Assembly: GCA_029862745.1 (NCBI GenBank)
Contig: JAOTWS010000005.1
Coordinates: 1-64,000, forward strand
Length of the DNA: 64,000 nt
Direction of reading: 5' to 3'
DNA from: Nitrosopumilus sp.
GTDB taxonomy: Archaea > Thermoproteota > Nitrososphaeria > Nitrososphaerales > Nitrosopumilaceae
This document shows positions 1 to 64,000 of this stretch, in pieces. Position 1 is the stretch's first letter. Each line of letters opens with the position of its first letter. The notes under the pieces are model-generated. The model did not search any database, was not told the DNA's origin, and was given only the letters and a program-made list of their open reading frames with translations. A program made the position numbers and the translations under genes.

Positions 1-126
1 TGTCAAATCTTCCACCTTCTCTTCTTCTTTCGCCACCTTCTCTTCTTGGACTGTCAAATCTTCCACCTTCTCTTCTTCTTTCGCCACCTTCTCTTCTTGG
101 ACTGTCAAATCTTCCACCTTCTCTTC
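1..126 (-). repeat. 51-bp tandem repeat encoding 17-residue RREGG repeats in Nop5
   Basis: Two full 51-bp units (1-51, 52-102) and a partial third (103-126) are essentially identical. Read on the minus strand in the nop5 frame they encode RREGGRFDSP plus RREGGER, an Arg/Gly-rich repeat. The array runs off the window, so copy number is unknown. Near identity of the units implies recent expansion or homogenisation. Confidence 0.9.
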
Positions 127-1273
127 TGAACATTTGAGGTGGCCTCGTATAATTCTCAGTTGGATTTTCATATTTTTTACCTATCTCATCAACTCGTATG
201 TTGAGTTTTTCAAGTAAAGTTTGATTTAGTCCCTCACCATAAACATCAACTCTTGCTGCAATGACTGCTTTTGCAGCAACTGCTCGTGCAATCTTTCCTC
301 TTTGCCATCTTGGGGCTGCATGAACCATTGCATGTTGGAATAACAATCCATGTTTTGGTGGTTGAGAACCTGTCTTCAGTGATCTAAACAATGCTTTTTC
401 TGCACCTAGTACTTGAATTGTACTGGCAGGAAGTGATGCTAATCTCTTAAGACTTCCAGCTCTTCCTAAAATTCTTGCACCTACTGCACTTCCAAGTATT
501 GCTGAAAGATTAGGTGCAATTTCTTGCATTTCAGACTCTACATGATCTTCAAGTTTTTTACGTAAATCATGAAAGTCAAGAATTTGTTTTGCAATTGATT
601 GAACAATTGATAAATTAACATCTGAGATATCGCCACCTCTACTCTTTGATGAAATTAATGATAACATTTCTACTTTCGATTCTGGAAAGCCTGCTTCGTC
701 AAAAACTTGCTTTGTTAATGATTCACGTTTTCCTGCAAGAACTATTTGTGCATATCCGTTGATACTGTCTATGATATTGTCTAATTCTGGAAAATGTAAT
801 CCATACCATTCTCTTAGTCTTGAACTAAGTCCATTTGCAATTTTATCAATTTCGTCTAGTGAATTAATTGCTTGAATAATATGCAGATCCGGACTTTCTG
901 ATACTTCTGTGACTTTTGAAGATGATAACCCTAGTGCAAACTCTCTAAGTTTTCCAAGCGTGTCTTGAAGATTAGATGCAAAGCCTGAATCAACAATAAT
1001 TTGTGGTTTTGTTGCTTGTGTGTTTTCCAATTCTAATTCATCCATAAGATAGCAATCAATAGAATATTTTTTTAGAATTGCAAGTAATGATTCATCGCTG
1101 ACTGAAACTCCTCTTTGAGTTGAAGCCAGATAGTTAACAAGCTCGTTTAATTTTGATTCTTTATTTTTCACTAAAAGATATTCTTTAACTGGATTTGAGA
1201 ATGGAAATGCCTTTTCCATCTTTTTATCATTGAATACTGATATCCCTAGTTCTGTTAAAATTACAGAATACAT
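1..1273 (-). CDS. nop5: Nop5/Nop56-type C/D box RNP protein (C-terminus beyond window)
   Basis: Core subunit of the archaeal box C/D ribonucleoprotein, which bridges L7Ae-bound guide RNA and fibrillarin for 2'-O-methylation of rRNA and tRNA. The reading frame is open from an ATG at 1273 to the window edge. The Nop domain is clear: a GSAVGARILGRAGSLKRLA stretch, then LPASTIQVLGAEKALF, then FQHAMVHAAPRWQRGKIAR. The N-terminal and coiled-coil regions precede it. After about residue 385 the protein changes into basic Gly/Arg-rich repeats (RREGGRFDSP type) instead of the lysine/glutamate tail usual in archaeal Nop5. Fibrillarin often follows this gene but would lie outside the window. It is divergent from pyrD across an 85-bp gap. 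Confidence 0.9.
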   Translation of the reverse strand, partial: MYSVILTELGISVFNDKKMEKAFPFSNPVKEYLLVKNKESKLNELVNYLASTQRGVSVSDESLLAILKKYSIDCYLMDELELENTQATKPQIIVDSGFASNLQDTLGKLREFALGLSSSKVTEVSESPDLHIIQAINSLDEIDKIANGLSSRLREWYGLHFPELDNIIDSINGYAQIVLAGKRESLTKQVFDEAGFPESKVEMLSLISSKSRGGDISDVNLSIVQSIAKQILDFHDLRKKLEDHVESEMQEIAPNLSAILGSAVGARILGRAGSLKRLASLPASTIQVLGAEKALFRSLKTGSQPPKHGLLFQHAMVHAAPRWQRGKIARAVAAKAVIAARVDVYGEGLNQTLLEKLNIRVDEIGKKYENPTENYTRPPQMFRREGGRFDSPRREGGERRREGGRFDSPRREGGERRREGGRFD

Positions 1274-1358
1274 GAATAGTTAATTTTAAATCACCTTTAA
1301 AAAAGGTACCAGAACTATCAATCAACTATTATATTCTAAACTTGGATGATTAATCAAA

Positions 1359-2270
1359 GTGGAATCCAGCCTTGAAACTTCCATAGGTCAAATACAGCTT
1401 GATCGACCTGTAATGTTAGCGTCAGGAATTTTAGGAATTTCATTAGATGTGTTTAAACGGCTATATCTGTCGGGCGCTGGTGCTGTTGTAACTAAATCTC
1501 TAAGTATAGAACCATGGGAAGGATATCCAAACCCTACTATTTTTAGTGTTAAAGGAGGTGGATGGATTAATGCAGTAGGTCTCTCAAATCCAGGCGCACC
1601 AAATTTTGCAAAAATAATTGAATCTAACAAAGATGTTCCAATTATTGTGAGTTTGGTTGGATCGATTCCTGAAGATTTTGAAATGATGATTAAACAATTT
1701 GAGCATTGTCAAGTAACAGCTTATGAATTAAATTTATCGTGCCCACATGTTGCTAAAGTTGGTCTTGAAGTTGGAGATGACATTGAATTGGTTAAGACAA
1801 TTGTTTCTACAGTAAAAAATTCTACTAGTACTCCTGTAATTGCTAAAGTAGGTCTTGGAACTTCTAATTATCTTAATACTGTTGGTGCTGCAATAGATTC
1901 TGGAATAGATGCAATTACTGCCATTAACACTGTTCGTGCTATGGGAATAGATGTTGAAACACAACGTCCAATTCTTAGTAATAGATATGGTGGATTATCT
2001 GGTACTCCCATAAAACCAATTGCAATAAGATGTGTGTATGAAATATCCTCAAAATATGATATTCCCATCATTGGTTGCGGTGGCATATCTACATGGGAGG
2101 ATGCAATTGAATTTTTCTTGGCAGGAGCATCTGCAATTCAACTTGGTAGTGCAATAGGTGAGAATTGGATAGGTGTATTTCATGAAATTAACAAAGGTAT
2201 CTTACAATATATGAAGAGAAAAAATTATTCAACTATCAAGGAAATGGTGGGACTTGCAAAGAGATCATAA
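1359..2270 (+). CDS. pyrD: Dihydroorotate dehydrogenase, class 1B catalytic subunit
   Basis: Oxidises dihydroorotate to orotate in pyrimidine synthesis, using FMN in a TIM barrel. The 303 residues match family length. Visible motifs are ELNLSCPHV (the class 1 active-site cysteine lies in this loop), the INTVRAMGID stretch with downstream NRYGGLSG (FMN/substrate loop), and IPIIGCGGIS followed by GASAIQLGSA (phosphate-binding glycines). The start is GTG at 1359. The pyrK reading frame begins 17 bp before this stop, which indicates the two-subunit class 1B enzyme (PyrD plus the iron-sulfur flavoprotein PyrK). Confidence 0.92.
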   Translation: MESSLETSIGQIQLDRPVMLASGILGISLDVFKRLYLSGAGAVVTKSLSIEPWEGYPNPTIFSVKGGGWINAVGLSNPGAPNFAKIIESNKDVPIIVSLVGSIPEDFEMMIKQFEHCQVTAYELNLSCPHVAKVGLEVGDDIELVKTIVSTVKNSTSTPVIAKVGLGTSNYLNTVGAAIDSGIDAITAINTVRAMGIDVETQRPILSNRYGGLSGTPIKPIAIRCVYEISSKYDIPIIGCGGISTWEDAIEFFLAGASAIQLGSAIGENWIGVFHEINKGILQYMKRKNYSTIKEMVGLAKRS

Positions 2271-3066
2271 TCATCCTACAATTGTTACAATTGAAAAAGT
2301 AATTGATGAAACACCCAGTGTTAGAACTCTAATCTTCTCAGATGAAGTAATGTCTGAAGCCCTTCCTGGGCAATTTGCAATGGTTTGGATTCCTGGAGTT
2401 AATGAGTTACCAATGAGTATAATGATTTCAAACGAACCTGGAAAGGCTGCGTTTACTGTAAGAAAACATGGATCTGCCTCTACTGGTTTGTTTAATGTAA
2501 AAGTAGGTGAACAAATTGGAATTAGAGGTCCATATGGAAATTCTTTTGATCTAAAAGAAGGAAAACTTTTGCTTGTTGGTGGTGGAACTGGTCTTGTTCC
2601 TATGATGAGATTGCTTACTTTTATAATGCCTCATGATGATGTTACTGTTCTAATTGGTGCAAAAACAAAAGATGAAGTCTTCTTTGAAGATTTGGCAAAA
2701 AGTCTTTTGGAGGAACATCTTCATAATGTAATTGTTTCAACTGATGATGGCAGTTATGGAGAAAAAGGATTTGTTACTGATATGGTTGAAAAACTTTTGA
2801 GTAAAACCAAATTTGACGGGGTGTATACATGCGGTCCTGAAATTATGATGTATAAAACTGTTCAATCTGCCAATTCTAGACATCTTTTTGTTCAAGCTAG
2901 CCTTGAACGAATGATGAAATGCGGTGTAGGAATTTGTGGTAGCTGCTGTGTTGGCACAGATCTAGTTTGTAGGGATGGAACTATTTTTGATGGATTACAT
3001 CTGTCCAAAAATAAGGAATTTGGCTTTTTTCATAGAAATAAGGCTGGAATTTTAGAACATTATTGA
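2254..3066 (+). CDS. pyrK: Dihydroorotate dehydrogenase electron transfer subunit
   Basis: FAD and [2Fe-2S] subunit that passes electrons from PyrD-bound FMN to NAD+. A ferredoxin-reductase-like FAD domain comes first (RGPYGNSF), then an NAD-binding domain (LLVGGGTGLVPMMRL, TCGPEIMM). The C-terminal cluster is KCGVGICGSCCVG followed by LVCRDG, supplying the four iron-sulfur cysteines. The TTG start at 2254 overlaps pyrD by 17 bp. No ATG precedes the FAD domain in frame, so the TTG is the best start. Translational coupling with pyrD is likely. Confidence 0.9.
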   Translation: MQRDHNHPTIVTIEKVIDETPSVRTLIFSDEVMSEALPGQFAMVWIPGVNELPMSIMISNEPGKAAFTVRKHGSASTGLFNVKVGEQIGIRGPYGNSFDLKEGKLLLVGGGTGLVPMMRLLTFIMPHDDVTVLIGAKTKDEVFFEDLAKSLLEEHLHNVIVSTDDGSYGEKGFVTDMVEKLLSKTKFDGVYTCGPEIMMYKTVQSANSRHLFVQASLERMMKCGVGICGSCCVGTDLVCRDGTIFDGLHLSKNKEFGFFHRNKAGILEHY

Positions 3067-3117
3067 ATCCTACTAGCAAGGTTTAAAATAAATCATAAAA
3101 TCCTTTTCATAAAGGAC

Positions 3118-4842
3118 ATGGGTAATCCAAAAATCGTTTTAACAGCTGATAGAACTTTGATGTCTCCATATAGGGGATTGTCTTTGGCAACATTTTTTGG
3201 ATGTGCGCCAGCAATTGATCCTCATAGAGATAAAAACAGTTTTTGGTATAAAATTCTTGGAAACCAAGTGACCCCAAAAATTCTATTTGATTTTATTTGT
3301 AATTATATCCCTCATACAAATGGCATTGCAAATTATGCACCATATGGATTAAGAAAATTGGAAGCTGGTTTACTCCGTGATGGATTTAGCAGACAAGATG
3401 TTGTAGTTGCTCATCCTGATCATATAGAACAATTCATCGGACCAGATACGCAAGTTGTTGGAACATATGAGATGGATCCTCTTGGAATGGGTCCAGTTAC
3501 TATGACATTTACTTATGGTCGAAAACAAACATCGTATGATGAATTTTACAATACTGAATTACATCACAGAATAAAAGCTGCTAAAGCAAAAACTGGAAGT
3601 AAAGCTAAAGTGATTTCTGGAGCATCTGGAACTTGGCAATACAACTATGATCCAGAAAAAATTGAAGAATTTGGAATCTATGCAATTCTTGAGGGTGAAC
3701 TTGGTGGAATCGCACCAGAAATTGATGGACATGCTGGACGATTTTTCAACTATTTGATCAATGGCGACTTTGAAAATATGGATCCTTTTAGAAAGAAAAG
3801 TGACTTTAAAGTTAACATTAAAGAATTTGAAAGAAACGGTAAAAAAATTCATGGAAGATTTGTTAATTTCTGGGATAGGCCTGAATTAGAAGAAATTCCT
3901 GATATTGTAGAACCTAGTATGCATGGGATGGTTGAAGTAATGCGTGGTTGTGGTAGAGGTTGTAAATTCTGTGATGTTACATTAAGATCATTAAGATACT
4001 ATCCTCCAGAAAAAGTCAAAAGAGAAATTGAGATTAACATTAAGAAAGGTGGTTCTAAATCTGCATGGATTCACAGTGATGATATATTCGTTTATGGAAT
4101 GGATCCTAGAACTGCAAAAGGTATGGAACCCAATAGAGAAGCATTAGAAGAACTATTTACTGCAATCATGTCTACTGGAGTTGAACATACAAACCCAACT
4201 CATGGAACATTAGCTGGTGCAATTGCTGATGAAAAATTAATTCCGAACCTCTCCAAAATTATGAAATCAAGTCCTGATAACATGATTGGTATTCAAGCTG
4301 GATTTGAAACTGGCAGTCTTCGATTAATTGGTAAATATGCAGATAGAAAACTTGCACCGTATTCTCCAGATGAATGGCATTGGGTTGTAAAAGAAGGTGT
4401 TAAAACTTTGAATCAAGATTACTGGATTCCAGCATTCACTTTGATTATGGGTCTTGATAATGATGAACAACCTGAAGATTCATGGGATACTATTAGATTA
4501 ATCAGCGAATTAGAACACGAACAACCTGATTCTATGTTTACTGCTACAGCTTTGACCTTTGTTCCAATTGGTTTACTAGAAAAATCTGACTTCTTCCATA
4601 TTGGAAATGAAATGACTCCTGCACAACTAGGTGTTCTATACAAAACATGGCAACACAATTTCAAATATGGTATTCAAAAATTCATGACCAAAACCGGATC
4701 AAAGGGCCCACAAAGATACTTTTTTAATGCTATAGCTAGATCCCTTGGAGGTGTACCTTTAGGTGCAATGGAGAAATATGCACGTAAAAAAAGTAAGGAA
4801 CACGAAAAAGTTATTGAGACAGTAAAGGCAAAATACTGGTAG
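3118..4842 (+). CDS. Radical SAM protein with probable B12-binding-like N-terminus
   Basis: A 574-residue protein carrying the radical SAM cluster motif CGRGCKFC at residues 278-285 (Cys278, 282, 285), directly followed by the strand and helix of a half-barrel (SLRYYPPEKV). The roughly 270 residues before it resemble the cobalamin-binding-like half seen in B12-type radical SAM enzymes (FFGCAPAID, ANYAPYGLRKLE, DVVVAHPDHIE). I do not see a decisive DxHxxG cobalamin motif, so B12 binding is inferred from architecture only. The substrate is unknown. It lies 51 bp after pyrK on the same strand, probably as its own unit. Confidence 0.75.
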   Translation: MGNPKIVLTADRTLMSPYRGLSLATFFGCAPAIDPHRDKNSFWYKILGNQVTPKILFDFICNYIPHTNGIANYAPYGLRKLEAGLLRDGFSRQDVVVAHPDHIEQFIGPDTQVVGTYEMDPLGMGPVTMTFTYGRKQTSYDEFYNTELHHRIKAAKAKTGSKAKVISGASGTWQYNYDPEKIEEFGIYAILEGELGGIAPEIDGHAGRFFNYLINGDFENMDPFRKKSDFKVNIKEFERNGKKIHGRFVNFWDRPELEEIPDIVEPSMHGMVEVMRGCGRGCKFCDVTLRSLRYYPPEKVKREIEINIKKGGSKSAWIHSDDIFVYGMDPRTAKGMEPNREALEELFTAIMSTGVEHTNPTHGTLAGAIADEKLIPNLSKIMKSSPDNMIGIQAGFETGSLRLIGKYADRKLAPYSPDEWHWVVKEGVKTLNQDYWIPAFTLIMGLDNDEQPEDSWDTIRLISELEHEQPDSMFTATALTFVPIGLLEKSDFFHIGNEMTPAQLGVLYKTWQHNFKYGIQKFMTKTGSKGPQRYFFNAIARSLGGVPLGAMEKYARKKSKEHEKVIETVKAKYW

Positions 4843-4850
4843 CCATACAA

Positions 4851-4860
4851 AAATATAAAT
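4851..4860 (+). promoter_or_regulatory. TATA box upstream of S30e
   Basis: AAATATAAAT ends 22 bp before the S30e ATG at 4883. That spacing fits an archaeal TATA box and a nearly leaderless transcript. Prediction from position and composition only. Confidence 0.45.
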
Positions 4861-4882
4861 TCATTAATTACTATCCAAAGTT

Positions 4883-5065
4883 ATGGCAACACACGGTTCC
4901 CTTACTAAAGCAGGAAAAGTAAGAGGACAAACTCCAAAAGTTGAAGGAAGGAAAATTGTAGGTACTAGTTCTAGTCTTAGGAATAAAAGTAACTTCAATA
5001 AGCGATTTGTACTGGGTAGATTCCCCGGTCAGAATAAACCTGGACAAAGAAGAAAGAGACGTTAG
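4883..5065 (+). CDS. rps30e: 30S ribosomal protein S30e
   Basis: Small archaeal/eukaryotic-type 30S subunit protein. The opening HGSLTKAGKVRGQTPKVEG is the S30e signature (HGSLARAGKVRGQTPK in homologues). A basic tail FNKRFVLGRFPGQNKPGQRR follows, to 60 residues, which is the family length. It stands alone between the radical SAM gene and radA, with its own TATA box. Confidence 0.93.
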   Translation: MATHGSLTKAGKVRGQTPKVEGRKIVGTSSSLRNKSNFNKRFVLGRFPGQNKPGQRRKRR

Positions 5066-5117
5066 TCGATTTTGTTAAAATTTTGTTATGCTACGATCCT
5101 TTTTTAAAACAATACCC

Positions 5118-5126
5118 TTATAAAGT
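5118..5126 (+). promoter_or_regulatory. TATA box upstream of radA
   Basis: TTATAAAGT is centred about 26 bp before the radA ATG at 5148, consistent with a leaderless transcript. The GTACCGTACTATACCGTA that lies between them contains a repeated TACCGTA, which is an unassigned possible regulator site. Confidence 0.45.
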
Positions 5127-5147
5127 ACTGGTACCGTACTATACCGT

Positions 5148-6290
5148 ATGGTTGAAGATTTAAGATTAGATAGTTTAGAGGGCGTAGGTCCTGTAACTAC
5201 AAGAAAATTATCCGATGCAGGTATCCACAACGTCATGGATCTCATCGTCAGAGGTCCTGTAGAGATTGCAGAAATCACTGGAATGGAAAAGGACACAGCT
5301 GAAAAAATAGTCAATAAAGCCAGACAACATTTGGTTGAAGGAGGATTAATTGCTAAAGACTTTGTAAGTGCAAGTGAAATTTACAAACACAGACAAAGTA
5401 TTGGCAAAATTACAACTGGTACAAATTGTCTTGATACATTATTTGATGGTGGTATTGAAACTCAAGCATTAACCGAAGTCTATGGAGAATTTGGTTGTGG
5501 TAAAACACAATTTGCTCATACACTATCTGTAATGGTTCAAAAACCAAAAGCAGAAGGTGGTCTTGATGGTGGCGTTTTGTATATTGATACAGAAAATACT
5601 TTCAGACCTGAAAGAATTGTGTCCATTGCTCAAGCACATGAAATGGATCCTGAGAAAGTTCTAGATCGTATTATAGTAGCTCGTGCATATAATAGTGCAC
5701 ACCAAACATTGATTCTAGAAGAAGCAGGTCAAATAATTGAAGAGAATAATGTAAAGCTAATTATTGCAGACTCTGCAGTGGGATTGTTCCGTTCTGAATA
5801 TCTTGGAAGAGGTACATTATCTGTTAGACAACAAAAACTAAATCATTTTGTCCATCTGCTCTCAAGAATTGCAGAAACATACAACTGTGCCGCACTTGCA
5901 ACAAATCAAGTTATGGCATCCCCTGATGTCTTCTTTGGAGATCCAACTCGTCCTATAGGTGGAAATGTAGTCGCACATACAAGTACCTACAGAATATACT
6001 TTAAAAAATCAGGCAAAAAACGAATTGCCAGAATGGTAGATAGCCCTCATCATCCTGAAGAGGAAGTTATCTTTGCTTTGGGTGAAGCAGGTGTGATCGA
6101 TCCTGAAGATGCAGAGAAAAAGACAAAAAAGACTACAAAAAAGGTAATTGCCAAAAAAACTAAAGAATCTGAAGTAGATACTACAGTGAAAACACCTGAA
6201 GTAGATACTACAGTGAAAACACCTGAAGTAGATACTACAGTATCTACAATAGATGTTGAATTAGATGATTTTGAACCAATAGAAGAATAA
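5148..6290 (+). CDS. radA: RadA recombinase with repeat-bearing C-terminal extension
   Basis: Archaeal Rad51/RecA-family strand-exchange ATPase for homologous recombination. The N-terminal helix-hairpin-helix domain (LDSLEGVGPVTTRKL) is followed by Walker A GEFGCGKT at residues 113-120, the VLYIDTENTF region and Walker B LIIADSAVGLF. The family usually ends near 320-325 residues after the core RMVDSPHHPEEEVIF strand. Here the protein continues to 380 residues with a lysine/threonine-rich stretch and three copies of EVDTTV. The extension looks disordered and is not needed for the recombinase fold. The gene appears monocistronic, with a T-rich terminator after it. Confidence 0.95.
   Translation: MVEDLRLDSLEGVGPVTTRKLSDAGIHNVMDLIVRGPVEIAEITGMEKDTAEKIVNKARQHLVEGGLIAKDFVSASEIYKHRQSIGKITTGTNCLDTLFDGGIETQALTEVYGEFGCGKTQFAHTLSVMVQKPKAEGGLDGGVLYIDTENTFRPERIVSIAQAHEMDPEKVLDRIIVARAYNSAHQTLILEEAGQIIEENNVKLIIADSAVGLFRSEYLGRGTLSVRQQKLNHFVHLLSRIAETYNCAALATNQVMASPDVFFGDPTRPIGGNVVAHTSTYRIYFKKSGKKRIARMVDSPHHPEEEVIFALGEAGVIDPEDAEKKTKKTTKKVIAKKTKESEVDTTVKTPEVDTTVKTPEVDTTVSTIDVELDDFEPIEE
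6171..6241 (+). repeat. 27-bp tandem repeat in the radA tail
   Basis: Two identical 27-bp units (6171-6197 and 6198-6224) plus a 17-bp partial third encode EVDTTVKTP repeats. They sit outside the recombinase fold, in a region free to expand or contract in steps of nine residues. Confidence 0.9.
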
Positions 6291-6306
6291 TATCTTCTCT
6301 TTCACC

Positions 6307-6335
6307 TTTTTCTTTTTACACTTTTTTTATTTTCT
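6307..6335 (+). terminator. T-rich terminator after radA
   Basis: Successive T runs (TTTTTCTTTTT, then TTTTTTTATTTTC) within 45 bp of the radA stop fit the U-tract type of archaeal intrinsic termination. No strong stem is needed or seen. Confidence 0.5.
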
Positions 6336-6379
6336 ATACTATTGATTAAATTATAATATGATTTGAGATATACTATATC

Positions 6380-7435
6380 ATGACAGATCTTTATCGTCTG
6401 CTCCCAGAAGAAATGGAGCAATTAGTAATAGATATGGGCTATCCCAGATATAGAGCAGATCAAATTCTATTACCGTTATATTATAAATTTCCAAAAGATA
6501 TCTCTGAGATTAAACAACTTCCAAAAAAAATGAGAGAAGAACTAATTGCAGCTGATTACACTATTGGTTCAGCAAAGCAAATTCATCAAGTTGTAAGTGA
6601 TGATGGAGATACTACAAAACTATTGCTTAAACTCACAAACGATAGTTATGTAGAAACTGTTCTAATGCAATATGAGTCATCCAAGATTGGCGGTCATCCA
6701 AGATCTACAATTTGTGTTTCAACTCAAATTGGATGTGCAATGGGATGTGTATTTTGTGCAACAGGACAAATGGGATTTGAAACAAATCTTAAATCTGAAC
6801 ACATTGTATCTCAAGTCATTCATTTTGCAGAACTTTTACAAAAACGAGGAGAGCATGTGACAAACTTGGTTTTCATGGGAATGGGTGAACCAATGGCAAA
6901 TTATGATGAAATGATTCGTGCTGTAAGAATTTTAACTCATGATCGAGGTTTTGGATTAGGTCAACGGCACATCACTATATCTACCATTGGAATTAGATCT
7001 GGAATAGAAAAATTAGCTGATGAAAATCTGCAGATTGGTCTTGCAATATCACTTCATGCTCCAAATAATGAATTACGTAAAAAACTAGTTCCTACAGCAC
7101 TTTCTAATTCTGTTCAAGATATTATTGAATCTGGAAGATATTATTTCAAAAAAACTGGTCGACGCGTGACATTCGAATATGCCCTCATGGCTGGTATCAA
7201 CGATTCCCCAGAAATTGCAAAAGAATTGGTTAGGCTTTTGAAAGGTAATGGCTCTCATGTAAATTTGATTCCTATCAATCCCACTGCCGGTGATTTTAAA
7301 CGCCCAACAGAAAAGAGTATTCTTGAATTTGAACAAATTTTATCCAGTGCTGGCATAAATTGTACAGTTCGTGTCGAAAAAGGAACAGAGATCTCTGCTG
7401 CTTGTGGACAGCTTAGAACTGATATCATCGGCTAA
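6380..7435 (+). CDS. rlmN: RlmN/Cfr-type radical SAM rRNA methyltransferase
   Basis: Predicted 23S rRNA A2503 (and tRNA A37) C2-methyltransferase. The cluster motif GCAMGCVFC gives Cys119, 123 and 126. Seven residues earlier is Cys112 (ICVSTQ), and near the end is Cys342 (AACGQL). These two match the resolving and methyl-carrying cysteines of E. coli RlmN (Cys118 and Cys355), so the dual-cysteine mechanism is intact. NLVFMGMGEPMANYD is also typical. Length (351) matches bacterial RlmN. The family is mainly bacterial, which points to an old acquisition by archaea. Cfr (C8 methylation) cannot be excluded by eye, but RlmN is likelier. Confidence 0.85.
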   Translation: MTDLYRLLPEEMEQLVIDMGYPRYRADQILLPLYYKFPKDISEIKQLPKKMREELIAADYTIGSAKQIHQVVSDDGDTTKLLLKLTNDSYVETVLMQYESSKIGGHPRSTICVSTQIGCAMGCVFCATGQMGFETNLKSEHIVSQVIHFAELLQKRGEHVTNLVFMGMGEPMANYDEMIRAVRILTHDRGFGLGQRHITISTIGIRSGIEKLADENLQIGLAISLHAPNNELRKKLVPTALSNSVQDIIESGRYYFKKTGRRVTFEYALMAGINDSPEIAKELVRLLKGNGSHVNLIPINPTAGDFKRPTEKSILEFEQILSSAGINCTVRVEKGTEISAACGQLRTDIIG

Positions 7436-7491
7436 TTTTCTTAAATCCTGTTCTAAGTCTTAAAATAGGGCTTTCAAAGATTTCACTCTAC

Positions 7492-7791
7492 ATGGCAACT
7501 AAGAAATCTCATGGTCGTTCACATGGATTTAAGCATAAATCCCGATCTGTGATGAGAAAACAGTCTCCAAGAGGAGTCTCATTTCTGTTACGTGAATACC
7601 AAGAAGGTCAGCAAGCCCTTGTCATCATTGATCCTCGACAGCACAAAGGATTACCTCACAGAAGATACCACGGAAAAGTAGGTGTCATTACAAGCGTTGG
7701 TAGACGTGCTATTACATTAGATGTGAAATTAGGTGATAAATCGAAAACCTTAATCACTAGATTGGATCACATAAAACCATTCGGTGTATAA
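7492..7791 (+). CDS. rpl21e: 50S ribosomal protein L21e
   Basis: Archaeal/eukaryotic 50S subunit protein, 99 residues. SHGRSHGFKHKSRSVMRK and RYHGKVGVITSVGRRAI are the family hallmarks. It heads a tightly packed operon: rpoF starts 1 bp after its stop, then a DUF655 gene, ksgA and a HemK-like methyltransferase follow. This gene order is widely conserved in archaea. Confidence 0.95.
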   Translation: MATKKSHGRSHGFKHKSRSVMRKQSPRGVSFLLREYQEGQQALVIIDPRQHKGLPHRRYHGKVGVITSVGRRAITLDVKLGDKSKTLITRLDHIKPFGV

Positions 7792-7792
7792 T

Positions 7793-8119
7793 ATGGAAGA
7801 AGTAAAAAAGAAACAAGCTATTTCTCTTTCGGAAGTTAAAGAAATTTTAGGAAAAGTTGATCCTGAAGAGATGGATCAAATCCAACGTTGGACATATGAT
7901 TATGTTTCAAAATTTGCGTCAATTGATTCTAAAGATGCAAAAGAAATGAAAAAACACCTCATCAAAGAATGTGAATTAACCGAAGACGAGGCTGTTGAGA
8001 TTGTTAACATTAGACCAACAAGTTTAGCTGAATTACGTTCTTTCACATTTGGATGGAAAAAATTAATTCTTGCTGAAACTCTAGAAAAAATGCTCAAGAT
8101 AATTAAGGAGTATTCGTAA
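7793..8119 (+). CDS. rpoF: RNA polymerase subunit RpoF (Rpb4 homologue)
   Basis: Stalk subunit of archaeal RNA polymerase, partner of RpoE/Rpb7. The 108-residue protein has the Rpb4 pattern: LSEVKEIL, then the acidic helices MDQIQRWTYDYVSKFA and KECELTEDEAVEIVNIRP, ending in helical LAELRSF. ATG at 7793 is preferred over the GTG at 7784, which would overlap the L21e stop. Confidence 0.88.
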   Translation: MEEVKKKQAISLSEVKEILGKVDPEEMDQIQRWTYDYVSKFASIDSKDAKEMKKHLIKECELTEDEAVEIVNIRPTSLAELRSFTFGWKKLILAETLEKMLKIIKEYS

Positions 8120-8139
8120 ATTTTTAGGAGTATTTTATT

Positions 8140-8706
8140 TTGTATAGGGCACAATCCCCACCTCGAAAGTATGAGGAATATGCATACGTTTTGGATTTTA
8201 ATCCTAGAGGAAAGTCTTCTACTGTACGTGGAAGAGAAGGAATTATTGTAACTGCAATTGGAGAAGATCATCTTACTCTTTTAGAGATTCTTGGAATACC
8301 AAACTCTGTATTTGAAATAGATGAGAAAATCTATATTGGAAAAGATGGACGCACTAAAGTTTTATCTGTTTTGGGCAAAATGGAATATGATAAAATTTCA
8401 TCGTCTGCACAAAGTGAATTGCCAATAGTAGTGCAAACTATTGTAACTGCCAATGAATCAAAATTCGTCGAATATATTAATAATGCAAGACCTTTAACTC
8501 CAAGAATACACGCACTTGAGTTGATTCCGGGAATTGGAAAAACATACATGAAAACAATGTTGGAAGAAAGAGAAAAGAAAAAATTTGAAAGCTATCAGGA
8601 TCTACAAGATAGAGTTGGATTCAAAGATCCAGTAAAACACATTTCGGAACGAATTATGGATGAAATTACTGGTGAAAGTAGAATGAACCTCTTTGTCAAG
8701 AGATGA
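8140..8706 (+). CDS. DUF655 family protein (HhH nucleic-acid-binding)
   Basis: Archaeal protein of 188 residues conserved between rpoF and ksgA. The N-terminal part is an OB-like beta region (YEEYAYVLDF, GREGIIVTAIGEDHLTLLE). The C-terminal part carries a helix-hairpin-helix ALELIPGIGKTYMKTMLEE. Function is not established; the context with ribosomal protein, RNA polymerase and rRNA dimethylase genes suggests RNA or ribosome-linked nucleic-acid binding. The start is TTG at 8140, with an AGGAG sequence 10 bp upstream deciding it. Its stop overlaps the ksgA start. Confidence 0.8.
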   Translation: MYRAQSPPRKYEEYAYVLDFNPRGKSSTVRGREGIIVTAIGEDHLTLLEILGIPNSVFEIDEKIYIGKDGRTKVLSVLGKMEYDKISSSAQSELPIVVQTIVTANESKFVEYINNARPLTPRIHALELIPGIGKTYMKTMLEEREKKKFESYQDLQDRVGFKDPVKHISERIMDEITGESRMNLFVKR

Positions 8707-9410
8707 TAAAACGAAAACAACTTGGACAACACTTCCTTAACTCAAGTACTATAGCCAAATCCATAATTTCCGACGCTGAAATTTCAAAAAATGATATTGT
8801 TTATGAGGTAGGAACTGGATTAGGAATATTAACTCCTTTACTTTGTGAGAAAGCCCAGAAAGTAATCTCCATTGATCTAGATGAAAATCTTGTCAGAAAT
8901 GCAAAAATCAAGTTCTCTAATATTGAAAATCTTATCTTAAAATCTGGAGATGGATTTAAGAACATAGATACATTCACAATTTTTATATCTAATTTGCCTT
9001 ATTCTAAGAGCAAAGATGCCGTAGAATGGCTTGCACAGACTTCTTTTTCACATGGTGTGATTATGGTTCAAAAAGAATTTGCAGATAAATTACTAGCAAA
9101 GTCTTCCAAGAACAGAAAAGCAATAAGCATCATTGCAACTCATGCATTTGAAATTACTATGTTATCTAAGGTAGGTAAAAATAATTTTTCACCACCCCCA
9201 AAAGTTGACTCTGTACTTTTAAAAATTGTGAAAAAAAATAATCTAAAAAAAGATATAATTCTTACAATTCATAAAATTTTTTCATATAGAAGAAAAACTG
9301 TCAAAAATATCCTAAAACAATTCAATATGGAAACTGTAATAGATAAACGAATAGATGATCTATCTGGGGATGAAATAATTACCATTGCAAACCAAATCCT
9401 GGAAAAATGA
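8703..9410 (+). CDS. ksgA: 16S rRNA adenine dimethyltransferase KsgA/Dim1
   Basis: SAM-dependent dimethylation of the two adjacent adenines at the 3' end of 16S rRNA, a late small-subunit maturation step. Motifs are KQLGQHFLN at the N-terminus, VYEVGTGLGILTPLL (SAM motif I), ISIDLDENL (motif II) and SNLPYSKS (catalytic NLPY). SPPPKVDSVLL is the conserved Dim1 stretch. At 235 residues it is a little short, with a reduced C-terminal domain. The ATG overlaps the DUF655 stop by 4 bp. Confidence 0.92.
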   Translation: MIKRKQLGQHFLNSSTIAKSIISDAEISKNDIVYEVGTGLGILTPLLCEKAQKVISIDLDENLVRNAKIKFSNIENLILKSGDGFKNIDTFTIFISNLPYSKSKDAVEWLAQTSFSHGVIMVQKEFADKLLAKSSKNRKAISIIATHAFEITMLSKVGKNNFSPPPKVDSVLLKIVKKNNLKKDIILTIHKIFSYRRKTVKNILKQFNMETVIDKRIDDLSGDEIITIANQILEK

Positions 9411-9918
9411 TGAATATCCTCCATCTGAGGATACTTTTTTCATTGTAGATAACATAAAACAAGAAAAAGGAAATTTTGCTTTAGATATTGGAAGTGGATC
9501 TGGATATCTGACCAAATTACTTTCTGAGACTTTTTCTTTCGTAGTTGGAACTGACATAAATTTTGAAGTGTTAAAAAATCAAACTTATAAAACAAAAAAT
9601 CTTGTTTGCTGTAATGGATCAGATGCATTAAAAATCAAATTTGATTTTATTGTTTGTAATTTACCCTATCTTGCTACTGATGAAATTTTGGATATTGCAA
9701 CAGATGGTGGTGCTGAAGGATTTGTAATACCTAAAAAAATATTTGATTCACTAATACACAATCTAGAAAAAAAGGGCAAGTTTGTTTTTATAACTTCGTC
9801 ATTATCCAACTATCAAAAATTAATTGATTATGCTCAAAAATTAGGTTTGAAAACTAAAATTATTGCAAAAAAGAAACTTTTTTTTGAAGAATTAATTTTG
9901 ATTGAAGCTGTTAATTAA
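9385..9918 (+). CDS. HemK/Mtq2-like protein methyltransferase
   Basis: Class I methyltransferase of 177 residues. DEYPPSEDTFFIVDN is the substrate-side motif of the Mtq2/HemK type, ALDIGSGSGYLTKLL is SAM motif I, and CNLPYLATDE is the NPPY-type catalytic motif (here NLPY). Archaeal Mtq2-like proteins work with Trm112 to methylate the glutamine of the GGQ loop in release factor aRF1; that role is inferred. The TTG start at 9385 overlaps the ksgA end by 26 bp. Confidence 0.8.
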   Translation: MQTKSWKNDEYPPSEDTFFIVDNIKQEKGNFALDIGSGSGYLTKLLSETFSFVVGTDINFEVLKNQTYKTKNLVCCNGSDALKIKFDFIVCNLPYLATDEILDIATDGGAEGFVIPKKIFDSLIHNLEKKGKFVFITSSLSNYQKLIDYAQKLGLKTKIIAKKKLFFEELILIEAVN

Positions 9919-10950
9919 TTATTTTCGTAGTTTTTCTTTAGCATAAGTGATTATGGCATCAGTCATTTGAGTTGTTGATGCATTACCACCAATATCCCAT
10001 GTCACTGTTTTTCCTTCGTTGATTACCTGATCTGTTGCAGAAAATATTGCATCTCTAATTTCAGCTTCACCTAGATATTGTGCCATCCAAGCACCTGATA
10101 GAACTGCAGCTGTAGGGTTAACTTTATTTTGTCCCGCAAATTGAGGTGCACTTCCGTGTGCCGCTTCAAACATTGCAAAATTATCTCCCATATTTGCTGA
10201 ATAAATTAACCCAATAGATCCTACTAATCCAGAAGCTAACTCTGAAATAATATCCATAAATAAATTGGTACTGACTAGAATTGTTCCATTGAATTGCTCT
10301 GGTGCTACAACCATTTGTTGTGCCATATTATCAATGTAGATTTCTGATAGTGTCACATTGGTTCCCTCAACTGCTTTTTGAGCCGATCTCCAAAAAATAC
10401 CATCTGTTTGTTTTAGGATATTTCTTTTTGTAATTGCAACCATTTTTTTCATATTGTATTCTTTTGCCCATTTCATTGCTGAATTTAGAAATCTATCACA
10501 ACCCTGTCTTGTAATTTTCCTTATTGCAATTGCAGAATCCTCTGTTATCTGAGCTTCAATTCCTGTGTACAATCCTTCTGTGGCTTCTCTGAAACAAACA
10601 CAATCAAGTTTTCTATTTGGTGTTAATCTGTCATAAGTTTTAGTTGGTCTGATGTTAGAGTATAATTCAAATTTTTGACGAAGAGTAACTGCTACACTTC
10701 TAGGGGAATCTGGAACTGGTATTGTAGTTGTTGGACCTTTAAAACAAGCATCAGACTCTTCTAAAATCTTCATTGTTACATCTGGAATGTATGATTTATC
10801 TTTTCTTCCATTTTTATCCCATTGTTCTGAACCTGCTTCACATAGAATTATTTCTGATTGAATATTACATTCTTTCAAAACTTTAAGCATCGAATCTACA
10901 ACTTCAGGTCCTATACCATCTCCTTTCATCACTGCTGCTTTTTTACTCAA
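9919..10950 (-). CDS. icd: Isocitrate/isopropylmalate dehydrogenase family, probable isocitrate dehydrogenase
   Basis: NAD(P)-dependent beta-decarboxylating dehydrogenase, 343 residues. GDGIGPEV begins the fold. RSVAVTLRQKFELYSNIRP is the substrate-binding segment with its arginines, REATEGLYTGIE is the conserved loop, and AAHGSAPQFAGQNKVNPTA binds the nucleotide adenine. The substrate segment resembles NAD-type isocitrate dehydrogenases more than LeuB, so a TCA-cycle role is preferred, but substrate cannot be fixed by eye. The gene is convergent with the HemK-like gene, the two stops abutting. Confidence 0.78.
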   Translation of the reverse strand: MSKKAAVMKGDGIGPEVVDSMLKVLKECNIQSEIILCEAGSEQWDKNGRKDKSYIPDVTMKILEESDACFKGPTTTIPVPDSPRSVAVTLRQKFELYSNIRPTKTYDRLTPNRKLDCVCFREATEGLYTGIEAQITEDSAIAIRKITRQGCDRFLNSAMKWAKEYNMKKMVAITKRNILKQTDGIFWRSAQKAVEGTNVTLSEIYIDNMAQQMVVAPEQFNGTILVSTNLFMDIISELASGLVGSIGLIYSANMGDNFAMFEAAHGSAPQFAGQNKVNPTAAVLSGAWMAQYLGEAEIRDAIFSATDQVINEGKTVTWDIGGNASTTQMTDAIITYAKEKLRK

Positions 10951-11458
10951 AACTGTAAGAATTTGAAGAGTTTATTATTTAATCCTACTGTTACGATTTC
11001 AATTATAAAAAATCAACTAGATATACATTAAGAAACTTTCTGTGTTTCTTAATGATTATACCTTCTATTATGTTGATTTAGTTTGTTGAGATTACCTAAA
11101 ATAAAATGAAATTAAATATGAAAAAATAGTATTATTATCTTTCATAAGATTAAATCAAAAAAAGGAACAAAGTTATGTTTACAGAAAATAAAAGATATTC
11201 TTTGTAGTGCAAAAATTCTTTGTAATAATAATGGGTTGAATCTATGTCGTCTAATACACTTACAATTGAAGGATTTTGTATTGTTATTACAGAGAATCTG
11301 ATAGAAACCTGAAAGAAAAGTAATACCAGTTAAAATGGATCTATTTTTAATACCGGGTATTGTTTAAAAATGGAAGAAGCATTTGATATATTTCCAGAAG
11401 AATGTCAGATCTATCAAAAAGTTTGACTTATTTACAGATTAATTCTAGGCATCCTTAT
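10951..11458. other. Non-coding stretch with perfect hairpin
   Basis: About 500 bp between the dehydrogenase start and tRNA-Ser. I see no credible gene. It contains the 11-bp inverted repeat listed separately, and presumably the dehydrogenase and tRNA promoters. Confidence 0.5.
11026..11054. promoter_or_regulatory. 11-bp perfect inverted repeat, 7-bp loop
   Basis: CATTAAGAAAC (11026-11036) and GTTTCTTAATG (11044-11054) are exact reverse complements around TTTCTGT. It lies 76 bp upstream of the dehydrogenase ATG. It could be an operator for a dimeric regulator or an RNA hairpin; no regulator can be assigned. Confidence 0.5.
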
Positions 11459-11542
11459 GCGGGGATCGCCTAGCTTGGTAGGGCGTGGGATTGCTAATCC
11501 CATGTCAGCAATGACTCGTGGGTTCAAATCCCTCTCCCCGCG
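11459..11542 (+). tRNA. tRNA-Ser (GCU)
   Basis: Acceptor GCGGGGA pairs with TCCCCGC, with discriminator G. The anticodon stem TGGGA/TCCCA encloses the loop TTGCTAA (anticodon GCT). The T arm is GGGTTCAAATCCC. The long variable arm between 11503 and 11519 is the class II feature of tRNA-Ser. There is no intron and no encoded CCA. A broken tyrosine recombinase gene starts 70 bp downstream, so the 3' end is a likely old integration site. Confidence 0.93.
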
Positions 11543-11612
11543 CTTAGATCACTAATGATTACCCACAATAAACAAAATTTGTTGTTTAAATCAAATCTGA
11601 GATTATAATCTG

Positions 11613-12734
11613 ATGACTCAAATTGATATTCATAACTCAAGACGAAGAACTGATCTGGCCAAGATAAACTTTCAGAAAAAATTATCTGAAAGTAATGCAA
11701 AAATATCTTGCAGATTTTTGGACAGATTAAGACTAGATAACAAGTCATATGGCAGAATTGCAAATTATGCTGATTGTATTAGTAGAATTTTAAAAATTAA
11801 AGATGACAAAAAAATCAACGAATGGACTAGAGAAGAAATTGAATTTATACACAAAACAATTGCTGATTCTGATTATGAAAATTCTGTTAAAAAAGACACA
11901 CTTACTGCATTAAAGAGAATCATTCACTATGCCCTTCATGACGAAATAGCTGATAATTCAAAAGGGAAAAACTATGATGAAATAGTAGCATGGATAACAC
12001 CTGGATCATTTCATGATAAATATCAAAAGATACAACCAAAGGATCTTCTTAATGATGATGAAATACTCCAACTTATTCAATCTACAAAAAAAATAGGTGG
12101 TAAATACCTCAAAAGAAACATTGCAATTATTTTTGTTTTACTTGAAGGTGCATACCGTCCAGGTGAACTTCTTGGTATTCAATTAAGTGGGGTGGAGTTT
12201 GAAAAAGATTTTGTTAGAATTCACACAACGGGAAAAACAGGACCAAAATCATTAACACTTGTTGCAAGCTTTGGACCCATCAAAGAATGACTTGCAGAAC
12301 ATCCATACAGTGATGTTACTGAATACAGCAAAAAACTCGGAAACGTTGCCAAAATCTATGGTAATTGGTTTAGAGGCTCTAACATGTTAGCAGTCTATGA
12401 ACACCTTGCAAACTCTGATCAGGAAGATGCAGTTCTAAAACTACATGGTCTCAAGAATGACAATACACAAGAATCTATTTTGTTCTCAAAATCTTGTCCA
12501 AACTGTCATGTTTCAAACAGTAGAGACAAATATCATTGCATAAACTGTGGTAAAGAACTTTCAAAAGAACTGGTAAAACTCAAAGAGAGTAAACGTGAGA
12601 TGAGCCGAAAAACAAGAACTCCAGACTTTGAAGACAAGATCTCAAAGAAAATCAAGAATCTGAAACACTTGTTTTTAGAACAGCAAAAATTCATTTCCAA
12701 ACTAGTAGATGAGAAAACAAAAATCATATCATAA
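11613..12734 (+). pseudogene. Tyrosine recombinase (integrase) relic
   Basis: SAM-like core-binding region (residues 1-110) and the start of the catalytic domain are present: GAYRPGELLGI holds the first catalytic arginine (about 182) and TTGKTG the beta-hairpin lysine. An in-frame TGA at 12288-12290 follows (GPIKE, stop, LAEHPYS), where homologues have Trp. The frame then reopens to SNMLAVYEHLANSD, which contains the nucleophile tyrosine region, and to a CPNCH/CINCG zinc ribbon. The segment that should carry HxxR is missing between EHPYSD and RGSNM, so there is an internal deletion as well as the nonsense codon. The protein is inactive. Location beside tRNA-Ser marks a decayed integrative element. 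Confidence 0.85.
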
Positions 12735-12783
12735 AAAATGCTATTTTGTTCTACACTTGTTCTCAAATTTTTGAATTTACACT

Positions 12784-12891
12784 CTATCTTTCGTTTCCAA
12801 ATATTTTCTTTATTGCTTGTAGTTCTTTTTGAATTTTTTTACAATTTTCATTAATTTGTTTCTCGAGATTCATAATTCTTGTTTGACTCAT
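12784..12891 (-). CDS. Small coiled-coil protein
   Basis: Short ATG frame of 35 residues, almost entirely one charged helix (LEKQINENCKKIQKELQAIKK) with heptad-like hydrophobics. It sits between the integrase relic and a zinc-finger gene on the minus strand. No family recognised. It may be a real accessory gene or a chance frame; the amphipathic regularity favours a gene. Confidence 0.35.
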   Translation of the reverse strand: MSQTRIMNLEKQINENCKKIQKELQAIKKIFGNER

Positions 12892-12973
12892 ATGATATGA
12901 TATTGAAATGCATTAAAGCACTATTTGTATGAGTGAAAACAAACTAGGAGATATCTAAAGAGAAAATTATTTT

Positions 12974-13219
12974 TTAGATTCTTTTTACTTGTTGCAATAT
13001 CATTAATTTTTGCCTTGTTTGCGTACCTTTGGGCTTTGTTCTCAAAATATTACCACAGCAAGGACAGTGTTTACCGTCCCAGTTTATGAAAATAGCACAA
13101 ATTGAGCACCTTTTTTGACCGTTTTCATACCTGCCATGAACTCCAAAGGGCTTTTTTGCCTTGTATCTGATGCATAGCCCCTTACAAACCACTTCAAAAA
13201 TGGTGCATATCAAACACAA
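12974..13219 (-). CDS. Small zinc-finger protein (RYKAKKP type)
   Basis: 81 residues. The pattern is CKGLCIRYKAKKP, GRYENGQKRCSICAIFINWDG, then CPCCGNILRTKP: two or three Cys pairs that form zinc fingers. From memory, very similar small proteins recur in many copies in ammonia-oxidising archaea, often near mobile DNA; their function is unknown. The first in-frame residues (CLICTIFEVV) may be spurious and the true start could be later, near the CKGLC stretch. Confidence 0.7.
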   Translation of the reverse strand: MCLICTIFEVVCKGLCIRYKAKKPFGVHGRYENGQKRCSICAIFINWDGKHCPCCGNILRTKPKGTQTRQKLMILQQVKRI

Positions 13220-13250
13220 TTAAATGATTCAGAAACATAAATAGAAAAAA

Positions 13251-13430
13251 TTACACTTTTTCAATTATCAACTTGTGATTTCTAATTGAGATCTGCAACT
13301 CATCACCCTTTACCCATTGCAGTTCATCTAAAAGATCTGAAGGTATGTTCACTCGATTTTTGTAATATGTGACTCCATCAATGGTCCTATTTATCGTACT
13401 CTGGAGTTTTGTTTTTCTCTTTTGAATCAA
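13251..13430 (-). CDS. AbrB/MazE-like swapped-hairpin DNA-binding protein
   Basis: 59-residue frame read from a TTG at 13430. The core YYKNRVNIPSDLLDELQWVK followed by GDELQISIRNHKLIIEKV is the beta-hairpin SpoVT/AbrB pattern (R-V-x-IP-xxL...L-G-D-xL-xIx...IxI). Such proteins are transition-state regulators or antitoxins. No toxin partner gene is obvious alongside. There is no ATG, and the frame is open back to a TAG at 13470, so the start is uncertain. Two identical-core palindromes lie 32-67 bp upstream, a sensible position for autoregulation. Confidence 0.6.
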   Translation of the reverse strand: MIQKRKTKLQSTINRTIDGVTYYKNRVNIPSDLLDELQWVKGDELQISIRNHKLIIEKV

Positions 13431-13461
13431 TTGTTGTTGGTATTTGTCAATGCCATATAAA

Positions 13462-13497
13462 CTAGGCCCCTAGTAGTTATATATCATAGGCCCCTAG
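13462..13497. promoter_or_regulatory. Paired palindromic operator-like sites
   Basis: CTAGGCCCCTAG (13462-13473) is a 5+2+5 inverted repeat. TAGGCCCCTAG recurs at 13487-13497, 24 bp away, a little over two helical turns. They lie between the AbrB-like gene (minus) and the coiled-coil gene (plus) and stand out as GC-rich in AT-rich DNA. Likely binding sites for a dimeric regulator, perhaps the AbrB-like protein itself (inference). Confidence 0.55.
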
Positions 13498-13563
13498 TAT
13501 ATGCATGAAGCAAGCAATAGAAAGCCTAAAGTCTTTTTATGCAAATAGAGGTTATTCTAATTG

Positions 13564-13854
13564 ATGCTTTCACCAAATAATCAGAAATATCGTGAGGGAG
13601 TTCAGGTTCCGTTTCTGGAAAAAATGCTAAAAGAGAATCAAAAGACAATAGAACAACTAGAAAATAATTTTGATGAAACCACAGGAAAGCAATTAGAAAG
13701 ACTACAAGTAATAGAAAAAATATCAAAGGCAAAATTAAGTATTATAGAACTTACAAAGGCAAAATTAAGTATTATAGAACTTACAAAGGCAAAATTAAGT
13801 ATTATAGAACTTACAAAGGCAATAGAGTATTCCAAAAAAAATGGAATATTTTAG
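13564..13854 (+). CDS. Coiled-coil protein with 10-residue repeats
   Basis: 96 residues from ATG 13564. A charged helical N-terminal half (FLEKMLKENQKTIEQLENN) leads into three perfect copies of KAKLSIIELT and the tail KAIEYSKKNGIF. The whole chain is predicted helical. No family recognised. It is downstream of the paired palindromes and upstream of the broken MEDS-domain gene. Confidence 0.5.
   Translation: MLSPNNQKYREGVQVPFLEKMLKENQKTIEQLENNFDETTGKQLERLQVIEKISKAKLSIIELTKAKLSIIELTKAKLSIIELTKAIEYSKKNGIF
13725..13822 (+). repeat. 30-bp tandem repeat, 3.3 copies
   Basis: Units 13725-13754, 13755-13784 and 13785-13814 are identical, followed by 8 bp of a fourth. The period is a multiple of three and encodes KAKLSIIELT in the host gene, so length changes keep the frame. 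Confidence 0.92.
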
Positions 13855-13883
13855 ACATCCAAATATTCCTAGTACAATTAAGG

Positions 13884-14489
13884 ATGAGCACATATGGAAT
13901 GATTGTTGGTATGATGAGAAAAGAAATGCTTGGACGAATTGATTTTGATGTTTATGGCAACATTGAAGAAATACTTGATGAAATTCAAAGAAGAGGCCTT
14001 GCCACATATTTGGAGACTCTATCAGGACATGAACATGTGTTATTTCTATGGAATGATAAAGATCTCAGAAATAAAATAATGAAAAAGTTCTTTGTTCAAC
14101 CTGATGTGCCTCAGTGTCTAATATCCTCAGAGAGGATAAAATTACCCGCAGTAGAAAATGTGCTGTATTCTGATCTTTTATCAAACAAAGATGTTGCTAC
14201 TCAACAAGAACTTCAAATGATTTCTCAAATTCATCAGAAAAACCAGACGATGTTGGCTACCCGTCTTGCAGGTATAGATTGTACATAATGGTTCAAACAT
14301 GGATTGTCTCAAGAATTTTTGGCACTTGAAAAACAAATTGACAGTTATTTTGAAAAGGAGAATATCTCCTGCATTTGTGGATACGACATAAACGAAATTC
14401 CAGACGATGAAATCCTCAAGACATTATTGAAACGTCATGATTATGTCATGCTTGATTCCCCCCACTCTCTATTCAGGAGACAAGTATGA
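13884..14489 (+). pseudogene. MEDS-domain (DcmR-like) sensor protein, nonsense-interrupted
   Basis: HEHVLFLWNDKDLRNKIMKKFF followed by CLISSERIKLPAVENVLYSD and, after the stop, SCICGYDINEIPDDEILKTLLKRHDYVML are the start and end of a MEDS-type sensory domain. Both halves lie in one frame, separated by a single TAA at 14286-14288 (AGIDCT, stop, WFKHGLSQEF). The whole would be about 200 residues, so this is one gene freshly broken rather than two genes. A 61-residue piece could restart at TTG 14304. The stop overlaps the next gene's start in ATGA, so the two were probably co-translated. Confidence 0.7.
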
Positions 14490-14824
14490 CTCAAAGCAAA
14501 GACCCACACTCACATAGAGATCCTTTTGATAATTTGTCAAGAAAAATAATGCCGTCAGATCCTGCCAATCCCTGCAGAATTGTTGGAATGTTAAATTTTG
14601 ACATGAATACACAAGAAGGCCTGGAGGCTTTTTTGAAATCTGAAAAAAAATCCCATTCTAGTTTTGAATGTTTTAATGGCTCTTGGATGTGTACGTATCC
14701 CACTGCAAACATTGAATCAAAAAATAGATTAAATTGGGTAAAAGGATTAACTAAAAACCACAACGCTGTGATTTTTACCTCTTCTAAAGGTGAAGGCATT
14801 GCTTTTGATATTAAACATCATTAA
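14486..14824 (+). CDS. Hypothetical protein coupled to MEDS gene
   Basis: 112 residues, ATG overlapping the MEDS gene stop by 4 bp. Soluble, mixed alpha/beta; the second half SFECFNGSWMCTYPTANIESKNRLNWVKG has conserved-looking aromatics. No family recognised. Being coupled to a sensor gene it may be its signalling partner. If the upstream nonsense codon is real, its translation would be reduced. Confidence 0.5.
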   Translation: MTQSKDPHSHRDPFDNLSRKIMPSDPANPCRIVGMLNFDMNTQEGLEAFLKSEKKSHSSFECFNGSWMCTYPTANIESKNRLNWVKGLTKNHNAVIFTSSKGEGIAFDIKHH

Positions 14825-14869
14825 GATCTAAAGGATTTCATCCTTGAATTTACTGACTGAAAAATATCT

Positions 14870-14998
14870 TTACTTTACTGCGTAAGAACTCTGAATTCCT
14901 GTTCCTACCAGTCCAATTAATATTAAAATTTTAAAATTTATTGGATTTTTCAATTTATCTGGGATAATGCTTGGTTCATCTATCAATACTGAGAACAT
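14870..14998 (-). CDS. Small single-span membrane peptide
   Basis: 42-residue ATG frame with a polar N-terminus and one hydrophobic stretch (FKILILIGLVGTGIQSSYAV) ending in two residues. It is the only coherent frame in the 280 bp between neighbouring plus-strand genes. No family recognised. Confidence 0.35.
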   Translation of the reverse strand: MFSVLIDEPSIIPDKLKNPINFKILILIGLVGTGIQSSYAVK

Positions 14999-15108
14999 TA
15001 AACCTGTCTTAAAAAATTTCGTTCATGAATGAAATTATTGGTTTTCTATTTCCATTTTTGGCAGGATTTCCTTTTCAATGAGTATGATGTATGTAAAGCA
15101 GAAATAAA

Positions 15109-15360
15109 TTGAAAAGATCACTTAATGTCGAAAATAATATTCGTATGGAGGAACATCAAAACTCACAAGAGGTATATGATAATAAAAACGAAATATTATC
15201 AAATATTGTCTATGCTAACAACAATGGAGTCAATGAATTCCTTGACCAATCACTAAAATGGATAAAAACACCATTATGTGATTTTGGTTTCAAATGTATT
15301 CAATCCAAACATGATTCCTGTGATTGGACAAAATGTAAGTGTCTTTGTCATCAAAAATAA
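15109..15360 (+). CDS. Hypothetical protein with Cys-rich tail
   Basis: 83 residues from a TTG. The C-terminus PLCDFGFKCIQSKHDSCDW and KCKCLCHQK carries six cysteines and two histidines, which suggests a metal-binding module. No family recognised. Start choice is weak: an ATG at 15145 would give a 71-residue protein. Confidence 0.45.
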   Translation: MKRSLNVENNIRMEEHQNSQEVYDNKNEILSNIVYANNNGVNEFLDQSLKWIKTPLCDFGFKCIQSKHDSCDWTKCKCLCHQK

Positions 15361-15379
15361 TCCTCGTTAACTAGTAGCA

Positions 15380-15505
15380 ATGATGAATTGGATGAAAAAT
15401 AAGGATGATTCAAGTAAAAATGTTTCAAAAGTACAACAATCACTCATTTATTCTCTTGCAATGAATTCTTTTTTAGCAAATTCAGAAAAATGGAATATTT
15501 TCTAA
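15380..15505 (+). CDS. Possible 41-residue protein
   Basis: ATG frame MMNWMKNKDDSSKNVSKVQQ to SEKWNIF immediately after the Cys-rich gene. Composition is protein-like but nothing is recognised. It could be a remnant. Confidence 0.2.
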   Translation: MMNWMKNKDDSSKNVSKVQQSLIYSLAMNSFLANSEKWNIF

Positions 15506-15527
15506 CTCTACTTGATATTCTAAACAA

Positions 15528-15755
15528 TTATTCAATATTTCGATCTTGTATATCCTTCCAATATCGTTCGATTATTCGTAGATTTGTACGTATATCATAA
15601 GTTGTTCTTCATTCATATTTTTTTGAAAATTTTTCCCAATCTTGTGTTATGATTTTAAAATTAGGTTTTCGTATAGCATAAGAACACAATTCTAAAAATT
15701 GTTGCATTTGATTTTCTGCATTTTGTTTCGTATTATTTTTCCACAATTCCCACAT
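15528..15755 (-). pseudogene. Helical Trp-rich gene remnant with in-frame TGA
   Basis: From ATG 15755 the frame reads MWELWKKN-like helical sequence (MWELWKNNTKQNAENQMQQF) to KKYE, then TGA, then continues in the same frame as RTTYDIRTNLRIIERYWKDI to a TAA at 15528. Codon composition and amphipathic character continue across the stop, so this looks like one 75-residue gene or fragment broken by a nonsense codon. No family can be named safely. Confidence 0.4.
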
Positions 15756-16063
15756 TCTATATCTACAGACAGGAAGCAACTAGTCAAGATGTCGATATAA
15801 CATTTCACATCACTAGTTTAAAGGAATAACTAAAAATTTCCGATGGGCTTTTCTCCACAAAAAAACTTACACGTGGGTACGAAATAATACTGTTTGACTA
15901 TACCCCATACACGTTGTACTTCCAGTCAAATTTGAACCGGTAAAAAAGTATAAATTTTATGTAATAATTCAATAACTGCCAAATGATGTCATACTGACAA
16001 GCATTTGAAAAAAATTGGTAGAAGTTTGAAAGCACTCCAATGGCTTTCTGCGTTATTAGTCTA

Positions 16064-16123
16064 GGATTCGACAGTGATCAGTGTGTGACACGGTCGGGTC
16101 CGCTTACATTTCATGTCGAACCC
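16064..16123. repeat. Inverted repeat around a GC-richer segment
   Basis: GGATTCGACA (16064-16073) and TGTCGAACCC (16114-16123) pair at nine of ten positions around 40 bp that include CACGGTCGGGTCCGC. The stretch is clearly GC-richer than its surroundings. The arms resemble T-arm sequence but no tRNA cloverleaf can be built. It may be a structured RNA or mobile-element end. Confidence 0.35.
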
Positions 16124-16536
16124 TGATGTCTTGAGTTTTGATTCGATAAAGATTTTAGAAAGATGTGGCCAAATACTTTTAGAAGAAAAATGATAATCGT
16201 GATGAGTCATCCTGTAACATACACAAAAAACATCCACCTTGGAACCCAAAATTTGAGGGTTCTCTACAGTGGAGTGTATGGACCGGATGGAATTTGAACT
16301 AGAAATATTCATCTTTATTTAGAATTTTTTTTAAAACTATAATTCTATTAAGAAAAACAGAGAATAATTTAACATGAAAACTCAAAAAATGATGAGTTTC
16401 ACAAATTGAATTTCTTTAGACAGTCATAAATCTCTCAAATTTACATGAGTTTTTGTTCATTGTGGGTCATCAAAATGCTTATACGCACTCCCCCGCGTCA
16501 TTAAAACTTAATAGACCGATTTGGAAAGTTTTTGTA

Positions 16537-16698
16537 ATGGGACGAAGAAAAACTCAGAAAATTATTCGCACAGGTCCAAAAAATGCAACTACTGGAATGT
16601 GCCCTCTTTGTAAAACAATTGGTAAGGTATTCCTCTTAGGTCCACCAGGGCAAGAAAGAGGAAAATGTGAAAAATGTCGCCAAGAGTTTGAATTATAG
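16537..16698 (+). CDS. Small zinc-ribbon protein (possibly Elf1-like)
   Basis: 53 residues from ATG 16537: basic N-terminus MGRRKTQKIIRTGPKN, then CPLCKTIGK and CEKCRQEFEL, a two-CxxC zinc ribbon. The MGRRK start plus one zinc ribbon recalls the elongation factor Elf1, but spacing differs and I would not assign it. The frame extends upstream, but the short form from ATG gives a normal basic start. It is probably a core gene bordering the decayed island. Confidence 0.65.
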   Translation: MGRRKTQKIIRTGPKNATTGMCPLCKTIGKVFLLGPPGQERGKCEKCRQEFEL

Positions 16699-16803
16699 GT
16701 TAAGTTAATGAGCATACATTTTATCTTTCATTAACTAACTATCCTTGGATATTGAAAATTTACCAAAATGTATTACGGTTAAACAATATTCTAACATGCT
16801 ATA

Positions 16804-17067
16804 ATGAAGATTTTATCTAAAGAAAACATTATTCACATTAACCTTAATTTGTTTGAAAAATGTATTGGTGGATGATTTAGATCAATTACAAATCCTTTGG
16901 AATCTATACTTGATGCCAATACTGGATTTCTTATTTCTGCACGAAAGCATTTCAATATTGGGATGTGATTTCCGGGCTTAATCAAAGCAGGCACATTTCT
17001 TACCGAATTAGGTAGATAGTTTTGGTATGTTATTTACTATGAAGATAAGACTGTAATAACATTTTAA
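16804..17067 (+). pseudogene. Decayed gene with three in-frame stops
   Basis: One frame from ATG 16804 reads MKILSKENIIHINLNLFEKC to GG, TGA, FRSITNPLESILDANTGFLI and on to NIGM, TGA, FPGLIKAGTFLTELGR, TAG, FWYVIYYEDKTVITF, TAA. The text is plainly protein-like right through (strand-turn-strand pattern like small PH-like domains), so it is an 87-residue gene with three nonsense changes. The family cannot be confirmed. Confidence 0.6.
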
Positions 17068-17601
17068 GACATTTTAACCACCAAAGAAAAAATCATTACA
17101 AACAAAAATAATACTGGGAACCATGAGCTTATCAAAGTTATTCAAATACCTTATGAATCTCAAAAATAACATTACTATTCATCTACAAAACTGATTTCAG
17201 ATGAAGGAAATATGGACAGATAAATATCTGAATAATTATCCTATTCCTACAATGATCAGCATTATCACCATCTTCTTGTTCCCATGAGTCAGATTTTCTA
17301 AAACGGTTTCAAATATACACATATCTGTATCTATTTTAATACTTAATTTGGTGCAGATGATGGTGATGATTTCTACTGTATCTTTTAAGTAAAAATGACA
17401 TACATATATCATCCTGTTGAAAAAGAGTAATTTTCAGTATATTAGTTCGGTTCTAGTTTTCATCCGTTGAGTAAAATTTAGCCCAATCGTTTTAATCAAA
17501 AACTTCTATGAATCATTTATTCATTAGTGTTCTAAGTTAACTTTGTAAATCTATGTACTATTAAATGATAAATCTGAATGTTGGAAACAACTCTATATAT
17601 G
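17068..17601. other. Non-coding DNA left of the IS
   Basis: About 530 bp of very AT-rich sequence with no frame I trust; possibly the eroded remainder of island genes. The IS target copy ATG is at its right edge (17599-17601). Confidence 0.5.
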
Positions 17602-18469
17602 CAACTCATCCTAAAACTCTCCAATACATCATAATTGACGCAATGTTAACAAACGCAAGATAATTCTCGGCTATTCTTTCATATCTGATTCTAATTCTAT
17701 GGAATCCATTCTTCAACCAAGTAAAGAATCTTTCTACAACGTAACGAGTCTTGTTGTAATTTGCATGGTGAACTGTTTTTGTTTTAAAATTTCTATGTGG
17801 AATGCATGGTGTAATGTGTCTGCCTTCCAAATAATCTCTAATGGTTTTGGAATCATAACCCTTGTCTGCATAGACTGATTTAATTTTCTCTATCGAACTG
17901 TTATCCAGATGATCAGAAATGTTTTCCATCACGTCAACTAGTTTTGTGGAATCATGCTTGTTTGCAGAATCAATAATTATAGATATTGGCAATCCATTTT
18001 GATTAACTGCAACATGTATCTTTGTGCCTGTAATTCTTTTGAATCCATCATAATCAACTATGTTTCCCTTTTTTTGGCAGGGATTGTAGATGAATCAACT
18101 GATATTTTTTGTAGATTTAGCTTTCCAGATTTATGTGCAGATTTGATTGCTGCAGACAGAATATCTTTCCAGATTCCTTGCTCTTGCCATTCTTGTAATC
18201 TGAGATGTGCCGTAGATTTTGAACCATATTGTTTTGGTATCTCGCTCCATCTGCATCCTGCAATCAAAACGTAAATTATTCCATTGATAGTCTTTCTATC
18301 ATCACATCTAGGCCTTCCAGTATGTGCTGGTTTTGGAATATATTTTAAAATCATATTCCATTGCTTGTCTGTCAATTCTGTAAATTGCATGAAATGAATT
18401 TTGTGTCAATACAAATAGATCTAAATGATCGTCATTATTTTACTAAATGATTAGTTTTAGGATGAGTTG
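17602..18469 (-). mobile_element. IS5-family insertion sequence, 868 bp, complete
   Basis: Perfect 17-bp terminal inverted repeats CAACTCATCCTAAAACT at 17602-17618 and its complement at 18453-18469. They are flanked by a 3-bp direct repeat ATG (17599-17601, 18470-18472), the short target duplication usual for IS5 relatives. One transposase is encoded in two overlapping phases. Both ends, the target duplication and all catalytic residues are intact, so the element looks recent and possibly active. Confidence 0.9.
17606..18390 (-). CDS. IS5-type DDE transposase made by -1 frameshift
   Basis: The first phase (ATG 18390 to TAG 18058) encodes FTELTDKQWNMILKYIP, GRPRCDDRKTINGIIYVLIAGCRW and the first Asp in VDSSTI. 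At its end the codons GCC AAA AAA AGG hold a seven-A run; slipping back one base gives AKKKGNIVDYDGFKRITGTK and joins the second phase, which has VYADKGYDS (second Asp) and RYVVERFFTWLK (Glu). The join restores the family consensus exactly, which supports programmed -1 frameshifting, a known device in IS5 relatives, over a random mutation. The stop at 17606 lies in the terminal repeat. Confidence 0.85.
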
Positions 18470-18593
18470 ATGATCTTACTATTGAAAAGCAAAACTAGGA
18501 TATTTTATTGTATGCCCAAAAACTAACATAATGATCAACTAAATCAATTTTGCTTTACTTATGGAACTTAAAGGATAATTATTGATGCACAAT

Positions 18594-19247
18594 ATGGGGA
18601 ATTTTTTTAAAAAGAACTGGCAACGTTCTTCTTCAAGTTCTACCGATAAATTACGCCACATAGTTCACAAAGAAGCCCCACTAAAACCAAGAATTACAGA
18701 GGCAATAAAACGCCTAAACATCCCATTACTCAAGCTAGATTCAATGCATCAAAAAATACATCAGCAAAATCAAACAGTATTTCAAAAAGTAATAGATGCA
18801 CAAAAAAATAACGAGATCGAAAAGGCTTCTATGCTTGCAACTGAGCTTGCAGAAATGCGCAAACAAGAAAAGATGATTGAAAATGCAAGACTGGCTTTGG
18901 AGAAAATCAAGATAAGACTGACGACTGTAGAAGACTTTGGTGAGGCAATGATTGCAATGCAGCCTGCAATGTCTGTTGTAAGTTCAATAAAACCATCTCT
19001 TGAGAAGATGATGCCTGAATCAGACATTGAACTAAATGCAATGAATGGCATGCTCGGTGAAATGATGACTAGTACACTAGGCGAAGGTAGTAGTACAGAT
19101 CAGTTTAATATCAATACATTGTCTGGTGTTGAAGTAGATTCTATACTGAAAGAGGCAAATATTATACTGGAAAAAGATACCGATGAACGACTCCCGGAGG
19201 TTCCTTCTGATATACAAGTAGATACAAAAACTGCAGTCTATGACTAA
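18594..19247 (+). CDS. cdvB: CdvB / ESCRT-III-like protein, paralogue A
   Basis: Snf7-family filament protein of archaeal cell division and membrane remodelling. 217 residues, predicted all-helical: KEAPLKPRITEAIKRLNIPL opens the core and KMIENARLALEKIKIRLTTVEDFGEAM is the long helical hairpin. Near the C-terminus DERLPEVPSD resembles the MIM2 motif that binds the MIT domain of the Vps4/CdvC ATPase. There is no winged helix (the CdvA-binding end of some CdvBs). ATG 18594 (MGNFFKKNW) aligns with the start of the next gene and is preferred over upstream TTG/ATG codons. It begins 124 bp from the IS. Confidence 0.85.
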   Translation: MGNFFKKNWQRSSSSSTDKLRHIVHKEAPLKPRITEAIKRLNIPLLKLDSMHQKIHQQNQTVFQKVIDAQKNNEIEKASMLATELAEMRKQEKMIENARLALEKIKIRLTTVEDFGEAMIAMQPAMSVVSSIKPSLEKMMPESDIELNAMNGMLGEMMTSTLGEGSSTDQFNINTLSGVEVDSILKEANIILEKDTDERLPEVPSDIQVDTKTAVYD

Positions 19248-19338
19248 TAGGAAGATGATGTTTTTTGGCAAAACGATCAATTTTGTATATTAAATTTAAC
19301 TTGGTCTGATAAGTCCAAATTTTTTTATATTGATCATA

Positions 19339-19977
19339 ATGGCTAACTTTGGACAATCATGGAACAGACCACCATCCAATGGGTTGGGAGACAAAATTTC
19401 AGGCATGTTCAAACAAGAAGCACCACTAAAACCACGCATAGATAATGCAATAAGAGGCTTAAACAAACCAATATCAAAATTAGACAATACTTCAAATCAA
19501 CTAAATCAAAAGGATGATAAATTATTTCAGAGAATTATACAGGCACAACAAAACAAGGATATCCGCACAAGCAAGATTCTGGCAAATGAGTTGGCACAAA
19601 TCAGAAAGACAAACAAGATGATAGGAAATATGAGAACTGCAGTAGATAGAACACAACTAAGACTATCTACTGTAAGCACTATGGGAGATGCTATTGTATC
19701 AATGCAGCCAGCAGTAAATACGATGAAAGCAGTTGGTCCTGCAATGAACAAAATCATACCTCAGGCAAGTCAGGAACTAGAATCAATGGGTAATATGCTT
19801 GGAGATATGATGCCTGGCTCTATAGGTGATGACTATTACTTTGCAAACTCTGGATCTTCACAAGAAACTGATGCTATTTTAAGTGAGGCCGCAGCAGTTG
19901 CAGAAACTCAAATAGGTAACAAGTTCCCTTCAGTTCCTTTAAATGCTACTCAGTCATCCTATTCAACTAAATTCTGA
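19339..19977 (+). CDS. cdvB: CdvB / ESCRT-III-like protein, paralogue B
   Basis: Second Snf7-family gene in tandem, 212 residues, same strand, 91 bp after the first. KQEAPLKPRIDNAIRGLNKPI, KMIGNMRTAVDRTQLRLSTV and MQPAVNTMKAVGPAMNKIIP align with paralogue A along the whole length. NKFPSVPLNA is the matching MIM2-like motif. The C-terminus is Gly/Ser-rich. ATG 19339 (MANFGQSWNRP) parallels the paralogue's MGNFFKKNW. The pair arose by duplication, and each copy keeps the CdvC-binding motif. Confidence 0.85.
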   Translation: MANFGQSWNRPPSNGLGDKISGMFKQEAPLKPRIDNAIRGLNKPISKLDNTSNQLNQKDDKLFQRIIQAQQNKDIRTSKILANELAQIRKTNKMIGNMRTAVDRTQLRLSTVSTMGDAIVSMQPAVNTMKAVGPAMNKIIPQASQELESMGNMLGDMMPGSIGDDYYFANSGSSQETDAILSEAAAVAETQIGNKFPSVPLNATQSSYSTKF

Positions 19978-20206
19978 TTAATCAACTTGAACAAAAAAAC
20001 ATACTCCATAATTATATTCAAATTTTCCTTTTAGCGTTGAACCCTTTAGTTAATAATTTAAATCATTTGTGATTTTTCATCATTATGTGCCAAAAATTGT
20101 CTAAAATGAGTTACTTGTACAGAAACCTTGGTGTATTTTTTTTCTTAAGGGAATAAATTTGCTCAACCATAACTTTTTAAGACAAATTTTATCTTGATAG
20201 ATAATT

Positions 20207-20377
20207 ATGAGTTCAGAAGCTGAAACCATTTATGAAAGAGTTGCAAAACTTGAAGATGAAATTGCATTACTCAGAAGTGAGGTGGATATTCTCAAGCGAG
20301 CATTAAGAAATAAAATTGCCCGTCATGAAATATCCATGATCAAAAAGGGAACTGATGTAGATTCCATTATTGATTAA
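20207..20377 (+). CDS. Small coiled-coil protein
   Basis: 56 residues from ATG: SSEAETIYERVAKLEDEIAL then SEVDILKRALRNKIARHEIS, a clean leucine-rich coiled coil, ending DVDSIID. Its stop overlaps the convergent SirB1-like gene by 4 bp. A tetra- or dimerising adaptor is plausible; no family name. Confidence 0.6.
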   Translation: MSSEAETIYERVAKLEDEIALLRSEVDILKRALRNKIARHEISMIKKGTDVDSIID

Positions 20378-21192
20378 TTTTTTGCCTTTATACTTCTAAT
20401 TAATTCTAAAATAAAATCAACATCTTCTGCGTTTGGATTTATTTCTAAATATCTATTCAAATATTTTAATGCGACTTCAGAATTTAACAATCTTTCTTCT
20501 AGAATCCCTTTATCTCTGATATCTTCTGGTGATTCAGGTTCTATTGCTAACACCATGTTAGTACATTGTAATGCTTTATCATATACGAATGATTGTATGT
20601 AGGAATTTTTCAAGTTACGAGTTAATCTCACTAGTATCTGCTCATATTTTACTTCATCTAGAAACTCTGGTTTGAATTTAACTTCTCCTCCAAAATTAGC
20701 ATCTAGAATATCTTGTAAATCATCTACATCAAGTAGACGCCCATCATAAAATGGATCTAAGATCATCTCTTCGTTATATTTTACTAGAATATGACTTGGA
20801 AATCCAACAATTTTGAGATCCAATCCGATAAATTTTGCGATTTCTACATATAGAATCGAAATAGTTATTGGAAGACCTGTTTTTTTATCAATTACTTCAT
20901 TTAGAAAATTATTTTTTGGATTATAGTAATCATCATCATCTCCACTAAAACCTAAATTTTCAAAGAGATGTTCATTTAGCATTGAAATCAAGTATGTTGG
21001 ATTTTTCACATCACTAATTGATTCTTTTAAGGACTTTCCAATTCTACAGATCTTTTTTATATAATCTTCTACACTAAGATCTGGATATTCTAAAATCTGA
21101 GCAAATTTTAGACATTTTTCAACCAAATTGAAATTTGGATTTTTTACAAATGAAACCCATTCTGCAACTAGCGGATCAAATTTTTCTTCCAA
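20374..21192 (-). CDS. SirB1-family transglutaminase-like/TPR protein
   Basis: 272 residues. LNEVIDKKTGLPITISILYV followed by LKIVGFPSHILVKY and MILDPFYDG is the SirB1/YchA signature (transglutaminase-like core 2). The C-terminal part is TPR-like (ALQCTNMVLAIEPESPEDI, ALKYLNRYLEINPNAED). The catalytic cysteine of true transglutaminases is absent, as in the family, so it is probably a binding or scaffold protein. The next gene upstream is only 3 bp away, so they form an operon. Confidence 0.8.
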   Translation of the reverse strand: MEEKFDPLVAEWVSFVKNPNFNLVEKCLKFAQILEYPDLSVEDYIKKICRIGKSLKESISDVKNPTYLISMLNEHLFENLGFSGDDDDYYNPKNNFLNEVIDKKTGLPITISILYVEIAKFIGLDLKIVGFPSHILVKYNEEMILDPFYDGRLLDVDDLQDILDANFGGEVKFKPEFLDEVKYEQILVRLTRNLKNSYIQSFVYDKALQCTNMVLAIEPESPEDIRDKGILEERLLNSEVALKYLNRYLEINPNAEDVDFILELIRSIKAKN

Positions 21193-21195
21193 TTG

Positions 21196-22392
21196 TTACG
21201 ATCTCAGTCTCTTGAGGTATAATTCAGGTTCCTTAATCTCTCTTGTATTTGGAGGGTTTATCATTATTTTTTTGAATACATCCTTACCTAATTTTTCATA
21301 TACTGTTTTGGTGAAATCCTTTCCCATACTCTTTCGTATTTGATATGATGAAAAATCCGTACCCATAAACATAGTAAGATAGTTTTGAAAATCTTGATCA
21401 TCTTTTAGTATATTTTCTATTGCAAATGCTGCCATTCCTTCCATTACTGTAAATGCTGCATGATGTTGTTGAATTGGAACCAGCCATTTTCTATAAATCT
21501 CCAAAAGTTTTGGGATTAATTCGCCTATTTTTGGATCTATTTCAACATGTGTAAACGTCATTACATCTGGTCCGATTTGTTCTATCAAAAAATGATCTGG
21601 ATTCAAAAAGAAAAATAAATTTGCTTTTTTTGCATATGGAAAATCATCTGGTACTGCTTGTAATTGACAATACTCTGATAATTTGTTGATTGTTTCATTA
21701 TCTAATGATAAAATTATAGTTGCTAACTCTTCGTTGATTTTATTTACTTTCATTGCAGCGTTCTTGTTAATTTCTTGTAGGTTTTCTTGTGTGGAATGAA
21801 TTAATTCTTCTAATACTGCCATCTTCACTGCACCAAGATATCCAGAATTGATATTTTCAAATCTAGATTCGTATGGTTCTCCTTGTTTGTGAAGAATTAT
21901 TTGTGGATATCTGGATAAAATGAATTTGTTTAGGTAAATTATTGAATCAAGATAATCCCCATATGTGGTTGTGATTTTAGATATGTATTGAATTGCATAT
22001 GTTGAGTATACTAAATATTTCACCATATCTTTTTGCATCAAATCTGTAATTTTTTTCAAATCCTCTTTTGCAACTGCATTGAATAACTCTATAACGAATT
22101 CTTTTGATTCTTTATTTGCAAAAACTTTATCTCCTTTCAATTTTTTTAGTTCTTCTAATTCTGGAAACTTTAATGAAATATTGTCTGGAACTTTTAGACC
22201 TAGAAAATCTTCTACTTTTTCTCTGAATTCAGGTAAAATCTCTTTTGCAATATCTTCTATTTCTTTAAATTGTACTTTGTCTGAAATGTCTTCTTTAGCC
22301 TTGATTGCTAACTCTGCAATCTCTTTTTCTTCATTAATTTCAATTGATAATTGACCAAATAATGCCTCAGCAAATTCTTGAAACTCACCCAA
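21196..22392 (-). CDS. Conserved helical protein with degenerate zincin-like motif
   Basis: 398 residues, soluble, mostly helical. LEELIHSTQENL followed about 120 residues later by HHAAFTVMEGMAAFAIEN resembles the HELIH...E arrangement of zinc peptidases, but the first histidine is replaced by glutamate (EELIH), so metal catalysis is doubtful. No family recognised with confidence. It is the first gene of a two-gene unit with the SirB1-like protein. Confidence 0.6.
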   Translation of the reverse strand: MGEFQEFAEALFGQLSIEINEEKEIAELAIKAKEDISDKVQFKEIEDIAKEILPEFREKVEDFLGLKVPDNISLKFPELEELKKLKGDKVFANKESKEFVIELFNAVAKEDLKKITDLMQKDMVKYLVYSTYAIQYISKITTTYGDYLDSIIYLNKFILSRYPQIILHKQGEPYESRFENINSGYLGAVKMAVLEELIHSTQENLQEINKNAAMKVNKINEELATIILSLDNETINKLSEYCQLQAVPDDFPYAKKANLFFFLNPDHFLIEQIGPDVMTFTHVEIDPKIGELIPKLLEIYRKWLVPIQQHHAAFTVMEGMAAFAIENILKDDQDFQNYLTMFMGTDFSSYQIRKSMGKDFTKTVYEKLGKDVFKKIMINPPNTREIKEPELYLKRLRS

Positions 22393-22487
22393 TTTGTATA
22401 CGATCTAAAAATACTACATTTAAGATTATCTTGATTTTTTTATCAAAGAAATTATTAGCTTAGAAATAATTTATTTGTTATACGATA

Positions 22488-23360
22488 ATGTTAGAATCCA
22501 GTATTGAATTTATTAGATGTGTTAGATGTGGTTCTAAATTAGAATTAGATGTATTCAAATATGGTAAGGAAATTGAAGAGGGATTTTTAAAATGCAAAAA
22601 ATGTAATTTAATATTTCCAATTATTGAAAAAATCCCCATTTTGTGGAATGATTTCTCTGAATATCTATCTCATCGTAAAGTTTTAAGTGGTATTATATAC
22701 AAATCAGTTATTTCTGAGACACTAAAAAAATTTGTAAAATCTTCATTATCAAAAATTAAAAAATTCAATAATGATAGAACATCTCTTGAAAAACGTTGGT
22801 CAATAATATATCAGAATAGTAAGGATTCAAAATTTTATTCACATGTGAAAAATAATCTTAATTCTATGATCTATTCAAATTTTGTATTGGAATATGGATG
22901 TTCAATTGGAATGATGACCTCATGGTTAGCTGATTCTAATCAAATGGTATTTGGAATTGATAGATCATACAGTGCAATATCACACGCAAAAAAAACTTAT
23001 AAAGATAATCTTGATTATGTTGTAGCCGATTCATTATCTCCTGTATTTGGTAAATTACAATTTGATTTAATACTTGCACTTAATGTTTTAGAATTAATTG
23101 AACCAATCCTTTTTCTTAAACAAGTATCTGGCCAAATTTCATCTGGATATTTTATAATCACCGATCCCTATGATTTTGACAGAGATGTCAATTCTGTAAA
23201 AACCCCTCTTGATGAATCAACTTTACGGATTACTTTGGAGAATTTAGGATTCAAACTTATGCCAAAAACCCGTAAACCTTCCTTTATTCCTTGGAATTTA
23301 AAACTCAATACGCGTAGTACTCTAAACTATAAAGTAGATTTGGTTATTGGCAAAAAATAA
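22488..23360 (+). CDS. SAM methyltransferase with N-terminal Trm112-like zinc ribbon
   Basis: 290 residues. The first 60 contain FIRCVRCGSKL and LKCKKCNLIFPIIEKIPIL, a Trm112/YbaR-type zinc ribbon. The rest is a class I methyltransferase: VLEYGCSIGMMTSWLA (motif I), VFGIDRSYSAI (acidic motif II) and LILALNVLELIEP. Fusing the usually separate activator Trm112 domain to the enzyme is notable. Substrate unknown. Confidence 0.78.
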   Translation: MLESSIEFIRCVRCGSKLELDVFKYGKEIEEGFLKCKKCNLIFPIIEKIPILWNDFSEYLSHRKVLSGIIYKSVISETLKKFVKSSLSKIKKFNNDRTSLEKRWSIIYQNSKDSKFYSHVKNNLNSMIYSNFVLEYGCSIGMMTSWLADSNQMVFGIDRSYSAISHAKKTYKDNLDYVVADSLSPVFGKLQFDLILALNVLELIEPILFLKQVSGQISSGYFIITDPYDFDRDVNSVKTPLDESTLRITLENLGFKLMPKTRKPSFIPWNLKLNTRSTLNYKVDLVIGKK

Positions 23361-23500
23361 TCTTTTAAATTAAATCTCTACATATTACTTGAGACTCATT
23401 ACTGGGGACAAACATTTTTGATCTATCCTGTGTAACCTTGTTTTGTCTTTTATCAGAATATATGAATTCACCTAGGTAATATTTTCAAACTTGAAATGCT

Positions 23501-23854
23501 ATGAAAAAACTTCAGTTGATAACAGTCAAATATCAAAATGATATACACATTATCATGGCAGCAGTTGTTATAATTCCTATACTTTTTGTTGCAATTATAG
23601 GATTATCTGGATATCTTGTTTATCGATTCTTTGTTTTTGACTTGATGTGTAAAAGATCTGTTACTCAATCCCTTCAAAAATATAATATCAAAAAAACACC
23701 CTCTCAAATAATTAAAGAATATTATAATATTAAAGGGGAACAGATATCTGAAAAAGAAATACGCAACTTGGAAAAAAATTATCGACAAAATGAACCTGAA
23801 CAATTCCTTGTAATGTATGATGCTATAAGAGATAAATCACAAAACCAAGAATAA
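23501..23854 (+). CDS. Small single-span membrane protein
   Basis: 117 residues from ATG 23501 (an internal ATG at 23555 gives 99). One strong membrane segment (MAAVVIIPILFVAIIGLSGY) is followed by a charged cytoplasmic part: KKTPSQIIKEYYNIKGEQIS and an acidic-basic helix. No family recognised. Confidence 0.55.
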   Translation: MKKLQLITVKYQNDIHIIMAAVVIIPILFVAIIGLSGYLVYRFFVFDLMCKRSVTQSLQKYNIKKTPSQIIKEYYNIKGEQISEKEIRNLEKNYRQNEPEQFLVMYDAIRDKSQNQE

Positions 23855-23868
23855 GTTTTCTAATTTAC

Positions 23869-24732
23869 TCATGGCTTGACTGGAATCTGAATAAATGGTG
23901 TACCGCCTTCTCCTACTACAAGTGGTAATTTACCGTCCCAAGCTTGTGTTTTTAACCAATCCAAATAATTTGGATTCTCTGCTAATGCTTTGTTAATTAT
24001 GGCTATTGCTTCTGCTTCTCCTTTAGCTTCTGCAATGTTTGCATTTGCTATACCTATGGCACTGGCCTCTGTTTGTCTTGCTTCAACTTCTATTCTTCTC
24101 AAGTCATTTTCTGCTCTGAGTGCATTTTGTTCTGCTTCTACCTTGGATTCAATTGCTTGAGCAAATAGTGGTGAGAATTCAAAATCAGTAATTGAAATTA
24201 CATCTGTTATAACTTCGAATTGATTTAATCTTTCGCGGATTGCTACTTCAATGTCTTGTTTAACTAGCGGTCTTTTTGTAATTAATTCCTCAGCATTATA
24301 ATTTGCAGTTACTTGTTTTACTGTTTCCTCAATGGCTGGTTGAATCACTCTATTCTCATAATCAAGACCTAGATTCTTGTATAATCTATGCACTGCCTCT
24401 TTGTCTGGATGATAGTTTACTGTTACAGTTGTTTCAACTGTTTGCAAGTCTCTTGATGCACTACGTGCATCACTTGCATATTTTAGAGTACGAACTTCGA
24501 TATTTACAACTTCATCTTGGAATGGAACCACAAAATGAATTCCTTCGTCTAGTGGTGGTTTTGTCAGATCAACTGCACTCCAGTGTAAGAGTACTCCTCT
24601 GTGACCTGACTCAACAATTTTTACAGAAGCTGATGCTACAAGTCCTATTAAAATTAAAACAACAATTGCTACTGCAACTCCTTTTGCTGCACTCATATTC
24701 ACATTAATTTTAGGAGATTGATACTTAGACAC
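23869..24732 (-). CDS. SPFH/prohibitin-like membrane protein
   Basis: 287 residues. N-terminal membrane anchor GVAVAIVVLILIGLVASA, then the SPFH domain (SGHRGVLLHW, GIHFVVPFQDEVVNIEVRTL, LQTVETTVTVNYHPD), then a long charged coiled coil ANANIAEAKGEAEAIAIINK. This is the prohibitin pattern: ring assemblies at the membrane that act as chaperones or scaffolds, often for membrane proteases. Divergent from the winged-helix gene. Confidence 0.88.
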   Translation of the reverse strand: MSKYQSPKINVNMSAAKGVAVAIVVLILIGLVASASVKIVESGHRGVLLHWSAVDLTKPPLDEGIHFVVPFQDEVVNIEVRTLKYASDARSASRDLQTVETTVTVNYHPDKEAVHRLYKNLGLDYENRVIQPAIEETVKQVTANYNAEELITKRPLVKQDIEVAIRERLNQFEVITDVISITDFEFSPLFAQAIESKVEAEQNALRAENDLRRIEVEARQTEASAIGIANANIAEAKGEAEAIAIINKALAENPNYLDWLKTQAWDGKLPLVVGEGGTPFIQIPVKP

Positions 24733-24842
24733 TACAACTAGTATGCATTAGCTACTATTATATCAATCATATTGAAAAATACCATGGGGAATATAATTTG
24801 TATCTCTTAACAAATTTATGACATCCAGACATACAAAAATCA

Positions 24843-25250
24843 ATGGCAGATCCAAATTTCTCATGGATATATCTGATCATTTTTTTAGCTATTCCATTAT
24901 CAAGAATAATTCCTAGATTATTGGCTAAAAAAGGAATTGGAATTAAAACCTCTAATAGAATCCAAAAAAAACCATTTGAGCTAGATTCCAATGAAATTAC
25001 TCAAAAACCTCAAATTGAATCATCGAAATCTCAAACAAAAAACATGTTAGTTTTGGGTGCACTAAACAGAGGTTCAAAAACATTTGAGAATATTCAAAAA
25101 AATACTGGATTGGATGATAAAGAACTTGATGCAATACTACAAGATTTAGAAAACAATGGTATGCTAAAAGTGGAACAAAAACAGGGACTATTTGGTTCAA
25201 AGACTGAACTTTATCCCACTGATAAGGGATTCAAAGAATATTATTCATAA
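24843..25250 (+). CDS. Membrane-anchored winged-helix protein
   Basis: 135 residues. An N-terminal membrane segment (WIYLIIFLAIPLSRIIPRLL) is followed by a linker and a C-terminal winged helix: LVLGALNRGSKTFENIQKNTGL and LDAILQDLENNGMLKVEQK ending in a wing and TDKGFKEYY. Probably a membrane-tethered regulator. Ligand unknown. Confidence 0.65.
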   Translation: MADPNFSWIYLIIFLAIPLSRIIPRLLAKKGIGIKTSNRIQKKPFELDSNEITQKPQIESSKSQTKNMLVLGALNRGSKTFENIQKNTGLDDKELDAILQDLENNGMLKVEQKQGLFGSKTELYPTDKGFKEYYS

Positions 25251-25484
25251 TCTTACAAATGATACTAGAATTTAATAGCATTTCATCTTCAATCCAATTT
25301 ATCCTCTTGTCATCTCATTAAAACAATCTTTTCCCCCCTTCTTTTTATTCTGATGAATTTATGATGATAATTTTTGATGATGTTTTGAAAAAATTATGAA
25401 AAAATGTGTTTAAAATAATATACTTCTTTTGTGTATTTTTTTTAATTTAACCTATAGAAATTCAAGTAAAACATCATCAAAATT

Positions 25485-25562
25485 ATGGCAGCAAAGAAAA
25501 AAGCAGCAGCAAAACCAACCACTAAAAAAACAACAACAAAAAAAGCTTCAAAAAAGAAATAA
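25485..25562 (+). CDS. 25-residue Lys/Ala-rich basic peptide
   Basis: ATG frame MAAKKKAAAKPTTKKTTT to KKASKKK, resembling free-standing histone H1-like tails. It has its own AT-rich upstream region. Very basic peptides of this kind can bind DNA; function is inferred from composition only. Confidence 0.5.
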   Translation: MAAKKKAAAKPTTKKTTTKKASKKK

Positions 25563-25809
25563 TTTTTTGAAACTTATTTTATTTTTTCATATTTCTCTAT
25601 TATTCCTAGTATGTTTGAGATTTTTTATTTATGATCAGTTTTATAGTGTAATCAATTTTAGAATATAGTGAAAACATCTATCATGCATGTTGGTTCTCAT
25701 TCCTACATTACTGATGAGCATGTTTTCAATGATCATTTGATTGGTTATGTAGTTTTATTGATATTGGTAATAAACAACCTTGCATCTAATTATTCAGGAG
25801 TAAACTAAA

Positions 25810-27441
25810 TTGAATATTAAAAATATCGAAAGTTCATTTCGTCCAACTTTGGATAAAAAATGCGCTGTTGCAAAAAAAGGGATGGTTGCATCTGCATTTC
25901 CTGATGCTACTAAAGCAGGAGTAGAAATACTCAAAAAAGGTGGTAATGCTATAGATGCAGCTTGTGCAACTGCATTGGCCTTAGGAGTATGTGAACCACA
26001 AGCATCTGGACTTGGAGGACAATCTATGGCAATTATTCATGTTGATGGTAAATCATATGCAATTGATGGTTCTAGTCGTTCACCATCATTAGCCAACTCG
26101 TCAATTTATTCCAATAAGAAAAATCGTCATCTTGGGTATAGATCTACTACCATTCCTAGTACTTTGGCATTAATTGGATTCTTACATGAAAGATATGGTA
26201 GAACAAAATGGCAAAATATAGTTGCACCATCAATACGTATTGCAAGAAAAGGATACAAGATAACTCAGCTTCAGCACAGTTTACAAGAAAGAGAACTTGA
26301 AAGCTTTCTATCCATAAAATCTAAATCTGGTGCAAAATATTTCTTAAAAGATGGATTAGTTCCATATGATGTAGGTGATAAATTCATTCAAGAGGACCTA
26401 TCTGAAACACTTACTGCAATTTCTGACTATGGATATCGTGTTTTCTATCAAGGAGAAATAGCCAAAAAAATTGCTCAAGACATGAAAAAAAATCGTGGGT
26501 TGATTCAAGAAGAAGATTTAGCATATATTCCTGAGCCTCTTATTCGAAAACCAATTAGTAGAAAATATCGACATGTTACTGTGGTAACGTTGCCTCCGCC
26601 AGCTGCTGGAAGAACCTTACTGCTTACTCTGATGATGTTAAATCATTTACCTTCCAAGTTTTTACGTAGTGCAAAACCTAGCTCATTTCATTTTGTTGCA
26701 GAGACATTTAGAAAGGCATTCTTGCACAGAATGCAAAGACCATTCAATCGTCATACATATGATCAAATTCAAGATAAACTACATCTTCAAAGATCATTTG
26801 CAAAACAAATGGCTGACTCCATTCATAACTCTATGGACACTACATTGCCTATGATTGATCCTGCCTTTGGAGGTGAAGATACCACCCATCTTTCAACAAT
26901 TGATGATGAAGGAAATGCTGTAGGTATTACTCAGTCAATAGAGCTTGCATATGGTTCAAAAACTGCTGCAGATGGACTAGGCTTTCTTTACAATAACTAC
27001 ATGTCTGCATTTGAATTCACAAATCCTAATCACCCATACTATATACGACCGAATTCTATTCCTTGGACTTCAGTTTCACCTGCTTTAATTTTTAATAATT
27101 CTAAACTTTGGATGGTGGTTGGAAGTCCTGGTAGTCAGAGGATATTTTCTACAATCACTCAATTCTTATCAAGAATAATTGATGGCGACTTGCCAATGAG
27201 TGAGGCAATCAAAAGACCCAGATTCCATTGTTCTATTGGTGGCATTGTTAGTATCGAAGATGGTGGATTCAGAAATGAAGTAGTTGACTTTCTCAAAGAA
27301 ATAGGATATAAAATTTCTGTAAAAGAAAGATATTCATTTTATCATGGAGCAATTCATGCAGTGATGAAATTGCAAACTCAATCTGGTTATCACGGTGTAG
27401 CTGAAGTAAGACGTGATGGAACAGCGGAAGGATTGAATTGA
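25810..27441 (+). CDS. ggt: Gamma-glutamyltransferase-like enzyme (intact copy)
   Basis: Ntn-hydrolase that cleaves or transfers gamma-glutamyl (or related acyl) groups. 543 residues. [20 protein letters not shown] then [20 protein letters not shown] and SGLGGQSMAI form the large-subunit start. EDTTHLSTIDDEGNAVGITQ contains the self-cleavage threonine, about Thr358, the nucleophile of the mature small subunit. No signal peptide is visible, so a cytoplasmic enzyme is expected, unlike bacterial periplasmic GGT. Start is TTG at 25810, matching the second copy at 41431. An N-formylglutamate amidohydrolase-like gene overlaps its end. Confidence 0.88.
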   Translation: MNIKNIESSFRPTLDKKCAVAKKGMVASAFPDATKAGVEILKKGGNAIDAACATALALGVCEPQASGLGGQSMAIIHVDGKSYAIDGSSRSPSLANSSIYSNKKNRHLGYRSTTIPSTLALIGFLHERYGRTKWQNIVAPSIRIARKGYKITQLQHSLQERELESFLSIKSKSGAKYFLKDGLVPYDVGDKFIQEDLSETLTAISDYGYRVFYQGEIAKKIAQDMKKNRGLIQEEDLAYIPEPLIRKPISRKYRHVTVVTLPPPAAGRTLLLTLMMLNHLPSKFLRSAKPSSFHFVAETFRKAFLHRMQRPFNRHTYDQIQDKLHLQRSFAKQMADSIHNSMDTTLPMIDPAFGGEDTTHLSTIDDEGNAVGITQSIELAYGSKTAADGLGFLYNNYMSAFEFTNPNHPYYIRPNSIPWTSVSPALIFNNSKLWMVVGSPGSQRIFSTITQFLSRIIDGDLPMSEAIKRPRFHCSIGGIVSIEDGGFRNEVVDFLKEIGYKISVKERYSFYHGAIHAVMKLQTQSGYHGVAEVRRDGTAEGLN

Positions 27442-28208
27442 GTCCACTTCCGGTATTACTCTCAATTCCTCATGGTGGAATAAAAAAACCTGTGGAACTT
27501 GATGGCCATCTGTGTATTTCAGACAAAGACTTGTTTGATGATTCAGATCCATTTGTTATGGAACTTTATGATTTAGGAGATAAAGTTCAACGTGTAATTA
27601 AAACTGACATTGCTAGAGCCTTTGTTGATCTTAATCGTTCATTACAAGAACTTCCTCCTGTGAATCCTGACGGTTTAATTAAAAGCGCTACTTGTTATGA
27701 CAAACCTATCTATTCTAAAGGTAGAGAACCAGATGATTCTCTTAGAACTTTATTAATTCAATTATACTATCTTCCATATCATAATGCAATTCAAAAAAGT
27801 ATTGAAGAGTTGGATCTACAATTATGTCTTGACTGTCATTCAATGGCTTCAATTGCACCCAGTATTTCTCCTGATGGAAACAAAAAACCAAGACCAAAAT
27901 TTTGTCTGTCAAATAATGATGGACAAACATCTTCCCAAGAGATGATTGAATTACTTGCATCTTGTATCTCTAAATCTTTTGAGATTGATAAAAATGAAAT
28001 TTTACTTAATAATCCATTTCATGGAGGACATATCACTAAAACATACGGAAATAAGCCATTTCCTTGGATTCAAATTGAAATGAACAGAGATTTGTATTTA
28101 TCTGAGCCTTGGTTTGATATGAACTTGCTTTCTGTTGATCCTAAACACCTTCATAAATTAAATAAACAATTTGAAGATTGCCTTGATCAATTTTTTTTAA
28201 GACTCTAA
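27438..28208 (+). CDS. N-formylglutamate amidohydrolase family protein
   Basis: 256 residues. VLLSIPHGGIKKP is the family opening; TDIARAFVDLNRS and LCLDCHSMAS supply the conserved acidic/histidine residues; HGGHITKTYGNKPFPWIQIE is the C-terminal signature. The family hydrolyses N-formyl or N-acyl glutamate-type amides. The TTG start overlaps the GGT stop by 4 bp, so the two are translationally coupled and probably act on the same glutamyl-type substrate (inference). Confidence 0.82.
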   Translation: MSPLPVLLSIPHGGIKKPVELDGHLCISDKDLFDDSDPFVMELYDLGDKVQRVIKTDIARAFVDLNRSLQELPPVNPDGLIKSATCYDKPIYSKGREPDDSLRTLLIQLYYLPYHNAIQKSIEELDLQLCLDCHSMASIAPSISPDGNKKPRPKFCLSNNDGQTSSQEMIELLASCISKSFEIDKNEILLNNPFHGGHITKTYGNKPFPWIQIEMNRDLYLSEPWFDMNLLSVDPKHLHKLNKQFEDCLDQFFLRL

Positions 28209-28261
28209 CATGTCTAAAAAATATCAAGACATTATTAACAAAAAAAGTAATTCATAATATA

Positions 28262-28657
28262 ATGGACCCAAAAAAATTTGACGTATCTGAATATGAGAAA
28301 AAATGTCAGGAAATACTTAATGACGTAGAAATTAGATTTGCAGGACTATTAGATGAAGATGGAACTGTTTTGGCAGGAGGCAGTAAATCCGGAATGAATG
28401 TAAATCTAACCCCTGAACAATTTACTTCTGTTTGCACGGAATTGGCATCCAGAGTAGCAAAAAGAAAAAAATTTGATACCGAATTAGGGCATGTAAAATA
28501 TTCTGCATCCAGAAGAGAGCATGTTGTGATAATGAGTTTTCCGATCTATGAAAAAGTTGTTATGATTGTGGCTGAGTCAAATGTTAACATTGATCGTTTG
28601 GCATTTAGAGTGATCGAAAAACTTGGAAGTCAATGGGGCGAATTTATTGGTAAATGA
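28262..28657 (+). CDS. Roadblock-like small protein (DUF6659-like)
   Basis: 131 residues. EIRFAGLLDEDGTVLAGGSK, then KKFDTELGHVKYSASRREHV and IYEKVVMIVAES, form a longin/roadblock-like alpha-beta layout. From memory this is a large family in ammonia-oxidising archaea with unknown role. A second member lies at 47023-47415 and a broken one at 50921-51152. Confidence 0.6.
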   Translation: MDPKKFDVSEYEKKCQEILNDVEIRFAGLLDEDGTVLAGGSKSGMNVNLTPEQFTSVCTELASRVAKRKKFDTELGHVKYSASRREHVVIMSFPIYEKVVMIVAESNVNIDRLAFRVIEKLGSQWGEFIGK

Positions 28658-28735
28658 ACCTGTTATTTTCTTATCTACTAAATTTGTAATTATAGGTACA
28701 AATGTTTATAATATGCTCATTAAGTTAGAAAATAG

Positions 28736-30838
28736 TTGAATAGTCTATTATTCTTATCAGTTTTCTCTGTATTGTTAATCAGTGGTGTCTCAAGTTCGTT
28801 TGCAGAAATTGAATCTGTTAACGTAGTTGAAAACAAGATTGTCACATTACTTGGAGAAGGAATTGATGCTGATGATGAAAATCTTACATTCAAATGGACT
28901 CAGACTGCTGGCGAATCTGTAAAACTATCATCATATACTGTTGCTGAACCTACTTTTATGGCACCTGAGGTTAAAAATGGTGAAATCAAAGTTCTAGATT
29001 TTGAACTTTTAGTCACTGACCCACACGGTGCATCTAGTTCTGCTTTTGTTGAAATCGTTGTAAACCCTGTAAATCATCCACCAACTATTGATGCTGGACA
29101 AGACTTAGTTGCTTTTTCATCTATTAGTGCAATGACAATATTCCCAAGTGCTTGGGATGCAGATGGCGATGTACTGACATATAAATGGAAACAAGTATCT
29201 GGACAACCAGTAGAACTATCAACTACTACTGAAAAACACCTTACATTCCTTCCTAGTTATCTAGATTATACACAATTTGAGCCTCTTACTTTTGAAGTCA
29301 CAGTAAATGACGGCTTTGGTGGAACTGCAAGTGACACTGTAAATGTATATCCTTATCCTGGTGGACTTGAGAATAAGCGAATCTCAGTCTCAGCCGGTCC
29401 TATTCAAACAGTAACTGAAGGAGATATAGTCACACTAAGTGCAACTGGTAGCACATTAGACAATAAACCAATTCAATATTCTTGGATCCAACTCCTTGGA
29501 CCCTCTGTTACTCTTAGTTCATTTAATGGACAACAAGTAGAATTTACCGCTCCAGAAGTAGGTGACTTTGAGAAACTCTTGTCCTTCCAAGTAACTGGCT
29601 ATTCTGCTGGAAATGGTTGGGCCAACGCACTGGCATTAGTAAAAGTACTTCCATCTAACAACCCACCTGTTGCAAATGCAGGTAATGATAGAAATGTTGC
29701 TGAAAATGTTCTTGTAAAACTTGAAGGTACAGGAATGGATCCTGATGGTGACAAAATAAAATACTCGTGGGCTCAAAAATCAGGAAAGACTGTAGATCTT
29801 TATGAGCGTGCATCATACTCTGTATACTTTACATCTCCCTTTATCCAATCCGCATCTGAAGAATTAGTTTTTGAATTAACTGTCACTGACTCTCATGGAC
29901 TCTCTGACACAGATGACGTGTCTGTTAATGTTAGTTCTGTGAATTACCCTCCAAGAGTTAATGCAGGTCCAGACAAGAGAGTTATTGGTGGAACCCAAGT
30001 TACAATTACAGGATCTGCCGTAGATCTTGATGGTGATATTGTTAGCCTTGAGTGGAAGCAGCTTTCTGGAGAATCATTATCATTTGATAAAACAAAGGCA
30101 ACCCTTTCATTTACTGCTCCTGAAGTAACTCCAACAACTACAAAACGTATAGCTTTACAACTTACTGCAACTGACTCTGTAGGACAAACCGGTTCTGATC
30201 AAGTTATCATATTTGTTGTTCCTGAAAATAGTGCTCCTAAAGCTAACGCAGGTCCAGACATGACTGTAGATGAAAACACAATTGTTAATTTGACTTGTAC
30301 TGGAACTGATCCTGATACAAATATTCTTAGTTATGAATGGACATCAAAATCATCCAAACTAGTGATTGTACCATCTGATAGCAATGCTAAAGTTTCAATT
30401 AAATCACCAAGTGTTGTATCTGATGAAACTTTCACAATGACTTGTACCGTTAGCGATGGCGAATTAGCCTCAGCAGACAGTATGAATCTCACTGTTAGAA
30501 ATACTCTAAGTTTAGATATTATCGCTAATGCTGGTATGGATAGAATGGTAAACGAAAAGGTCAAGGTAAACCTAGACGGTACCAAGAGTAGTGATCCTGA
30601 GAATCAAAGAATTTCATATCAGTGGACACAGATCTCTGGTGAAACTGTAATGTTATCATCTACAACTAGTGTTACTCCATCGTTTACCAGTCCAACTGTA
30701 GCTAATGGTGAAATCAAAGTACTAACCTTTGAGTTACGAGTTTATGATGATAATGGTAGAGAGGCATTTGACACTGTAGTTATTACTGTAGATCCAGTCA
30801 ATGCTCCCCCAGAAGCATTTGCATCCGCAATACAATAG
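28736..30838 (+). CDS. Secreted protein with tandem PKD/Ig-like repeats
   Basis: 700 residues with signal peptide LLFLSVFSVLLISGVSSSFA. About seven repeats of 90-100 residues follow, each with motifs such as PPVANAGNDRNVAEN, DPDGDKIKYSWAQKSG and FELTVTDSHGLSDTDDV, the PKD/cadherin-like pattern. Likely a cell-surface or S-layer-associated adhesion protein. The chain stops just after the start of what would be another repeat (NAPPEAFASAIQ) with no membrane anchor or sorting motif. Start is TTG at 28736. Confidence 0.82.
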   Translation: MNSLLFLSVFSVLLISGVSSSFAEIESVNVVENKIVTLLGEGIDADDENLTFKWTQTAGESVKLSSYTVAEPTFMAPEVKNGEIKVLDFELLVTDPHGASSSAFVEIVVNPVNHPPTIDAGQDLVAFSSISAMTIFPSAWDADGDVLTYKWKQVSGQPVELSTTTEKHLTFLPSYLDYTQFEPLTFEVTVNDGFGGTASDTVNVYPYPGGLENKRISVSAGPIQTVTEGDIVTLSATGSTLDNKPIQYSWIQLLGPSVTLSSFNGQQVEFTAPEVGDFEKLLSFQVTGYSAGNGWANALALVKVLPSNNPPVANAGNDRNVAENVLVKLEGTGMDPDGDKIKYSWAQKSGKTVDLYERASYSVYFTSPFIQSASEELVFELTVTDSHGLSDTDDVSVNVSSVNYPPRVNAGPDKRVIGGTQVTITGSAVDLDGDIVSLEWKQLSGESLSFDKTKATLSFTAPEVTPTTTKRIALQLTATDSVGQTGSDQVIIFVVPENSAPKANAGPDMTVDENTIVNLTCTGTDPDTNILSYEWTSKSSKLVIVPSDSNAKVSIKSPSVVSDETFTMTCTVSDGELASADSMNLTVRNTLSLDIIANAGMDRMVNEKVKVNLDGTKSSDPENQRISYQWTQISGETVMLSSTTSVTPSFTSPTVANGEIKVLTFELRVYDDNGREAFDTVVITVDPVNAPPEAFASAIQ

Positions 30839-30981
30839 CATTCAATTAGATTTTACATCCCAATACTGTAATCTACAAACTTTTGTAAATTACTTCTTTA
30901 CCTAATATTAAAACTAGTAGTATAATTGAGACTGAGAAATTATTCGTATTCTTCTTAAAGAATTTTCTCATTCTCTGTTTA

Positions 30982-31821
30982 ATGACAAAATACCTACTAC
31001 ATGTATCATTGACTACTGTGTTTCTCTTGACGTCTGTTCTAACAACTAATGCATTTGCAGAAACTGATTTTGAAAAAATTCAAGGAGACGATATTAAGAA
31101 CAATCCTATATCACTAGAAATTTTAAAGAAAATTGAAATTGCTAGAAAACAATTTGAACAAACCAAAGAAAATGAACAAAAAAGAACTGAACATCAAAAA
31201 CTTATCGATGAACAGCGTACACTTGCAAAAACATCATTGAATGAAGAACTCAAACGAATGGAAAAGAAATATGAAGAATCTACTCCTAAAAATGCATATG
31301 CTAGATACGTTTCTAGCCTCAATTCAACAAATCCTGGGATTTTTTGGGACCAATTTGACTATCTTGATGCTAAATTGACAATAGCAAAAGAAGCAAGAAA
31401 TTCTATTCTGGAACAGGGTGGAACTTATGCTGATGCCATGAAACAATATGTTAACTATGCAAAAATGTCTAAAATTGAGATGATAAATGTGATTAGAGAT
31501 CTCAACACAAAACATAATCTTGCACAAGAAGAGATTCAGTCAAATTTTGACATTAATGGAAAGCTTCCAAGATATGAAAATGATTTTGAAGCTCCCTGCT
31601 ATGGATGTACAGAAAAAATTTCAAAGATACAAACAAGTTCAGAACAATCAATACCTGTCCAGATCAAAAATTTCGAAAAACCAATCACAAAGATCAACGG
31701 TCTTCAGGATACTCTTTCAGAACTTCAAAAAGCATTTGTAGAGTCCAAAGATATGATTGCACAAAAGAAAATGGTGTTTGAGATGAATAATTTAGTAGAT
31801 CAAATTAAAGAACTCAAATAA
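30982..31821 (+). CDS. Secreted helical protein
   Basis: 279 residues with signal peptide YLLHVSLTTVFLLTSVLTTNAFA. The mature part is helical and charged (EIARKQFEQTKENEQKRTEH, EELKRMEKKYEES), with one CYGC motif (APCYGCTEKI) that could bind a metal or form a disulfide. No family recognised. Confidence 0.65.
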   Translation: MTKYLLHVSLTTVFLLTSVLTTNAFAETDFEKIQGDDIKNNPISLEILKKIEIARKQFEQTKENEQKRTEHQKLIDEQRTLAKTSLNEELKRMEKKYEESTPKNAYARYVSSLNSTNPGIFWDQFDYLDAKLTIAKEARNSILEQGGTYADAMKQYVNYAKMSKIEMINVIRDLNTKHNLAQEEIQSNFDINGKLPRYENDFEAPCYGCTEKISKIQTSSEQSIPVQIKNFEKPITKINGLQDTLSELQKAFVESKDMIAQKKMVFEMNNLVDQIKELK

Positions 31822-32011
31822 TCCAAATCTCTTTTTATTTTTGAAATTATGATTTTTGAAATGTCTCTTTTTGAACGCATCTTTTAATTGAAATCAATTT
31901 TGAATAAAATATTCTTAATGTTTTACATTAAAATCAAGTAAACTGGTTTATGCCGTCAACCAATTTGGTTAATAGTGTACTTAATAATACGAAAACGAAT
32001 CAAAACTGATA

Positions 32012-32500
32012 ATGGATATTCTATTAGTAAATTTTTACTATATATTATTATCAATTATTATTGCAATCACGTTATTTTTTATTGCAAGATATGTTATCCG
32101 TAAAAAAATGCATAATGTAACTGGTACTCAAAAATTATTAGGCATTGTTTCAATCTTTATCATAATTTCTGAAATTATTTATTTGGGGACTGTTCTAAAA
32201 CTGTTTGAATTTGCAATAGAAGTAATTACATCCATTGGAGTTGGAATGGTGATACTTGGAATAGCATTACAACATCAACTAAAGAATATTGCTGCAGGAA
32301 TTGGGGTCTACTTTGGTTCTGATATTAATATAGGCGATTCAATATTGATTAAAGAAACTCATGGTGTAATAATAGAATTACATCTGACAAAAATTATTGC
32401 GTTAACTGAGGATGGAGGTAGAATAATTATTCCAAATCAAAAACTTGCAGAAGACGTTGTAATAGTATATAATAAAAAAAGGAGGGATATTGAAAATTAA
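32012..32500 (+). CDS. MscS-like small-conductance channel, short form
   Basis: 162 residues. Two or three membrane segments precede GIALQHQLKNIAAGIGVYF and DINIGDSILI, the pore helix and beta domain of MscS channels. RIIIPNQKLAEDVV is the conserved IPN step. The large alpha/beta C-terminal vestibule of MscS is missing, so this is a minimal form. Possible osmotic safety valve. Confidence 0.75.
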   Translation: MDILLVNFYYILLSIIIAITLFFIARYVIRKKMHNVTGTQKLLGIVSIFIIISEIIYLGTVLKLFEFAIEVITSIGVGMVILGIALQHQLKNIAAGIGVYFGSDINIGDSILIKETHGVIIELHLTKIIALTEDGGRIIIPNQKLAEDVVIVYNKKRRDIEN

Positions 32501-32751
32501 TCCCAACTATTGGAAAAGCAATAATACCTGGATAATTTTCAATCACTCCAACTCAAATTCTCCTCATGAAATAAACGGTTAGTTCAAAATACCTTTTGCA
32601 TTTTTTTTTAACATCTTTTTTACTGTAATATTATTTGATAGTCATTCAAAAAATATTAATCACATAATTTGGTTCAATCTAATTATAGGCTAATGAAACC
32701 TTCAAGGCTTGCTCCTTATTTTTAGATTTAATAAAATTATGTAATACACAA

Positions 32752-32898
32752 CTACTTGCCTGATTTTTGGAAATCTTTTAGTTTTTTAGAACATATTTGA
32801 ATCTCTACAATTGTGTGTAATTTTTTAGATCTGTTGCATATTGGACAAATATCTCCACCATCAATATCTTCAGGGCTACGTTCAATTAATAATGGCAT
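32752..32898 (-). CDS. Small CxxC protein
   Basis: 48 residues from ATG: MPLLIERSPEDIDGGDICPI then CNRSKK, with one CPIC pair and one further cysteine. Compact and acidic at the start, basic at the end. Resembles a single zinc knuckle; no family recognised. Confidence 0.45.
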   Translation of the reverse strand: MPLLIERSPEDIDGGDICPICNRSKKLHTIVEIQICSKKLKDFQKSGK

Positions 32899-32962
32899 TT
32901 TTTGATTCTCTTTACTTGTATCTGATCACTGGAATATATGCTGTGTTGAATTTAAAAAAATA

Positions 32963-33466
32963 TCATTTACTCGTCTCATAACTTTTGATTTTTCTGTTAA
33001 ATTCCTTTATCACATTAAGAATTTCCGCGGTATCTTGCAAATCTATAGGGTTGGTAAAAAATTGTAACATTCCACCATGTTTCCCAACTGTGTATTCTAT
33101 TACTAATCTGAAATAGTTTTTCCCCTTTGACCAAAGATTAGGCATATCTCCATGAAACACTGGAAGAACAATTTCTAGTGAAGGTGAAATATCGTTGTGT
33201 GGAATTCCAATACGTAACCATGGAATTGTTTTGTGGAAATTAGGTACTTTCCAAATTGCACAAACATACTCTCGTTCTTTTCTGGTATTTCCAATTATTG
33301 ATACGTCTTTATGTGAAATTTTTATGTCATGTGATCTTATCTCTTTTTTAAAAAACTGATACATTGCTTTTTCATGAGAATTTTCAGATTTTGAAAAATA
33401 ATCGTGTATATCTTTTCTTTTTTTAGTTACTTTATCTAGCACGTAATCATATGTCACATCGAACAT
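32963..33466 (-). CDS. Hypothetical protein
   Basis: 167 residues, soluble alpha/beta. N-terminal helices are charged (KVTKKRKDIHDYFSKSE), the middle has strands ending PWLRIGIPHND and LEIVLPVFHGDMPNLW, and a C-terminal helix follows. No signal peptide and no family recognised. It is monocistronic, next to the small CxxC gene. Confidence 0.55.
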   Translation of the reverse strand: MFDVTYDYVLDKVTKKRKDIHDYFSKSENSHEKAMYQFFKKEIRSHDIKISHKDVSIIGNTRKEREYVCAIWKVPNFHKTIPWLRIGIPHNDISPSLEIVLPVFHGDMPNLWSKGKNYFRLVIEYTVGKHGGMLQFFTNPIDLQDTAEILNVIKEFNRKIKSYETSK

Positions 33467-33729
33467 TTAAACACAGATCAAACCACTGTTTTTAGATCAA
33501 TCCTTCAAATTCTGCAGATTATTTGAATTATTGAAATTTTGTTGTTGTGTTTGTACTATATTTTAAAGATCATTTTCACAGGTTTGATTTTATTTCAGTA
33601 CTGTATAAAATTCCATAGTGATTTATCATCTTTTAAATCCAAACTGTATTGTTTAGATAAGAAATTTTTCTTCTTTATATCAAATTCGGTAAAACCTATT
33701 CGACTGTTAATTTTTTAATAATTAATAAC

Positions 33730-34605
33730 ATGTCCTTAAATTTTAGTTTAAATATCAGTATACACAGTAAGTGCATCTTGAAGGTTTCAGTTGAGTATGA
33801 TGTAAGTTATTCTTATGATAATTTAGTAACTGTAAATGATAATGTCTTACGAGTATTCCCTTCAACAGAATTTTGGCAAAAACCAATTGATGAACAAGTA
33901 TCTATACAACCAAATGGAAAAACTATTTACTACACGGATCGATTTGGAAATAAAAATGCAAGAATAAAGATAACTGAACCTCACTATGCATGTTGCTATA
34001 AAGTAATATCTACAGTTGAGACAAATCCATACAATGTTACTGTAAATGACAATCTCGATCTACCTCTGGATAAATCTCTTTTTCCATCTGATGTTAGAAT
34101 CTATCTAAATCCTTCAACACTTATCAATCCAGAACTTATAAGACACAGAGCTCCTGACGTTTTAGATCATGTCAAGACTTTAAAAGATGCGTTGATAATT
34201 TTAACAGAATGGGTCACAACCAATATTGAATATGTTCCATTGTCTACTACAATTGAAACTAAAGCCAGAGAGTCTTTGGCTTTAGGTGTGGGTGTATGTC
34301 AAGATAAAGCACATATTCTAATTGGATTCTTACGCTCCATTGGAATTCCTGCACGATACGTCAGTGGAATTTTAGTAGATACTCCTGGAGCAACACATGC
34401 ATGGACAGAAGCTTATTGGCCAAATATTGGTTGGATTCCATTAGATCCAACACATAATAGATCTTTTGATTTAGAATATCACTATGTAAAATATGGCCAT
34501 GGGAGAGATTATAACGACGTAGCACCAATTACAGGTTATTTTGAATCTGACAGCTCACATAGTCTTACTCAGTTAAATGTAATTCCAACAATTATTCAAA
34601 AATAA
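33730..34605 (+). CDS. Transglutaminase-like cysteine protease family protein
   Basis: 291 residues. N-terminal beta domain, then the papain-like triad: Cys190 in GVGVCQDKAH, His223 in GATHAWTEAYW and Asp239 in PLDPTHNR. All catalytic residues are present. Members of this COG1305 type accompany alpha-E and circularly permuted ATP-grasp genes in many bacteria. Here it is the first gene of that trio, with alpha-E 79 bp downstream. Likely hydrolyses or transfers an amide bond made by the ATP-grasp partner (inference from context). Confidence 0.85.
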   Translation: MSLNFSLNISIHSKCILKVSVEYDVSYSYDNLVTVNDNVLRVFPSTEFWQKPIDEQVSIQPNGKTIYYTDRFGNKNARIKITEPHYACCYKVISTVETNPYNVTVNDNLDLPLDKSLFPSDVRIYLNPSTLINPELIRHRAPDVLDHVKTLKDALIILTEWVTTNIEYVPLSTTIETKARESLALGVGVCQDKAHILIGFLRSIGIPARYVSGILVDTPGATHAWTEAYWPNIGWIPLDPTHNRSFDLEYHYVKYGHGRDYNDVAPITGYFESDSSHSLTQLNVIPTIIQK

Positions 34606-34684
34606 TAACTCTTACAATATGTTAGTTTAATAGTATAGATGAGTTACTGTTGATATTCTGGATAATAAAATAAACAAAAAGGAT

Positions 34685-35155
34685 TTGATTCTTCCAAGTA
34701 AACTATACAAAGCATATTGGTTAGGACGCTATGTTGAAAGAGTAGATAGTGTATCAAGAGCATTACTTAGTGCTCTTTATTCATTAAAGAATCTTCAAAG
34801 TGAGGAACCTTTAATGTCTCTTGCAGATAGTTTAGGAATAAAATTTACCAAACATGAAAAATTTCTTGAGGAAATCTTACATGGAGATATACCATCAAGT
34901 ATTCTTTACTCCGTGAGAAATATGAGAACTAATGCAATAGGACTGGGAGTTGAACGAATAGTACGAGAATCAAACATTCTAGTTATAGCAGTAGAAGAAA
35001 GACCAAACTTACAAAAGATAGATGAAGTGATTAAACATGCAAATGATGTAATTGCAGCAATTAATAATATTGGTAGAGTAATTAATGAAGAAATTGCACC
35101 TCCTCATATTTCTGAAGAAAAAAGGCAAAATCAAACTCGTCATCAACAACAGTGA
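34685..35155 (+). CDS. Alpha-E domain protein (DUF403)
   Basis: 156 residues. LPSKLYKAYWLGRYVERVDSVS is the conserved opening of the alpha-E helical domain, and ILYSVRNMRTNAIGLGVE is the second hallmark. The usual full-length protein is around 300 residues, so this is a compact version of the N-terminal part. Start is TTG at 34685. Its stop overlaps the GTG of the ATP-grasp gene by 3 bp, indicating translational coupling. Probably a subunit or regulator of the ligase. Confidence 0.78.
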   Translation: MILPSKLYKAYWLGRYVERVDSVSRALLSALYSLKNLQSEEPLMSLADSLGIKFTKHEKFLEEILHGDIPSSILYSVRNMRTNAIGLGVERIVRESNILVIAVEERPNLQKIDEVIKHANDVIAAINNIGRVINEEIAPPHISEEKRQNQTRHQQQ

Positions 35156-36579
35156 ATATAATGCATATTGACTCTCTTCCATCACAATCAATTGATTTTT
35201 CAAAAACTGAGAGTTATAACGAAGCAATAGATAATAATTTGTTGATACGAAAGGAATACGTACAATTTTTTAAAAATATTCAAAATCCTCGATTATTTCG
35301 ATTGCGTGAAAAGGCCATGTCTGCAGATCTTACAGCGTATTTGGAGGGATTCACATACAATGTAAAATCAGATGAATATAATGCAGTTCCAATGGATTTT
35401 GTTCCTCGAATAATATCTTCCGATAATTTTCAAATAATTGAAGATGGAATCAAACAACGAGCAAAAACGTTAAACATGTTTCTAAAAGATGTGTACAGTG
35501 AGGTAAAAACAATTGTTCCTGATGAATTAGTTGTAGGTTCAGAATATTTTAACCCTGATCTAATTGGGCATTTGCCAAAAAATGATATTTTCATTCAAGT
35601 TTATGGAGCAGATCTTCTATACAATGGAAAAACGTATTATGTAATTGAGGATAATTTACGAGTTCCAAGTGGAGTTACCTATCCTTCAAAAATTCGTGAA
35701 ATGAGCGATGGATATCTAAATGTTTTGAAAAAAGGGTATAAACTTCAACCATACAAACCATGGACATTTCTATACCAGGCTATGAAAGATGCATCATGGA
35801 CAAAAAATCCTTTCATGGTATTACTTACAGATGGAACTGGAGGTGCTGCATACTTTGAGCATATGTATCTTTCAAAATTAATAGGAATCCCACTAGTAGA
35901 AGCTGGTGATATCTATGTAACAGATTCTGGACATATCGTAGCAAAGATCCCTGGTGAAGGCGAAATCCAAATTGATGTCATTTATAGAAGAGTTGAAGAT
36001 TTGGATGTGTTTGTACCAGGACTTACAAAAGCATACATTGATGGAAAAGTTGCATTAGTCAACTCACCTGGAACTGGAGTTGCAGACGACAAACTAGTGT
36101 ATTCTTATGTTCCTGAATTAATACGCCATTATCTTTCTGAAGAACCAATTTTAGAGCAACCAAAATCCTACAATCCAACCATTCCTGAAGAATTAGAAAG
36201 TGCACTTCAAAATATAGAAAATCTTGTAGTAAAAGAAAGGGGAGGATATGGTGGAATGGGAACTGTAATACCACGTGATCATCCAAAATCTAAAAGAGGA
36301 CCTCTGATTGAAAAAATACAACAAGAGATTACTGAAAACCCAGATAATTATCTTCTACAAGAAACATTGGATTTTTCCACCACCATTACCAGAGAATCAT
36401 TTAGTCCTTTAATCTTACGAGATTCATATGTTGATCTTAGAGTGTTTTCATATTATGCAGAGGATGGTCCACATGTTCCACCTGGTGGATTATCTAGATT
36501 TGCAAGGCATGGAAGAATAACAAATAATTCTTCAGGTGGAGGAGTTAAAGATACTTGGATTGTTAATTTAGATGGATAA
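35152..36579 (+). CDS. Circularly permuted ATP-grasp amidoligase (COG2308 type)
   Basis: 475 residues. KSDEYNAVPMDFVPRIISSD then FIQVYGADLL and YVIEDNLRVPSGVTYP are signatures of the DUF404/407 permuted ATP-grasp family. VVKERGGYGGMGTVIPRDH is the glycine-rich ATP loop, and LRDSYVDLRVFSYY and GGLSRFARHG complete the fold. The family is predicted to make amide or peptide bonds (Iyer and Aravind's amidoligase survey), but no substrate is known. Transcribed with the transglutaminase and alpha-E genes. Confidence 0.88.
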   Translation: MNIMHIDSLPSQSIDFSKTESYNEAIDNNLLIRKEYVQFFKNIQNPRLFRLREKAMSADLTAYLEGFTYNVKSDEYNAVPMDFVPRIISSDNFQIIEDGIKQRAKTLNMFLKDVYSEVKTIVPDELVVGSEYFNPDLIGHLPKNDIFIQVYGADLLYNGKTYYVIEDNLRVPSGVTYPSKIREMSDGYLNVLKKGYKLQPYKPWTFLYQAMKDASWTKNPFMVLLTDGTGGAAYFEHMYLSKLIGIPLVEAGDIYVTDSGHIVAKIPGEGEIQIDVIYRRVEDLDVFVPGLTKAYIDGKVALVNSPGTGVADDKLVYSYVPELIRHYLSEEPILEQPKSYNPTIPEELESALQNIENLVVKERGGYGGMGTVIPRDHPKSKRGPLIEKIQQEITENPDNYLLQETLDFSTTITRESFSPLILRDSYVDLRVFSYYAEDGPHVPPGGLSRFARHGRITNNSSGGGVKDTWIVNLDG

Positions 36580-36635
36580 TTTTTAACAAAGATGGAAGAA
36601 TCTATTTCAAACAAGAATTACATAGAAAAATAATC

Positions 36636-36895
36636 ATGGCAACTGGTTCAACTAAAGCAGTTTATGCTGCGCTTTTTGGAAATCTAGGAATTGCAGTTAC
36701 AAAGTTTATTGCAGCTGCAATGAATGGAAGTGCCTCTATGTGGGCAGAATCACATGTCATTCTGTATCCGATACAGTAAACCAAATTCTATTGTTATTGG
36801 GTATAAAATTAAGCACAAGACCTGCAAATGAGTTACACCAATTTGGATTTGGAAAACCACAGTTTTTCTGGTTATTTATTCTGGCAATCATGTGA
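36636..36895 (+). pseudogene. Cation diffusion facilitator fragment, frameshifted
   Basis: ATG 36636 begins MATGSTKAVYAALFGNLGIA and reaches WAESH, the first membrane helix of a CDF metal transporter. After a one-base shift near 36755 the sequence continues as CHSVSDTVNQILLLLGIKLS and QFGFGKPQFFW, the second helix with its metal-site HxxxD pattern. It stops at 36893. A full CDF has about 300 residues, so the gene is frameshifted and truncated after about 85. Confidence 0.75.
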
Positions 36896-37075
36896 TAAAG
36901 AAAGAAATTATGACTATCATACCTAATTCAAAAAAAGAGTATATTTTTGTATAAGTTCAACGATAAAAAATAAAATTATTATAAAAATTAGTAATTATCA
37001 ATAACAAAAATAACTCTAAACAAAAAAGATATCAAAAAACTTTAAAAATCATTAATTGTAATGAAATTTTGAATT

Positions 37076-37240
37076 ATGCGATGTGCTAATTGTGGGAATC
37101 AAGCTAGTTGGAGAGATCCTGATTGTAACAAATGTGACAAACCCCTTCATCAAAAAAATTGTAAAGGTAAATCTGCAGATTGCAAATGTCATGAAATAAA
37201 TGAAAAAGCATGGCTAGAAAAGAAAGCAAAACAAGTCTGA
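37076..37240 (+). CDS. Small Cys-rich zinc protein
   Basis: 54 residues from ATG: CANCGNQASW, CNKCDKPLHQKNC, CKCH, with eight cysteines and two histidines, then a basic helix. Two zinc sites are likely. Composition resembles the Cys-rich tail of the gene at 15109. No family recognised. Confidence 0.6.
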   Translation: MRCANCGNQASWRDPDCNKCDKPLHQKNCKGKSADCKCHEINEKAWLEKKAKQV

Positions 37241-37718
37241 TACACATCGTAATGATCTAGTAATTAAAATCATTTTACAAGACCATTAGAACTTCTCAAT
37301 AATTTCTAATTGTATTGTGGTGATAATCATATAAAACGTTGCTTTAGGTATTACGTTGAAAATATTCAAAAACTTGTTCTTTATTAGACCAATTATTTTT
37401 TATTAAAATAAGTTAAATAAATTTTTAGTTGTAATTATTAATCGTACCACTATCAGTTTTCTCTGTAATACTCTATCAAAATTGTAGTGGGTATGACCAC
37501 TCAATTTTATTTATGCTGATTGGAATGGCCGTAATTCAGGTATAATGATTACATGGGTTAAAAAAAGAAATAGTTTTAAATCTAGACTAATCATTGCCAT
37601 TACTTCCAGATTTTATCTGGTAAATTAAATTTAAAATATAATTTAATAATCTAAATTGTCACCTAAGAATGAAATAACAACTGTTTAAAACTATATAATA
37701 TTTCTAATTAATAAGGCT
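37241..37718. other. Non-coding DNA
   Basis: Very AT-rich 478 bp before the K+ channel. Short protein-like scraps occur around 37500-37620 but no frame I can support. The channel promoter presumably lies near 37690. Confidence 0.4.
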
Positions 37719-38519
37719 GTGGCCAATAAAATAATACAACGAGTATATGATGTTCTTGAAGGTACTACTAATGATAAATTCACAAAAAGTTTTCAAATAT
37801 TCATAATTACACTGATTGCTGTAAATGTATTAGTTGTAATTATTGAAACAGAAGAGTCTGTTTTAGATGAATACGGTTATCTTTTTACCCCATTTGAAAT
37901 CTTTTCTGTTATTATTTTTACTGCTGAATATATTGGAAGGATCGTTGTTTACAAATTAAATCCAAAATACAATAATTCAAAATATGGATTGGTTAGGTTA
38001 CTTGTTTCACCAATGATGTTAGTTGATTTAGCTGCAATATTGCCATTCTTCTTACCATTTATAATTACAGATACTAGATTCATTAGAATAATTCGTCTCT
38101 TGAGATTATTTAGATTATTCAAACTTTCAAGATATTCTGAACCAATGCAAACTCTTGGTATAGTATTCAAATCAAAAGCAGGTGATTTAGCAGTTGCATT
38201 TTTTATTCTTTTTATAGTGTTAATTTTTGCGTCTAGTTTGATGTATCATGCTGAACATGAAGCTCAACCCGATGTCTTTTCTAGTATACCTGCTTCTATG
38301 TGGTGGGGGATAGTAACCCTTACAACAATTGGGTATGGTGATGTCTATCCTGTCACAATACCTGGAAAATTAATTGCTGCTGGTGTGGCAGTTATTGGAA
38401 TTGCAGTATATGCCATTCCCACAGGTATTATGGCATCTGCTTTTACTGAAGAGCTTAGAAGGAAAAGATCTCAAGATAGTAAATGTCCACATTGTGGTAA
38501 AGAAATAACAAATATGTGA
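37719..38519 (+). CDS. Voltage-gated potassium channel family protein
   Basis: 266 residues, six membrane helices. S4 is RFIRIIRLLRLFRLFKLSR (residues 120-138), with the arginine/lysine ladder. The selectivity filter TTIGYGD is at residues 202-208. S6 VAVIGIAVYAIPTGIMASAF follows. The C-terminus carries CPHCGKE, half of a zinc site that may mediate tetramer contacts. GTG start at 37719. Confidence 0.88.
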   Translation: MANKIIQRVYDVLEGTTNDKFTKSFQIFIITLIAVNVLVVIIETEESVLDEYGYLFTPFEIFSVIIFTAEYIGRIVVYKLNPKYNNSKYGLVRLLVSPMMLVDLAAILPFFLPFIITDTRFIRIIRLLRLFRLFKLSRYSEPMQTLGIVFKSKAGDLAVAFFILFIVLIFASSLMYHAEHEAQPDVFSSIPASMWWGIVTLTTIGYGDVYPVTIPGKLIAAGVAVIGIAVYAIPTGIMASAFTEELRRKRSQDSKCPHCGKEITNM

Positions 38520-38965
38520 TTTTAATAATTATGTGATAATTTCAATAGATGATAAAAGAATTGTTGTTATTTGAAAGAACGTACATTGAGAACATCTTTG
38601 TTGTAATGTAATAAAGTAGTTATCGTTGCATCAAAATGTGATTTTTTCCAGCAAGAAAAATAATTCTTTTAACTTTTATATTCAGCAATTACATTTTTAC
38701 ACGCCTCAAGTAATGTCAAATTTTTTTCAACTGCTTGAAATTCTATGTTATTGAAAAATTTTTGAGGTAATAACTTTTTTAAAAATTCTTAATTATGCTT
38801 TTGTTATATTTTTGAATGTATACACTCCGTTTTTTATCCTAAACTAATACCACTTAATTATTGTCTAATTGTATAAATTTTTTAAAATTATTTCTATAAC
38901 CATTTGATTTTATTGAAAAATTAATTCATTAAACTATATAACATACAACAATATAGCGTAATATC
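38520..38965. other. Non-coding DNA with a gene-end remnant
   Basis: AT-rich 446 bp. On the minus strand 38670-38789 reads EFLKKLLPQKFFNNIEFQAV then NLTLLEACKNVIAEYKS, stop. This is protein-like but has no start and is cut off by a stop upstream; it looks like the C-terminal remnant of a lost gene. Confidence 0.35.
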
Positions 38966-41140
38966 TTGAAGGTTGCTTTAATTTACAATGAAAATAAGAT
39001 CGATCCTAATGATGTAATCAATATATTTGGAATGACTACAAAAGAGCATTATAGTAAAAAGGCTGTTGAAAAAGTTGCTCAATCGTTAGAAAAGGGGGGA
39101 CATACAGTCAAGATAGTGGAGGGTGATATTCATCTGGCAGATGAACTAAAAGAATTTATGCCTAAAGTGGTTGCAGGAGAATCCCCTGGAATGGTATTCA
39201 ATATGGCGTATGGTATACAGGGGCAGAATCGTTACACCCATGTTCCTGCAATGATGGAAATGTTAGGTATTCCATACATTGGATCAGGACCTGCAGGACA
39301 CGCAATAGTTCAAGATAAGGTTATGACAAAAATTGTCTTACAAAAAAATAAAATCCCAACTCCTGGATTTTGGGTATTTCGAACGCCTGAGGATATTCAT
39401 GATGATCTAATTTTCCCAGTAATTGTCAAGCCAAAACTGGAATCCACATCCATGGGAATGGAGGTAGTAAATAACTGGGATGATCTGAGAAATGCAGTAA
39501 GGGTGCAGATTGAAAAGTTCCAACAAGAAATATTGGTGGAACAGTTCATATCGGGGCGAGAATTTGCTGTAGGTCTATTAGGTAATAATCCCAACATCGA
39601 AGTTCTTCCAATTGTTGAAATTAATCTAGGTGATCCAGATCAAATACAAACAATAGATGATAAAAAGAAAAAAGGTGGAGTTGATAAAACATGTCCTGCT
39701 AAATTATCAAAAGAAAAAAAAGAAGAAATGCGTCAAATGTGCATAAAGGCATTCAATTCTTTAGGACTAAACGATTACACTAGGGTTGACTTTAGAATGG
39801 ACAAAGATGAACATCTTTACATTCTTGAATTAAACTCCATGGCAAGTTTGGGTGCTGGTGGTTCTTTGTTTTATGCAGCACAAACTGCAGGATACACCTA
39901 CGAATCTTTGATTAATAAAATCCTGGACGTGGCTGCAATTAGATACTTTGGTTCTTCAATACAGCAACCTGAACAAGATGTTAATTTGACTCAACCATTG
40001 CGTGTTGTTACTAGATCTTATCTTAGAGGACACTTGCAAAACCTAAAGGAAACATTAAGAGATTTTGTGAATCTTAATACCCATGTGTATAACTTAGAAC
40101 ATGTAAATCAGCTTGGAATTATACTTTCTAAACGATTAAAATATCTTGGATTTGATGAACAGGTTCATCGAGAAATTGATGTGGGTGATTTTCATTATTT
40201 TAAAAATCATACAGAATCACAAAATGATGTATTGATAGTTTCTCACCTTGATACACATTATGGCCCAGATGATTTGATAACTTATCATGAAGTTGATGAT
40301 CAAATTTTAGGTTCAGGTATAGCTGAAAGTAAAGGGGGATTAGTAGTTATGTTAGGTGCATTACATGCACTACGATTTGCAAAAAAACTTAAAAAAATTA
40401 AATGCGCCGTACTGTTGACAACGGATGATAGTTTAGGAGGCCGCTATAGTAGGAGATTAGTTAATGAATATTCAAAAAAATCAAAGTATATTATTGGATT
40501 AAAATCTGGAAGTAAAGATGGTGGAATTATTACAACTTGTTATGGCAGAAGTGACTATCAAATTCGATTTACTACAACCAATAGTCAATCTGATTTAGAC
40601 TCTGATATCCATGGAATAATCCCAGTTTTGGCAAAGAAACTACATGTACTTGATAGGCTTTCAAAAAATGAAGAAAATTTTAGATTGAGAACCACTTCTG
40701 TTATAGCAAAAGGTTCTCATGGTAACACTCCAAACTATGCTACATTATCTTTGACATGTAGCTATCAAACAGAAGATCTTGGTCAAACTCTTGATTCAAA
40801 AATTCAAACTATTATGAAAAAAAGAGAAGAAGATTCAAAAAAACTAGATGTTGCAATAAATAAAATTCAATCAAGACCTCCTGTATTAGAAGAGTCATCT
40901 GATACTGAATTCTATAACATGGTAGAAGATCTTGCCAAAAAACACGATATGAAAATCAAAAAACATTGTCAAATTGTATCATCAGATATTAGTAACGTTC
41001 CAACCAACCTTCCAGCTTTGGATGGGTTTGGACCATTAGGACACCGCTATCGTTCTACTAAAGAGTATATTCTTCATGATAGTATTTTAGATCGGGCTGC
41101 ATTATTGGCATCAGTTCTGTATAAATGCTCTGAGAAATAA
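38966..41140 (+). CDS. D-Ala-D-Ala-ligase-like ATP-grasp fused to M20-like peptidase domain
   Basis: 724 residues. Residues 1-330 form a Ddl-type ATP-grasp: GIPYIGSGPAGHAIVQDKVM, FPVIVKPKLESTSMGM, ILVEQFISGREFAVGLL and LYILELNSMASLGAGGS. Residues 380-720 are M20-like: SHLDTHYGPDD (His427, Asp429), GSGIAESKGGLVVM (Asp to Glu454), TTDDSLGGRYS (Asp-Asp instead of Glu-Glu) and ALDGFGPLGHRYRSTKEYI at the end. Several metal ligands differ, so the second half may bind the product rather than cut it. A ligase joined to a hydrolase-like domain suggests an amide-linked product with editing or processing. TTG start. Confidence 0.82.
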   Translation: MKVALIYNENKIDPNDVINIFGMTTKEHYSKKAVEKVAQSLEKGGHTVKIVEGDIHLADELKEFMPKVVAGESPGMVFNMAYGIQGQNRYTHVPAMMEMLGIPYIGSGPAGHAIVQDKVMTKIVLQKNKIPTPGFWVFRTPEDIHDDLIFPVIVKPKLESTSMGMEVVNNWDDLRNAVRVQIEKFQQEILVEQFISGREFAVGLLGNNPNIEVLPIVEINLGDPDQIQTIDDKKKKGGVDKTCPAKLSKEKKEEMRQMCIKAFNSLGLNDYTRVDFRMDKDEHLYILELNSMASLGAGGSLFYAAQTAGYTYESLINKILDVAAIRYFGSSIQQPEQDVNLTQPLRVVTRSYLRGHLQNLKETLRDFVNLNTHVYNLEHVNQLGIILSKRLKYLGFDEQVHREIDVGDFHYFKNHTESQNDVLIVSHLDTHYGPDDLITYHEVDDQILGSGIAESKGGLVVMLGALHALRFAKKLKKIKCAVLLTTDDSLGGRYSRRLVNEYSKKSKYIIGLKSGSKDGGIITTCYGRSDYQIRFTTTNSQSDLDSDIHGIIPVLAKKLHVLDRLSKNEENFRLRTTSVIAKGSHGNTPNYATLSLTCSYQTEDLGQTLDSKIQTIMKKREEDSKKLDVAINKIQSRPPVLEESSDTEFYNMVEDLAKKHDMKIKKHCQIVSSDISNVPTNLPALDGFGPLGHRYRSTKEYILHDSILDRAALLASVLYKCSEK

Positions 41141-41209
41141 TTTTGATTTTTAATGCAACATAGATGTCACAAATTAAAAAAATTCTTACTGGGAGGTGAA
41201 ATCAACATA

Positions 41210-41440
41210 TTGAAATTAATTCAAGATAAATTCAAAAATGATTCTAATATCAATATTGGTCTGGTAAATCTAGATATCTATTTTCTTTATACTCCTATAC
41301 TACCACAAGTTTCTTCAGGATTGATACATCCTAACTACATCACAATCCCAACATGTAAGATATGCAAACAAGAAGAATATCACTATGCAGTGATATTCTA
41401 CTCAATCAACAAAAACTGGAGTGATTTTATTTGGATCTAG
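41210..41440 (+). CDS. Hypothetical protein upstream of second GGT
   Basis: 76 residues from TTG 41210, chosen because GGAGGTG stands 11 bp upstream (41192-41198), one of the clearest ribosome-binding sites in the window. An ATG at 41153 gives 95 residues. [11 protein letters not shown] may bind metal. It overlaps the GGT pseudogene start by 10 bp. Its product is unrecognised. Confidence 0.45.
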
Positions 41441-43059
41441 AAAGAATTGAATCATCGTTTACTGTAACTAATGATCAAAAATGCTCGGCAGCTAAACATG
41501 GGATGGTTTCAACTGCATTTCCTGATGCTACAAAAGCTGGAGTTGAAATGTTAAAAAGAGGGGGTAATGCTATTGATGCTGCCTGTGCAGCAGCCATTAC
41601 ACTTGGTGTATGTGAACCTCAATCATCTGGACTAGGATGACAATCACTAGCAATGTTACACATTAATGGAAAAACAATTGCTTTGGATGGCTCAAGTCGT
41701 GCACTATCTCTTGCACATGCATCCTTTTTTGAAAAACGTTCTACAAGATTCGTAGGTTACAAAGCTACTACTGTTCCAAGTACTCCAGCTATTATAGGCT
41801 ATCTCAATAAACACTATGGGAAACTAGATTGGGCAACCATAATTGAACCTGCAATTAGAATTGCAAAAAGGGGTTATAGAATAACGCAATTACAGCATGA
41901 TATTCAAACTAAAAACCTACAAAAATTTTTCCGCGTAAAATCTAAATCTGGAGCTAGATATTTTCTCAAAAATGGTCTTGTACCATATGATGTAGGAGAT
42001 TTATTTGTACAAGAAGATTTAGCAGAACTTCTAAAATACATAAGTGAACATGGTTATCAAACCTTCTATCATGGTATGATTGCTAAAAAAATTAATGATG
42101 ATATGCGAATTAATGAAGGATTTTTACATTCAGATGATCTTGCATTAATTCCTGAACCCATAGAAAGAAAACCAATTAAAAGATCATACCGTGGAATTCA
42201 AATTGTCACTATGCCTCCACCTACTGCGGGCAGAACCCTACTTTTGGTTTTAATGATGCTAAATAATGTTTCATCAGAATTTATTCGAAGTAAAGATCCA
42301 AGATCGTATCATTTTGTTGCTGAGACTTTTAGAAAAGCACTAGCTCATAGATCCCAAAGACCCTATGATCCAAACACATATCATCAAACCCGAGATACAA
42401 CACATCTTAGTACAAAATTTGCAAAAACACTTGCGGGCTCCATTAGAAATATTGTTGATCCTAAACTTCCTCTACAAGAATATTCTGAAGATCCTGATGA
42501 AACAACACATCTTTCAGTTATGGATGATGAAGGAAATGCCATTGGAATTACTCAATCCATAGAACTATCATACGGTTCTAAAGCTGCCGCCGATGGGTTA
42601 GGATTTCTGTATAATAATTACATGTAATGTTATGAATTTAACAATCCAAACCATCCATTTTATCTTAGACCCAATGCTTCACCATGGACCTCTGTGTGTC
42701 CAACTATAGTTAATTATAAAGATAAACCTTTAATGATACTTGGAAGCCCTGGCAGCTCAAGAATTTTTTCGACTGTTAGTCTGTTTCTTTCAAGAATTAT
42801 TGATGGACAAAATTCAATTGATCAAGCTATGCTAAAACCTAGAATTCATTGCTCAATGGATGGTATTATTAGTATTGAAGAAGGTTTTGCTGATGACAAA
42901 ATTGCACCATACTTAGAAAACCTTGGTTATAAAATTGATATTAGAAAACGCTATTCATTTTTTCTTGGAGCAATTCATGCTGTATTGAAATGTCAAACAG
43001 GTCAAGGATTTCAGGGGATTGCAGAGATCAGACGAGATGGAAGTGCAGAAGGGATCTAA
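41431..43059 (+). pseudogene. Second gamma-glutamyltransferase-like gene, two nonsense codons
   Basis: Closely similar to the intact copy at 25810 throughout ([40 protein letters not shown] with the catalytic threonine). A single reading frame runs 543 codons but is cut by TGA at 41638-41640 (SGLG, stop, QSLAM; Gly in the paralogue) and TAA at 42625-42627 (NNYM, stop, CYEF; Ser in the paralogue). There are no frameshifts and residues are otherwise well kept, so inactivation is recent. TTG start at 41431, same position as in the paralogue. Confidence 0.85.
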
Positions 43060-43200
43060 TATCTCTAAAATTAATTAATGCTACTGCTAAAAATTATTTA
43101 ATGCTATATCAAACATTATCCAAAAAGAGTTAAGGAGTTGAATCCATAAAATAAATTATTAACTCACAAACTACTTTAAATAAAAAATTTAGTAATTAAT

Positions 43201-43884
43201 ATGATTAAAGGAAGCCCAAAGAATCTAGTCCCAAAATTTTTTAATAATACTGCCAATTCATATGATCAAATCGTTAATTGGACTACTTTTGGCAAAGATA
43301 GTTTTTGGAAACATAAAATTTTAGAGCATATATCAGCTGAAAAAACTGTATTAGATCTTGCTTGTGGTACAGGTATTCTCACAAAACAAATTGCAGAAAA
43401 GCTTCCACATGCAGAAATTTTGGGTGTAGATATTACTCAAGGATATCTTGAAAAAGCTAAGGAAAAATTAATTTCACATGAAAAAATTTCTTTTATACAT
43501 CAGGATGCTGAAAAACTTAAGTTAGAAAAAAAGTTCGCTTGTATTACTGCATCATACTTGCCAAAATATTGCACTCCTGATGTTCTAATTAAAAATTGTC
43601 TTGATCATCTTGATGTATGTGGAAAAATAATTTTACATGATTTTACATATCCAAAAATTAGAATAGTGCGTAAAATGTGGGATTTTTATTTCAAACTGCT
43701 AAATCTTACCGTCTTTTTTATCCCCAACTGGAAACAAGTTTTTCTTGATTTGCCTCATTTAATAAGAACTTCAAATTGGGTACAGGAATATGAAGAAACT
43801 ATGAAAAAGTATGGACTAAAAACCTACAAGCAAAATTTGACATGGGGATCTTCAACCATACTTGTTGGAATCAAAATCACTTAG
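43201..43884 (+). CDS. UbiE/MenG-like class I methyltransferase
   Basis: 227 residues. PKFFNNTANSYDQIVNWTTF is the UbiE-type N-terminus, VLDLACGTGILTKQIA is SAM motif I, EILGVDITQGYLEKA motif II, and GKIILHDFTYPK the post-motif strand. It is convergent with and overlaps by 33 bp a UbiC-like gene, followed by a UbiA-like gene on the other strand. Quinone-ring methylation is a reasonable guess from this company. Confidence 0.75.
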   Translation: MIKGSPKNLVPKFFNNTANSYDQIVNWTTFGKDSFWKHKILEHISAEKTVLDLACGTGILTKQIAEKLPHAEILGVDITQGYLEKAKEKLISHEKISFIHQDAEKLKLEKKFACITASYLPKYCTPDVLIKNCLDHLDVCGKIILHDFTYPKIRIVRKMWDFYFKLLNLTVFFIPNWKQVFLDLPHLIRTSNWVQEYEETMKKYGLKTYKQNLTWGSSTILVGIKIT

Positions 43885-44289
43885 TCTTATTTCTTCTAAT
43901 ATGGTAAACCATGTTACTCCATCATGAATGAGCTCATACTCTCTTGAAGCTATACTTTCATTTGAATGTCTATTCAAAGATAGGATTTTTCTAGTCACAT
44001 TAATACTATTCATGTTAAGAATAGTTCCAATACCTCGTTTTTTCAATAAAATTTCATCGATAATAAATTTAGGCAATATAGTAGCATCAAATTTCACGAT
44101 GGCTGTTATGACTGGTAATTCTTGTGCTGTAATTACAACCTTTCTTACAAATTGATTAGGCGTAATCATGTTTTGCTCTACTACTTGTAACTGAATATCA
44201 CAGTTAAGAATCTCTCCAAGAACAGTAATTACTTGACCTACAGGAGCATCTAATATTTTATTTAACATCATTTCAGAATATGAATTCAT
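43852..44289 (-). CDS. Chorismate lyase-like protein (DUF98/UbiC type)
   Basis: 145 residues. FVRKVVITAQELPVITAIVK, LLKKRGIGTIL, SNESIASREYELIHDGVTWF and TILEEIRL follow the DUF98/UbiC strand order: an antiparallel sheet closing over the product, a conserved IG and a late Glu. Chorismate lyases release 4-hydroxybenzoate from chorismate. Assignment is by pattern only. It lies 24 bp downstream of the UbiA-like gene in one unit. Confidence 0.55.
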   Translation of the reverse strand: MNSYSEMMLNKILDAPVGQVITVLGEILNCDIQLQVVEQNMITPNQFVRKVVITAQELPVITAIVKFDATILPKFIIDEILLKKRGIGTILNMNSINVTRKILSLNRHSNESIASREYELIHDGVTWFTILEEIRLSDFDSNKYG

Positions 44290-44313
44290 ACAATCTTTTC
44301 TAGATTAAATAAA

Positions 44314-45000
44314 TTAAAGATATCTTAGGATAAAAAAACAAACCGTGCTAAATATTACCACAACACTTGTTATCTTAAGAATTATTTCTTTTTTGTAATA
44401 TAGTTTGTAATTTACATTTTGATATTTTAATTCTTTATATTTTCTAGATGTGATTATGAAAATGTAACTTACAAGTCCTGCAATTGCAGAAAATATTATA
44501 GTTTCAACCGATATTGAATTTGATTGAATCACAGCTCCTGCAAAAACGGGTAAAATACCCCACGATATAACAAATGACACATTGTTGTGAAATTTTTTGT
44601 GAAATAATTCTAGATTATATGACAAAAGAAAAAATATTTCGATAATTCCTATTGGAAATAGTAACCAAGAATCTAAAAATACATAGTATAATCCAATAGA
44701 AAAAGATATGATTAAAGAAATTATTGAGGCAAGCCAAAGCTTTGATGGTGATATGTCTCCCCATGGTTTTCTCTTGCTACCTAATGCATCAAGACAATGT
44801 GCTGATATACCTATTCCAAAAAAATATAGTAAACAAACTGCTACTAACCTATCAACACCAAAATCTACTGAAAGAGAACCCCATATCGTAAACGATATCA
44901 CCATTCCCGTGTAAGGTAGAAACAAAATTCCTATGGATAATCGAAAATTCCTAGAACCAAATTTTGGTACAAACCATTCAGACAACCTATCTTTTTGCAT
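44314..45000 (-). CDS. UbiA-like polytopic membrane protein
   Basis: 228 residues with about seven membrane helices. GIGISAHCLDALGSKRKPWG sits after helix 2, where UbiA prenyltransferases carry NDxxDxxxD, and SYNLELFHKKFHNN corresponds to the second polar loop. The first Asp-rich motif is degenerate (one Asp, then KRKPWGD), so activity is uncertain. With the UbiC-like and UbiE-like neighbours the set resembles a prenylated-quinone pathway. ATG at 45000; the IS begins 86 bp upstream. Confidence 0.55.
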   Translation of the reverse strand: MQKDRLSEWFVPKFGSRNFRLSIGILFLPYTGMVISFTIWGSLSVDFGVDRLVAVCLLYFFGIGISAHCLDALGSKRKPWGDISPSKLWLASIISLIISFSIGLYYVFLDSWLLFPIGIIEIFFLLSYNLELFHKKFHNNVSFVISWGILPVFAGAVIQSNSISVETIIFSAIAGLVSYIFIITSRKYKELKYQNVNYKLYYKKEIILKITSVVVIFSTVCFFILRYL

Positions 45001-45081
45001 TGCTTTTTAATGATATTCATACATTAAATGATTTAACGTTCTTCTAACTTTTGAAATTTTTCTATATTATCCAATTGATTT

Positions 45082-45966
45082 TTAAAGGCCGTGTAGAAAC
45101 CATACCACAACCAACAAGTTATTCTGTATGATTCTGTGATAATTGTATGCAATTATTCTGTATGTCAGTTCCCTGTTTTGTGTCACTATCTTTCTTGATG
45201 TGACACAGTCACCAAACATTCTCTTAATTACTGAGAATATTGTTTCACACTTGTTTCTCTGATGGTATGTTGTTCTATCATATCCATATCTTTTGAGCAT
45301 CTTTCTATGATGTCCTTTAGTCTTGTACACTGGAACACCTGCATATATTGGTGGAATGATGCTGACAATTCCCAGTTTCTCTGCTGCAACATGGTTCTTT
45401 TCAGAATCATATCCCTTGTCTGCAAGAACAGTATTGACAGGAATGATTTGATTTGTCTTCTCCAGCAATGATACAAAATCAACACTGTCGTGTCTCTGAC
45501 GGTGTCGTATCTTTATACAACACACTACCTGGTATTTCATGTCTGCTGCAATTGACATCTTGACAAACTTTCTTCTCAATCTGGCACGTTTGGTGTAATA
45601 GTATGATGACTGGTTATAACCAAATCCTGTTGCGTCAATTCCGACTAGTATCAGTCTGACCTTGATGTATAGTACAAATTCTGAGAGTATTTTGTGCAGT
45701 ATTGTAGATTCTAGTCTTTCTGATGCTTTCTGCAGTGTTGTGTAGTGAGGTAATCTAGACAGTCCAAGGTATCGTTGTATACCAGTACATTCATGTAGAA
45801 AATCTAGGAACCTACAGTAACTCTTGTTCTCATATTGACGCAGAACAAGCAAGACTAGGTGCTGCCATACCGTGTACATGTGGTTGGAATATTTGTGTAG
45901 GTATGGTTGTATTCTGGCCTTTCTAATTATATCAAGCAGAATACGAATCATTCTGGAATGTTTCAT
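45082..45966 (-). CDS. DDE transposase
   Basis: 294 residues. Catalytic acids are visible: GIDATGF (first Asp), VLADKGYDSEK (second Asp) and RNKCETIFSVIKRMFG (Glu with the YREK-like spacing), typical of IS5/IS1182-like enzymes. The N-terminal half is helical and basic. Unusually, the final Leu codon and the TAA stop extend past the inverted repeat into the flanking target duplication, so the stop is provided by the insertion site TTTAAA. Confidence 0.88.
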   Translation of the reverse strand: MKHSRMIRILLDIIRKARIQPYLHKYSNHMYTVWQHLVLLVLRQYENKSYCRFLDFLHECTGIQRYLGLSRLPHYTTLQKASERLESTILHKILSEFVLYIKVRLILVGIDATGFGYNQSSYYYTKRARLRRKFVKMSIAADMKYQVVCCIKIRHRQRHDSVDFVSLLEKTNQIIPVNTVLADKGYDSEKNHVAAEKLGIVSIIPPIYAGVPVYKTKGHHRKMLKRYGYDRTTYHQRNKCETIFSVIKRMFGDCVTSRKIVTQNRELTYRIIAYNYHRIIQNNLLVVVWFLHGL

Positions 45967-46053
45967 GAGATGAGAAATGAATCATGTCAAATGGATCTAG
46001 ATGATGTCATCTGATCTACAATACAGTCAAAATTTGATGGTTTCTACAAGGCC
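45087..46053 (-). mobile_element. Insertion sequence, 967 bp, with 9-bp target duplication
   Basis: Terminal inverted repeats GGCCGTGTAGAAACCAT (45087-45103) and the complement of GGCCTTGTAGAAACCAT (46037-46053), 16 of 17 matching. Immediate flanks are the 9-bp direct repeat ATTTTTAAA (45078-45086 and 46054-46062). One transposase gene, uninterrupted. This IS is unrelated to the one at 17602. Long duplications of 8-9 bp recall the ISH1-like branch of the IS5 family (recalled, not checked). Confidence 0.9.
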
Positions 46054-46126
46054 ATTTTTAAATAATCATTATTGTTGTTAGAGAAATTTTAGTTTAATTA
46101 AAAAATCTTAAATCTGAAATCTGCAT

Positions 46127-46333
46127 ATGTATTATGTGGCTACAAGAGAAGATCTTAAAAACGATATTCTTACAGTGACAGAATTGCAACAGAGATTGAT
46201 GGAGCAAAGAAAGCCTCTATTAGGTTCTAAAAAAAATGAAGATCAAATGATTGCATTTCGTATAACTACTCAGATTATGAAATATGAGGATTTTATCAGA
46301 GATACTGAAAGACAGTTACGAACAATGGATTAA
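46127..46333 (+). CDS. Hypothetical small helical protein
   Basis: 68 residues from ATG. Helical, charged: REDLKNDILTVTELQQRLME and KYEDFIRDTERQLRTMD. No family recognised. It begins 65 bp from the right IS target copy and may be an interrupted unit's survivor. Confidence 0.45.
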   Translation: MYYVATREDLKNDILTVTELQQRLMEQRKPLLGSKKNEDQMIAFRITTQIMKYEDFIRDTERQLRTMD

Positions 46334-46473
46334 CTTAATTTTTTTTACCAATCTCTTAATAATGAAATTAAAATATACGATCTATGAATGTATTGAAAAA
46401 TCAGGTTGGAAAAAAGGATATGTTTTAGAAATTTTAACATAAAATTTCTTGAGGCAGTAATAACAAATCTACA

Positions 46474-46670
46474 ATGTTTTGTGAGAGTATGCATTCAGAA
46501 TTAAAAAAAACTGTTGAAACAATATTTGAAACTAATGATAAGATTATTACTGTTGTAGAAGAAATAAAATTAATTAGATTCTCCAGATGGATGAGAAATA
46601 AAAGCACATAAAATTCAATATGTTAGGAAAAGAATTTGAAATAGTATTGCATATGGAAGAAAAAGGTTAA
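46474..46670 (+). pseudogene. Small gene remnant with frameshift and stop
   Basis: ATG 46474 reads MFCESMHSELKKTVETIFET then VVEEIKLIRFS. A one-base shift near 46584 gives QMDEK, stop, KHIKFNMLGKEFEIVLHMEE, KG, stop at 46668. The two phases make a sensible 60-residue alpha/beta protein only when joined, so this is a decayed gene. Confidence 0.45.
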
Positions 46671-47022
46671 TGAAGTAATAAAAATTCCTTTAAAGTGTAT
46701 ATAGATAATTTGTTAAAATATTTTTTGAAAATTATTTTTTATTAAAAAAATTTATCTTCCTGTAACTCCATTAAACAAGATAAATTCACAATCATCATAA
46801 TTACATGTATGCATAGAACCTTTGTGACAAGTATTATGATTTATTGGAAAATAAAAGTATGCAATAGATGAATATGAAAAACTAAAAAGAACTGCTATCA
46901 TCTTAAAAGATGTGGTATTGGTTTATCTTATTACTAAACCCTAAACTGATTGTAATACTTTGATAAAAAATGCACTGACAATAATTGAACATCTAATTCT
47001 ATTTAGAACTGTGTTGTTTGCA
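46671..47022. other. Non-coding DNA
   Basis: 352 bp of AT-rich sequence between decayed and live genes; no supported frame or structure. Confidence 0.4.
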
Positions 47023-47415
47023 TTATGCTTTTGTTGGATCACGGCTTAATATATTCAACACATTTTGTACAATTTGTTTTTGACCCCCTTCATGAAAATC
47101 CATTCTTGTAGTGTCTGAACCCATGCTTACAAAGATTAGATTGTTGTCCCCTAATGGGAAAGTGATTCGAGTAATTTTCTCAAATGCTGCCACTGCATAC
47201 AACCCTCTTCCTATTTTTGGACTAAGTGCTTTTCTTCCTTTCCACGCAGTTGCAGCTCTTTTTAGAGAATCTGTAGTCTCTTCAGGAGATAGATAATTTG
47301 TTATTCCATCACGATGACTTGTAGTGAGTATATTTCCTTCAATATCTGTGATTACACTGTGTCTAATGTTAACATCTGAATCCATTATTCTTTTTAAAAG
47401 ATTCTCAAAATCCAT
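47023..47415 (-). CDS. Roadblock-like small protein (DUF6659-like)
   Basis: 130 residues. NIRHSVITDIEGNILTTSHR, LSPEETTDSLKRAATAWKGR, KIGRGLYAVAAFEKITRITF and NLIFVSMGS share the layout of the 28262 protein. The fold is probably longin/roadblock-like. In bacteria such proteins pair with small GTPases; none is next to this gene. Role unknown. Confidence 0.6.
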   Translation of the reverse strand: MDFENLLKRIMDSDVNIRHSVITDIEGNILTTSHRDGITNYLSPEETTDSLKRAATAWKGRKALSPKIGRGLYAVAAFEKITRITFPLGDNNLIFVSMGSDTTRMDFHEGGQKQIVQNVLNILSRDPTKA

Positions 47416-47495
47416 CCATCATATTATGTGGAAATACTACTTAAGGATTAAGGAAAGATATGTGTCTTCTTGGAATTGAGCAAGTAGCATTATTT

Positions 47496-48137
47496 TTAAA
47501 ATTGAATAATGTTTCGGTTAATTAGCCATTGTAATATAATAGAGTATTCATCATCATTAATTTTATTATCGATCCACGCTTTAGCATTGATCTTAATCCA
47601 TACTGGAATTTCAGATTCAGAATTATTTGGGTTTTTTGCAAAAGGAATATCGACTAGTTGTTCTTTGATTAGGAAACTCATTGTTTTTGCATATGTTTTA
47701 TCATCTATCGAGTTTTCAATCCAGAATTTAGTTGGCTGTTTTACCCATGAAGGTATTTGGACTATATTATATCCAACAGTTACAACAAAAGATGACCTAC
47801 TTTTATTGCCCGTAGAATCTTCTGTTTCACATCTAACAGTTGTCTTCCCTAGTTTGAAAATACTACCTGAGATTTTATCACATTGAACGTGAACTTTTCC
47901 ATTGGTATTATCTATTGCATTCACTTTGAACTCGACTTGAACAGGTTCTTTGGATACGATGTAGATATTTTTGGGAGTAAAAAGTTTTGGAGGCTCATAA
48001 TCCATAATTATAGATAGATTTTTTTGGTCATCACCTGATGCAGTTACAGAAAATAGTGCTATCAATAAAACTCCAGCTAAAAACAATCCAAGTTTTGTAT
48101 TTTCCAAGCCTGATTTTTCCATTTTCATTAAATCCAT
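47496..48137 (-). CDS. Secreted HYR-like domain protein with thaumarchaeal IPxWxK repeats
   Basis: 213 residues. Membrane/signal segment LGLFLAGVLLIALFSVTASG, then a beta domain with FKVNAIDNTNGKVHVQCD and TTVRCETEDSTGNKSRSSF (two cysteines, HYR-like). Two C-terminal helical repeats follow: IPSWVKQPTKFWIENSIDDK and IPVWIKINAKAWIDNKINDD. That IPxWxK repeat is, from memory, very common in secreted thaumarchaeal proteins. Probably a surface protein. Confidence 0.68.
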   Translation of the reverse strand: MDLMKMEKSGLENTKLGLFLAGVLLIALFSVTASGDDQKNLSIIMDYEPPKLFTPKNIYIVSKEPVQVEFKVNAIDNTNGKVHVQCDKISGSIFKLGKTTVRCETEDSTGNKSRSSFVVTVGYNIVQIPSWVKQPTKFWIENSIDDKTYAKTMSFLIKEQLVDIPFAKNPNNSESEIPVWIKINAKAWIDNKINDDEYSIILQWLINRNIIQF

Positions 48138-48244
48138 TCAAAGGATTAAACATTGCGTCAAAGTCGTCAGTAACAATACCCTGATTTTTTGATATTTTAT
48201 ACATAGAATTATAATTCACATAATGTATGATTATTAGAAAGTTT

Positions 48245-48311
48245 GTGCGTCATAAAGCCATGCCGTCTGGATTCGAGGGGATCACTATGACATGCTATGC
48301 TTATGTCGCAC
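48245..48311. ncRNA. GC-rich structured element, possible small RNA
   Basis: GTGCGTCATAAAGC (48245-48258) pairs with GCTTATGTCGCAC (48299-48311), 12 base pairs with one mismatch and one bulge. Inside is TGCCGTCTGGATTCGAGGGG, strikingly GC-rich against AT-rich flanks. No protein frame explains it. It lies upstream of the gene starting at 48137 (minus) and past the end of the 48383 gene. Strand and function unknown. Confidence 0.4.
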
Positions 48312-48382
48312 TGTACGTATTATGTGTAATTAAATATTAAAGATACTCATTGAGTTGTGGCATGTCTTTTATGAGTAGATTT

Positions 48383-48943
48383 CTAGAATATCTTTCTAAT
48401 TTTCAGTGGTTTTAAATCATTTGTAGCCCACGAAACTGTCGCAGAATCTACATTTTCCGATACAATTTTAGTCCAAAACATGGTGCATAGATTTGACATA
48501 AGAGGTTTGGGAAGATGTATTAGGGATTTCTCGGAAATGGATTGGAAAAGTATTGTTTTCTGTGACTGTTTTTCATTGTTACATACTTGATATTTTACCA
48601 AATGATATTTTTTCCCAATCGATTTATCGGATATTATTTTAAATGTTGTATTTTTATTTTCACTAATAATTGATTTTGAAGTATTTATGTAAAGTTCAGA
48701 TGTTTTATCTTTGAATAATTTAATACAGTTATCAACAACCCTATTGTGTTTGTATCTTTCTTTATACGATAACTCACCAAGCTTGATGTAGTTAGAAATA
48801 TGTGCTTTGCATATTATTTTAGTTATACTTAGTTTATCTCCGTATGTTTCAGAAAAAAGATTTGGTGCTAGTAGTGATGAAATTAATAATATTGCTAAAA
48901 TCACTCCTTGTTGCTTCAAACCATCATATCCAAAAACCAGCAA
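48383..48943 (-). CDS. Secreted hypothetical protein
   Basis: 186 residues. N-terminal hydrophobic segment GVILAILLISSLLAPNLFS looks like a signal peptide. The mature region is beta-rich with four cysteines (ITKIICKAHISN, VVDNCIKLF, VKYQVCNNE, NLCTMFWTK) that could form two disulfides. No family recognised. Confidence 0.5.
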   Translation of the reverse strand: MLVFGYDGLKQQGVILAILLISSLLAPNLFSETYGDKLSITKIICKAHISNYIKLGELSYKERYKHNRVVDNCIKLFKDKTSELYINTSKSIISENKNTTFKIISDKSIGKKYHLVKYQVCNNEKQSQKTILFQSISEKSLIHLPKPLMSNLCTMFWTKIVSENVDSATVSWATNDLKPLKIRKIF

Positions 48944-49048
48944 AAAAAAATACTATTTAACTAAAGATATTGATATGTGGTATGCTATGATGAATGAATG
49001 ATTCTAAATATTTATGATAGCCGTAAACATATTATTTTTTACATTCGT

Positions 49049-49279
49049 TTAATGTTGATACTTTTTGTGTATGGTTTGTTGATACTTGCTTAATGCCCAA
49101 TACATCCCTATTTCCAGATCTAATCTAGTACTATCTAAAACATGTTTGATTAGTTGTATTTTTTTAGATGTTATTGGTTGAGTTTGTAAAGGAGTTTCTC
49201 TTTCTTTTACTGGTAATCCTTTAACCAGATTTTCTGTTGCCTTAGAGTGACTTGCACTTTTGTTTAATAATAATTGCAT
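49049..49279 (-). CDS. Hypothetical small protein
   Basis: 76 residues from ATG: a polar N-terminus (SASHSKATENLVKGLPVKER) and a C-terminal helix (LIKHVLDSTRLDLEIGMYWA). No family recognised. Possibly real because the helix has a regular hydrophobic face. Confidence 0.35.
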   Translation of the reverse strand: MQLLLNKSASHSKATENLVKGLPVKERETPLQTQPITSKKIQLIKHVLDSTRLDLEIGMYWALSKYQQTIHKKYQH

Positions 49280-49847
49280 ATCCTTGTAATGTGAAAAAAT
49301 TATTTGTTAATAGCGTAACGTTTGTGGTATGCCTTTGAAAAGTATTTTAGACACATTCTGTGACAATCATTTCTAACTGCTTAAAAAATATGGTTTGCTT
49401 TTGTTGGATAATGATTATAACTTTTGCTTTAAAATACTTCTTCTAATCTGTGACAAACCCGTAATGAGAGATAACTATTACCTTATAACCAAATCAGTTT
49501 ATCTTGAAAAATAAAAAAACCCTTCTATTTTAGGCATACCCTGCATCCAAAATTATTGAATTTGAGTGAGATATGTTGTATTTGGAGACTAACTCTTATC
49601 TGTAGATATGTCAATTTACACTCAATCATACATGTTGTGTTTTTTAGCAGTTCTATCTCGTTATGCCCTGATACTAATACTAATCCTAAGAAAATTTTAT
49701 CGTGATGGATTGTATATCACTTGTCATATCATCAGAGAATATTATTCTACTACGATCATTACAAAACCATATTGAAATCAGTGTTGCTGTATAGTAAAAT
49801 AGGCATGCCACAAACCAGAAGATATTATGAAATACTAAATTTCAGTA
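49280..49847. other. Non-coding DNA bracketed by inverted repeats
   Basis: 568 bp without a credible gene. Fifteen-base inverted repeats lie near its two ends (separate entry), so it may be a small non-autonomous element. Confidence 0.35.
49320..49815. repeat. 15-bp inverted repeats 466 bp apart
   Basis: GTTTGTGGTATGCCT (49320-49334) and AGGCATGCCACAAAC (49801-49815) are reverse complements at 14 of 15 positions. The segment between has no gene. A related GTTGTGGCATGTCTTT lies at 48354-48369. Compatible with a MITE-like element or with shared regulatory sites; no target duplication is evident. Confidence 0.35.
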
Positions 49848-50165
49848 TTGTTGTTGAGTAATTTGGAAGAACATAGTTCTGTTATCATTCACTCCTTGAA
49901 GGAATTACTCTCTCCTACCTACACATGCGATTCCAAAATAGACTTTGTTAATTCTATTGATGGAAATGAACTTTCAAAGCATGTTTTTTTTGCTTGTGTA
50001 AGCTGTAATGGGGCATTAATACCAATTTCAACTTGCATAGTTTGTAAAAAGGTGTTTTTGAGAGGTTGTACAGAATGTGATGAAACAATGGAATCTAAAT
50101 GTCATGATTCTTGTATAATTTTGATCTCTCTTAGAGATAAATTCTCCACAAAATTCAGAGATTAG
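49848..50165 (+). CDS. Hypothetical zinc-finger protein
   Basis: 105 residues from TTG. C-terminal half ACVSCNGALIP, CIVCKKVFLRGCTECDE and KCHDSC contains eight cysteines in CxxC pairs. A two-zinc binding domain is likely. It resembles B-box or RING-like spacing only loosely. No family recognised. Confidence 0.5.
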   Translation: MLLSNLEEHSSVIIHSLKELLSPTYTCDSKIDFVNSIDGNELSKHVFFACVSCNGALIPISTCIVCKKVFLRGCTECDETMESKCHDSCIILISLRDKFSTKFRD

Positions 50166-50605
50166 AATAAATTAAAATATGAATTATTGCAAGTCTATAT
50201 TCAATTCTAGTTTGATAACAATATTTTCATCTAAATGATCGATATTTTATAAGCTGAATATTAATTAAAGAAAATTAACTAGATACATGACATCATTTGT
50301 TTTAGAATAAATTATGACAAGGCCGGATGGGTATCAAATCCCTTTATTCTATACATTGCTATGTTTCTGACCTAACTTGGTATTTTTTTCTTTTTGTGGT
50401 TTTTTTGTTTTAATTGATCATATGATTTGATAATTTTTAGGTTGGTGGTCTGGTTATTTTTCATTGAACTGTTGATGAATAAATTTTATAAATTGTAATA
50501 ACAAAAATTTGTCACTTAACTTATTTTTGTTTTTTATATTTTTACTGAACAAATTTAAAGAATAAACTAACTGTGGTTTAAATTCAATTGTAATGATATG
50601 TGATT
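50166..50605. other. Non-coding DNA
   Basis: 440 bp, extremely T-rich around 50385-50560. No gene seen. GGGTATCAAATCCC at 50327-50340 looks like a T arm but no tRNA can be folded around it. Confidence 0.4.
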
Positions 50606-50704
50606 ATGAGTGAGTTAATAATAGGATATCATGGTATTAGAAACACTCTGATTTTTGTAGGGATAATAGCTGCCCTTGCTGCATTAGTGCTGTTTTTAAA
50701 ATGA
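50606..50704 (+). CDS. 32-residue membrane peptide
   Basis: ATG frame MSELIIGYHGIRN then TLIFVGIIAALAALVLFLK: one membrane helix ending with lysine. Size and layout recall tiny subunits of respiratory or transport complexes, but the partner is unknown. Confidence 0.4.
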   Translation: MSELIIGYHGIRNTLIFVGIIAALAALVLFLK

Positions 50705-50807
50705 GTTAAACAAATATTCATTTTCTGTTTTAAAAATTAAGGAAAAATAAATATTTTTTTAGATTTTATTCCGTCTAATTTTTGTTTTAGATTTGTATTA
50801 TTAATTA

Positions 50808-50912
50808 ATGAAAAGAAAAGAACAAGAAAATAAATCATCAGATAAATCTATTGATGATGAAGATTGGAAACGGTTAGAAAAATGGCGTATAGGTAGGGCA
50901 AATTTCCCATAA
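50808..50912 (+). CDS. 34-residue charged peptide
   Basis: ATG frame MKRKEQENKSSDKSIDDEDW then KRLEKWRIGRANFP. Hydrophilic with a basic end. It precedes a decayed roadblock-like gene and might be part of it. Weak. Confidence 0.25.
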   Translation: MKRKEQENKSSDKSIDDEDWKRLEKWRIGRANFP

Positions 50913-51506
50913 AAACAAACTATGAAGTATCATAATTATATTCACAAATTTTAGAATTAGAGTTGCAGATAAGATCTGTCTCTGTTTATCACAATAATGA
51001 TAAATTATTTGCAGGTGGAATGCGTGATGTAGTGAAATCTCCTTTTGCATCCTGATGAGCAAACAAAATCCATTCACAATACTTTATTGCGTTAAAAAAC
51101 ACGTGAACTATTAATATCAATTTTTAGGCTCCAGCAAATATTCTCTTACTAAATATGAAACTGTCAAAAGAATTACCTTCCTCTAAAAAATTATACAATA
51201 TTTGTAGTTGGAATGTAATCAACAGTTGAACATAACATCGTCATTGAAGAAATTTTTCAATTAATAAAATAATTTTATTTTTTTGATTCATAAAAAAGTT
51301 ATATCTAAAGTCATTTTTTCTTTACGTGTAATTCTAATCTTCGTATCATGTTTTAAAATTAGATATCTGCCAATATTGATAATTTTGAATTGATAGAATT
51401 TACTAATGATGCTAGAATGATGCATAAAAAATTCATTTACTAATGATTAATCAAGTAAACTTTCTTGCCTCTGAAATGAGAAGTGTACTTCAAACTAAAT
51501 TATGTA
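50913..51506. other. Mostly decayed and non-coding DNA left of tRNA-Met
   Basis: Apart from the broken roadblock-like gene at 50921-51152, the stretch to 51506 is AT-rich with no supported feature. Confidence 0.4.
50921..51152 (+). pseudogene. Decayed roadblock-like (DUF6659-like) gene
   Basis: Reads NYEVS-stop-LYSQILELELQIRSVSVYHN then NDKLFAGGMRDVVKSPF. A one-base shift near 51046 gives HPDEQTKSIHNTLLR, stop (where family members have Trp), KTRELLISIF. IRSVSV, LFAGGM and SIHNTLLR match the pattern of the 47023 and 28262 proteins. At least two stops and one frameshift make it a pseudogene. Confidence 0.6.
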
Positions 51507-51621
51507 TGCCGGGGGCGAGTTTCGAACTCGCGACCTCCAGATTATGAGTATTGCCTTAGTTGGAGAACCGTTAGAGTTTACCACTTGAACTGGCACTCTA
51601 ACCAGGCTGAGCTACCCCGGC
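51507..51621 (-). tRNA. Elongator tRNA-Met (CAU) with non-canonical 40-nt intron
   Basis: Exon 1 is 51621-51590 and exon 2 is 51549-51507 (75 nt spliced). Acceptor GCCGGGG pairs with CCCCGGC, and the T arm is GCGAG-TTCGAAA-CTCGC. After removal of the intron 51589-51550, the anticodon arm is CCAGA-CTCATAA-TCTGG, anticodon CAT. The intron lies between positions 30 and 31, not the usual 37/38. A bulge-helix-bulge is visible: outer GAG/CTC, central TGCC/GGCA, and three-base bulges AGT and ATA, each cut after the second base, exactly giving these exons. No CCA is encoded. Confidence 0.93.
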
Positions 51622-51664
51622 ATAGTTAATACATAAAAATTTGAGAAATTAAATGATTCTAATT

Positions 51665-53335
51665 TTATTTCAAATCACTCCAATTCACACTTTCATTTTT
51701 GACCCAAAGGAATTTCTTTTGTAATGCAGATGTGTACAATTTTTCCCAATCAGCACCAACTTCATCTGTCCATGCCTTAAAAACACGAGGATCTATGTAA
51801 TTTCTTAATGATGTTCCAATGTTATAATCCTTAGTTTTTTCTGATAGATCAATTTGTAATTCTAATTTTTCAACTCGTTCCTTGTGCTTTTGCTTTTGCT
51901 TTTTGATCTTGTCAGTTAATGTTTTAATTTTTTTTGCTTTGGCCTTATTTTGAGTATCGGTCTTTGCTTGAATTGCTTCAGCCTTTTTCAGAGTTTCTTG
52001 GGTTTTTTTCCATGATTCTTCTTTCTCTATTTTTTTAAGAGTATTTCTTTTCTTTTCCAATGCCTGCTCAAATGTTTTTGGAATGGTTCTCTTGTGGTTA
52101 CACATCATAGCAGCTTCGAGGTTTGCCAATTTTGCATGATATAATTTCTCGCTTGCGGTCTTATTTTTGATCTTGTCATGTTTTACAAGATATTCTTTAA
52201 CTACTGTAGTTGCAAGATATGTTCTGAATACTTTGGCCGTTAATCCTTTGACAATACTAGAATAATACGCATTGACATGTCTTGAAGTAATACCGTCAAA
52301 AATTTCGTCTTTTGGTTTCTTGTTTTCAACTAATTTCTTTAGGTTCTCTTGGAATTGTTTATCATGGCCTTCAGCTATTACTTTTTCTTGCCATCTTACA
52401 CTGTCTTTGCCTAGAAAATCAAACTCAATTGCATTTGATGTGATTTTGATATGTTCTTTTCTGAGTGTTGTTGCACCTACAGTGTCTGCTTCGTCTGGAT
52501 CCTTTTCGTCCCCTACTCTCATAGCAGTTCTATAAATCAAATAACATGCCGTTGCAATCCTGCTAATCTTTGGATCACTGCTTTTCATATCTTTTACGAT
52601 TCCGTCTTTTATTTTGTTAATTTCTTTTGCTAACTTTACTGCTTTTTCATATTTTTCCTTGTCTCTCTCTTGTTTTAATCCAGCAGTGTCTGCAAGCCAA
52701 ACATACTTTCTCTTTTGTGTAAGGAGATCCATCCAACTGGCTAACCACATTGAATCTTTGTCATGAATGATCTTGCCCCAATTACCTTCTGGAACTTTTG
52801 CTTCTTTTCCAAGGTTTAATGTAACATCCTTTGCAGTAATACGTGGTTTCCATTTTCCTCTAAGTGGATGTTCGCCACGTCCAATGAATATTCCTGGAGG
52901 TTCGGCCATATAATTTCCAACTTCAACTTTGCATCCATCCATAATTGCAACTCCATATTTTGATTTTAATTTAGCTTGTACTTCTTTTCTTTTTGCAGCT
53001 AGATCTTTCTTTTCCTCTTTTGTCATCATTTCCTTAAGATCTTTTTCTTTGTCAATTATTTTGTATGCATTTGAAAAATCAATGTCTTCGTATGAAATTT
53101 TTTTAAATTTAGGATCTAACGTTTTTGCAAAATCTCCCGTAAAATTTTTCTGAAAAACCTTGTCTTGTACATATGGAGTGTCTTTCTTTTTTGCCCACTG
53201 ATACACCATTTCTTCTTGATTTAGATCAAGATCTATACTTACGTCTCTGATCTTTATCTTGATTCCTCGAGCCTCATATGCTGGAGGAAATAAGATTCCA
53301 TTGTGTTGTAGTGTTTTCCATTTCATTTTTTTCAC
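51665..53335 (-). CDS. top1B: DNA topoisomerase IB (eukaryotic type)
   Basis: Relaxes supercoils by a 3'-phosphotyrosyl intermediate. 556 residues: core AEPPGIFIGRGEHPLRGKWK, KYVWLADTAGLKQERDKEKY, the catalytic region RTAMRVGDEKD and GATTLRKEHI, a long charged coiled-coil linker, and the C-terminal NIGTSLRNYIDPRVFKAW with the nucleophile tyrosine (human counterpart GTSKLNYLDPRI). A topo IB of this kind is a recognised hallmark of Thaumarchaeota among archaea, so it anchors the taxonomic call. Confidence 0.95.
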   Translation of the reverse strand: MKKMKWKTLQHNGILFPPAYEARGIKIKIRDVSIDLDLNQEEMVYQWAKKKDTPYVQDKVFQKNFTGDFAKTLDPKFKKISYEDIDFSNAYKIIDKEKDLKEMMTKEEKKDLAAKRKEVQAKLKSKYGVAIMDGCKVEVGNYMAEPPGIFIGRGEHPLRGKWKPRITAKDVTLNLGKEAKVPEGNWGKIIHDKDSMWLASWMDLLTQKRKYVWLADTAGLKQERDKEKYEKAVKLAKEINKIKDGIVKDMKSSDPKISRIATACYLIYRTAMRVGDEKDPDEADTVGATTLRKEHIKITSNAIEFDFLGKDSVRWQEKVIAEGHDKQFQENLKKLVENKKPKDEIFDGITSRHVNAYYSSIVKGLTAKVFRTYLATTVVKEYLVKHDKIKNKTASEKLYHAKLANLEAAMMCNHKRTIPKTFEQALEKKRNTLKKIEKEESWKKTQETLKKAEAIQAKTDTQNKAKAKKIKTLTDKIKKQKQKHKERVEKLELQIDLSEKTKDYNIGTSLRNYIDPRVFKAWTDEVGADWEKLYTSALQKKFLWVKNESVNWSDLK

Positions 53336-53403
53336 ATTAAAATTGCGGACTTTGACAAAAACTCTATTCTATGTGTATATCAATTTAACGTACAAGTGTA
53401 ATG

Positions 53404-54234
53404 TTATCTAGTAAACAGTTCCTTGCTCATGTATTTTTCAAATTCTAGGTCTGTTTTCATCTTTTTTGCCTCCATAAACATAGCTGCATCAGTTCCTATA
53501 ATATATCGAGGTAAAATTTCATCATCATGAATTACTCTTAAAATTACTTTGGCTACTTCTACTGGAGGCGTTCCCATCTCTACCATCATTTTTAGACCTG
53601 CTAGAATGTTATCTGTTAATTCTTTGTATTTAGGATCTGTCTTTGATTCTGGAATTTTCAATGAATTAAAAAAATTTGTCTTAATAACACCTGGTTCAAT
53701 TAAGGTGGTCTTAATTCCAAACTGACCCAATTCATATCTGAGACATTCACTTAACCCTTCTAATGCAAACTTTGTACTGATATATGCTGAAGATCCTGGT
53801 AATCCAAATCTCCCTACAACTGAGCTAATATTTACTATGATCCCTGATTTTTGATTTCTCATAATTGGTGTAATTTCTTGAATAATTCTAACGATACTGA
53901 AAAAATTAGTTTCAAATTGTTTTCTAAATTCTTTTATAGGTACATCTTCAACACATCCAAATTGTCCATATCCTGCATTATTCACTAAAACGTCTATTCT
54001 TTTTTTATCAGTCACTATGTTTTTTATAGCTGAAATTATTGATTCTTCTTTGTCTACATCTAATTCGATTATGTTGATTTTGATATTTTCTTTTTTTGCT
54101 GCATATTCTAATTCCCCTGCTCTTTTAATGTCTCTCATACTTGCAAATGTTTCATACCCCTCTCTTGCAAGAGCCAATGCAGTTTCTAATCCTATCCCTG
54201 ATGAACTACCTGTAACTAGTGCAACCTTATTCAT
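53404..54234 (-). CDS. Short-chain dehydrogenase/reductase
   Basis: 276 residues, classical SDR: TGSSSGIGLETA (nucleotide loop), VLVNNAGYGQFG, VNISSVVGRFG with the catalytic Ser, and SAYISTKFALEGL with Tyr and Lys four apart. The N-terminus prefers NADP(H) by its MRDIKR segment. Substrate unknown. It is followed on the same strand by the helicase gene 43 bp upstream. Confidence 0.9.
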   Translation of the reverse strand: MNKVALVTGSSSGIGLETALALAREGYETFASMRDIKRAGELEYAAKKENIKINIIELDVDKEESIISAIKNIVTDKKRIDVLVNNAGYGQFGCVEDVPIKEFRKQFETNFFSIVRIIQEITPIMRNQKSGIIVNISSVVGRFGLPGSSAYISTKFALEGLSECLRYELGQFGIKTTLIEPGVIKTNFFNSLKIPESKTDPKYKELTDNILAGLKMMVEMGTPPVEVAKVILRVIHDDEILPRYIIGTDAAMFMEAKKMKTDLEFEKYMSKELFTR

Positions 54235-54276
54235 AATTACTCTGTATTTTTGTTATATTTATCCCATTTTGATTTA

Positions 54277-56787
54277 TCATACTAGAGGTTTATCTCCCTC
54301 AGTTGGATCAATTAATTCTGTTTTCTCACCATTATTGATTCTCTCTAGAATTTCTAATGCTGAATACTTGTGTAGATATTCATTGTTGTTTCCACATCTG
54401 TATGAAAACGTACATCGAGGACATCCAGCTTCGTTTTGGCATGGACACTCTTTGACAATGTACATACTCCTCTCAAGAGATTTTTCAAACCTCTCATAGA
54501 GTGCTTTACTTGCACCACTTCCTCCTATTGCACCATCATATATGAAAATCAAGCCTGATGTACCTAGTGATATGCCTCCCAAGTCTTGAGAGACGCCTCC
54601 TGTGATCATATTACTGCCTTCAATTACTACATGTTCTGTTGCATGATATCCACTTGCTTCAGTATAATCTTCATCCTCAGAACTCTCAATTATTTTGATA
54701 GGTTTTGGTGCATGAAAAACAATTCCCTTTGTAACAAAATCATATACTAATGGGGTGTCAAGCATCACTTTTTCCCCTTGAGTAATCTCCTGTCCTAACT
54801 CAATGTTGACATAACCGTAAACTTTCTTTTGTATGTGTAGTTTGCAAAAAGCAAGTTCAATACCTCTTGCATTTCGTTTTTCAAAAACAGTTTTAATTGT
54901 TGGCCATTCTTCTGTTAAAGATTTTGTGTAATATGGATAATCTCTAGGAATTCTTTCTAATTTAGCATAGTTTTTCTTTGGATAATCAAACTCTTTAACT
55001 CTATATCGGACACCTGCCAAAAAATAGATTGCATCTTTGTGTAATTCCTCTAATGCAATTGGTAGTATTCTGTCTCCTACCTTTGCATTTGATAAGAAAA
55101 TATCAATTGACTTACCAATACCTCTTATGCTGTATTCATTTAAGATCGAATTAATTTTATTCATATTTGGAATTATTCGATTGTTGAAAACAATAAGATT
55201 TTCTTTGATGATATGATGTTCTATTACTTCTTGATGTTCCTTTAACTCATGTTTGGAAATTGGTTTATCACATGCCATAGATAACACCTGAAATTCTTCT
55301 ACAAATGGGTTTTTTGGATCAATGTATGTTTTTTCTATATCCTCAAAATAATCGTCAGGATGATTTTTGTAATATTGAGAAATAGGATCATTTCCTAATG
55401 TCAAAAACGCATATCCTCTTTGTCCTTTTCTTGCTGCTCTACCTATTCTTTGAATCAGTCTATTAACTGGAATTGTAGATGAAATAACACAATCCAGATT
55501 TCCTACATCTATGCCTAATTCTAGTGTGGGGGTGCATGAAATTGCTAATAACTTGTCATCTTTGAACTGTTTTTCTACAAAAGTTCTGTAGTTTGCCATT
55601 AATCCTGCTCTGTGAACCTTAATGTTGATTTTTTGCTTTTTTGCTTGAATTGCTAATAATTCAGAGTTAAGATGTGAGTTGTTAAAAATCATTGTTTTAT
55701 GGTTTTTCTCAGTCATTTTCTTTGTTAGTTCTACCATCAACTTTCTCTGAGTTCTAAGTGATGGAAATAGCATTACAAAGTCTGTCTGACCTTTTTTTCC
55801 TGAACCCTGAATTTTTTGCATCCTTTCACTAAATAATTCCTGACAGAATTCTTTTGCATTCTCTAAAGTTGCTGATGCTGCAATAAACTGTAATCTGTTT
55901 TTACATATCCTCTTTAATCTTTTAATGATATAGTGTACATTTGATCCAAAAATACCTGAATATACATGAGCTTCATCTACTATGACCATTCTTATAGATG
56001 ATAATAGTGATGAGAATTTCGTTTGATGCCACATGTGATAATGCAATATATCAAAATTTGTTATTATGATGTGAGGGGGTTTTTCAATTACCTCACTTCG
56101 CTCTCCTTGTTTTGTGTCCCCGTCGAAGACTCTAACACTAATTCCACTTTTTACAGCAAACTTTTGTATTTTTGGATATTGATCTCGTGATAATGCCTTT
56201 GTGGGATATATAAAAATTGCAAACACATTTCCTTCGCTTGCTTCTTTTTTTATTCTTTGAATCACTGGAATCAAAAATGCTTCTGTTTTTCCAGATGCGG
56301 TAGGGGCTTCAATGACAACATTTTCACCAAACATGATCTCTTGAATTGATTCTTCTTGAAATTTGTAAAACTGTCCAATCTCTAATTCCTCAAGATGTTC
56401 AGAAATTGATTCATCTAACCCCAAATCTTTAACTTTACAGCCCATTTTAGGGTCAGGATTCTTTAAAATCTTGTATTGTGCAATATAGTCTTTCTTTGAA
56501 AATAGAATCTCTTTAGTAATTTTGTCTGGGTTGTTATTTCCAATCATTTCTATGATTTCGTTTTCTCTTCTGATTACCCCTTCGTCTTTTAGACCGTCTG
56601 ATAGTCCTTTTTCATTAATTAGTCCTTGATCATATCTTGAGAGAAATTCAAGGAACACTTCATCAACATTTTTTGAAAATTCTAAAATATCTTCAATTCC
56701 ACATTTACTGCAAGAGACATGCATTTTTTTATTGAATGTTCTTTGAATATCTATTCTTGATTTGCATTTAGGGCATGAGAGTTTCAA
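54277..56787 (-). CDS. DEAD/DEAH helicase of the Hrq1/MrfA (DUF1998) type
   Basis: 836 residues. An N-terminal zinc ribbon (CPKCKS...CSKCGI) precedes two RecA-like domains: Walker A APTASGKT at 161-168, DEAH at 271-274, SATLENA and QRIGRAARKGQRG (motif VI). The C-terminal domain has CPCQNEAGCPRCTFSYRCG, the four-cysteine zinc site of DUF1998. Hrq1/MrfA helicases repair crosslinked or mitomycin-damaged DNA. It is divergent from a DNA methyltransferase, sharing a 93-bp promoter region. Confidence 0.85.
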   Translation of the reverse strand: MKLSCPKCKSRIDIQRTFNKKMHVSCSKCGIEDILEFSKNVDEVFLEFLSRYDQGLINEKGLSDGLKDEGVIRRENEIIEMIGNNNPDKITKEILFSKKDYIAQYKILKNPDPKMGCKVKDLGLDESISEHLEELEIGQFYKFQEESIQEIMFGENVVIEAPTASGKTEAFLIPVIQRIKKEASEGNVFAIFIYPTKALSRDQYPKIQKFAVKSGISVRVFDGDTKQGERSEVIEKPPHIIITNFDILHYHMWHQTKFSSLLSSIRMVIVDEAHVYSGIFGSNVHYIIKRLKRICKNRLQFIAASATLENAKEFCQELFSERMQKIQGSGKKGQTDFVMLFPSLRTQRKLMVELTKKMTEKNHKTMIFNNSHLNSELLAIQAKKQKINIKVHRAGLMANYRTFVEKQFKDDKLLAISCTPTLELGIDVGNLDCVISSTIPVNRLIQRIGRAARKGQRGYAFLTLGNDPISQYYKNHPDDYFEDIEKTYIDPKNPFVEEFQVLSMACDKPISKHELKEHQEVIEHHIIKENLIVFNNRIIPNMNKINSILNEYSIRGIGKSIDIFLSNAKVGDRILPIALEELHKDAIYFLAGVRYRVKEFDYPKKNYAKLERIPRDYPYYTKSLTEEWPTIKTVFEKRNARGIELAFCKLHIQKKVYGYVNIELGQEITQGEKVMLDTPLVYDFVTKGIVFHAPKPIKIIESSEDEDYTEASGYHATEHVVIEGSNMITGGVSQDLGGISLGTSGLIFIYDGAIGGSGASKALYERFEKSLERSMYIVKECPCQNEAGCPRCTFSYRCGNNNEYLHKYSALEILERINNGEKTELIDPTEGDKPLV

Positions 56788-56880
56788 GATTACTTGATGA
56801 GAGATACTTGGTGATTTATTGTTTAATCTTAACTGTTAATCCATGACATTATTAAGCTAGGAAATAGTCTTGAATTAAAA

Positions 56881-57657
56881 ATGAAAAAAATCAAAATCAA
56901 CAACATTTACAATCAAAACTGTATTGAAGGAATGAGTCAGATTCCTAAAAATATAATTGATCTAGTTATTACTGATCCACCATTTGCCATTAATTTCAAG
57001 GCAAAAAAAGCAAATTATAATAGAACTGCATCAAGGGTAATGCCAGGATATAATGAAATCAAATCAGAGGACTATTATGATTTCACATTTGCCTGGATGA
57101 GCGAATCTTTCAGAATTCTAAAAGATTCTGGAAGTATGTATGTTTTCTCTGGGTGGAATAATCTTAAAGATATCTTGCAAGCACTTGATGATGTTGGATT
57201 TGTAACTGTTAATCACATTATTTGGAAATACCAGTTTGGAGTGGTTACTAAAAGAAAATTTGTTACTTCTCACTATCACTGTATTTATGTTTGTAAAGAT
57301 GATAAGAAACGAAAATTCTTTCCATTTTCTAGGTTCAAAAAAGATGAAAAAACTAAAGATGGTAGAAGTCTCCATTACCGAGACAAGGAAGATGTCTGGG
57401 ATATCAAAAGAGAATATTGGACGGGGGATGAAAAAACACCAACCAAACTTCCATCTGAATTAATTGAAAAATTATTGAAATATTCAAGTGAAAAAAAAGA
57501 TCTTGTACTAGATCCATTCATAGGTTCTGGGCAAGTTGCAGTAGTGAGTAAATCTTTTGATAGAAAATTTCTGGGGTTTGAAATTGTTCCTGATTATTAC
57601 AAATTTGCTAAAAAACGACTTGACACAGACACTTATCGAATAAAAAAATCAAAATAG
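56881..57657 (+). CDS. Solitary DNA methyltransferase, beta class (DPPF)
   Basis: 258 residues. Catalytic motif IV is DPPF at 32-35 (N6-adenine or N4-cytosine methylation), with motif I LDPFIGSGQVAV near the end. That order defines the beta class. No target-recognition insert is large, and no restriction endonuclease gene is adjacent, so it is an orphan methylase, perhaps regulatory or protective. Modified base and sequence cannot be read by eye. Confidence 0.85.
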   Translation: MKKIKINNIYNQNCIEGMSQIPKNIIDLVITDPPFAINFKAKKANYNRTASRVMPGYNEIKSEDYYDFTFAWMSESFRILKDSGSMYVFSGWNNLKDILQALDDVGFVTVNHIIWKYQFGVVTKRKFVTSHYHCIYVCKDDKKRKFFPFSRFKKDEKTKDGRSLHYRDKEDVWDIKREYWTGDEKTPTKLPSELIEKLLKYSSEKKDLVLDPFIGSGQVAVVSKSFDRKFLGFEIVPDYYKFAKKRLDTDTYRIKKSK

Positions 57658-57658
57658 C

Positions 57659-58003
57659 CTATTTTTTTTCTGATTCCTCTGCTTTCTTCTGACCTATTTT
57701 TTTTGATATGCTCTCTCTTAACTCATCATCAGTTCTGTCTTCTGTTTTAACCCCTATTGATTTTGCTATCATTTCTAACTTTTCTCTCTCTGTTTCGACT
57801 GGTCCTGAAATTTTAGATGACTCATCTGTAATTTCTTTCATATGGTTTTGGATCTCATTCTTTGCTTTGTTGTATTCATTAACTGCTTGACCAATTTTCT
57901 TTGCTGCACCTGGAAGCTTTCCTGTACCTAGAATCAAAACTAATGCCACAAAAATAATGATCATCCATTCACTTCCGCCAATATTGAGTGAATAATCAAG
58001 CAT
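57659..58003 (-). CDS. tatA: Twin-arginine translocase subunit TatA/E
   Basis: 114 residues. GGSEWMIIIFVALVLILGTG is the single membrane helix and hinge, then KLPGAAKKIGQAVNEYNKAK the amphipathic helix. The usual FG hinge is TG here. The acidic tail ends in a lysine-rich segment. Pores for folded proteins need TatC, which is not in the window. Confidence 0.82.
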   Translation of the reverse strand: MLDYSLNIGGSEWMIIIFVALVLILGTGKLPGAAKKIGQAVNEYNKAKNEIQNHMKEITDESSKISGPVETEREKLEMIAKSIGVKTEDRTDDELRESISKKIGQKKAEESEKK

Positions 58004-58130
58004 GATCCCGTCTATCTTAATTTAAAATTAAACCTAATGTCTGTGATTGTGCCTAAATTCAAGTATGCCATCAAAAATCAAACATGAGAAGTACTTGTTG
58101 CTTTAAATAAATTTAAAACTATTAATTTTT

Positions 58131-58445
58131 ATGAAAAAAATTGAAGCGATAGTTCAATCCAAAACTAAGGATGCAGTAGTTACTGCAATCAAAAAAATAG
58201 GTGTTGGTGGTGTAACCATTCATAAAGTTCAAGGTCAAGGTGCACAAGATCCACCTCTAGTAGGAGAATATTTTAGCAGAGACATGATCATTTGTGTAGT
58301 TGATGATCCCAAAGTAGATGAAATTATAGATGCGATTGCAAATGTTGCTTGCACTGGAACTAAAGGTGATGGCAAAATCTTTGTTACAAATGTTGTTGAT
58401 GCACTTGATATATGCACCAAAAAACGTGGAACAATGAATATCTAG
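58131..58445 (+). CDS. glnK: P-II nitrogen regulatory protein with short T-loop
   Basis: 104 residues, trimeric ferredoxin-like signalling protein. KKIEAIVQSKTKDAVVTAIK, VACTGTKGDGKIFV (the ATP-binding B-loop) and the C-terminal KKRGTMNI are well kept. The T-loop region reads AQDPPLVGEYFSRDMIICVV, about eight residues shorter than GlnB/GlnK, and lacks the modified Tyr51 context. Hence canonical uridylylation is unlikely, and partner binding must differ. It stops 4 bp inside the convergent MFS gene. Confidence 0.85.
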   Translation: MKKIEAIVQSKTKDAVVTAIKKIGVGGVTIHKVQGQGAQDPPLVGEYFSRDMIICVVDDPKVDEIIDAIANVACTGTKGDGKIFVTNVVDALDICTKKRGTMNI

Positions 58446-59596
58446 TTCAAGATTCTTTGTGGCTCTAGTTTCTTTCTAGAAATTATTGCAAATATAGCTA
58501 CTCCAATTCCTATTGTACAAAATAACAAATACAATACTTCATTTCCAAATAACTGTGTGATGGGGCCACCTATAGTTGGTCCTATGACCCAACCCATTCC
58601 AAAAACTGTTTCATATGCACCGATAATTTTTCCAGAAATCTCCTTTCTGGTTTTAGTTAAAATAATTTCTAGAGTTAATGGAAAGAATATACTAAATCCA
58701 AACCCCATTAGAACCAAGGCTATCCCAAAAACAATGATTGAATCTGCAATAATGGAGATGGCTAATCCTACTGATATTGCAACAGTTGCAGCAATCAAAG
58801 TATGACTAGTTTTTCTAGCCAGTTTACCTGTTAATGCTAGTGATATTACTCGTGATACTCCAAAAGCAAAGTACAAAAGCAAAATATCTGTAGCATTCAT
58901 TCCATTGTCATTTAGGAATGCCGGATAAATTGTCAGAATTATTCCAAAAGATGATGTACAAAATACAAGTAATATTATGACTTCTGGAAATCTTTTCATC
59001 TCTTTAATTGATGAAAATGAAAATCGTTCATGATGGTTTTTGACGCTTTTTCTCGAAGCTAAAAGTGATGTAATTATTGCAGCAGCCAGAACAAATGCAG
59101 CGATCTGAAATAAAATCCTGTAAGTAATGTCAAGTCCTTCTAGAAAAACTGTTCCTAGTAATGGCCCTACCATGAACCCTATAACAAAAAACATTGTAAA
59201 CCAAGAGATATTTTTGACCCTATTTTTTTCAGAACTCTCATTAGATATTATGGATTCACATGGAGGCCAGAAAAATGCATGAGCCACTCCTGTCATAATT
59301 CTGAATCCCATAATTTCTGGTACTGATTGTGCAATTGATATAAGATAGATTGATGCAGAATTCAGAGCTGCTCCTAATGAAAGCAGATATCCGTTATTAA
59401 CTCTGTCCAGAAGAATTCCTACAAATAATGGAATGAACATGTAAGGAATGAAGTTAGATAATCCAATTAATCCAAGATCAGAGTATGTTGCACCAATAAC
59501 ATTCTTTGCAAATACTGGTAGAATTGGCCCATGCAGCCCATATGAAATACCTATGATTAAACCTGTGATGTTTACTAATATCAGAACTTTGTTCAT
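58442..59596 (-). CDS. MFS transporter
   Basis: 384 residues with twelve membrane segments. The loop 2-3 motif is GILLDRVNNGYLLSLGAAL, close to the MFS A-motif, and RKTSHTLIAA occupies the equivalent spot in the second half. Substrate unknown; the drug/sugar antiporter type is likely. Its start overlaps the UbiE-like stop by 4 bp, so the two are co-transcribed. Confidence 0.82.
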   Translation of the reverse strand: MNKVLILVNITGLIIGISYGLHGPILPVFAKNVIGATYSDLGLIGLSNFIPYMFIPLFVGILLDRVNNGYLLSLGAALNSASIYLISIAQSVPEIMGFRIMTGVAHAFFWPPCESIISNESSEKNRVKNISWFTMFFVIGFMVGPLLGTVFLEGLDITYRILFQIAAFVLAAAIITSLLASRKSVKNHHERFSFSSIKEMKRFPEVIILLVFCTSSFGIILTIYPAFLNDNGMNATDILLLYFAFGVSRVISLALTGKLARKTSHTLIAATVAISVGLAISIIADSIIVFGIALVLMGFGFSIFFPLTLEIILTKTRKEISGKIIGAYETVFGMGWVIGPTIGGPITQLFGNEVLYLLFCTIGIGVAIFAIISRKKLEPQRILN

Positions 59597-60282
59597 TTGT
59601 ATGCTGCAACTATTATTGCCCCACCCATAAGATCTTTCTCGAACTCGACTCTTGAGAATTTTTCTAGCAGTAATTCTTCAAGTTTTTTGTTTTGAGGCCA
59701 TCTTTTGTATGTTCCATACAATGTTCCAAACTTTAATCCCAATCTTCCCCCTGCTGCAAATGCAAGGATTGGCAGAATGCATCTAAGATAAAATGAAACT
59801 CCTGCTCTAAAAAATTTCTCATCTGGTTTTCCTAAATCTACAATTACAAATCTTCCTTCTTTTTTCAAAACTCTGTGGATCTCAGAAATTGCTATTCTCA
59901 AATTTATTGCATCCCTTAAAGAATATCCACACAAAACTGCATCAAATTCCTTTTCTCTAAATGGAATATGTTCAAAAACCCCATTTATCATATCTGGAAT
60001 TTTCTCAAAATGTGTGGCTGTATTTTTTAACATCGGTACAAGTGGATCATAAAGTGTAATTGAAATCTTATCTTCTGTTAATCTTAATGCTGTTTTTGAC
60101 ATATTACCAAAACCAGAACCTGCGTCTAGAATTTTGTTTCCAGGAACAACTCTTTGTGAAATTCCGCGAATTCTATGTTCCTTATCTTTGCCAAGTGAAA
60201 TAATTGAATTTACTTTATCGTAGATTGGGATGATTTCTCGAAGTACATCCATTACTTCACCCCAATAACTACCTAAACCCAT
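59593..60282 (-). CDS. UbiE/MenG-like methyltransferase
   Basis: 229 residues. IIPIYDKVNSIISLGKDKEH is the UbiE-type N-terminus. ILDAGSGFGNMSKTALR is motif I, DAVLCGYSLRDAINLRIAIS matches UbiE's RNxxD region, and LKKEGRFVIVDLGKPDEKF follows. This is the best candidate in the window for the final ring methylation of menaquinone, a quinone known from thaumarchaea. Lies in one operon with psmA upstream and the MFS gene downstream. Confidence 0.75.
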   Translation of the reverse strand: MGLGSYWGEVMDVLREIIPIYDKVNSIISLGKDKEHRIRGISQRVVPGNKILDAGSGFGNMSKTALRLTEDKISITLYDPLVPMLKNTATHFEKIPDMINGVFEHIPFREKEFDAVLCGYSLRDAINLRIAISEIHRVLKKEGRFVIVDLGKPDEKFFRAGVSFYLRCILPILAFAAGGRLGLKFGTLYGTYKRWPQNKKLEELLLEKFSRVEFEKDLMGGAIIVAAYK

Positions 60283-60329
60283 AATTTATCGACTCTGTAT
60301 AGATTGATTATGTTTCAAATCTAAAACTT

Positions 60330-61052
60330 CTATTGTGCAAACTTTGATGCGTTTTGAGAATATTTTTGTAAATCAGACTCTAAAACTTTTTCAAAAACTT
60401 TTTCTTTAGATGTAATTTTTGCCATCTTTATGTGATTGATTCCTTCTTTTACTTCTGCTTTGAGGTTAATTGCTGCTATTGCCAACGATGCAGCATCATC
60501 TAAACTCATATTGACATTGTAATGTTTTTCCAAAAATTCATTGACCTCATCAGAGCCTGCACCGATTGCAACTGCTGCAAATTGTACATAAGTTCCACTA
60601 GGATCAGTCACATAGATTGATTCTCCCTTTTGATCAATCCCTGCAATAATCATGGAGACTCCATTTGGACGCACTCCTCCATATTGTGTGAATTGGTGTG
60701 CTTGGTCTGCCAAGTACTTTGCAACTGCTGCAACTTCTACAGATTCATCATAAGTCATTCTGTTACCTTGTGAAAAGAATCTTGCATTATCCACTTGAAC
60801 ACGTGCATCTGGAATGTATCCTGCAGCTGCAACTCCTATATGATAATCAACTTGGAAAATTTTTTGTGTGATATTGGCGGTTTGTAGTATTCTGGGCTTC
60901 TCTTCTACTGCCATGATTACTCCCTCCTTACTTAAAACCCCAATAGCCAAAGCACCTCTCTTTACGGTCTCTATTGCATACTCTACTTGGTAGATTCTAC
61001 CATCTGGAGAATACATAGTAGGCGTCATATCATAACCACGTGATGCCATCAT
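60330..61052 (-). CDS. psmA: Proteasome subunit alpha
   Basis: 240 residues. GYDMTPTMYSPDGRIYQVEY is the family N-terminus with the alpha-ring helix, followed by AIETVKRGALAIGV and DDAASLAIAAIN. No catalytic threonine, as expected for alpha. It forms the outer rings of the 20S core and docks ATPases. The first one or two Met codons are alternative starts (61052 or 61049). Confidence 0.94.
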   Translation of the reverse strand: MMASRGYDMTPTMYSPDGRIYQVEYAIETVKRGALAIGVLSKEGVIMAVEEKPRILQTANITQKIFQVDYHIGVAAAGYIPDARVQVDNARFFSQGNRMTYDESVEVAAVAKYLADQAHQFTQYGGVRPNGVSMIIAGIDQKGESIYVTDPSGTYVQFAAVAIGAGSDEVNEFLEKHYNVNMSLDDAASLAIAAINLKAEVKEGINHIKMAKITSKEKVFEKVLESDLQKYSQNASKFAQ

Positions 61053-61163
61053 ATCAAAACGAGTTCATTCTAAGTCAATTTAAGGGTAATTATCTCTCCT
61101 GAATGTGGAAAAGATCTGGAAATAGGGTTTTAAGCAAAATTTGTACTATTATTTTTAAGAAAT

Positions 61164-61547
61164 ATGGTTAATCAACTATTAGAATTCAAAGAAATTATCC
61201 GATCAAGAAAAGTCTCAGAGTACAGAAAACCTGATAAACAGACTAGAAAATTATTGCTTTATTTGTTTACAAGTACGCGTGGTGGCTTTACACGTTTACG
61301 CATTATTATCAATTTGTTTGAAAAACCATACAACACGCATCAACTAGCTACTGTACTTGATCTTGATTATAAGGCAATTCAACATCATATGAAAGTTCTA
61401 GAAAAAAACAACATGGTCTCAAAAATTGGTGAAAAATATGGTGCTCTTTTCTATCTATCTAATTTTCTTGAACTTAACATCTCTACTTTGGATGAGGCAA
61501 TAGATAAACTTGATAAAAAAATTAATCACGAAAAAATCTATTTGTGA
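61164..61547 (+). CDS. Winged-helix transcriptional regulator (ArsR-like)
   Basis: 127 residues. LLYLFTSTRGGFTRLRIIIN is the first helices, QLATVLDLDYKAIQHHMKVL is the recognition helix-turn-helix, and ENNMVSKIGEKYGALFYL the wing. The C-terminus is a coiled coil for dimerisation. No metal-sensing cysteines. Divergent from psmA and 68 bp upstream of gdhA, either of which it may control. Confidence 0.75.
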   Translation: MVNQLLEFKEIIRSRKVSEYRKPDKQTRKLLLYLFTSTRGGFTRLRIIINLFEKPYNTHQLATVLDLDYKAIQHHMKVLEKNNMVSKIGEKYGALFYLSNFLELNISTLDEAIDKLDKKINHEKIYL

Positions 61548-61615
61548 TTCTCATTTCCAACGATCTAATATGTTCAATTAAAGTTAATATAATATGTACC
61601 GTTTGAAAACATATC

Positions 61616-62890
61616 TTGATCAAAAACGATCCTTTTGCAAATGCTACTAAGCAAGTTAATGATGCGTGTGATATAATTGGCATCAAAGACAAAGGAATTC
61701 GTGAATATTTGGCAATGCCAAATAAAGTTTTGAGAGTAAAGATTCCAGTAAAAATGGATGATGGTAAAATTAGAATTTTCACAGGATTTAGAAGTCAACA
61801 TAACAATGACCGAGGACCATACAAAGGTGGTATTCGTTACTTTAATCCTGAAGGCGGGGTTGAATACATGGAACGCGAAGTCATGGCACTTTCTTCATGG
61901 ATGACTTGGAAATGTGCAATTGTTGACATCCCTCTTGGTGGCGGTAAGGGTGGAATCTATGTCAATCCGAAAACTGAAAAACTCAGTGAAACTGAACTAG
62001 AGAAACTCACTAGAGGATTTGCATTTAAAATTTCTGAAATTATTGGTCCAGGAAAAGATATTCCAGCACCTGATGTTTACACAACAGGAAAGGAGATGAC
62101 ACAAATCATGGATACTTTTGGGAAATTAAATGGTAACATTTCAACACCAGGTGTAATTACAGGAAAACCAATTTCAATGGGTGGTTCACTTGCAAGAAAT
62201 GTTGCAACTGGATTGGGAGCAGCATATTGTATACGAGAAGCTGCAAATACACTAAAAATTAATCTTAAAACTGCCAAAGTTATTTTACAAGGATTTGGAA
62301 ATGCATCTACCTTTGCAGGTATCTATTTGGAAAAGATGGGAGCTAAAATAATTGGTGCAAGTGATTCTAAAGGTTCTATTTTGTTTGAAAAGGGATTTCA
62401 AGTTAGTAAACTCATGGAGTATAAAGAAAAAACTGGTTCTGTTGTTGGATTTCCTGGCAGTAAAAAAGTTTCAACTGAAGAATTACTTACTGCTAAATGC
62501 GATGTTTTAGTTCCTGGTGCTTTGGAGAATCAAATCACTGCAAATATTGCCAAGAATCTCCAATGTAAAATTCTTGCAGAAGCTGCAAATGGTCCAACGT
62601 TACCCGAAGCAGATCCAATAATAGAACAAAAGAAAATTTTAGTAATTCCAGATATTTTGGCAAACTCTGGTGGTGTTTGTATTTCATACCTTGAATGGGT
62701 GCAAAATAACATGGGTTACTATTGGACATTTGATGAAGTTGCTAACAAGATGGAGGCAAATATTACTAAAGGATTCAAAGATGCCTATGCTCTCTCAAAG
62801 AAACACAAGATTGACATGAGAAAGGCGACTATGGTCTTGGCAGTAGAGCGAGTCCTAGAGGCCTTTAATCAAAAAGGCATCTGGCCATAA
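61616..62890 (+). CDS. gdhA: Glutamate dehydrogenase (Glu/Leu/Phe/Val family)
   Basis: 424 residues. Ammonium assimilation or glutamate oxidation. GFRSQHNNDRGPYKGGIRYF, MTWKCAIVDIPLGGGKGGIY (glutamate-binding lysines) and PAPDVYT form the substrate domain. VILQGFGNASTFAGIYLEKM is the nucleotide-binding Rossmann turn. LAEAANGPTLPEAD is also diagnostic. The start is TTG at 61616. For an ammonia oxidiser this links ammonium to carbon skeletons. Confidence 0.95.
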   Translation: MIKNDPFANATKQVNDACDIIGIKDKGIREYLAMPNKVLRVKIPVKMDDGKIRIFTGFRSQHNNDRGPYKGGIRYFNPEGGVEYMEREVMALSSWMTWKCAIVDIPLGGGKGGIYVNPKTEKLSETELEKLTRGFAFKISEIIGPGKDIPAPDVYTTGKEMTQIMDTFGKLNGNISTPGVITGKPISMGGSLARNVATGLGAAYCIREAANTLKINLKTAKVILQGFGNASTFAGIYLEKMGAKIIGASDSKGSILFEKGFQVSKLMEYKEKTGSVVGFPGSKKVSTEELLTAKCDVLVPGALENQITANIAKNLQCKILAEAANGPTLPEADPIIEQKKILVIPDILANSGGVCISYLEWVQNNMGYYWTFDEVANKMEANITKGFKDAYALSKKHKIDMRKATMVLAVERVLEAFNQKGIWP

Positions 62891-62892
62891 GC

Positions 62893-63270
62893 TTATGCCA
62901 GAAAAGATTCATAGCTTACTAGTTGCTCTATAAACATTATTTTTCCTTTTGTTATAACTCGAAGTTTTCTTTTGAAAGAAAGATCCACTTTGGTTCTCCT
63001 TTGCAGCAACTGAATTGTTTTTCCAGTTAATATTCTACCTTTTCTATCTCTATCAAAAAGAATAATCAGTCTATGATAACCTGCAGCCGAGTCTACAAAA
63101 TTCATAATTCTACCAAATCTATAAAATTCTAAAATTTTTCCTTGATATCCCAGTTTTCTTAATGCATTTGAGTCTCTCTTTCCTTCAACTACTACCGCAC
63201 TTTTATTCATAGAGTTTAATTCAAAAATAAAGTCTTTTAATTCTAATATTTCTTGTTCGGAAACTAACAT
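62893..63270 (-). CDS. Toprim domain protein (small primase/RNase M5-like)
   Basis: 125 residues, Toprim fold: AVVVEGKRDSNALRKLG carries the catalytic Glu and RLIILFDRDRKG the DxD acidic pair. Compact archaeal Toprim proteins of this size are related to RNase M5 and DnaG nucleotidyl-transfer cores. Its exact substrate is unknown. It abuts gdhA tail to tail. Confidence 0.8.
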   Translation of the reverse strand: MLVSEQEILELKDFIFELNSMNKSAVVVEGKRDSNALRKLGYQGKILEFYRFGRIMNFVDSAAGYHRLIILFDRDRKGRILTGKTIQLLQRRTKVDLSFKRKLRVITKGKIMFIEQLVSYESFLA

Positions 63271-63319
63271 ACGCTTTAATCCCTTTTAAGATATTAAGCA
63301 CTTTTGTTAATGGAACATA

Positions 63320-64000
63320 ATGTCTGATGTCTTACTTGTTCAAAATACTCAAATAGAAGGTTCTGGATATCTAGGTGATCTTCTTAAAAGCGACGGTTTT
63401 GAAATCATTTCAGTCAATGCAAAACATGAGCCATTTCCAGACTCACAATTTTCTTTGGTTATAATTTTAGGTGGACCTGAAAGTGCAAATGATGACTTAC
63501 ATTATCTTCAAGCAGAACAGCATCTAATCAAAAATTATGTCGAAAAAAATATTCCTGTTCTTGGAATCTGTTTAGGTTCTCAGTTAATTGCTAAAACTTT
63601 TGGTGGAAAAGTATACCGAGGACCAAAAAAAGAGATTGGGTTTTACAACGATTTGAAAATTGTTAATAATTCTAATTTTTTTTCTGGCTTCAAAAATCCA
63701 TTCACAGTATTTCATTGGCATGCTGATACATTTGATTTGCCTCAAGGGGCCATCAGATTGGCCTCATCTGATCATTATCCAAATCAAGCATTTCAATACA
63801 AAAGCGCAATAGGGTTGCAATTCCATTTGGAAATAAATGAAGCGATGGTAAATCTATGGCTTGACAATACTGAAGAAAAATTGAAAAAAATCCCTGATAT
63901 AGATCCACAAAAAATCCGTTTTGATATAATTGAAAATATTTCAACTGTGAAATCAAATATGAATAGTTTTTACAATAATTTCAAATCCTCTTTCAACCTT
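63320..64000 (+). CDS. Class I glutamine amidotransferase (partial)
   Basis: Runs off the window end after 227 codons, reading from ATG 63320. DVLLVQNTQIEGSGYLGDLL begins it, SLVIILGGPESAND follows, PVLGICLGSQLIAKTFGG holds the nucleophilic Cys, and IGLQFHLEI holds the His-Glu pair. Members resemble the GMP-synthase glutaminase domain but act as stand-alone glutaminases or hydrolases. No synthetase domain is visible in the part seen. Confidence 0.83.
   Translation, partial: MSDVLLVQNTQIEGSGYLGDLLKSDGFEIISVNAKHEPFPDSQFSLVIILGGPESANDDLHYLQAEQHLIKNYVEKNIPVLGICLGSQLIAKTFGGKVYRGPKKEIGFYNDLKIVNNSNFFSGFKNPFTVFHWHADTFDLPQGAIRLASSDHYPNQAFQYKSAIGLQFHLEINEAMVNLWLDNTEEKLKKIPDIDPQKIRFDIIENISTVKSNMNSFYNNFKSSFNL

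Follow-up and report, generated by a model that had tools for sequence, protein, structure and literature searches.

The window, a stretch of 64,000 nucleotides, stems from a Nitrosopumilus genome which also encodes archaeal AmoA, and the host is therefore an ammonia oxidiser. Three adjacent genes were found on the forward strand at the positions given in the original prediction. The first (33730..34605) encodes a transglutaminase-like protein (TG), the second (34685..35155) an alpha-E protein of 156 residues comprising a single unit, and the third (35152..36579) a circularly permuted ATP-grasp amide ligase of the COG2308 type. The last 20 residues of alpha-E ahead of the stop codon form a Gln-rich C-terminal tail (35093..35152, same strand). 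The profiles named for the trio, i.e. PF01841, alpha-E and CP_ATPgrasp_2, all found their targets: TG matched Bact_transglu_N (PF08379, 45.9 bits) and Transglut_core (PF01841, 78.5 bits), alpha-E matched PF04168 above the cut-off (37.3 bits, model positions 9-91 of 294), and the ligase matched PF14403 (CP_ATPgrasp_2) and PF04174 (CP_ATPgrasp_1) with 303 and 243 bits, respectively. Among solved structures, TG is closest to 3isr and the ATP-grasp protein to 3n6x (E 2.7e-75); a search of the alpha-E profile against solved structures gave no convincing match. The TG triad, which had been described as intact, consists of C190, H223 and D239 and is invariant in 12 archaeal homologues. The same holds for the ATP-grasp residues E166-D167-N168, K361, G365-G368, Q403-E404 and N458-N459 in 12 archaeal homologues, in line with the assignment to COG2308.

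The predicted overlap of the alpha-E and ATP-grasp genes in GTGA is present, with the caveat that an alternative ATG start for the ATP-grasp gene lies at 35161. Translation of alpha-E would begin at the TTG at 34685 or at a CTG ten codons upstream (34655), and the gene contains no ATG at all. All four alpha-E genes of the genus have a TTG or CTG start instead of ATG, which is unusual for the middle gene of an operon. Pairwise comparison of the four genomes with intact copies yielded dN/dS values of 0 to 0.15 for all three genes, with dS saturated in some pairs. The trio is thus under strong purifying selection and maintained as functional. None of the three proteins matched the anti-phage defence models of PADLOC. 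A phage or plasmid origin was considered and rejected, as the search for one yielded only homologues of bacterial type with less than 39% identity.

As had been noted, alpha-E has about half the usual size: among 80 fetched loci, bacterial forms are nearly all 283-352 residues long. When the N- and C-terminal halves of 63 bacterial alpha-E proteins were compared by HHalign, they matched with a probability of 99.4 (E 1e-21), so bacterial alpha-E arose by tandem duplication. The archaeal protein aligned with the bacterial N half (E 1e-16) as well as with the C half (1e-13), spanning one complete unit, and in a relative from a Desulfurococcales MAG (L043) the match runs as far as position 291 of 294, where the Pfam model ends. 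The tandem feature of alpha-E in Anbu operons is absent here, where only a single unit is present. In a tree of 62 alpha-E rows, the N units, the C units and the short forms separated into three clans (support 92/78, 100/99 and 98/92, respectively). By sequence, archaeal alpha-E, as sampled outside the haloarchaea, constitutes a clan of its own, which is common to several Thermoproteota families and one Dehalococcoidia bacterium. Truncation or frameshift was rejected as the origin of the short protein, because four genomes of the genus and three further lineages have proteins of similar length and the unit is complete. Hence, of the earlier idea of a reduced archaeal form, the half size stands as an archaeal trait, whereas a recent truncation or reduction is not supported, given the complete unit, the separate clan and the presence in Dehalococcoidia. 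Since the tree is unrooted, the short alpha-E may be either the form that preceded the duplication or the product of an ancient loss. Acinetobacter likewise has alpha-E proteins of 200-217 residues, in Anbu-bearing operons (8251-8904 in L077, 8507-9109 in L084), which represent a separate shortening of the two-unit form.

The AF2 model depicts alpha-E as a helix bundle (pLDDT 91.5), of which the last 20 residues are of low confidence (pLDDT about 62-68); the model thus shows the Gln-rich tail as disordered. Foldseek returned no match to this model at E <= 0.001, and VIA-align Z scores of up to 12.9 are within the range of unrelated helix bundles. Thus, the predicted fold appears to be a generic helix bundle without a specific structural relative.

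An intact ATP-grasp gene is present in four of 95 genomes of the host genus (G000, G105, G324, G326), and degraded copies were detected in G238, G324 and G326. Among 300 genomes of the order, one more family outside the genus carries the gene (G052, 42% identity), and 15 of 398 genomes of the phylum, 13 of them from family f35, encode the short alpha-E. Close relatives were also found in the Desulfurococcales MAG L043 (55% identity) and in a Dehalococcoidia MAG (L044, 42%). All loci with a short alpha-E group in one clan with a support of 100 in the ATP-grasp tree and in the TG tree, and the subclades {host genus + L043}, {f35} and {G052 + L044} recur in the ATP-grasp, TG and alpha-E trees. 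This congruence of the three parts, which had been named as support for a transferred operon, indicates that one operon type moved as a unit, and the trio is thus a single inherited or transferred entity. Gene order, a further point of comparison with the bacterial Anbu operon, is TG-alphaE-ATPgrasp in the host genus and ATPgrasp-TG-alphaE in f35, G052 and L044. Across the genus, linkage is patchy and the trio is not general; four intact cases stand beside degraded copies in three genomes.

The trio had also been described as sitting among amide-chemistry genes. This is true of its location: an intact gamma-glutamyltranspeptidase (GGT) gene (25810-27441) and a gene for an N-formylglutamate amidohydrolase family protein (FGase; 27438-28208) form a module upstream (25810..28208), and a D-Ala-D-Ala-ligase-like ATP-grasp domain fused to an M20 peptidase (Ddl-M20) is encoded at 38966..41140, all on the forward strand. 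Ddl-M20 and FGase occur in 39 and 36 of the 95 genomes of the genus, respectively, and in nearly the same ones. All four trio genomes possess Ddl-M20 (hypergeometric p = 0.026), and no more than a few kb separate the ATP-grasp gene from Ddl-M20, NDH2 or GGT in the window, in G105 and, as a remnant, in G238 and G324. The linkage is thus real, but the module is also present in genomes lacking the trio. About 40% of the genus has these neighbours as a separate module, to which the trio is occasionally added. A second GGT copy (41431..43059, forward strand) is open except for two in-frame stop codons, TGA at 41638 and TAA at 42625; its counterpart in L032 is intact and continuous, and the copy is therefore probably a recent pseudogene. 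Two short remnants were also seen, one of a cation-efflux-like protein (36636-36910, identified by eye only) and one of an NDH2-like oxidoreductase (41153-41440). The surroundings of the trio have the appearance of an island undergoing decay and rearrangement. Genes for ion transport (Na/H exchanger, MscS, K channel, CNNM, CorA) recur beside the trio (L031, L007, L008 and, in the window, 32012 and 37719), and a link to ionic stress is possible.

The presence of the trio in only four of 95 genomes, the degraded ATP-grasp copies in three genomes and the nearby pseudogenes could mean that it is merely a transferred accessory island of little importance that is being lost from the genus. We regard this as very unlikely, because all four intact copies have low dN/dS values and the catalytic residues as well as those of the tail are retained.

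Archaeal alpha-E proteins, whose Gln-rich tail the original prediction did not mention, end with QTRHQQQ, LLHQQQ, YVQQE or KQEEI(K/R)(T/S)Q, and the protein of L044 with FVQQQQQQQQQSAPQAAGE, in each case directly ahead of the stop codon. The four genomes of the genus with an intact trio all retain the QTRHQQQ terminus, whereas the preceding linker is variable. We scored a Gln tail when at least three Gln were present within the last 10 residues. This applied to 0.9% of 1160 background proteins, 53% of short alpha-E, 44% of TG, 1% of ATP-grasp and 7% of Anbu proteins; Gln was the last residue in 5%, 53%, 48%, 6% and 11%, respectively. Among 52 bacterial loci, the tail resides on TG only in 31, on alpha-E only in six and on both in two, and 13 loci, including those of Paenibacillus and Acinetobacter, have none. 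Following dereplication at 70%, 13 of 32 adjacent TG proteins carried the tail (binomial about 4e-19, which is an overstatement because related genomes share ancestry and the counts are not independent). The alpha-E tails of f35 mostly contain one to three Gln in the last 18 residues and are not unusual when taken singly. Fused ATP-grasp/alpha-E paralogues lack the tail altogether, so together with the 13 tailless loci they indicate that the rule is not universal. Large TG paralogues of about 1100 residues (L064, L066, L071, L078, L106, L108, L113, L117) also have no Gln tail; common to them is a P.TLDLR motif near the C-terminus. CAA and CAG codons are mixed inside the tails, which are therefore not a simple DNA repeat. 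The tail is not forced by gene overlap either, as alpha-E of L031 ends with TAG, without a GTGA overlap, and yet has QQQQQ.

Two natural experiments separate the tail from its potential partners. In eight Dehalococcoidia genomes (L182-L187, L190, L191), the operon encodes ATP-grasp, a two-unit alpha-E and Anbu but no TG, and the tail, rich in QxQ, is located on alpha-E. Searching these genomes with the TG profile revealed no operon-type TG; the sole hit was a weak one (E 3e-5 to 2e-4), to a protein encoded elsewhere that is about 960 residues or more in length. Genome G725, which has TG, carries the tail on TG and none on alpha-E. Conversely, Anbu is absent from the archaeal loci, in which TG is present. 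Proteasome-family genes of the host genome lie outside the trio (one of four was typed): the gene at 60330-61052, 24 kb away, was considered as an archaeal Anbu and rejected, as it carries the N-terminal signature of an ordinary alpha subunit. Thus, neither TG nor Anbu is required for the tail. Its constant partners are ATP-grasp and alpha-E, which points to the ligase as the enzyme that the tail most likely serves.

Earlier descriptions of the operon system are those of Valas and Bourne 2008 and of Iyer et al. 2009, as cited in PMC5666114, a paper which also notes that archaea have it only sparsely. The searched passages of open Anbu papers do not mention the Gln tail, and a one-unit alpha-E clan, a congruent transfer unit and a tail that changes its carrier were not found described in the searched text; Iyer et al. 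2009 lay outside this search. The bacterial Anbu operon resembles the archaeal loci in the adjacency of the same three families, in the C-H-D triad of TG and in one component with a Gln-rich C-terminal tail. It differs in that the archaeal loci lack Anbu and have a one-unit instead of a two-unit alpha-E, and in that the tail is on alpha-E in archaea but usually on TG in bacteria. The Dehalococcoidia operons share the Gln-rich tail on alpha-E and an ATP-grasp gene beside it, but have a two-unit alpha-E and Anbu, and no operon-type TG in the genome.

Tentatively, we propose that the trio is a Thermoproteota-type Anbu-operon peptide-ligase system, in which the tail would be the protein substrate of the ligase and TG and Anbu would act in editing. 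Read from sequence, this is a plausible assignment, albeit one we hold short of probable. Alpha-E, or TG in many bacteria, would be the protein substrate or carrier. The ATP-grasp enzyme would use ATP to activate a carboxylate of the tail as acyl phosphate, either the terminal alpha-carboxylate or a gamma-carboxylate generated by deamidation of Gln, and would then couple it with an amine or amino acid. The C-H-D enzyme may deamidate, trim or transfer at the tail, and Anbu in bacteria may take off what the ligase has added. The setting of the system would likely be nitrogen limitation. In PMC6376114, the ATP-grasp homologue of Y. bercovieri is reported to release phosphate from ATP, without stimulation by Gln or Glu, and no complex among the operon proteins was obtained with Anbu as bait. 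The B. cenocepacia cluster belongs to the NtrC/sigma54 regulon (PMC5491218), and the Pfam families of the system co-vary with urea metabolism in marine metagenomes (PMC3597751).

The tail could instead be a docking element rather than a substrate. One such reading assumes a free small amide or peptide as product, alpha-E as structural or regulatory partner and the tail as a docking or solubility element without chemistry of its own. The ATP-grasp relative 3n6x is annotated as putative glutathionylspermidine synthase, some operons lack the tail, and the prevailing prediction, from Iyer et al. 2009 as cited in PMC5666114 and PMC3597751, is a role in peptide synthesis or modification. We nevertheless consider a small product somewhat unlikely, as no transporter or further tailoring gene was seen travelling with the trio in the archaeal loci, and this reading leaves the recurrence of Gln, including Gln as the final residue, across distant lineages to be explained. 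The tail may also be an acyl-donor substrate of TG, in which case alpha-E would undergo deamidation or cross-linking to amines or proteins, and ATP-grasp would make a separate amine substrate. Gln side chains are the established site of transglutaminase action, and the archaeal genes for TG and for the Gln-tailed protein are direct neighbours. However, Dehalococcoidia operons and genomes that lack an operon-type TG still have the tail, and in most bacteria TG itself bears it, which makes this the less likely of these two alternatives.

Returning to the tail as a substrate of the ligase, known systems offer analogies. In the Pup-proteasome system, the small protein Pup ends with GGQ or GGE, and Dop and PafA carry out a deamidation and a ligation step. 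The likeness, by analogy only, lies in a Gln-ended protein, in deamidation and ligation, and in the proteasome relative of the bacterial version; the enzyme folds are unrelated, alpha-E is a folded bundle unlike Pup, and any conjugation to proteins would be hypothetical here. RimK, tubulin-tyrosine-ligase and LysW/ArgX are cases in which an ATP-grasp enzyme adds a residue at the C-terminal tail of a protein; they, too, are comparable only by analogy, being members of other, not circularly permuted ATP-grasp families. It is conceivable, though on balance rather doubtful, that the whole operon family, widespread in bacteria and found in some archaea, is a protein-tagging or tail-extension system with Pup-like logic, in which the Gln-ended tail of alpha-E or TG would be the ATP-grasp acceptor. 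Anbu would then act as its proteasome-like partner in bacteria, and the archaeal version would be one-unit and Anbu-free.

The Anbu-operon system is widespread among bacteria, at least one of which induces it on nitrogen starvation, and includes a relative of the proteasome. The recurrent Gln tail, kept without TG and without Anbu, would provide a concrete candidate substrate, and the archaeal form, with its one-unit alpha-E and no Anbu, would be the smallest version of the system.
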